From a virus: a DNA stretch of 22,351 nucleotides. The position numbers and the translations under genes are program-made. Below, piece after piece: positions 1 through 22,351 of this stretch. Below the pieces are notes generated by a model. That model did no database searches, was not told where the DNA came from, and was given only the letters and a program-made list of their open reading frames with translations. The DNA lies in the IMG/VR virus record IMGVR_UViG_3300032285_000287, positions 1 to 22,351 of that record; one strand, given 5' to 3'. How positions within the stretch are numbered: position 1 is the first letter of the stretch; every line of letters starts with the position of its first letter.

Positions 1-1012
1 AAACAGTCTTTAATGATGGCAATGTCAACAGATAGAAAGCGTTTCTTGGTGAATAAACAGCTTTAATGGTTGTCAAGTCTTCATTAGCAACAGCAGCTAA
101 CAAGTCATTGCGAACATTCTTAGAAATATCACGCAAAGGAGCAGACTTCTCTTGAACAGTTCTCAAGACACTACGAACGCCTGTATCAGACAAGAAAATA
201 ACGTCTGTACCAGTATTAAAAACAGAATCTCTGGCAATGCAACCAATTCCCTCAATCGTGTCATACAAAGTCATTGAGGCAGGAGTTGTCGCATTCTGAT
301 AAACCAAAATATTGCGTTTACCAAAGATGAATAAGAAGTTATTGTGCGCAGCGAGGGCGACAATGGTATCCCCCCCCTTAGGCCATACAGTTGTTGTATC
401 CAATGTACCCGCAGTACCAGAACCAAATTTCTGAGGATTCTTAGTGTCAGACCATTGAACAGTTACTTTATCTGTCGTTGTATCAGCGTTCCAAACACGA
501 CCTAATGCTGAAATTACAATGATTGCTTGTTGAACAGTTCCGTTATAACCAGCTTGTTGGTCAACTCTAAAATAAGTTGTGTTTGATACTGATGGATCAA
601 ATCCAATTGGAACATGACCACTTTGATAAAAATATAACTTTCCATCAAGGTAAGCAGTTGACCAATTGCTATCAGTAATTGTTGGAGCAGTACCAACACC
701 ATTGAAAGTTACTTCAGATAATGCTCCACCAGACAACTTAAATATTTTGTTGTTGCCAGCACAAAGAACATAACTTACACCAGCCTTATCTACCAACTCA
801 GCAATGGTTTTAACATTAGATGTACCTAATGCACCAAGTGTAGAGTGAGCAGGCGACCATCCCTGACGAGCGCCAATACGACCATACTGGTCAATAACAC
901 AATTGTTTGCCACCAAAGCAAAACCACTTGCCAAATCAAGTGATGAGTCTTGCGTATTCAGGCCATAAAAGCCTGGTGCAGTAATGGCAAAGGTCTGTAT
1001 CTGTTGAGCCAT
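1..1012 (-). CDS. tail-tube (nozzle-like) structural protein, partial
   Basis: The frame is open from an ATG at 1012 to the left edge, giving 337 residues with no stop; the C-terminus lies outside the window. Near residues 44-53 is GRIGARQGW, the type of segment seen close to the N-terminus of beta-propeller-like tail proteins of podoviruses (T7 gp12 / P22 gp10 class). The rest is rich in short beta-strand patterns, for example YLDGKLYFY at 121-129 and NFLFIFGKRNILVY at 225-238. It follows the adaptor-like gene with a TAATG overlap, as T7 gene 12 follows gene 11. A run of eight G (coding sense, 370-377) lies in frame. Structural role is likely; the exact family is inferred from order and composition. 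Confidence 0.75.
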   Translation of the reverse strand, partial: MAQQIQTFAITAPGFYGLNTQDSSLDLASGFALVANNCVIDQYGRIGARQGWSPAHSTLGALGTSNVKTIAELVDKAGVSYVLCAGNNKIFKLSGGALSEVTFNGVGTAPTITDSNWSTAYLDGKLYFYQSGHVPIGFDPSVSNTTYFRVDQQAGYNGTVQQAIIVISALGRVWNADTTTDKVTVQWSDTKNPQKFGSGTAGTLDTTTVWPKGGDTIVALAAHNNFLFIFGKRNILVYQNATTPASMTLYDTIEGIGCIARDSVFNTGTDVIFLSDTGVRSVLRTVQEKSAPLRDISKNVRNDLLAAVANEDLTTIKAVYSPRNAFYLLTLPSLKTV

Positions 1013-1674
1013 TAGACAGCCTCAAAAGCATCGTTTTCAGGTGAACGAGCCAACTCTAATGCAATCAGATCAGCCAAGCTATTCTTGTACATTGCATAGG
1101 CTTCAGAACTGTTCTGACCACCATCTTCACCACGCTCAACCAATGCACGAGCCAAAGCACCCAAAACGATAGGCTCTTTAGCAAGGTAAGTTATATCAGA
1201 GTCACTAGAAAAGTCACTCTCTGGGATAACTAAGCTAAACCGAATGTTGTAAACAGCATCAGGAACAGGCCAGAAGTTAACCTTCATATCGCCATTTGTA
1301 TCTACACGACCATAGGTGTAGTTCATCGGCATGGTAGTGATAGGAGACGAAATCGTGTAATAGAACGAATCGTACTGAGTATGGGTAATGGGAGTCATCT
1401 GGTAATACCGAGTGGTATTGATAACATCCATTGTCTTAAAACGAACACCAGCACCAGTTAAAGAGTAACCAGTAGATTGACCAGGTGTTGTTGTTACATT
1501 GATTGCTTGATTAAAAGCATCCCAATCGTAGGCATCTGCTACTTGACGCTTGGCATCGTTGACATATTTGCCAACAAGAATTGATACAGTATTTTCAGAA
1601 ACGCTAGATACCTGTGGCTCACGCATACGCACAAGCACATCATTAACTAACGATAAATAAGTAGGTAATGCCAT
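1012..1674 (-). CDS. head-to-tail adaptor protein (T7 gp11 / P22 gp4-like)
   Basis: A 220-residue protein starting MALPTYLSLVNDVL, with an alpha-helical N-terminus (about 1-50, including VGKYVNDAKRQVADAYDWD), a beta-rich centre (about 55-160) and a helical C-terminus (165-215). That architecture and length fit the adaptor proteins joining the portal to the tail tube in podoviruses (T7 gp11 is about 196 residues). Its stop overlaps the start of the tail-tube gene by one base. Function rests on architecture and position. Alternative: an unrelated tail completion protein. Confidence 0.65.
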   Translation of the reverse strand: MALPTYLSLVNDVLVRMREPQVSSVSENTVSILVGKYVNDAKRQVADAYDWDAFNQAINVTTTPGQSTGYSLTGAGVRFKTMDVINTTRYYQMTPITHTQYDSFYYTISSPITTMPMNYTYGRVDTNGDMKVNFWPVPDAVYNIRFSLVIPESDFSSDSDITYLAKEPIVLGALARALVERGEDGGQNSSEAYAMYKNSLADLIALELARSPENDAFEAV

Positions 1675-1677
1675 AGA

Positions 1678-1977
1678 CTACTTCTTTCCTTTATTTCTGT
1701 CTGAAATCGCTTTAGCTTTTGCCTTTGCGTCTGACTTGGATGAAGCACCCCATGCTTGCAGAGATAAGAGCAACCTAGTTGGTTTGCCATCTTTATACTC
1801 TGGGCCATTCATGTTGCCCATCCGAGCCAGAAAAGAAGCTCGTCTTGGATTGTCACCTGATTTTACAGGTGGCTTGAGGTTTCCCCCAGTTTCTGCATTA
1901 TAAGATGCTCTCCCCTTTGCGTTCAAGCCCCCAGATTTATTTTTACCTTCGGCTCGAGTCCAAGCAGGAGTTTTCAT
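1678..1977 (-). CDS. small basic phage protein, DUF6321-like
   Basis: 99 residues, strongly basic. Recognisable blocks are AWTRAEGKNKSGGLNAKGRA (5-24), a TGGNLKPPV segment and NPRRASFLARMGNM (43-56); the C-terminus is Lys/Ala rich. From memory these blocks match a widespread phage family of unknown function (DUF6321). It lies directly before the adaptor gene and after another basic protein at 1987-2148. The charge suggests nucleic-acid contact, for example inside the capsid, but no enzymatic motif is visible. Confidence 0.75.
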   Translation of the reverse strand: MKTPAWTRAEGKNKSGGLNAKGRASYNAETGGNLKPPVKSGDNPRRASFLARMGNMNGPEYKDGKPTRLLLSLQAWGASSKSDAKAKAKAISDRNKGKK

Positions 1978-1986
1978 CTTTGCACC

Positions 1987-2148
1987 TTATTTCTTTTTCT
2001 TTGGCATCTTTGCTTCTGACATTGCAATGGCAATCGCTTGTTTGCGAGAAGTAACTTCTGGGCCTTTCTTAGAGCCAGAATGTAGTTTTCCTGCCTTATA
2101 TTCAGTCATAACTTTGCCAATTTTGGCTTGTGCTGCGGCTTTTTTCAT
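1987..2148 (-). CDS. very small basic protein, DUF6496-like
   Basis: A 53-residue reading frame filling the space between its neighbours. It starts MKKAAAQAKIGKVMTEYKAG and ends in four lysines. The segment KVMTEYKAGKLHSGS (12-26) followed by SRKQAIAIAMSEA (34-46) is, from memory, the signature of DUF6496, a small phage/bacterial family of unknown function. The upstream AAAGGAAAATC is a reasonable ribosome-binding site. It pairs with the basic protein at 1678-1977, suggesting the two work together; no function is known to me. Confidence 0.75.
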   Translation of the reverse strand: MKKAAAQAKIGKVMTEYKAGKLHSGSKKGPEVTSRKQAIAIAMSEAKMPKKKK

Positions 2149-2157
2149 GATTTTCCT

Positions 2158-2475
2158 TTAAGCAAGTTCACTAACAGTTACTGTGGAAGTTGTAATTGCC
2201 GCATCTTTAATGAAGGCAATCTTTTGACCAGGAGTCACACGAATGATCTCTGCTTGATTAACACCAATCAAAGGAGAAGATGTTGTGTTTGCAGTTGGAT
2301 TAGTACCAATAGCAAAATGGCAATGACCTTGAGCGCAAGCAATGCGAATCATGGTTGTGTTAGCGCCAAAAGCAGTCATTTGGACGCTACTTGTAGTGAC
2401 TGTTGCCACTTGAGTTGTTCCCAAAGATGGAACTCCAAAAGCTACTTGGTTTGGGTCGAGTTGAAAGGTACTCAT
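2158..2475 (-). CDS. small beta-rich protein, possible virion component
   Basis: 105 residues, starting MSTFQLDPNQVAFGVPSLGT. The sequence is Thr/Ser/Val rich with regular beta-strand patterns and no membrane segment or catalytic motif. It resembles the N-terminus of the protein at 6323-6622 only in the short FGVP/YGVPFAG element after Q. It sits in the cluster between the capsid and tail-adaptor genes. A decoration or minor head protein is plausible but unproven. Confidence 0.6.
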   Translation of the reverse strand: MSTFQLDPNQVAFGVPSLGTTQVATVTTSSVQMTAFGANTTMIRIACAQGHCHFAIGTNPTANTTSSPLIGVNQAEIIRVTPGQKIAFIKDAAITTSTVTVSELA

Positions 2476-2482
2476 GATTTTC

Positions 2483-2848
2483 TCATTTCAAAGTAAGTTG
2501 ATACAGGATATTCTGATACAAACCAACGATTTCATCAATGGTATTGTGGATCGCAGTCTCTGTACGAGGAGCAATCTGCTGACGATTAGCCTCAATCCAT
2601 TCCATTTGCTGACGCAAAACCTGTGCAATAGTGCCTTTGTACTTGTTTGGCACAACAGGAATATCTAAGCGGATGTCATAACGACCCTGATATTGTTGGG
2701 CAAAGTCATCTGCCAAAGGAACAATACCTGAGTAAAACTCTTCCAATGTCTTGTGTTCAGCAAAAGAAGATGTCTTTAAATGAATGGTATGGGCTAGATT
2801 TCTAGCTCCAAACAGCATCCCGACCAGTTCGCCAGCAGCATTAACCAT
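2483..2848 (-). CDS. ferritin/Dps-like four-helix protein
   Basis: 121 residues, almost entirely predicted helix. The N-terminal part contains LAHTIHLKTSSFAEHKTLEE (18-37) with H20, H23 and H32, then D47 and D48. The spacing H20-x11-H32-x14-D47 equals that of the Dps ferroxidase residues as I recall them (H31, H43, D58 in Listeria Dps); the fourth ligand position (E62) is Q51 here. Two further helices follow (about 75-121). The same block also recalls a phage family of unknown function (DUF5856). The neighbour is the Cys-rich protein at 2851-3246. A metal-binding role is inference. Confidence 0.5.
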   Translation of the reverse strand: MVNAAGELVGMLFGARNLAHTIHLKTSSFAEHKTLEEFYSGIVPLADDFAQQYQGRYDIRLDIPVVPNKYKGTIAQVLRQQMEWIEANRQQIAPRTETAIHNTIDEIVGLYQNILYQLTLK

Positions 2849-2850
2849 GA

Positions 2851-3246
2851 TTATTCCTTAGTGATAGGGCCACCAGCTTTCCAAGCATCGCAAGTGCGTG
2901 CAGCAGCGCAGGTGAAGTGAAATAACTCGCAAAAACCCAGATCAGCGGCATCAATAAACTGCTGGTCATAGGATAATTCTTTACTGTTATCTGGCTCTAA
3001 ACCAGATTTGATGCACTCCATCATCTTGGGCGTTTGGATGAATGCGGCACAGTTACCACATCTCATACCCTTGATGACATCAGTAGGAGCGTTATACATT
3101 TTTGCTTTTGTCAGCCAAAAAGCATCATTTGGCTCATCAGGATTAGGTGGGCCATAACCAAAGTTCTTGAAGGCATTATTGCGGTTCTTCAAGTTGGTTG
3201 CCACATCTTGTGTTGGCAATGGACACATTTCGCCAAAGAGTTTCAT
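2851..3246 (-). CDS. cysteine-rich protein, possible Fe-S or zinc binder
   Basis: 131 residues with seven cysteines at 8, 63, 66, 78, 106, 113 and 119. The pattern CGNC (63-66), then C78, then CELFHFTCAAARTCDAW (106-122) recalls high-potential iron-sulfur-like small phage proteins, but a structural zinc site is equally possible. No membrane segment is seen. It starts inside the stop of the gene at 3243-3446 (ATGA) and is followed two bases on by the ferritin-like gene, so the two may act together. No function can be named. Confidence 0.6.
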   Translation of the reverse strand: MKLFGEMCPLPTQDVATNLKNRNNAFKNFGYGPPNPDEPNDAFWLTKAKMYNAPTDVIKGMRCGNCAAFIQTPKMMECIKSGLEPDNSKELSYDQQFIDAADLGFCELFHFTCAAARTCDAWKAGGPITKE

Positions 3247-3446
3247 CGCATCACCTTTGTAGCTACAAATGAGATAAAACCGCCAACGACAGAGGCAATA
3301 GCCATTCCAACAAACATACCGCCCTTAGACTTATTAGCCATCTCAAGCAATTGCTTAATATCTTCACGCAAACCAGACACTTCTGTTTGTAAAGCCTCAA
3401 CTTGAGCTTCTAATTTGCCAAATTCACGAGGATCAATCTCAGACAT
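3243..3446 (-). CDS. coiled-coil plus transmembrane protein, XhlA-like holin/lysis candidate
   Basis: 67 residues. Residues 8-40 form a heptad-like coiled coil (LEAQVEALQTEVSGLREDIK is the core), followed by one hydrophobic segment GMFVGMAIASVVGGFISFVA (43-62) and a short basic C-terminus. This layout is that of haemolysin XhlA-type phage proteins, some of which act with holins. It is the only protein in the structural module with a clear membrane segment, so it is the best lysis candidate in the window. No endolysin is adjacent, which weakens the case. Confidence 0.6.
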   Translation of the reverse strand: MSEIDPREFGKLEAQVEALQTEVSGLREDIKQLLEMANKSKGGMFVGMAIASVVGGFISFVATKVMR

Positions 3447-3636
3447 TTGAAACCTTCTTAGGTCTTCCCATCTTTTTGACAGGAGTTGGTGGAGCTAAAA
3501 CAAGAGGTTTCTCATTGTTCTCGACCTCTTCTTGGTCGATTCTAATATAGCCCTGATGACCTTTCATTGAATCAATATCATGTTGATTAACAAAAGTGAC
3601 TGTCTGACCACTTTGTAAGCATCGAAAGGTTGCCAT
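3439..3636 (-). CDS. small protein with C-terminal AT-hook-like tail
   Basis: 65 residues. The N-terminal half (MATFRCLQSGQTVTFVNQHD) looks like a small beta-domain; the C-terminus ends VKKMGRPKKVSNV, where GRPKK resembles an AT-hook core. It begins 15 bases after the hairpin terminator at 3651-3673, preceded by a GGAG ribosome-binding site, and overlaps the next gene by eight bases. DNA binding is only suggested by the tail. Otherwise unknown. Confidence 0.6.
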   Translation of the reverse strand: MATFRCLQSGQTVTFVNQHDIDSMKGHQGYIRIDQEEVENNEKPLVLAPPTPVKKMGRPKKVSNV

Positions 3637-3650
3637 AAGAACTCCAAGAA

Positions 3651-3673
3651 AAAGGGGGTTATTAGCCCCCTTT
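3651..3673 (-). terminator. rho-independent terminator after the 107-residue gene
   Basis: On the minus strand AAAGGGGG pairs with CCCCCTTT around a seven-base loop, and the downstream arm runs into TTTTTC. It lies five bases beyond the stop of the gene at 3678-4001. The flanking A and T runs could let it work on both strands, but only minus-strand genes surround it. Confidence 0.8.
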
Positions 3674-3677
3674 AGAT

Positions 3678-4001
3678 TTAGACCATGCGGGCTACAACAA
3701 AACGGATTGTTGCGGCTGCCAAGTCAACAGTTGAACCAGACTCATTCTGGATACGGATTTTGACTGTGTTTGCGGCAGAAACATAAGCGTTTACTGTCAA
3801 ACCAACCAAATCAACACCAAAAGATGCGCCTAGAACCATATCGCCCAAAGCTACGCCAGGTACTGTGATGTCATCAGTTTCACCTGCTGTGTCAACTAAA
3901 GAACCTGCGTCCAAAGTTGCACGAACAGCCCAAGTGTCGCTGAACAAACCACGGAACTGGTCGTTACCACGGCGTGAGACTACTGCGGTTGCGGTTGCCA
4001 T
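3678..4001 (-). CDS. small virion protein candidate (decoration or minor head protein)
   Basis: 107 residues, starting MATATAVVSRRGNDQFRGLF, beta-rich (VALGDMVLGASFGVDLVG, then alternating hydrophobic strands to the end), without membrane or catalytic motifs. It follows the major capsid gene and has a perfect AGGAGG ribosome-binding site eight bases before the ATG. Strong terminators lie on both sides (4024-4053 and 3651-3673), so it is translated well from a restricted transcript. Placement and expression signals suit a capsid decoration or accessory protein; the family is not one I can name. Confidence 0.65.
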   Translation of the reverse strand: MATATAVVSRRGNDQFRGLFSDTWAVRATLDAGSLVDTAGETDDITVPGVALGDMVLGASFGVDLVGLTVNAYVSAANTVKIRIQNESGSTVDLAAATIRFVVARMV

Positions 4002-4009
4002 AATAAATT

Positions 4010-4015
4010 CCTCCT
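4010..4015 (-). promoter_or_regulatory. perfect Shine-Dalgarno AGGAGG
   Basis: AGGAGG on the minus strand, eight bases before the ATG at 4001. It is the strongest ribosome-binding site I noticed in the window; neighbouring genes have GGAG, AAGGA or weaker. It supports the start of the 107-residue gene. Confidence 0.8.
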
Positions 4016-4023
4016 AGATTAAG

Positions 4024-4053
4024 AAAAAACTCCCCCACCCGAAGATGAGGGAG
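4024..4053 (-). terminator. rho-independent terminator after the major capsid gene
   Basis: On the minus strand CTCCCTCATC pairs with GGTGGGGGAG along ten positions (two G-T pairs) around a TTCG loop closed by C-G, an exceptionally stable tetraloop, followed by TTTTTTC. It begins 12 bases after the capsid stop. Read-through must occur unless a hidden promoter lies in the 22 bases before the next ATG. Confidence 0.9.
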
Positions 4054-4065
4054 AAGTGGCAACAA

Positions 4066-5049
4066 TTAGGCTGGAACTGCCAAAGCGAAGGCAGAGCTAG
4101 ACTTAGCTGAACCAACAGAGGCGGCATCACGCAAACGAGCCACACCATAGATAGTGTCAGCAGTAAACAATGTACCGAGGTACTCTTGTTTGTACTGAGT
4201 CTGTGTACGAACAGACATTTGCTCAACCAAGACCATAGAATCACGATGGCCCATCAAGCAGATGCGGTCAGCACCAGAGTTACCATAGCCATAATCAGCA
4301 TTGGAAGTAACAAATACAGGCATTCCATACAAGTTACCGATTTCGCCATTACGGATGGTATTGTTGCCAGCGCCATCACCAACGAATGCTTGTTCTGTGT
4401 AACGAGCCAAGCCCATCAGCGTGTTACGGCTTGATGGTGGGATTACAAAGAAACGACCATCCATAGGGGTATCGTTGTCATCCAAACGCTGAATAGTGCG
4501 ACGAATAGCGGCATCTGTCAAAGCGGCAGCATTAGAAGATGTGCTGTTGTAAGCAGTAGTACCATCAGAGCCGATGAAGGCTTTGGTGGATGTATTGCTA
4601 GTAGCATAGTCATCAGTACCGACTGTAGCGCCATTGAAGCCACGACCCAACTGGATCAAGTCCAAGTCAACACGACGAGCCAAGGCATAACCAGCGTCTT
4701 CTGTATAGAAAGAACGCAATGATGTCAGGGCTTGAGTCTCAACGATGTCCTCAATCAAACGGCTATATTCATAGTGTTTGTTGATAGAAACCAAGACTTC
4801 AGACTCAGTATTGACCAGCAATGTGACTGCATCAGTCTTGCCTTTGGCGCTCGCATCGCTACGAACAGGTGCTGGAATGTGAACAGTATCACCTTTCTTA
4901 CCACGGAAGCTCATCTTCTTGACAGCGTTAGCCATCACGAGGTTCTTCTTGTAAGCAGCAATGATCTCATCAGACCAGATTTGGGGGATAAACTTCGCAG
5001 CAGTAGTTACTGTTACGTTGTTATTGGGTGCAAAAGCTGTATTAGCCAT
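4066..5049 (-). CDS. major capsid protein (HK97 fold)
   Basis: 327 residues. The N-terminal arm (1-40) is followed by a segment rich in strand/helix patterns typical of T7 gp10/P22-like coat proteins: IWSDEIIAAYKKNLVMANAV (24-43), GDTVHIPAPV (54-63), a long central helix region (about 95-140) and LVEQMSVRTQTQYKQEYLGT near the C-terminus. It directly follows the scaffold-like gene, as in podoviruses, and is followed by a strong terminator. GGAGA precedes the ATG. The identification rests on both context and sequence style. Confidence 0.9.
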   Translation of the reverse strand: MANTAFAPNNNVTVTTAAKFIPQIWSDEIIAAYKKNLVMANAVKKMSFRGKKGDTVHIPAPVRSDASAKGKTDAVTLLVNTESEVLVSINKHYEYSRLIEDIVETQALTSLRSFYTEDAGYALARRVDLDLIQLGRGFNGATVGTDDYATSNTSTKAFIGSDGTTAYNSTSSNAAALTDAAIRRTIQRLDDNDTPMDGRFFVIPPSSRNTLMGLARYTEQAFVGDGAGNNTIRNGEIGNLYGMPVFVTSNADYGYGNSGADRICLMGHRDSMVLVEQMSVRTQTQYKQEYLGTLFTADTIYGVARLRDAASVGSAKSSSAFALAVPA

Positions 5050-5070
5050 GATATTTCTCCAAGATTAAAG

Positions 5071-5820
5071 TTACTTTACCCGACCTTCACTATACGCTTG
5101 CATAATTTCATCAGAAAGCATTTCGTATCTGTTAGGGTCTGTCATTTTCAGCCGAATTAGGTCAGCTCGCCTGTAAACCCGCTTGCTCGATTCACCTGTA
5201 CCACTACTGTCCACAGAAGCGGCTTGAAGATTCTGCTTGCGAGTAGTTTCACCTTCCTCACGAGCCTGTTTAGTCTTCACGCCTTTGATTTCCTTGTAAG
5301 TAGTGAGCAATTCATTGGCAGAATCAAAATCAAACTCACCATCAGCCTTTGAATACAATCCTAGACGAACTGGAGAAGATTTCACCCAATTCGCAAAGTC
5401 CTGATCTTGCACAATTTGAGCAAAGTCAGGGTGAGTATTCGCTAACCTCTGTTGAGTCTGCATCTTTCTGAACTCTTGAGCCGCTTGGCGACCTGCAAGT
5501 ACGTCTGGATGGTTCTCAACTGTCTTCTGAACTGCTTTTTGAGGATTCTCAAAGAAGTCAATTTCAGGTTCTACCTCAGTATTTTGAACTTTAGAGCCAA
5601 GATTTTGCTTAATAAGTTCATCAGCCAGTTTGCGAACTTCGCCAACTTCTTGAGCTTGCTTACCAATTAGCTTTTCAGCCTCTTGGTGCATCTTAATGAT
5701 TTCATCTAAGTTTTTGCCCCGATATTTGTCAGGAACTTCAGACTGTTCAATAGAATCGCCTAGCTTTTGCTCAACGGCATCCAACTCACTTTGCATCTCG
5801 TCTTCGTTATCAATCAACAT
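5071..5820 (-). CDS. capsid scaffolding protein
   Basis: 249 residues, highly charged and largely helical. It has an acidic N-terminus (MLIDNEDEMQSELD), the element VPDKYRGKNLDEIIKMHQEA (29-48) followed by coiled-coil helices, a Gln/Glu-rich middle (about 100-190) and a basic C-terminus (RVYRRADLIRLKMTDPNRYE). Acidic-start, basic-end scaffold proteins bind the coat through the basic end. It immediately precedes the major capsid gene. The AAGGAAA upstream of the ATG supports the start. Confidence 0.85.
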   Translation of the reverse strand: MLIDNEDEMQSELDAVEQKLGDSIEQSEVPDKYRGKNLDEIIKMHQEAEKLIGKQAQEVGEVRKLADELIKQNLGSKVQNTEVEPEIDFFENPQKAVQKTVENHPDVLAGRQAAQEFRKMQTQQRLANTHPDFAQIVQDQDFANWVKSSPVRLGLYSKADGEFDFDSANELLTTYKEIKGVKTKQAREEGETTRKQNLQAASVDSSGTGESSKRVYRRADLIRLKMTDPNRYEMLSDEIMQAYSEGRVK

Positions 5821-5883
5821 ACTGTTTCCTTTTCCTGCCCAATGGGTTCTAGGAGTAAATACATGGATTCGATACTTTAGTAT

Positions 5884-6111
5884 TTATGAATCCGCTTTGC
5901 GCTCTGCTGCCAACTTTTCACGATGTATGCGGTCAAACTTGTTAGCCGCACCAGGGAAACTCCCTGACCATCCCTCCAATTTGATAGCTGGAGTGCTTAT
6001 TACACGATGGGCTTGACCACCGCATTCGCATTGGACAATGACCGCCTCATAATCAGTCAGTTTTTCAATACGATGTCCACTTTCGCAGACAAAATCATAA
6101 AATCTCTTCAT
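5884..6111 (-). CDS. FmdB-like small zinc-ribbon protein
   Basis: 75 residues, starting MKRFYDFVCESGHRIEKLTD. Metal ligands appear to be C9 and H13 in the first knuckle and C28/C30 (QCECGGQAHRVIS) in the second. That is the FmdB regulator layout with CxxxH and CxC in place of the two CxxC pairs. The rest (AANKFDRIHREKLAAER) is a helix. Genes like this are frequent next to phage scaffold and capsid genes, role unknown. It overlaps the upstream gene by 17 bases. Confidence 0.7.
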   Translation of the reverse strand: MKRFYDFVCESGHRIEKLTDYEAVIVQCECGGQAHRVISTPAIKLEGWSGSFPGAANKFDRIHREKLAAERKADS

Positions 6112-6322
6112 AAGCCTTTTCGCTGACCTCTTTCAAGGTTTTCAGCCAAGTCAATATAGATAATTCGCCTTTTTTGAATTGTAGGCTTTTTTCATCTTGA
6201 ATTACAGAGATATTATTAAGAGCGTTAATCATAATGTCAATATCTTCCATGAGATCAGCCCAACCCTGAGTTCCCATAGTATTGAAACGCTCTTCATAGT
6301 ATTTTTGCAGTTCAGGAGTCAT
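6095..6322 (-). CDS. small helical phage protein, unknown function
   Basis: 75 residues, entirely helical pattern, starting MTPELQKYYEERFNTMGTQG. Acidic, without cysteines or membrane segments. Proteins beginning this way are, from memory, common in marine and freshwater podovirus genomes beside head genes. The stop of the upstream gene touches its start (TAA then ATG), so translation is probably coupled. A minor head-assembly factor is a guess. Confidence 0.65.
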   Translation of the reverse strand: MTPELQKYYEERFNTMGTQGWADLMEDIDIMINALNNISVIQDEKSLQFKKGELSILTWLKTLKEVSEKAYEEIL

Positions 6323-6622
6323 TTAAACTCCTGTAGCACCATTCATGTCAGCTTGGGACATTACCCATGCGTAACATTTAGCCAAGAAAGTTGCACCAGT
6401 TTGTGATTCAACTTCACTCAATGGGCAATGGTATCTACGGAATTCCACATCACGGGTGTCATCGTTCTCAGGGCGAGTTGCATAACCAACAACGTCTAGC
6501 ATGACGCTATGACGACTGTCTGCATTGCGGGTGTAACTGATAGACGCAGTTGCAATGCGGAAGTAAGCACCTGCAAATGGAACACCATATTGTGATTGTG
6601 TGAGGTCTAATTGGATTGCCAT
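6323..6622 (-). CDS. small beta-rich structural-cluster protein
   Basis: 99 residues, starting MAIQLDLTQSQYGVPFAGAY. It is beta-strand rich with a helical end (TGATFLAKCYAWVMSQ). It lies between the fibre genes and the helical protein at 6095-6322 and has a GGAAA upstream of its ATG. It may be a fibre or tail accessory protein; no family motif identifies it. Confidence 0.65.
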   Translation of the reverse strand: MAIQLDLTQSQYGVPFAGAYFRIATASISYTRNADSRHSVMLDVVGYATRPENDDTRDVEFRRYHCPLSEVESQTGATFLAKCYAWVMSQADMNGATGV

Positions 6623-6631
6623 AATATTTCC

Positions 6632-7900
6632 TTATGCGTAGACTGATTCAGATGTATAAACAGTTGCTACTGATTGAATGTTTGTTGCAGCAGCACCAGT
6701 AAATGTAATTGTAAGTCCACCATTGGTTGTATCTGCTGTAAGTGCTAATGTCCATAAAGGAACATTACTAATTGGTGTAACTATTGAGGCAACCAAAGTT
6801 GTTGTACCAACACCTGATTCCCTTCTAATTAATCCTTCAATTTTCCAAGCGGCTGATGCAGTTCCACCAGAAGATTGTCTGCGTGCTACAACTGTACCTG
6901 TAAAAGCAAATGCAGAAGCATCTGGAAGAATAACTTGGTTAATAGTGCTTGCAGTAGAAGCATCTGATGTTAAGACTGTTGGTGTTGCATCAGTTGTTGA
7001 GGCAGTTAAAACTAATATCCCGCCTTGAATAGTTCCAAGTGAAGCAAGATACGCAGGGCCAAATGCAGCCTTGCCTTGCACGTTGCTTGATGCTCTTGCA
7101 CCAAATATAGTTGCGCTATATGGTTGTAATGCTGAGCCGTATGCACTAAGCGCATAAGCATAGTTTCCACTCGCAATAGTTGTGTAGCCTAATGCAATAC
7201 TTCTAGAACCTGATGACGATGAAGACCAACCAATTGCAACAGCATTTGAACCAGATGCAACTGCTGTTTGTCCAAGAACAATACTGTTTGCACCTTTTGC
7301 ACCATAGGAACTAGTATTGTTGGCGATACCAGCAGAAAATGAATCAGTACCTGAAGCGTATGAACCACCAAGAGCCATTGCTCCTGCGCCTGTAGCAGTT
7401 TGTGAGCCATTGCCACCAGAGTTTGCGCCTATTGCATAAGAATAATTACTTCCCGATATTGCACCACCACCAATTGCAACTGCATAACCACCCGTTGCAC
7501 TAGGCCGCGCAATGCCAGCGTCCATCGTATTTTCCGAATAATATTGAAGTCTTTTTACTGAAGATGTAATCCAATTTGTACCATCACAAACAATTTGCGC
7601 GCCCTCACGGGTTAATATAGAAATTGTTGAATATTTATCAATTGTTTCGCTTCCGTTAGGATCAATCGTAATTATTCGTGTTTGACTTGTAGAGGTATTC
7701 CAAACAGTAAAATTAAACCCGTTTGGAAAACTAGAAGCGGGCGGCATAGAAATCGTAAAACTTGCTGTCGGATTACAATTCAAAATAAAATTATTATCAC
7801 TAGGCGATACTGTATATGCCGCAGTAATATTCTTTATCTGCAAGTTACCTAATGGTTGAACCGCATAGTTAAATGCGGCTAACTGGTTACTCGCACTCAT
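6632..7900 (-). CDS. tail fibre/spike with YadA-like beta-roll
   Basis: 422 residues in three parts. Residues 1-110 form an N-terminal beta domain (ITAAYTVSPSDNNFILN; ITIDPNGSETIDKYSTI). Residues about 128-280 carry a series of short Gly/Ala/Ser repeats ending in AIG, ALG, VLG or IFG, about every 14 residues (VAIGGG 131, MALGGS 165, IVLGQT 187, VAIGWS 201, IALGYT 215), as in the left-handed beta-roll head of trimeric autotransporter adhesins. The C-terminal 140 residues are a beta-rich domain. This suggests a trimeric receptor-binding fibre. Its ATG overlaps the upstream stop (TGATG). Confidence 0.8.
   Translation of the reverse strand: MSASNQLAAFNYAVQPLGNLQIKNITAAYTVSPSDNNFILNCNPTASFTISMPPASSFPNGFNFTVWNTSTSQTRIITIDPNGSETIDKYSTISILTREGAQIVCDGTNWITSSVKRLQYYSENTMDAGIARPSATGGYAVAIGGGAISGSNYSYAIGANSGGNGSQTATGAGAMALGGSYASGTDSFSAGIANNTSSYGAKGANSIVLGQTAVASGSNAVAIGWSSSSSGSRSIALGYTTIASGNYAYALSAYGSALQPYSATIFGARASSNVQGKAAFGPAYLASLGTIQGGILVLTASTTDATPTVLTSDASTASTINQVILPDASAFAFTGTVVARRQSSGGTASAAWKIEGLIRRESGVGTTTLVASIVTPISNVPLWTLALTADTTNGGLTITFTGAAATNIQSVATVYTSESVYA
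7091..7519 (-). repeat. YadA-head-like repeat region
   Basis: DNA coding for about ten degenerate copies of a motif averaging 14 residues (pattern A-x-A-x-G-x-x-A-x-A-I/L-G). The copies differ in length and sequence, so this is a diverged protein-level repeat rather than a DNA satellite. Confidence 0.75.
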
Positions 7901-8382
7901 CAGTAATCTCCACCAACTGCTTGTACAGCAATCGCAATCGCAGTTCCACCTGCCGCTACAGTTGTTCCCGCATAAATACGATAACTAGCAGGTAAGTTAA
8001 GACCGCCTGTAGGAACAGGCAAAGCATAAACAGGAAGTGCTGATGTACCCAATGCAGTAACCGCAGTAGCAGGAAGTGCAACCTCACCTAAAAAGATGTT
8101 GTTTCCCGCAGTAGTATTTGCAGAACCGTTGTTCATCCAAAAACGAACTACAGTTGCCGCTGATGTACCTGATGCCGCTGCACCATTGGTAGAACTAAAA
8201 CGACAAGTAATTTGGTCAACACGAGAACCATTAGCACCTGCTGTGTAAACAAGTGCCATTGGCGTTCCAACAGTCTCAGTACCATCATAAGCCTTAGTAT
8301 TGGTCATTGCCGTACTAAGAATGGCGTTCAACGCCCCCACATTAGGGGTTTGCGTAAAGATTGGGGTTGCGGTAACTGCCAT
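7900..8382 (-). CDS. small Ala/Thr-rich virion protein
   Basis: 160 residues, Ala/Thr/Gly rich, beta pattern, no cysteine cluster except one Cys. Starts MAVTATPIFTQTPNVGALNA and ends in GGDY. Lies between two fibre genes with a TGATG overlap to the next, and likely belongs to the fibre/tail complex. Unknown family. Confidence 0.65.
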   Translation of the reverse strand: MAVTATPIFTQTPNVGALNAILSTAMTNTKAYDGTETVGTPMALVYTAGANGSRVDQITCRFSSTNGAAASGTSAATVVRFWMNNGSANTTAGNNIFLGEVALPATAVTALGTSALPVYALPVPTGGLNLPASYRIYAGTTVAAGGTAIAIAVQAVGGDY

Positions 8383-8384
8383 GA

Positions 8385-9701
8385 TTAGAATCCTCCGAAA
8401 TTATTTGATAAGTAGATGTTTGCGCCTGAACTACTACCGCCTCCACCACCGCCTGTTGACGCAATGGTAATTGATCCTGAAGCATTCGTAATTGTAATGT
8501 TTGCACCAGCAGTCAATGTTGTTCGAGTAAAGCCAGTTCCGTTGCCAATATCCAACGCTCCATTAACAGGAGTAGATGTCAAACCAGTTCCGCCATTGGC
8601 TACCGCAACAGTACCAGTCACATTTGAAGCCGTTCCAGTCGTGTTCTGATTAAGAGTAGGAACATCTGCGACTTGGATTGTGGACATCACCACATTTGTT
8701 CCATTTCCTCGCAGATAAGAACCACTAGTAACTGCACCAGCAAAGGCATTCATTGCTAGTTGTGCAGTTGTTTGACCAGAACCACCATTAGAAATTGCTA
8801 CTGTGCCAGTTACGTTAGATGCAGTACCTGTTGTATTCTGGTTTAGCGTGGGAATATCAGCCGCAACAATAGCTCTGAATGTAGGCGCACCAGAAGAACC
8901 ATTGGGTGCAGCCAAAATGTAATTGGCAGTCTTAGAAGCATAGGGATTTTGAGTGTCACCATAACCAGTTGCCAGACTAATCGCAGGAGTTGTACCGCCA
9001 CTAGAAACAACTGGTGAAGTACCAGTAACAGAAGTAACTGTTCCTGAGTTTGTAGCCGCAATAGAGATTGATCCACCACCATTGGTAATAGAAATACCAC
9101 TACCAGCGGTCAAAGTAGCCTTGGTAAGCGTATTTCCTGTACTGTTGCCAATTAACAACTGTCCATCAGTATAGGTGGTTTGTCCTGTACCGCCAGAAGT
9201 TACTGCTAAAGTTGCCGATAGACCAGCCGCAGTACCTGTTGTGTTTTGATTTAAAGTTGGGAAGGAAGTTAGAGAAGCGGCAGAACCATTAGGCGCTAAA
9301 ACATCTGTACCAATAACCAAACCTAAAGATGTTCGTGCAGTAGAGGCATTAAGATTGGTAGAACCACCATCCCATTGCCTTCTTTCGGAATAGGCAGAAT
9401 CCCAATTAGTTTGACTGGAAGTTGTAGGGATTGAATAACCTGTCTGCAATCCTACTGCAAATGTTCCTGATGTCGTTACTGGTGATCCAGATACTGTTAA
9501 ACCAGTAGGAACAGACATGGCAACAGAACTAACTGTGCCAGCAGAACCAAAGTAAGCTAATGAAGTCCAAGCAGTAGTGCCATTTCCGACTTTTAGTTTA
9601 AGAGTATCTTTCTCAACACCTACTTCACCTTCCGCAAGAATAGGGTTAGTAGATGTCCAATCAGCCGCTAAACCTCGTCTGAGTTGTATTTGAATCGCCA
9701 T
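8385..9701 (-). CDS. tail fibre with Mtd/hyaluronidase-like N-terminal domain and repeats
   Basis: 438 residues. The first 50 (MAIQIQLRRGLAADWTSTNP; LAEGEVGVEKDTLKLKVGNG) match the N-terminal domain found in phage tropism determinants and fibres, which attaches to the baseplate or tail. The rest is a repetitive beta-rich shaft. PTLNQNTTGTA occurs three times, at 148, 284 and 348, and an IGNxTG...TLTAG...ITN block twice (about 193-226 and 384-416). It ends with a Gly-rich stretch and YLSNNFGGF. A TAATG links it to the collagen-like gene. Role: receptor-binding or shaft fibre. Confidence 0.85.
   Translation of the reverse strand: MAIQIQLRRGLAADWTSTNPILAEGEVGVEKDTLKLKVGNGTTAWTSLAYFGSAGTVSSVAMSVPTGLTVSGSPVTTSGTFAVGLQTGYSIPTTSSQTNWDSAYSERRQWDGGSTNLNASTARTSLGLVIGTDVLAPNGSAASLTSFPTLNQNTTGTAAGLSATLAVTSGGTGQTTYTDGQLLIGNSTGNTLTKATLTAGSGISITNGGGSISIAATNSGTVTSVTGTSPVVSSGGTTPAISLATGYGDTQNPYASKTANYILAAPNGSSGAPTFRAIVAADIPTLNQNTTGTASNVTGTVAISNGGSGQTTAQLAMNAFAGAVTSGSYLRGNGTNVVMSTIQVADVPTLNQNTTGTASNVTGTVAVANGGTGLTSTPVNGALDIGNGTGFTRTTLTAGANITITNASGSITIASTGGGGGGSSSGANIYLSNNFGGF
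8571..9260 (-). repeat. three copies of a 30-codon fibre repeat
   Basis: The units lie at 9171-9260, 8763-8852 and 8571-8660. Each codes for PTLNQNTTGTA followed by a valine/threonine strand and GGTGQTT or variant. Nucleotide identity between copies is partial, as expected for an old fibre-shaft duplication. Confidence 0.75.
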
Positions 9702-10186
9702 TAAATGCCTCCCGCATCAATAGGGGTTACGCCCCCATAGACACTATTTGGATAACCGCCATCTAAATTGGCGAATGCTTGACCATCTCTGCCAGAAACA
9801 CCAGCAGCACCTTGTGGGCCTCGTTCACCTTTTTCACCAACAACTTCACCAACATTGATGACTTTGCCATCAGATAAGGTAACTACCAAAGACCCATCAA
9901 AATCTATCTTAGTGCCAACAATAGAGACACCATCTTCTCCATCTTTACCATCAACACCATTTAATCCGTCTCTGCCTGGCTCACCCTGTAAGCCATCTGC
10001 TCCACGCTCACCTTGTGGGCCTTGATCGCCTTTGTCACCCTTTTCACCCTGTGGGCCTTGAAGTTTTTGCACCTCAAGAACATGGGTTTCCAACTTGGGT
10101 AACTGCTTATCAAGCAGAATTGCCAATGCAGACAACTTTGCATCAGTTGACGCATCTGATAGCAGTATCTGCTTAATGTCCATCAT
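9701..10186 (-). CDS. collagen-like tail fibre protein
   Basis: 161 residues. An N-terminal helix (1-42, LLDKQLPKLETHVLEVQKL) leads to 15 uninterrupted Gly-X-Y triplets (residues 44-88, with Pro/Gln/Glu/Lys/Asp at X and Y), a non-collagen insert (89-116) and a second run of about seven triplets (117-137). The C-terminus VYGGVTPIDAGGI is typical of phage fibre ends. Gly-X-Y repeats in phage proteins make trimeric stalks. The ATG overlaps the portal stop (ATGA); a second ATG follows one codon later. Confidence 0.85.
   Translation of the reverse strand: MMDIKQILLSDASTDAKLSALAILLDKQLPKLETHVLEVQKLQGPQGEKGDKGDQGPQGERGADGLQGEPGRDGLNGVDGKDGEDGVSIVGTKIDFDGSLVVTLSDGKVINVGEVVGEKGERGPQGAAGVSGRDGQAFANLDGGYPNSVYGGVTPIDAGGI
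9923..10057 (-). repeat. collagen Gly-X-Y repeat
   Basis: 45 codons encode 15 perfect Gly-X-Y triplets. GQG-type triplets such as GPQGE occur at least twice, but the codons vary. Confidence 0.85.
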
Positions 10187-12189
10187 TGACCAATAATGCT
10201 TTTGAGGAACTCATTATCTGTCGTTTTTTGCTTATCGCTCTTAGAGTTCTGCAGTTCAACAACCTTTAACTTGTTCTCAATGTCTTTCTCTTTGAGCATC
10301 AACTCCGCAACCTTAACCCGCTTATTGAACTCTTGTTCAGCAAGCATATCGTTGTTAGGCAGATTCTTTGTTGTTGCCGCAAGAGTCTTAGCCTGAACTT
10401 CTTGAGGCATTAACTGAGCTTCTGTCATCAACTTAGTAGCTTCGGCACGATTTTGCTCTGCTTGAGTAGTCTGAACAGCAATCTGAGCCTGTGCAGCCTG
10501 CATAGCCAGTTGAGCCTGTGCTTGTTGCATTGCTTGAGCTTGTGGATCAGGTTTGCTCATCTGCTCCAATGTCTCCATCAACTCATAGCGGTTAGACAAT
10601 GAGCTGTTATTGACGATTCCTTTGAGGATCAATGGCAATACAGGAGTGTTCGGGCCAAGAGTCTGCAACAAAGAGATGAACTGTTGTTGTTCATACTCAC
10701 GAGCAATAATTCCAAGCGTAGCAGTCGGCACAAAGTTCATGTCCACAGCAGGATAACGCTCTGGATCAAACTGCATATAGCGGAATACTGCCTTCTTGAT
10801 GAATGGAACTAAGAAATCCTCTTGGAAGTTCACCAATGTACGCTTGTACTTCTTGATAATAGAAGCAACAGCCATAGACATACCGCCACCATCACGAGCA
10901 GCTTGAGAAACCATGCCCTGTGAGTCTAAAGTGCCAGTAGCCTGTAGCAACATACGCTCAAAAGACTGTGCAGTTGACAAGTTATTGCCATCTGTCTGTC
11001 CAAACTTGAATGGGAATAGAATTTCTGATGGCGCTCCGTTTGTAAGGAACGCTTTGCCTGGCTTTACCTCAAACTTAGCACCTCGAGGCAAGCGAGTTGC
11101 ATCCATGCCGATCATTGGGCTTGTTGTGAGTGCCAATGAGTCCAAATGACTACGGATTTGAGCATCCATAGCCTTTTGCATATTGTAGGCTTTCTCTACA
11201 GTACCACGACCAAGCAGTCGATTAGGAACAGTATCGTCCTGATAAGAGATAATCGGTCTGTCCTTCATCATATAAGGACTCTCTTCGGCTTTGAGAAGCA
11301 GATTCTCATTGCCAATGACCACAATCGCCTCTACCAAGTCTGTATATTCCTCTGCCGCGCTGTCTTCAGGGAACAATTCCTCAACAGGCTCATTCACTTT
11401 AGTCAGATATTCACGAGGAACTAAACCATAGTAGGTCAACAGACGAACTTTTTGGTCTTTAAATTGAGTAGTTTCTTGAGTTGGCTCTAAATCTTCGTCA
11501 GCAGAGTCAAGTCCAATGTCAACTTTGCGATACAAACCAGACTCAATGCCCTGAACAACCTTGTGAATTGAGACAAACTTCTCAATTGCCACACCCATAC
11601 AGTCATCAATGGCTGTTCCATTTGGGTCGAACAGGAAGTTCTTGGGATTTACAGGGACAAGTTTGACAGAAATTCGGTCTTTTTCTAGTACACCAATAGC
11701 GGCTTGACCAACTTGACCAGGTATTGCTTGGGTAGAAGGGATATATTCCTTCTCTGTTTTAACAATGATCTCACCAATGCCAGTTCCGTAGATTTCTGCC
11801 ATCAACTCAATCTGGTCAATGGCTTTACGGACTTTATCTTTCTTGAAGTCTTCCATCAACTGAGCCTTGATTAGACTCACATCGATGTCATTGCCGTTCA
11901 CATCTTGAACATCATCGTCAATGTCAAAGAAATCACCCTGACCAAAGATAGCTTCCATGATTTCGGCATGGCGTGTCTCTACGGCTTGTTGTGTGCCAGG
12001 CGTGATAATGCGTGAACGCTCGGAATCACGAGTCTTGTCTTCATCAGCCCATTGACCACGGAAGATGCGCTCATATTCTTGCCAATCAGATAGGTAGTTA
12101 CTGTCTCGATAGTCTTTCCATCGATCACAATGATCTACCACGAAGGAAACCAAGTCCTTGTCATTATCCGTTGGTTGTTCAAAATCCAT
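10183..12189 (-). CDS. portal protein, P22-like
   Basis: 668 residues, close to P22 gp1 (725). It starts MDFEQPTDNDKDLVSFVVDH and has the usual sequence of a helical N-terminus, a mixed core (IEKFVSIHKVVQGIESG), wing and stem regions, a stretch around TTSPMIGMDATRLPRGAKFE and the tunnel-loop/crown region. From about residue 545 it becomes a long Gln/Ala-rich coiled coil (QAQAMQQAQAQLAMQAAQAQ) up to the end, corresponding to the barrel. It forms the dodecameric ring through which DNA is packaged by the terminase encoded upstream. AAGG precedes the ATG. Confidence 0.9.
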   Translation of the reverse strand: MDFEQPTDNDKDLVSFVVDHCDRWKDYRDSNYLSDWQEYERIFRGQWADEDKTRDSERSRIITPGTQQAVETRHAEIMEAIFGQGDFFDIDDDVQDVNGNDIDVSLIKAQLMEDFKKDKVRKAIDQIELMAEIYGTGIGEIIVKTEKEYIPSTQAIPGQVGQAAIGVLEKDRISVKLVPVNPKNFLFDPNGTAIDDCMGVAIEKFVSIHKVVQGIESGLYRKVDIGLDSADEDLEPTQETTQFKDQKVRLLTYYGLVPREYLTKVNEPVEELFPEDSAAEEYTDLVEAIVVIGNENLLLKAEESPYMMKDRPIISYQDDTVPNRLLGRGTVEKAYNMQKAMDAQIRSHLDSLALTTSPMIGMDATRLPRGAKFEVKPGKAFLTNGAPSEILFPFKFGQTDGNNLSTAQSFERMLLQATGTLDSQGMVSQAARDGGGMSMAVASIIKKYKRTLVNFQEDFLVPFIKKAVFRYMQFDPERYPAVDMNFVPTATLGIIAREYEQQQFISLLQTLGPNTPVLPLILKGIVNNSSLSNRYELMETLEQMSKPDPQAQAMQQAQAQLAMQAAQAQIAVQTTQAEQNRAEATKLMTEAQLMPQEVQAKTLAATTKNLPNNDMLAEQEFNKRVKVAELMLKEKDIENKLKVVELQNSKSDKQKTTDNEFLKSIIGQ

Positions 12190-12192
12190 GAT

Positions 12193-13344
12193 TTACCTTA
12201 TTGTGTCTGAAAGTTGATTGCCAAATGGGTCTGTATAAAATGGATTTGATGACTTGTTCATAATCAACTCATTAAGTGGTACATCAAATGACTTTTCAGG
12301 AAATATACTTCTTCTTTGCTCTTGAGTAAACATTCCTCTCGCTGCAGCAGCTCTTGCCTCTGCTTCTCCATACAAACGTCTGTATTGTTCAAATGCACTA
12401 ATATTTGGCAAATCTTTAAATTGTGATTCTAAACCACCAGACTGCCAACCCTCTAAATTTTGTACAGCATGAGATAGCTCGTGCGTTGCCGAATTTAAAG
12501 CGCCTTCTTCGGTTTTATTGCGAAGATCAACAGTTCCTTTACCACCAAATGTTCTTTGGTACATTGCAGTATTTGCAGATTCAGGTAGCCAATCAGGAAG
12601 TTTTGTTACTTTAAGTCGATCAGATGTCAGCAATTCTGGATAAGCCGAATACAAATCAGGATGGCGATACATACCGCCAATTGCACCCTCTAAACCGCCT
12701 TTATATTCATTCAATTTTGATGCAATAGAGGCGTCAAAGTTAGTTCTAAATTCAGCAAATTTATCTGTTATTTCTTGTTTCCATTGACCATCTGGAGCTT
12801 TCCAATTACCTGTTTGAGACCAAATTTCTTCAGGAGCTACGCCATCTTTTTCTAGTTGTTTTGCAAGTTGATTAGATTTTGAATCCCAAATTCGTGCTTT
12901 AGGGCCAATAAAAATATGGCTTTTTGAGCCTTCAGCCATTGCAACAAGAATTTCAGCAGGCTTACCACCACGATCTAGAATTTTTGGAACATTGACTTCA
13001 GCAAATTTTTCGGCCGCTTTGCCAGCAGTCATTACTGCTCGTTCAGCAACTTTGGCAGATGGGCCAATAAAAGGTGCAACAGTCATTGCAGCTTCTGCAA
13101 CTTGAGGACGTAATTTAGTTGTACCGCCCAATCCACCAGCGCCAGTAAACAAACCTCTACCTGAAGGATCGTAGGATAAATTTTCAACAGTATATGGAAT
13201 TCCTGTTGATTCAACCATTCTTCCCAAACCCTGCATTTGCTGAGTTCTTTCAGGGTTTTTCATGTAATTTACGCTACCAGAAATAACGTCTGCTAGCAAC
13301 GCTGCAAGAGAGTTCCTAGGTGTAGCTTTAATCTGGTCTGCCAT
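12193..13344 (-). CDS. virion-module protein with zincin-like HEXXH motif
   Basis: 383 residues. HELSH lies at residues 288-292 within NSATHELSHAVQNLEGWQSG, and GEAEAR (316-321) 25 residues later could supply the third zinc ligand (E317 or E319). Both elements occur together in large phage MuF-type polyvalent proteins, from memory. The N-terminal 120 residues are helical and Ala-rich. Two or three ATGs are possible: 13344 has GGGGG seven bases upstream and is preferred; 13350 overlaps the terL stop as ATGA. Either a metallopeptidase or an ejected effector. Catalysis is not shown. Confidence 0.65.
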   Translation of the reverse strand: MADQIKATPRNSLAALLADVISGSVNYMKNPERTQQMQGLGRMVESTGIPYTVENLSYDPSGRGLFTGAGGLGGTTKLRPQVAEAAMTVAPFIGPSAKVAERAVMTAGKAAEKFAEVNVPKILDRGGKPAEILVAMAEGSKSHIFIGPKARIWDSKSNQLAKQLEKDGVAPEEIWSQTGNWKAPDGQWKQEITDKFAEFRTNFDASIASKLNEYKGGLEGAIGGMYRHPDLYSAYPELLTSDRLKVTKLPDWLPESANTAMYQRTFGGKGTVDLRNKTEEGALNSATHELSHAVQNLEGWQSGGLESQFKDLPNISAFEQYRRLYGEAEARAAAARGMFTQEQRRSIFPEKSFDVPLNELIMNKSSNPFYTDPFGNQLSDTIR

Positions 13345-13346
13345 GC

Positions 13347-14606
13347 TCATACCCCCGAAATAATGTCTAGCGGCTGCCAATCATCGGTATCATCGTCTTC
13401 AAAGTATGAAGTGATGGCGAGCTGGTCAATATAACTAAGAGCATCAGGCAAGTCATCGTGAACTCCCTGTGCAGGAAACATTAGAAGTTGGTCAACAAAA
13501 TCATCCCAATTCTCTTCTGAATTCAGGGTGATTCTGCCATGTTCAAACCTTCCTTGCAATGCCCAGATAATTCTATCTGCTTTTTTTCTATTCCCATGCG
13601 TTAAATCCACAATATGGGCATAGATGTTACTCTTCCTCATTAAATCGCTCAAATAGGGCAAAACAGCGTTCTTTAGTGCCCCCCTCTCAATCCCAATGCT
13701 CAAAGGCTTGTAATCACGAATAGACATCAAGATATTCACAGCAGTTGTCCGAATATCCCACCTTCCGTGAATAATCTTCTCAACAAACCACTTCCCATCC
13801 TCAGTCACAAAGACTACGCAGATAGCGGACTCATCCAGTCGCTTCTTAGCATTTCCTGCTTGTTTGGCAACTTCTTCAAATCCCGCTAGGTCAACAGCAA
13901 TGAAATAAGACCCATGATTCGGTCTTTCCCCATATTTAATCCACTCTTCCTTGAAAACATCGCTTCCCGCATTGGAGAACGATGCCATGTATTCCTGCTT
14001 AAAAGCAAATGTACTCAAGGTCTTCTTAGCACTCTCAATCTCTGTAGGATCAATCAAAGGGTTGTCAGCGGTCGTGAAGTGCCAACTTTTCCAATCAGGA
14101 TCATCTCCACTCTCGCCTAACTTAAAGGTATCGTGAAACCAGTTCCTGCCCTTTGGAGTCCCAATAAACAAGGCTCTACCCTTCTTGTCAGACAAAGAAG
14201 CTCGAATAACCTGCTCCCAAGCCTCTGGCTTAATGTCAGCAACCTCGTCCAGTACCGCATACGTCAAACTAACACCACGCAGGGTATCTGGTCTGTCAGC
14301 ACCACGGACATAGATTCTTGCTCCGTTTATCAGGGTAATGTCTAGGTTGTTTACATGGGAGTTCGTAATAATGTCTCTACCAAGGTCTAACAGCAAATCC
14401 CAGATAATCTGTCTTGATTGTCCCATCGTAGGACTCACATAAAGCACAGCAGAGCCTTGCGGACACTTTAATCCCTCAATCAGTAGGGTAACTGCCGCCA
14501 TCCTAGACTTACCACAGCGACGACCAGCAGCTACAACCTTGAATCTTGTTTTGTCAGCAAAGACAGTCTGTTGCCAAGGAAGTAAAGAGAAATTAAGGTC
14601 TGCCAT
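13347..14606 (-). CDS. terL: terminase large subunit
   Basis: 419 residues. Walker A-like AAGRRCGKS is at 26-34, with the catalytic lysine K33. Walker B YAVLDE (116-121) carries D120 and the catalytic E121. The RNase H-like nuclease domain shows VDLAG (238-242, acidic D239), GIERG (305-309, E307) and HDDLPDALSY (383-392, D384/D385/D388). It cuts concatemeric DNA and drives it through the portal. Order small terminase, this gene, HEXXH protein, portal agrees. GAGG lies six bases before the ATG, and the start overlaps terS by 14 bases. Confidence 0.95.
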   Translation of the reverse strand: MADLNFSLLPWQQTVFADKTRFKVVAAGRRCGKSRMAAVTLLIEGLKCPQGSAVLYVSPTMGQSRQIIWDLLLDLGRDIITNSHVNNLDITLINGARIYVRGADRPDTLRGVSLTYAVLDEVADIKPEAWEQVIRASLSDKKGRALFIGTPKGRNWFHDTFKLGESGDDPDWKSWHFTTADNPLIDPTEIESAKKTLSTFAFKQEYMASFSNAGSDVFKEEWIKYGERPNHGSYFIAVDLAGFEEVAKQAGNAKKRLDESAICVVFVTEDGKWFVEKIIHGRWDIRTTAVNILMSIRDYKPLSIGIERGALKNAVLPYLSDLMRKSNIYAHIVDLTHGNRKKADRIIWALQGRFEHGRITLNSEENWDDFVDQLLMFPAQGVHDDLPDALSYIDQLAITSYFEDDDTDDWQPLDIISGV

Positions 14607-14970
14607 ACTTATCCTCTACATCCTGCGGTTCATCAGCATTGATTACTGTCGGCTCTTCTCCCAAGCCAGTAATATTGATTGTCACAGCACTCCTCTGGCT
14701 CTTATCCTTTTCAAACATAGAAACAGGCAGAGTTCTATCAAGACACATCTTCAGAGCTACCAGTTGATGCGGATGGTCATCATTTAAAGCTATCTCTATC
14801 ACCTTCTGAGCAACATCCTTACCTCCAGACCTAATCATCAACTCCTTAAGCTCCTTGAGCCTCTGGTGGTCTGTCTTAGGCAATACAGCAGGAGGATTAT
14901 CAGCAAACCTCTGTATGGTCATCTTCACAGACCCTTTAGGTCTTCCTCGTCCGCGTTTAAGTGTTTCCAT
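14593..14970 (-). CDS. terS: terminase small subunit
   Basis: 125 residues from the ATG at 14970, chosen because AAAGGA precedes it at normal spacing; an upstream in-frame ATG at 15015 lacks this. N-terminus METLKRGRGRPKGSVKMTI contains an AT-hook-like RGRGRPKG, followed by helices (LKELKELMIRSGGKDVAQKV) and an acidic C-terminus. Small subunits bind pac/cos DNA through a basic N-terminal domain, oligomerise through helices and contact TerL through the C-terminus. Position immediately before terL is the main support. Confidence 0.8.
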   Translation of the reverse strand: METLKRGRGRPKGSVKMTIQRFADNPPAVLPKTDHQRLKELKELMIRSGGKDVAQKVIEIALNDDHPHQLVALKMCLDRTLPVSMFEKDKSQRSAVTINITGLGEEPTVINADEPQDVEDKYGRP

Positions 14971-14986
14971 ATTTTCCTTTTTCAGA

Positions 14987-15040
14987 ATGGGGGGTGTACC
15001 ACAAATATCTACCAACCCAACCTACCCCCTCCCCCCCCAT
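14987..15040 (-). promoter_or_regulatory. G-rich leader of the late operon: G-quadruplex-capable tract and opposing C6 arm
   Basis: On the minus strand the tract 15038-15012 reads G8-A-G5-TA-GG-TT-GGG-TT-GG, satisfying the four-run quadruplex pattern. Downstream ACACCCCCCAT (14994-14987) complements ATGGGGGG at 15040-15033 over eight bases, leaving a 38-base loop. The C6 lies a few bases upstream of the terS ribosome-binding site. The two structures are mutually exclusive. Regulatory function is inference. Confidence 0.4.
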
Positions 15041-15076
15041 ACAAACCATAATCTGTACACAATCACAGCCTGTCTA

Positions 15077-15104
15077 TCTATACAGTACGGGTTTACCATA
15101 GCAA
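15077..15104 (-). promoter_or_regulatory. candidate late promoter, sigma70-like
   Basis: Minus-strand TTGCTA (15104-15099), 16 bases, then TATAGA (15082-15077), predicting a start near 15070 and a leader of about 100 bases before terS. It abuts the tandem 13-mer. Four of six bases agree with each box, so it is a candidate only. Confidence 0.4.
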
Positions 15105-15130
15105 TGTTATGTTAAGTTGTTATGTTAAGT
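15105..15130. repeat. perfect tandem 13-mer beside the candidate late promoter
   Basis: TGTTATGTTAAGT occurs at 15105-15117 and again, without gap, at 15118-15130. The block is immediately upstream of the -35 box of the minus-strand promoter candidate, where an activator would bind. The 13-base period is not one helical turn, so adjacent faces of the DNA are offset. Confidence 0.7.
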
Positions 15131-15239
15131 GCGTGTTGATTGGATGCACCTTTATTAGGGTACTTGGATTCTGTTTGTCATTGTGTTTATCTATCCGTTC
15201 CCTATTGATTCTCTTACCTTACCTACAATAGATTGATCT

Positions 15240-15464
15240 TCATTGGGGTTGTCTGTTTATTTCCGCTAGGTTCGTTACTAACCCTATTGTCTCTAATGGT
15301 TCGTTTGTTCTATATCCCTGAGAGTGGACGTGCTGATAAATTGCCAGGACATTCTCGAATCCTTGGCTAATGTTCCCTTGTCCAGCACTCAAAAGAATTT
15401 GCAGCTTCGGGTTGTCTAGTTTTCTGCGGAATTGAACTGTGTCGGCTTTAGGTGGTCTTGCCAT
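15240..15464 (-). CDS. small hypothetical protein
   Basis: 74 residues, MARPPKADTVQFRRKLDNPK followed by helical and polar segments. A GAGG eight bases before the ATG supports translation. Its N-terminus resembles small regulatory proteins of the ribbon-helix-helix type (basic start, QFRRKL strand, then helices), but I cannot confirm this. It lies alone between the late promoter region and a divergent intergenic region, a typical place for a transcription regulator. Confidence 0.6.
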   Translation of the reverse strand: MARPPKADTVQFRRKLDNPKLQILLSAGQGNISQGFENVLAIYQHVHSQGYRTNEPLETIGLVTNLAEINRQPQ

Positions 15465-15598
15465 TGTCTAAACCTCAAAAGAAAATAATTTAAATAAATT
15501 CTATCATCTAAGGGTTTATCCCTATGTTTTTTTATTTTTTTGTTGCTACTATCTCTACACCGAGCTAGCGGAACTAGCGTTATTCAATAGGTGTCAAC
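15465..15598. promoter_or_regulatory. AT-rich divergent intergenic region
   Basis: 134 bases between oppositely oriented genes, so promoters for both are expected. On the plus strand TGCTACTAT (15544-15552) resembles an extended -10, and GCTAG/CTAGC (15564-15568 and 15574-15578) form a five-base-pair hairpin in the leader. AGGG-TTTAT-CCCT (15509-15521) followed by a T run could be a small terminator-like stem. None of these is strong. Confidence 0.35.
15586..15598 (+). promoter_or_regulatory. shared translation leader, copy 1
   Basis: AATAGGTGTCAAC directly before ATG. AGGTG replaces the usual AGGAG. Two closely related copies precede the next two genes. Confidence 0.55.
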
Positions 15599-15694
15599 AT
15601 GAAAAACGATTTCTTAGACTATCTGACAGCAATCGGTTTGGGTCTCTGTCTCTGTATCGGTCTCTTAGCTTACTTCGATGTTCTAGTTAAGTAA
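15599..15694 (+). CDS. 31-residue single-span membrane protein
   Basis: ATG at 15599 to TAA: MKNDFLDYLTAIGLGLCLCI then GLLAYFDVLVK. Residues 9-28 form one hydrophobic segment with two cysteines, and a short Lys ends the protein. The AATAGGTGT leader directly precedes it. Such micro-proteins often modulate host membrane proteins or lysis, but nothing shows which. It opens the three-gene plus-strand cassette. Confidence 0.6.
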   Translation: MKNDFLDYLTAIGLGLCLCIGLLAYFDVLVK

Positions 15695-15709
15695 CTAGAG
15701 TTTTCTTTT

Positions 15710-15720
15710 AATAGGTTTAA
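15710..15720 (+). promoter_or_regulatory. shared translation leader, copy 2
   Basis: AATAGGTTTAA, three bases before the ATG at 15724, matches copies 1 and 3. Confidence 0.5.
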
Positions 15721-15723
15721 ACA

Positions 15724-16002
15724 ATGAAAATCACAGCAATTATTAAGAACGTCAACGATGCTTTTTTTCAAGGCTTCGGAGAGTCTATCCAAGGACTCAA
15801 TAATATGTCAGACGTTGAAAAGCTCAACTATCTACTCAACAAGGGCGTTTCAGACCCTCAAATTGTCTCTACAAAAATTGGCGGTGGAATGTTCAAAGAT
15901 AGAGTTGCCCTCAATCAATTAAGGCGCGGCTACTTTGAATTGACCTATAAGCTAGAGAATAGGCGCGGATATAAACTCGCTATTTTTGAGCTTATCTCTT
16001 AA
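15724..16002 (+). CDS. small hypothetical protein, cassette gene 2
   Basis: 92 residues, MKITAIIKNVNDAFFQGFGE, mixed helix/strand, basic (LNQLRRGYFELTYKLENRRG), no known motif. It follows the 31-residue membrane protein in the same direction. Nothing in the sequence indicates its function; the AT-rich content and codon use resemble the rest of the window, so no clear foreign signature. Confidence 0.55.
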   Translation: MKITAIIKNVNDAFFQGFGESIQGLNNMSDVEKLNYLLNKGVSDPQIVSTKIGGGMFKDRVALNQLRRGYFELTYKLENRRGYKLAIFELIS

Positions 16003-16013
16003 TTTTAAGACTG

Positions 16014-16057
16014 TAAGCCCTTGTTTTAGGGGCTTATGGCCTTGGAATTTCCCAAGG
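16014..16057 (+). promoter_or_regulatory. two consecutive hairpins between cassette genes 2 and 3
   Basis: TAAGCCC (16014-16020) pairs with GGGCTTA (16030-16036) around nine bases, and CCTTGG (16040-16045) pairs with CCAAGG (16052-16057) around six. Only TTT follows, so termination would be partial. They may stabilise or attenuate the cassette transcript. Confidence 0.5.
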
Positions 16058-16066
16058 TTTCAACTT

Positions 16067-16079
16067 AATAGGTGTAAAT
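16067..16079 (+). promoter_or_regulatory. shared translation leader, copy 3
   Basis: AATAGGTGTAAAT, then the ATG at 16080. Closest to copy 1. Confidence 0.55.
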
Positions 16080-16409
16080 ATGACAATTGAAACTGAAACA
16101 CGCTTGCAAGATCATGTGCAGCAGATCGCAAACACAATCACAAATGGCTTCGGCGATGAATTGAACTATGACGGTGAAGAAATGTCAGCTTTTGACTATC
16201 TCCAGGACGCATTAGACATTGAATATATCGTCAACAGTAAACGTGAATACTTGGGCGCTCGGGTTCTTGTTGCCTTCGGTGGCCCTAATATCTGGATTAA
16301 CACTAGGACAAAAAAGGTTGAGGGCTACTGGTGGAACGAATCAGCTTCGGCTTCGTTTACAGACGGAATTGGCCTTGATGATGCTTTAGAGACTTTATGG
16401 AATTGCTAA
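16080..16409 (+). CDS. acidic conserved-looking hypothetical protein, cassette gene 3
   Basis: 109 residues, acidic. Helical N-terminus (LQDHVQQIANTITNGFGDEL), then a distinctive block: YLGARVLVAFGGPNIWINTR followed by KKVEGYWWNESASASF. I recall similar proteins with GGPNI and GYW in mobile elements of other bacteria, including Firmicutes, function unknown. It ends shortly before the terminator at 16461-16485. Acidic small early proteins can mimic DNA, which is only a guess here. Confidence 0.65.
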   Translation: MTIETETRLQDHVQQIANTITNGFGDELNYDGEEMSAFDYLQDALDIEYIVNSKREYLGARVLVAFGGPNIWINTRTKKVEGYWWNESASASFTDGIGLDDALETLWNC

Positions 16410-16460
16410 ATGATCTATGCAACTTTAGCCTTGATACTTCGAATTCTTACTAAACGATAA

Positions 16461-16485
16461 AAAAGCCCTCTACGGAGGGTTTTTC
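16461..16485. terminator. bidirectional terminator with UACG tetraloop
   Basis: AAAAGCCCTC-TACG-GAGGGTTTTT: CCCTC/GAGGG with a G-T pair and flanking A/T pairs, loop TACG closed by C-G (UNCG class). It ends the plus-strand cassette; the A run on the other strand lets it also stop the convergent minus operon ending at 16526. Confidence 0.85.
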
Positions 16486-16525
16486 TTTGTCTGCGATACT
16501 TTTACTGTCTAACGATAAAAAACGG

Positions 16526-16816
16526 CTAGAACGGGCTTTTATCGCTTTTTGATGGCATTTCTTCGCACAATTTCCGTATCGTTTCGTTCAGCGCATCAAT
16601 TTCCGTCATTTTATTGATTGACCATGCACGTTTTTGACCATGCCATCCTAATACTGGGTTTCTGTGGCAATCAACGCAAAGGGCTATGCAAGTGTACTGT
16701 AACCCTTGTTTATAGTGGTGGGCTTCGCTTGGGGCTGGTGCATTGCATACCGAGCAACTTAAACCTTTAACCCTTGCAAGGTGCAGCCGTTCCTTTGCGT
16801 TCAGTTTGTTATTCAT
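16526..16816 (-). CDS. HNH endonuclease-like protein, Ref-like
   Basis: 96 residues. Zinc ligands C21 and C24 (CSVC), H33/H34 (EAHHYKQG), then CVDCHRN (47-53) and H59 in LGWHG form a compact HNH finger, resembling the phage P1 Ref / RecA-dependent nuclease group. It is the last gene of a minus-strand replication operon and overlaps the upstream gene (ATGA). It may help process recombination intermediates. Close members of the DUF968 class are an alternative. Confidence 0.75.
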   Translation of the reverse strand: MNNKLNAKERLHLARVKGLSCSVCNAPAPSEAHHYKQGLQYTCIALCVDCHRNPVLGWHGQKRAWSINKMTEIDALNETIRKLCEEMPSKSDKSPF

Positions 16817-17136
16817 TGAGTCGCCTTGACCTCGGCTCGCATTGAATACTGCTCAGTTCGCCAGACCTCAATCTTTGCTTGAGCCGTTGTCATCAGCCAG
16901 CGGTACTTTTCTTCTAGTTCCACGGCTTCCCTAATTCCTTCAAGTATCTGAATGTATTCAGGATGCGCATAAGCAAAGGTTTCCTGCTTTCCTATTACTT
17001 CCGTTCCTGCTTGGCTTTGCAGCTGGGCTTTCCTGCTTTTCCTAAATTCCTCAAGATAAATGCGATCTGCCTTAGCCTTTGCATATAAAGGTGCTGTGTC
17101 GATTAAATATTGAATAGCTTTGCTTGGATAATCCAT
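16813..17136 (-). CDS. coiled-coil hypothetical protein
   Basis: 107 residues, MDYPSKAIQYLIDTAPLYAK, then almost continuous charged helix (RIYLEEFRKSRKAQLQSQ; VELEEKYRWLMTTAQAKIEV). Lacks cysteines and membrane segments. Seen, from memory, next to HNH genes in proteobacterial phages. Overlaps both neighbours by 1-4 bases. Possibly an accessory of the HNH nuclease; unknown. Confidence 0.65.
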   Translation of the reverse strand: MDYPSKAIQYLIDTAPLYAKAKADRIYLEEFRKSRKAQLQSQAGTEVIGKQETFAYAHPEYIQILEGIREAVELEEKYRWLMTTAQAKIEVWRTEQYSMRAEVKATQ

Positions 17137-17594
17137 TAGATAATCTCCACCACATTATGATTATTTGATTTTATATAATCTCTAGTTTTCTGAATATATC
17201 TTTCAAATTCAGACCTAGAAATGCTTGATTGTTGTAAATCAGCGTATTCAATTAAATCTCTCACCGCTTTTATGCCTTCACCAGTTAACCCAATTTTGTA
17301 GGTGCTCTGGTATCTGATTGCTGCTTCGTGCAAGGCTTTCTGGGCTTTTTCACAGACTGGTAGCACCTCTGGCCCTACTCCAGCCCTTGCCATCGTTTCT
17401 GATAGGTTTAACACCTCTGTGAGGGTATGCCAGTCTTGAACTGTTCCCCTTCCTTTGGTGATAGCGTCTAGGGCTGAGTATTCCATCACCCTGAGCTTGT
17501 CTAGTTTTTCTCTTTGAGTGATAGAAGCACCCTCTAGTGCATGAACTAGAGGATTGATAAGCGCCCATACTTGGCGTTTAACGCGCTTTCTCAT
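17136..17594 (-). CDS. helical hypothetical protein of replication operon
   Basis: 152 residues, basic N-terminus (MRKRVKRQVWALINPLVHAL), then helices and LTEVLNLSETMARAGVGPEV in the middle. The C-terminal part is predicted helical and polar. ATG overlaps the upstream stop as ATGA and its own stop overlaps the next ATG as TAATG. Proteins of this sort are common in Burkholderia-type phages; no function known to me. Confidence 0.65.
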   Translation of the reverse strand: MRKRVKRQVWALINPLVHALEGASITQREKLDKLRVMEYSALDAITKGRGTVQDWHTLTEVLNLSETMARAGVGPEVLPVCEKAQKALHEAAIRYQSTYKIGLTGEGIKAVRDLIEYADLQQSSISRSEFERYIQKTRDYIKSNNHNVVEII

Positions 17595-17827
17595 ACAGAT
17601 TCGTATTTGTAGTTTTGTTTGTGGTGCTGAAACCGCATGGCTGCCTCAATGTCCAGTTCAGCATAAGCCTCCTCAGACATACACCCAACAATGTCTCGGC
17701 CTTCAAACCAGACTTCTTTTACTGATTCGTTATAAGTTGACTTGTCATCGTCTATTTCGTATTCATAGACGACTGTGACGATCTCACCAGCTTGACCAAT
17801 TGTTGTATCAAATTCCCATGTATTCAT
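17591..17827 (-). CDS. acidic small hypothetical protein
   Basis: 78 residues from the second of two adjacent ATGs (17827, six bases after GGAG; the first, at 17830, is only three bases away). MNTWEFDTTIGQAGEIVTVV, then an acidic strand (YEYEIDDDKSTYNESV) and helix (EEAYAELDIEAAMRFQHHKQ). Likely soluble. It follows RusA after a 59-base gap and is coupled to the next gene. No motif is recognised. Confidence 0.65.
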   Translation of the reverse strand: MNTWEFDTTIGQAGEIVTVVYEYEIDDDKSTYNESVKEVWFEGRDIVGCMSEEAYAELDIEAAMRFQHHKQNYKYESV

Positions 17828-17886
17828 CATTGACTCCTGTTAAAAATTAAATGTTATTCCTGTTTTGCAATGTTTTGAATAGGTAT

Positions 17887-18315
17887 TTACCCTAAGTCTT
17901 CCTTAACCATCACTTCTACGGCTGGTGTTTCCGCATAAACCTTCGTCACATGGAGATTGACTACCTGTTTGTCATCCAGATAGACAATTTCACTCATGGA
18001 GTCCAAAAAGCACTTGGCAACATTATCAAGATCAGGCTTTTTCATTGGCTTGATAACCCCTGCTAATGCGTCCTTGTGCTTCTGTTTTGAATAGGATGCG
18101 GGTATTCCAACTCTGATATAAATTGCAACTGTCATAGGAGTGTCTAAAGGCTCTGAAGAACCCATAGCCGCCTTTGCCATCATCCTGATTTCGTCTTCAT
18201 AAGTCTTTGTCTTCTGTGGGGTATAGGTAGAGGTGAATTTCCCTCTTCTGGCAAACCTTGGCCTACCCTTTCCTACTGGCTCACCATAAACGATGTATGT
18301 CAACATGAATGTCAT
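17887..18315 (-). CDS. rusA: RusA-type Holliday junction resolvase
   Basis: 142 residues from an ATG at 18315, which overlaps the upstream stop as ATGA and has AAGGA upstream; a longer in-frame extension to 18393 lacks this. The RusA fold is visible: IVYGEPVGKGRPRFARRGKF (8-27), KPDLDNVAKCFLDSMSE (93-109) with acidic D95, D97 and D105, and VYLDDKQVV (111-119) with D114/D115. RusA dimers cut four-way junctions symmetrically. Lambdoid phages use it to resolve replication intermediates before packaging. Confidence 0.9.
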   Translation of the reverse strand: MTFMLTYIVYGEPVGKGRPRFARRGKFTSTYTPQKTKTYEDEIRMMAKAAMGSSEPLDTPMTVAIYIRVGIPASYSKQKHKDALAGVIKPMKKPDLDNVAKCFLDSMSEIVYLDDKQVVNLHVTKVYAETPAVEVMVKEDLG

Positions 18316-18524
18316 TCGATTAGTCCTTCTTTCATTTGACGCATATAAAAACGGACTCGATCTCTTGATCCAGTTCCATAGATTCTTTCGCAACGCTCAA
18401 GCCTGGCACGAACAAAGTCGTTATCTCTGGTTGTCTGCCAAGATCGGAATATCTCCCTTGCTTCGGCTTTCTCCAGAACAACTCTGTCGCTCTCATTGGA
18501 TATTGTTTTCCTGCTGTACGCCAT
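18312..18524 (-). CDS. small basic helical protein
   Basis: 70 residues, MAYSRKTISNESDRVVLEKA then EIFRSWQTTRDNDFVRARLE, strongly charged and helical. Located between the 35-residue gene and rusA, coupled to rusA. Unknown function; a DNA-binding helper of the replication operon is conceivable. Confidence 0.6.
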   Translation of the reverse strand: MAYSRKTISNESDRVVLEKAEAREIFRSWQTTRDNDFVRARLERCERIYGTGSRDRVRFYMRQMKEGLIE

Positions 18525-18530
18525 AAGGGT

Positions 18531-18638
18531 TTACTCTAGGTCGCCAGTTAGCTCTAAGGCTTGGTTTATCAAGTGAAGCGGAACATTCTTTCCATCTTTT
18601 ACTTTGTCTAACAGGATCATGGCTTCAAAATAGTTCAT
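18531..18638 (-). CDS. 35-residue conserved-looking micro-protein
   Basis: ATG at 18638 to TAA at 18531: MNYFEAMILLDKVKDGKNVP, then LHLINQALELTGDLE. It starts within the stop of the initiator gene (ATGA), and its length and order recall a very short family found next to DnaT-like proteins in Burkholderiales phages. Amphipathic helix, acidic end. Possibly a partner of the initiator; inference only. Confidence 0.6.
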   Translation of the reverse strand: MNYFEAMILLDKVKDGKNVPLHLINQALELTGDLE

Positions 18639-19396
18639 GCCGTTTTCCTTAACTCTGCCATCTTCGCCAATACTGCAAGCGGAATAGGTGCTGCCTTTTT
18701 GTCATCCTCTTTGATTTTCAACAAAGCAGGGTCTGGCTCATTTGATGGCGGAACTGTGACCCTGCCAATATCGGCAGGATTTGCTTTCGTCGCAACCCAA
18801 TCTGCTTTGAATGCCTGCCAACCACGCATACAACATTCTTCTAATGCTTTCTCAAGAGTCCATCCTGCTTTTTCAGCTTCTGACATCAAACCATTTAAAG
18901 CTCGTTGGGTCATAGGCGCTCTCTTAGCTTTTCTTAAAGTAAGAAAGTCCTGCCAAACAGAAATAGAAACGCCTTCAGGCGGTGCAACGCTAGTTGTCTT
19001 CTTTTGTTTCTGTTCTGTATCTGTATCTGTATCTATAGCGTTACTGGAACGTTCTTGTAACGTTTCATTAGCGTTACTTGGTTGTTTCTTTTTATTACGA
19101 TACTTTCGAACCCGCATGGTGCTTGAGTCTGAGACGAATTGACGTTTATCCCAGTTTAATATTTTCCAATGCCTATCAATAAAATTCTTGTTGATAAACA
19201 ATTGTTTTGTTTCAACGAGTTCTGCTTCTGTTAAACGCAATTGAAACGCAATCTCTGTTTCATGTAACGTTTCAAGAGTTTCGCTACATCTTAGGCAAAG
19301 CAACATGACATAACGTCTTTGCATCGCCTCTGGAAGCATTTGAATTTTAGGGTCGTGAGCGAACTCAGAATAGAGTCTGAACCAAGGATTAGCCAT
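18635..19396 (-). CDS. phage replication initiator / DnaT-like protein
   Basis: 253 residues. The N-terminal domain (1-100), MANPWFRLYSEFAHDPKIQM with helix-turn-helix-like segments, resembles phage O-like winged-helix initiators. The linker (about 101-140) is polar, with TDTDTE encoded by a hexamer repeat. The C-terminal domain has WQDFLTLRKAKRAPMTQRAL (148-167) and RGWQAFKADWV, the pattern of DnaT-like primosome domains. It would recruit the host helicase at the phage origin. Linker DNA also holds iteron-like repeats. First gene of the minus operon. Confidence 0.75.
   Translation of the reverse strand: MANPWFRLYSEFAHDPKIQMLPEAMQRRYVMLLCLRCSETLETLHETEIAFQLRLTEAELVETKQLFINKNFIDRHWKILNWDKRQFVSDSSTMRVRKYRNKKKQPSNANETLQERSSNAIDTDTDTEQKQKKTTSVAPPEGVSISVWQDFLTLRKAKRAPMTQRALNGLMSEAEKAGWTLEKALEECCMRGWQAFKADWVATKANPADIGRVTVPPSNEPDPALLKIKEDDKKAAPIPLAVLAKMAELRKTA
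19015..19032 (-). repeat. three tandem CTGTAT hexamers
   Basis: CTGTAT three times in a row (plus strand), coding for alternating Asp-Thr in the initiator linker. Slippage-prone microsatellite; copy number may vary between relatives. Confidence 0.8.
19036..19078 (-). repeat. iteron-like repeats within initiator gene, candidate origin
   Basis: TAGCGTTACT occurs at 19036-19045 and 19069-19078. GTAACGTTTCA lies between them at 19057-19067 and again at 19264-19274. CGTTAC and its inverse GTAACG alternate. This falls at codons 107-120, the linker, which is where phage lambda carries its O-binding iterons. Confidence 0.45.
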
Positions 19397-19461
19397 GATA
19401 AGAACCGCTTTTTAAAACACCCTTTAAGGAATTGCCAGCAGGAGAAGGGCTAACTCTTTTC

Positions 19462-19482
19462 GGTCGGGTAATTAGTCCGACC
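19462..19482. promoter_or_regulatory. inverted repeat in leader upstream of initiator gene
   Basis: GGTCGG (19462-19467) and CCGACC (19477-19482), perfect six-base arms with nine bases between. Sits in the 115-base gap between a small gene and the initiator start. No T tract follows on either strand, so an operator or leader hairpin is more likely than a terminator. Confidence 0.5.
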
Positions 19483-19511
19483 TAGCTGGATTCCATAATA
19501 ACAAAATTATT

Positions 19512-19694
19512 CTACCTTGTAAACAACTGCTCTAGGTCTATTGGACGATTTAGATGTAACTCTAAAGTCCTGGCAAGCAAAGCCGTGACAGATGCAGAGA
19601 AGTCCTCTGGTTCGGATACATAAGCGCCAGCCATTGTTTGAGCATACTCAAGCAAGGTTTCAGCACAAGTTTGTTCAATTTGTTCGATGTTCAT
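19512..19694 (-). CDS. small acidic helical hypothetical protein
   Basis: 60 residues, MNIEQIEQTCAETLLEYAQT, predicted all helix, acidic. Its ribosome-binding site is weak (AGGCTACTC). It is first in line upstream of the initiator gene on the minus strand, opposite the ERF operon. Position suggests a regulator or an early protein, but no DNA-binding motif is seen. Confidence 0.5.
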   Translation of the reverse strand: MNIEQIEQTCAETLLEYAQTMAGAYVSEPEDFSASVTALLARTLELHLNRPIDLEQLFTR

Positions 19695-19810
19695 GCGAGT
19701 AGCCTAGCATGATAAAAAAGGCTTGTAACCTAGGGAAACTACCTAGATATTTCTTGTAAAACCTGTGGCACATTATCGATGTGGACAGTCCACGTTTAAC
19801 AGGAGTGAAT
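19695..19810. promoter_or_regulatory. divergent control region of minus and ERF operons
   Basis: 116 bases between divergent start codons, expected to contain promoters for both. ACCTAG appears twice (about 19709 and 19741 regions), and TTGTAA-17-GATATT on the plus strand is a weak promoter match. No strong consensus promoter was found. Confidence 0.35.
19781..19793. promoter_or_regulatory. 13-base palindrome, candidate operator
   Basis: GTGGAC-A-GTCCAC, a perfect six-base inverted repeat with a one-base centre, 17 bases before the ATG at 19811, in the leader or near the start point of the ERF operon. Symmetry suggests a dimeric repressor site. Confidence 0.45.
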
Positions 19811-20011
19811 ATGCCGATACTTAATGGAAAGAAGGTCATAGACCTAGAAGTTGATGGAGTTGATAGCTCAGACTACCCAGACTTTTCTGATGCTTACTTC
19901 TCTTATGGATGCTATGAAGATGGAACACCTTTGACAGATGAAGAGTTAGATCAACTAACAATCCTTGCTGACGATGTTCTATGGGATATGGCTTTTGAGG
20001 GAATCTACTGA
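19811..20011 (+). CDS. acidic hypothetical protein, ERF operon gene 1
   Basis: 66 residues from the ATG at 19811; AGGAG lies at normal spacing, which favours it over an upstream GTG at 19781. MPILNGKKVIDLEVDGVDSS then acidic (EDGTPLTDEELDQLTILADD). Strongly acidic, possibly DNA-mimic-like, but there is no known homolog I can name. TGATG overlap with the next gene. Confidence 0.65.
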   Translation: MPILNGKKVIDLEVDGVDSSDYPDFSDAYFSYGCYEDGTPLTDEELDQLTILADDVLWDMAFEGIY

Positions 20012-20199
20012 TGAAAAGCCTATTCCAGACCTACATAGAAGAGTTTTCAGAAATCCACTACTGCCCTTATTGTTTAACAGTTAAGGGAGAAAAAATAGTC
20101 TGCTGCCAAGAAGCAGACTTTATCCAGTTCAAGGATTTATATCCCAAAGACCAAATACAAATCATAGATCAAGAGTTAAATGAAAATCAAAGGAGTTAA
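20011..20199 (+). CDS. small Cys-containing protein, possible zinc finger
   Basis: 62 residues. CPYC (18-21) and CC (31-32), spaced ten residues apart, could bind one zinc. The rest is acidic and helical (FIQFKDLYPKDQIQIIDQEL). Coupled to the upstream gene by TGATG and followed two bases on by ERF, so it may act with the annealase or as a regulator. No family known to me. Confidence 0.6.
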   Translation: MKSLFQTYIEEFSEIHYCPYCLTVKGEKIVCCQEADFIQFKDLYPKDQIQIIDQELNENQRS

Positions 20200-20201
20200 T
20201 C

Positions 20202-20816
20202 ATGGGTGTACATAAAAAGCTGATGGATGCAAGGATTCTCTTGCAACAAGCACCACTCAAAAAGTCAGGTCACAATAAGTTTGCAGGCTACCAGTACTTT
20301 GAGCTTGGTGACTTCTTGCCAACAATCAATCAAATCTTCTCCAGAGTTGGTCTGTGCGGTGTTGTATCGTTCGATAAAGAACTGGCAACCCTGACCATTA
20401 CAGACACAGAAGACAACTCTGAGATCAAGCTGACAAGCCCTATGGCAGATGCCAATCTAAAGGGATGCCATCCAATTCAGAATTTAGGAGCGGTGGAGAC
20501 ATACACCAGGCGTTATCTTTGGGTATCAGCAATGGAGATTGTTGAGCATGATGCTTTAGACTCTTCTGCTCCACTTAAAGAGGATAAGGTAATCATCAGC
20601 CCTACTCAGGGTGCGCAAGACAACATCCCTATTGAGGAACTAAGGTATCTTGAAGAAGTGGCAGTTGATCTGATTGCTATGTGTGAGCAAGGTGATCCCA
20701 AGGCAGCTTGGGTTAAGTTGGAAGGAGAGAACTTGGACAGCGAACAGAAAGTTGCTCTGTGGACTCTATTGCCTAGCAAGGTTCGTAGTGCTTTGAAGAA
20801 GGCCAAGGAGTTGTGA
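20202..20816 (+). CDS. erf: ERF-family single-strand annealing recombinase
   Basis: 204 residues. The ERF pattern is clear: KFAGYQYFELGDFLPTINQI (26-45), LTSPMADANLKGCHPIQNLG around 78-95 and GAVETYTRRYLWVSAMEIVE (96-115). The C-terminal third (145-204) is helical and mixed-charge. P22-type Erf anneals complementary single strands during recombination and genome circularisation. AAGGAGTTAATC before the ATG is an excellent ribosome-binding site. Downstream SSB-like protein fits the pathway. Confidence 0.9.
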   Translation: MGVHKKLMDARILLQQAPLKKSGHNKFAGYQYFELGDFLPTINQIFSRVGLCGVVSFDKELATLTITDTEDNSEIKLTSPMADANLKGCHPIQNLGAVETYTRRYLWVSAMEIVEHDALDSSAPLKEDKVIISPTQGAQDNIPIEELRYLEEVAVDLIAMCEQGDPKAAWVKLEGENLDSEQKVALWTLLPSKVRSALKKAKEL

Positions 20817-21301
20817 TGGAAATAGATGAAATCAAGCTAATAGATTTTTTACCAAACACACACATCTCAATAGATGGTCGCCTTTGGAGAAATGGTAAAG
20901 AAAAGAAGTTTACTGTTGGGCCAATAGGTTATGAAGTTGTTAGTTTTTCAACAAATAACAAAACAAAAACATATTACAAACATAGATTGCTTCTTCATGC
21001 TTTTGTAGGTGAGTGTCCAGTTGGTTGTGAGGCTTTGCATATAAATGGCAACAGATTGGATAACCGACTTGAAAACCTTAGATGGGGAACAAGAAAAGAA
21101 AATGTTTCTGATGCTATTAAGCATGGAACAGCGACCATAGGTTTGAAAAATGGTCGTGCCAAATTAACTACAGAGATGATTAAGACTATTCGTCAATCTG
21201 GGTTAATAAATGATTCTGTAGATAAGCTATCGAATCAATTTCAAGTGTCTGTAACAACAATCAGACGAGTATTAAATGGATTGACATATAAAGGTGTATG
21301 A
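20816..21301 (+). CDS. free-standing HNH homing endonuclease with HTH tail
   Basis: 161 residues from an ATG at 20816, which shares its A with the ERF stop (TGATG); AAGGAG lies just upstream. The HNH core is YYKHRLLLHAFVG (53-65), then ALHINGNRLDNRLENLRWGT (73-92) with H75 and N83, followed by KENVSDAIKHG. The C-terminus (about 118-155) has helix-turn-helix pattern. Such genes spread by cutting intron- or gene-less relatives. It appears richer in A/T than the ERF gene, consistent with transfer. Ends as ATGA with the next gene. Confidence 0.9.
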   Translation: MEIDEIKLIDFLPNTHISIDGRLWRNGKEKKFTVGPIGYEVVSFSTNNKTKTYYKHRLLLHAFVGECPVGCEALHINGNRLDNRLENLRWGTRKENVSDAIKHGTATIGLKNGRAKLTTEMIKTIRQSGLINDSVDKLSNQFQVSVTTIRRVLNGLTYKGV

Positions 21302-21546
21302 ATATGGACAAGCGTGATAACAGCGGTGTTTTGTTTCGCAATGATAAAAAAGACAATGATCGAGCGCCAGAGTACAAAGGTAATCTGACAGTAAATGGTC
21401 AAGATTATTGGTTGTCAGCATGGATCAAAGAGGGTAAGTCTGGCAAGTTCATGGGCTTGGCATTGTCTCCAAAAGAGCAACAAGCACCACAGAAGACTAA
21501 ACCAAAAGGTTCAGGATTCGATGATTTTGATGACGCGCCTTTTTGA
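21298..21546 (+). CDS. small SSB-like protein with acidic C-terminal tip
   Basis: 82 residues. A compact beta-region (DRAPEYKGNLTVNGQDYWLS, 21-40; AWIKEGKSGKFMGLALSP) resembles a reduced OB-like fold, then a linker, then GFDDFDDAPF at the very end. Bacterial SSB ends DDDIPF, the tip that recruits repair proteins. Its place after ERF (apart from the HNH gene) supports single-strand DNA binding. The start at 21298 overlaps the HNH stop; a second ATG lies two codons on. Confidence 0.65.
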   Translation: MNMDKRDNSGVLFRNDKKDNDRAPEYKGNLTVNGQDYWLSAWIKEGKSGKFMGLALSPKEQQAPQKTKPKGSGFDDFDDAPF

Positions 21547-21630
21547 GTAAGTTTACGAGGGGAAAACGGACAGCAATGTCGGACGAACGCCAGTACCCTC
21601 ACCAAATTCAATGTGTAATAGGAGTTAATA
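21547..21630 (+). promoter_or_regulatory. 84-base structured spacer
   Basis: GAGGG (21557-21561) can pair with CCCTC (21596-21600), enclosing GACA-GCAA-TGTC (21569-21580), a hairpin with a GNRA loop. No T tract. Contains the AATAGGAGTTAATA leader before the next ATG. Could be a small RNA element or mRNA-processing site; function unknown. Confidence 0.35.
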
Positions 21631-21945
21631 ATGGATATTAAAAGTGCTTTCGATAAGATTTTCCAGATGCCTGAGTTTCCTCGAGTTAGGAAAACAGACC
21701 CTGTAACCTCACATGAGGCAGCAGAATCAATCAAACCAGTAGTCAACCAACACTATCAAACCATTCTGAACTGTTTAAAAGACCATGGTTCGCTTGGAAA
21801 AGATGGGATAGCCTCATTGACCAGCTTAGAGGCAAATCAGGTTTCTAGGCGTTTAAACGAGATGGAAAAGATGGGGTTTATCAAGTTAACTGGTAGGACA
21901 GTCAAGTCTAATTCTGGTCGCTCAGAAAGAGAGTGGACAGCATGA
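21631..21945 (+). CDS. winged-helix phage protein
   Basis: 104 residues. RKTDPVTSHEAAESIKPVVN (20-39) opens a winged-helix fold: helices HYQTILNCLKDHG and EANQVSRRLNEMEKMGFIKL, then a wing with GRTVKSNSGRSEREW. The DPVTSHEAA start is, from memory, frequent in phage proteins of this type. Probable DNA-binding regulator of the operon or of host genes. AGGAGTTAATA ribosome-binding site before the ATG. Confidence 0.75.
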   Translation: MDIKSAFDKIFQMPEFPRVRKTDPVTSHEAAESIKPVVNQHYQTILNCLKDHGSLGKDGIASLTSLEANQVSRRLNEMEKMGFIKLTGRTVKSNSGRSEREWTA

Positions 21946-22118
21946 TTGAAAAACCTCCATATTCAAAGATTAGCTATCCCTCAACCCCATTGAAAGACTT
22001 TAAGTGGGAATCAGGATCAGACGTCCAAGCCCTTTGGAGAAAGCATGGATGGACTCCTCCAAGCGAGAAGATGACTCCACCACCGCCTGAGAAGATTGAG
22101 TTCAGGAGAGTCAAATGA
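21942..22118 (+). CDS. small Pro-rich hypothetical protein
   Basis: 58 residues from the ATG at 21942 overlapping the previous stop (ATGA). MIEKPPYSKISYPSTPLKDF, then KWESGSDVQALWRKHGWTPP and a Pro-rich end. The block PLKDFKWESGSDVQALWRK is one I remember from betaproteobacterial phages. No function known. Confidence 0.65.
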   Translation: MIEKPPYSKISYPSTPLKDFKWESGSDVQALWRKHGWTPPSEKMTPPPPEKIEFRRVK

Positions 22119-22204
22119 GCAACAAATTTGTATTTTCGTTTCTTTTCATTATGCTCGTGACATTCTGGTCATGGGTTAACTGGTTAGTCTGGAGTTATTC
22201 ATGA
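22115..22204 (+). CDS. 29-residue membrane protein
   Basis: ATG at 22115 in the previous stop (ATGA). MSNKFVFSFLFIMLVTFWSW, then VNWLVWSYS: almost entirely hydrophobic, one span, five tryptophans. Ends ATGA with the next gene, so it is translated as part of the chain. Possibly a membrane-active micro-protein; unknown. Confidence 0.6.
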   Translation: MSNKFVFSFLFIMLVTFWSWVNWLVWSYS

Positions 22205-22351
22205 CACAAGATGAAATCATTGAGATGGCTAAACAGGCGGGGCTTCATATCGCAACGGACGTGAACTGGATGCCAATCATTGGACTTGAGTACGCTGAAA
22301 AGTTTGCCAAACTAGTAGCACAACATGAACGTGAGGCGTGTGCAAAGTTGG
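22201..22351 (+). CDS. hypothetical phage protein, partial at right edge
   Basis: Open from an ATG at 22201 to the end of the window, 50 residues seen. MTQDEIIEMAKQAGLHIATD then EYAEKFAKLVAQHEREACAK. The REACAK block near the C-terminus is common in small phage proteins whose function is unknown. C-terminal end not seen. Confidence 0.6.
   Translation, partial: MTQDEIIEMAKQAGLHIATDVNWMPIIGLEYAEKFAKLVAQHEREACAKL

Follow-up and report, generated by a model that had tools for sequence, protein, structure and literature searches.

The DNA analysed here, referred to throughout as ‘the window’, is the whole of a 22,351-base virus record, and represents a fragment of a tailed phage with terminase and structural genes at its left. 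The gene of interest (Table 1) encodes a replication initiator of the O type, the type in which a lambda-like origin within the gene is expected: its product matches PHROG 678 (‘replication initiation O-like’, 9.5e-21), PHROG 10469 (‘DnaD-like helicase loader’, 1.2e-14) and other initiator families, while a Pfam search of the same protein returned no RepA_N match and only a sub-threshold match to Phage_rep_org_N. Downstream of it lie a 70-amino-acid gene without an assignment and then a RusA resolvase, and its divergent neighbour is an ERF/SSB recombination module. An HNH-type (homing-endonuclease-like) reading frame at 20813-21301 on the plus strand, situated between the genes for the ERF annealing protein and SSB, is apparently an insertion into that module. 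No P-like loader or DnaB gene was found among the neighbours that were tested (a subset of the genes in what is itself a genome fragment). The weak promoter-like site upstream of the initiator gene belongs to a class of sites (TTTACA-17-TATTAT) whose count is not above that in shuffled sequences. The cumulative GC-skew minimum of the window falls at 18.5-19.5 kb, which is weak evidence for an origin because the direction of the genes switches there; confounded in this way, GC skew was dropped as proof of an origin.

Table 1. Features of the initiator gene and its surroundings (positions are those of the window)
Feature	Position	Strand	Remarks
Replication initiator gene, O-like / DnaD-like, 253 aa	18635..19396	-	PHROG matches and 124 IMG/VR relatives; proposed origin inside
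N-terminal domain, codons 1-104	19085..19396	-	AlphaFold model; N-domain similarity tracks iteron similarity
C-terminal domain, codons ~140-253	18635..18979	-	PHROG 678 match at residues 96-207
Remote iteron in N-domain, codons 41-47	19256..19276	+	GTAACGTTTCA at 19264-19274; coding strand GAAACGTTACA, codons 42-45
Iteron 1 (AGTAACG..; coding strand AGTAACGCT), codons 107-109	19069..19078	-	AGT AAC unchanged in every homologue compared
Iteron 2, opposite orientation (GTAACGTTTCA; coding strand GAAACGTTACA, GAA ACG TTA CA), codons 111-114	19057..19067	+	GAA ACG TTA invariant
Iteron 3 (AGTAACGCTA; coding strand AGTAACGCTATA), codons 118-121	19036..19045	-	Near-invariant; adjoins tract
(GATACA)3 tract (GATACAGATACAGATACA), codons 122-127, encodes DTDTDT	19016..19033	-	Directly after iteron 3; 0 synonymous steps
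Promoter-like site (weak), TTTACA-17-TATTAT with TG extension	19495..19523	-	Upstream of initiator gene

In an AlphaFold model of the initiator (mean pLDDT 67), both the N-domain and the C-domain are helical, the former with a small element of two strands as well. Between them, residues 107-135 are disordered, and the confidence of the model collapses there in the manner of a disordered linker. The PDB folds nearest to the model include DnaD and the plasmid initiators 4pt7, 4pta and 5kbj, none of them at a significant level (Foldseek, E >= 0.14), and a search of the PDB with the initiator sequence gave no match. The N-domain probably folds as a winged helix and would recognise the iterons; the C-domain is exchangeable and presumably faces the replisome.

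An earlier note, made from the raw sequence, had proposed that repeats within the linker of this gene form a candidate replication origin. The repeats themselves are present as it described them: TAGCGTTACT occurs twice, at 19036 and 19069, and GTAACGTTTCA occurs twice, at 19057 and 19264, with the cores CGTTAC and GTAACG alternating in orientation (+,-,+,- at 19039, 19057, 19072 and 19264). Their densest part was correctly placed in the linker between the N- and C-terminal domains, where three iterons of alternating orientation, with cores 15 and 18 bp apart, occupy codons 107-121 of the modelled disordered stretch; the C-terminal domain, which the note called DnaT-like, matches PHROG 678 (O-like). 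Two items were missing from that description: the (GATACA)3 tract that follows the cluster, and the status of the 19264 copy as a separately conserved site. Within 239 bp there are four cores where dinucleotide shuffles predict 0.19 (P=5e-5), and four are found in the gene where 0.40 are expected if synonymous codons are shuffled and the protein is kept (P=1.5e-4); these P values are post hoc, and about 9% of the window’s 240-bp segments hold some hexamer at least four times. Enrichment in a single sequence is for that reason not decisive, and it is the comparative evidence that settles the matter.

That evidence begins with a scan for the DNA pattern at fixed spacing, which recovered 49 stretches, every one of them in frame within an initiator gene. 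GTAACGTTTC has only one or two copies in each of 14 phage records, which are 23-50 kb long, and the two members of a pair are 207 bp apart in 10 related records and 196 bp apart in Pseudomonas phages. A divergent initiator without the MANPWF start (L126, around position 4255) carries the same spaced block of GTAACG, GAAACGTTACA and AGTAACG in the absence of the remote site, which suggests that the iteron cluster was either transferred or acquired by convergence. Two wine phages, CRBO14221 and OE33PA6 (L130 and L135), harbor a different initiator with the core GTCACG (AGTCACGTGACATCACGTGACAGTCACGCAATAGATACAGATACA), in a layout and with a tract like those of the window. Among the records with an O-like initiator is the 39-kb record of Limnohabitans phage DC33 (L137, PQ492659.1), whose taxonomy line reads Inoviridae, a filing that looks like a misassignment.

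Conservation of codons was compared in 30 distinct genes with the window’s type of N-domain (58-94% protein identity to the window), and synonymous steps were counted on a tree for which the remainder of that domain was used. Across this set, the codon is constant wherever the residue is kept in AGT AAC, GAA ACG TTA, the second AGT AAC and the GAT ACA units, and the spacing between iterons is constant, while the number of GATACA units varies. Codons 41-47 have undergone one synonymous step against 18.4 expected (P=2e-4), and codons 107-127 have undergone nine against 50.4 expected (P=1e-5, the limit of resolution), with six of those nine at Arg116, between iterons, and none in codons 121-127, at the tract. 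These two regions are the most constrained windows among the first 127 codons of the gene. The earlier note had named as its own refutation a finding that homologues keep the SNA and ETL peptides and scramble the codons; the opposite is seen, since the codons are ‘frozen’ in close relatives and distant ones keep the DNA but alter peptide, frame and orientation.

The distant relatives provide multiple examples of such alteration. In the Pseudomonas phages PP9W, YMC11/07/P54, YMC/01/01/P52 and D14H, whose initiators are ~50% identical to the window’s over the N-domain, the site at gene base 124 is the exact reverse complement, GTAACGTTTC (Val-Thr-Phe), of the window’s GAAACGTTAC (Glu-Thr-Leu), such that the inverted site reads DVTFH where the window reads LETLH. 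At gene base 320, the position of the window’s iteron 1, PP9W again carries GTAACG, and in all four phages GTAACGTTTC is read there as Cys-Asn-Val-Ser (CNVS) rather than as the window’s SNA. In phage Silvergun the DNA is TGTAACGTTTCAGTAACGGCC, and the second site lies in another reading frame. The cores at the remote and linker positions also covary: both are GTAACG in five initiators (L158, L217, L235, L256 and L489) and both are GTGACG in two others (L213 and L232), and an Asn-to-Asp replacement follows the DNA, with Asp in initiators of the GTGACG class and Asn in those of the GTAACG class. The inversion of a site in place, together with the covariation of two distant sites, therefore points to a double-stranded binding site, as opposed to an explanation at the level of protein or RNA. 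By these comparisons, the repeats are constrained as DNA and not as peptide, and the locus is a clear-cut natural example of amino acids being dictated by a DNA site written into their own gene.

Among 86 distinct initiators, similarity of the N-domain predicts similarity of the iterons (rho 0.35, partial 0.35, 0/300 permutations), and similarity of the C-domain does not (rho -0.01); the former correlation may be partly a matter of physical linkage, because the iterons adjoin the DNA of the N-domain. A phage-specific recognition module would nevertheless call for just such a pattern. An exchange of the N-domain brings an exchange of the iterons with it, and an exchange of the C-domain leaves them as they are. 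The C-domain is replaced in many of the relatives L021-L035, and is kept in L036-L049 in combination with another N-domain. Three of the latter (L036, L038 and L046) lack GTAACG iterons and carry repeats of their own (TGTTAGC, TGCTAGC and TGCTATC), an assignment that was made by eye. Exchanges of halves on either side of the tract are common in the same 86 initiators, with 32 pairs in which the C-half is similar and the N-half different and 217 pairs in which the reverse is true. One such chimeric relationship joins L036 (5001-5663) to the window (18635-18990): the C-halves are very similar, the N-domains are unrelated, and the junction coincides with the hexamer tract.

The tract itself extends well beyond the window’s relatives. 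Of 34 initiators of the GTNACG type, 26 have their last core at a distance of 5-6 bp from it. A scan of IMG/VR for (Asp-Thr)4 encoded by any codons, free of any condition on gene or frame, returned at least 80 loci, of which at least 41 of those listed are pure GATACA. Among the matches listed, 35 of 40 pure-GATACA proteins match PHROGs for replication initiation, primosomal proteins or helicase loaders (E<=1e-6), and the 72 bp directly upstream of the tract are repeat-dense in 29 of 38 cases, compared with 8 of 38 downstream; in these initiator genes the pure GATACA runs sit directly after iterons of many unrelated sequences. Where other codons are used, the (Asp-Thr)4 repeats among the matches listed belong to head, tail and miscellaneous proteins, with no initiator family in the 25 families listed. 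Nor was one seen in ten proteins that were checked individually, of which L212 (GATACG) may nonetheless be an initiator. A corresponding scan for Glu-Thr repeats showed that GAGACA and GAAACA dominate the initiator-like reading frames, directly after repeats such as GATATCA or GCTAGC. High-GC phages retain GATACA against their own codon use (a comparison in which the value for L154 is unreliable, as it rests on few reading frames, and in which units within one tract are not independent).

A bacterial genome scan for (GATACA)4 shows that the tract alone does not identify an origin, because many of the matches are DT-rich surface proteins or intergenic repeats; about 15 of 80 have an initiator-like length and position, and not all of these are initiators. 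In six bacterial contigs (L453, L454, L430, L455, L381 and L418), from Bifidobacterium, Brevibacillus, Nocardia, Sphingobium and Mariprofundus and presumably from prophages, initiator-like genes with different iterons are followed by (GATACA)n.

With respect to what the tract does, simple AT-richness was considered and rejected as a full explanation: GAGACA is only 50% A+T. At the window’s tract, 40 bp rank in the 93rd-97th percentile of instability within the gene without being its minimum, and tracts are less stable than their own iterons in 55 of 55 GATACA cases and in only 17 of 26 GAGACA cases. That difference makes recognition of the opened strand by a protein likely, and not easy melting alone. 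Based on these sequence comparisons, we propose that (GATACA)n is a shared unwinding or helicase-entry tract that may double as a recombination joint. A wider generalization is also conceivable, which we put forward as tentative: that an origin element so far without a name, (GANACA)n, chiefly in the forms GATACA and GAGACA, is widespread in tailed phages and is the tract at which strands are opened, or the helicase enters, in a sequence-specific manner. Initiators with unrelated DNA-binding domains and iterons would have it in common, and its role would resemble that of the unwinding region beside DnaA boxes. The tracts of lambda, P22 and phi80 would then be degenerate remnants of it, and it would also serve as a joint for the exchange of origin-recognition modules. 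No description of a hexamer tract common to unrelated initiators was found in the open-access literature that was searched. If the tract is indeed common, the opening of DNA by phage initiators could be studied across phages with one short and easily altered sequence.

A different account, which bears on the role of the tract alone and which we consider rather unlikely, would reduce it to a recombination joint, used for swapping the half that holds the N-domain and iterons while the C-half is kept, with no direct part in initiation. The frequency of half swaps on both sides of the tract favours it, as does the marking of recombination features just past the iterons in the lambda record. It leaves unexplained, however, both the preference for a distance of 5-6 bp between tract and last iteron and the upkeep of GATACA in high-GC phages, and it is in any case compatible with an additional role in replication; as a second function of the tract it is plausible, because the half swaps break there.

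For the iterons, initiators often autoregulate, and the sites might accordingly be operators through which the initiator or another regulator controls transcription or the timing of replication, with the origin elsewhere. The remote N-domain site could act with the linker sites by looping in such a scheme; but the sites lie in the middle of the gene, away from the promoter, they abut a tract that is also found beside the iterons of unrelated initiators, and their arrangement matches that of annotated phage origins, which together render the operator explanation improbable. More doubtful still is the proposition, raised for SNA and ETL as a rival in the earlier note, that the SNA, ETL and DTDT peptides are what is selected and that the DNA repeats merely follow. 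The residues, too, are conserved in the close family, and DT or ET is the frame in which nearly all tracts are read. Yet the six-fold degenerate Ser and Leu codons are invariant, the relatives described above carry the same DNA in other frames or orientations with other residues, one initiator (L308) reads its GAGACA tract in another frame as Arg-Asp (RDRDRDRD), and in 83 of 86 initiators A is the last base of the codon that precedes the tract, even though the residue there may be Pro, Thr, Leu, Ile, Lys or Gln; for the iterons, with their frozen codons and their inversion and change of frame in relatives, protein constraint is rejected. Hardly credible at all is an RNA-level element or overlapping antisense gene behind the synonymous freeze: GTAACG and CGTTAC can pair as a hairpin (with a terminator-like stem at 19057-19077), and a 147-amino-acid frame is open opposite the initiator gene (18699-19142, plus strand), but the in-place inversion of the remote site between phages keeps a double-stranded site and not an RNA sequence, searches for Rfam families and for tRNAs found none, and the antisense frame, which was rejected as a gene, stops short of codons 41-47 and is broken in the majority of homologues, with only a few relatives sharing the window’s open frame.

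Taken together, the motif, its position and its spacing are conserved independently of the encoded peptide, the motif is seldom met elsewhere in the genomes of related phages, and its changes accompany those of the N-domain. The repeats are thus very probably iterons bound by the initiator encoded in the same gene, forming a lambda-like origin of phage replication. The earlier note’s candidate origin gains support from the codon freeze and from conservation as DNA rather than peptide, and origin function is what we infer from them. In the mechanism that we envisage, the N-domain (probably a winged helix) would bind the three linker iterons and the one remote site ~200 bp away; the complex would open the adjacent (GATACA)n, a tract rich in purines and poor in T on its coding strand; and the C-domain would bring the host replicative helicase to the opened tract. 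The peptide encoded by iterons and tract would serve as a disordered linker that tolerates this use as a DNA site, and looping may allow the remote site to contribute a further initiator molecule, or the site may control timing. Among the weak points of the case are that the iterons are short (~10 bp) and that only three are clustered. A guess from raw sequence has nonetheless been turned into a testable origin, and the order of elements suggests how phage origins might be picked out of metagenomes, by an initiator gene with short repeats in its middle and (GANACA)n after them.

Origins made of iterons within a gene, and differing between one phage and the next, are already known from lambda, P22 and phage L; pSK41-type plasmids have in-gene origins as well. 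In lambda O (ori-lambda), P22 gene 18 and phi80 gene 15, as in the window, annotated iterons lie within the gene between a DNA-binding N-half and a C-half, with a sequence specific to each initiator; the earlier note’s parallel with lambda is borne out, in that the lambda iterons are annotated at about codons 116-145 of O, compared with codons 107-121 here. Lambda carries its iterons and an AT-rich tract in the middle of O, where the minimal unwinding unit consists of two iterons and the tract (PMC7466680), and the iterons within O-type genes differ with the initiator (PMC7466680, PMC8022706). In these phages an unwinding tract, which in lambda begins GACACAAAAGACACT, stands directly 3' of the last iteron, just as the window’s tract directly follows iteron 3. 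The start of the lambda AT-rich region is GACACAAAAGACACTATTACA, and similar stretches, rich in A and C and poor in T, are present in P22 and phi80; the resemblance of these tracts to (GATACA)n is suggestive only. The differences are also clear: lambda has four iterons of ~18-20 bp, whereas the sites of the window, with their GTAACG core, measure ~10 bp, and three of them form a cluster of alternating orientation while the fourth is remote; the lambda tract is a heterogeneous A-rich stretch, whereas the window’s is a pure tandem hexamer; and, unlike lambda, the window has a DnaD/initiator-like N-domain and no P gene among the neighbours tested.

Two further systems resemble the window in other respects. 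Gene 18 of Salmonella phage L contains six 11-bp TGTCCAACGGA repeats in its coding region, a proposed origin that is unlike the lambda and P22 repeats (PMC8022706); these are short in-gene repeats, as here, of a different sequence. In pSK41 rep, of the staphylococcal RepA_N plasmids, the origin is central in the gene and an N-terminal winged helix binds the Rep boxes, the linker is dispensable as protein, and pPR9 is a chimeric half-swap (PMC5703833). The solved structures 4pt7 and 4pta, which carry ‘initiator’ in their titles, are among the folds nearest to the model of the window’s initiator, at a non-significant Foldseek level, whereas the window’s initiator has no RepA_N Pfam match and resides in a phage context. 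Set beside these systems, and judged from sequence comparison, the locus appears to be a further, clearly supported in-gene iteron origin, of which the new elements are the iteron and the remote fourth site.
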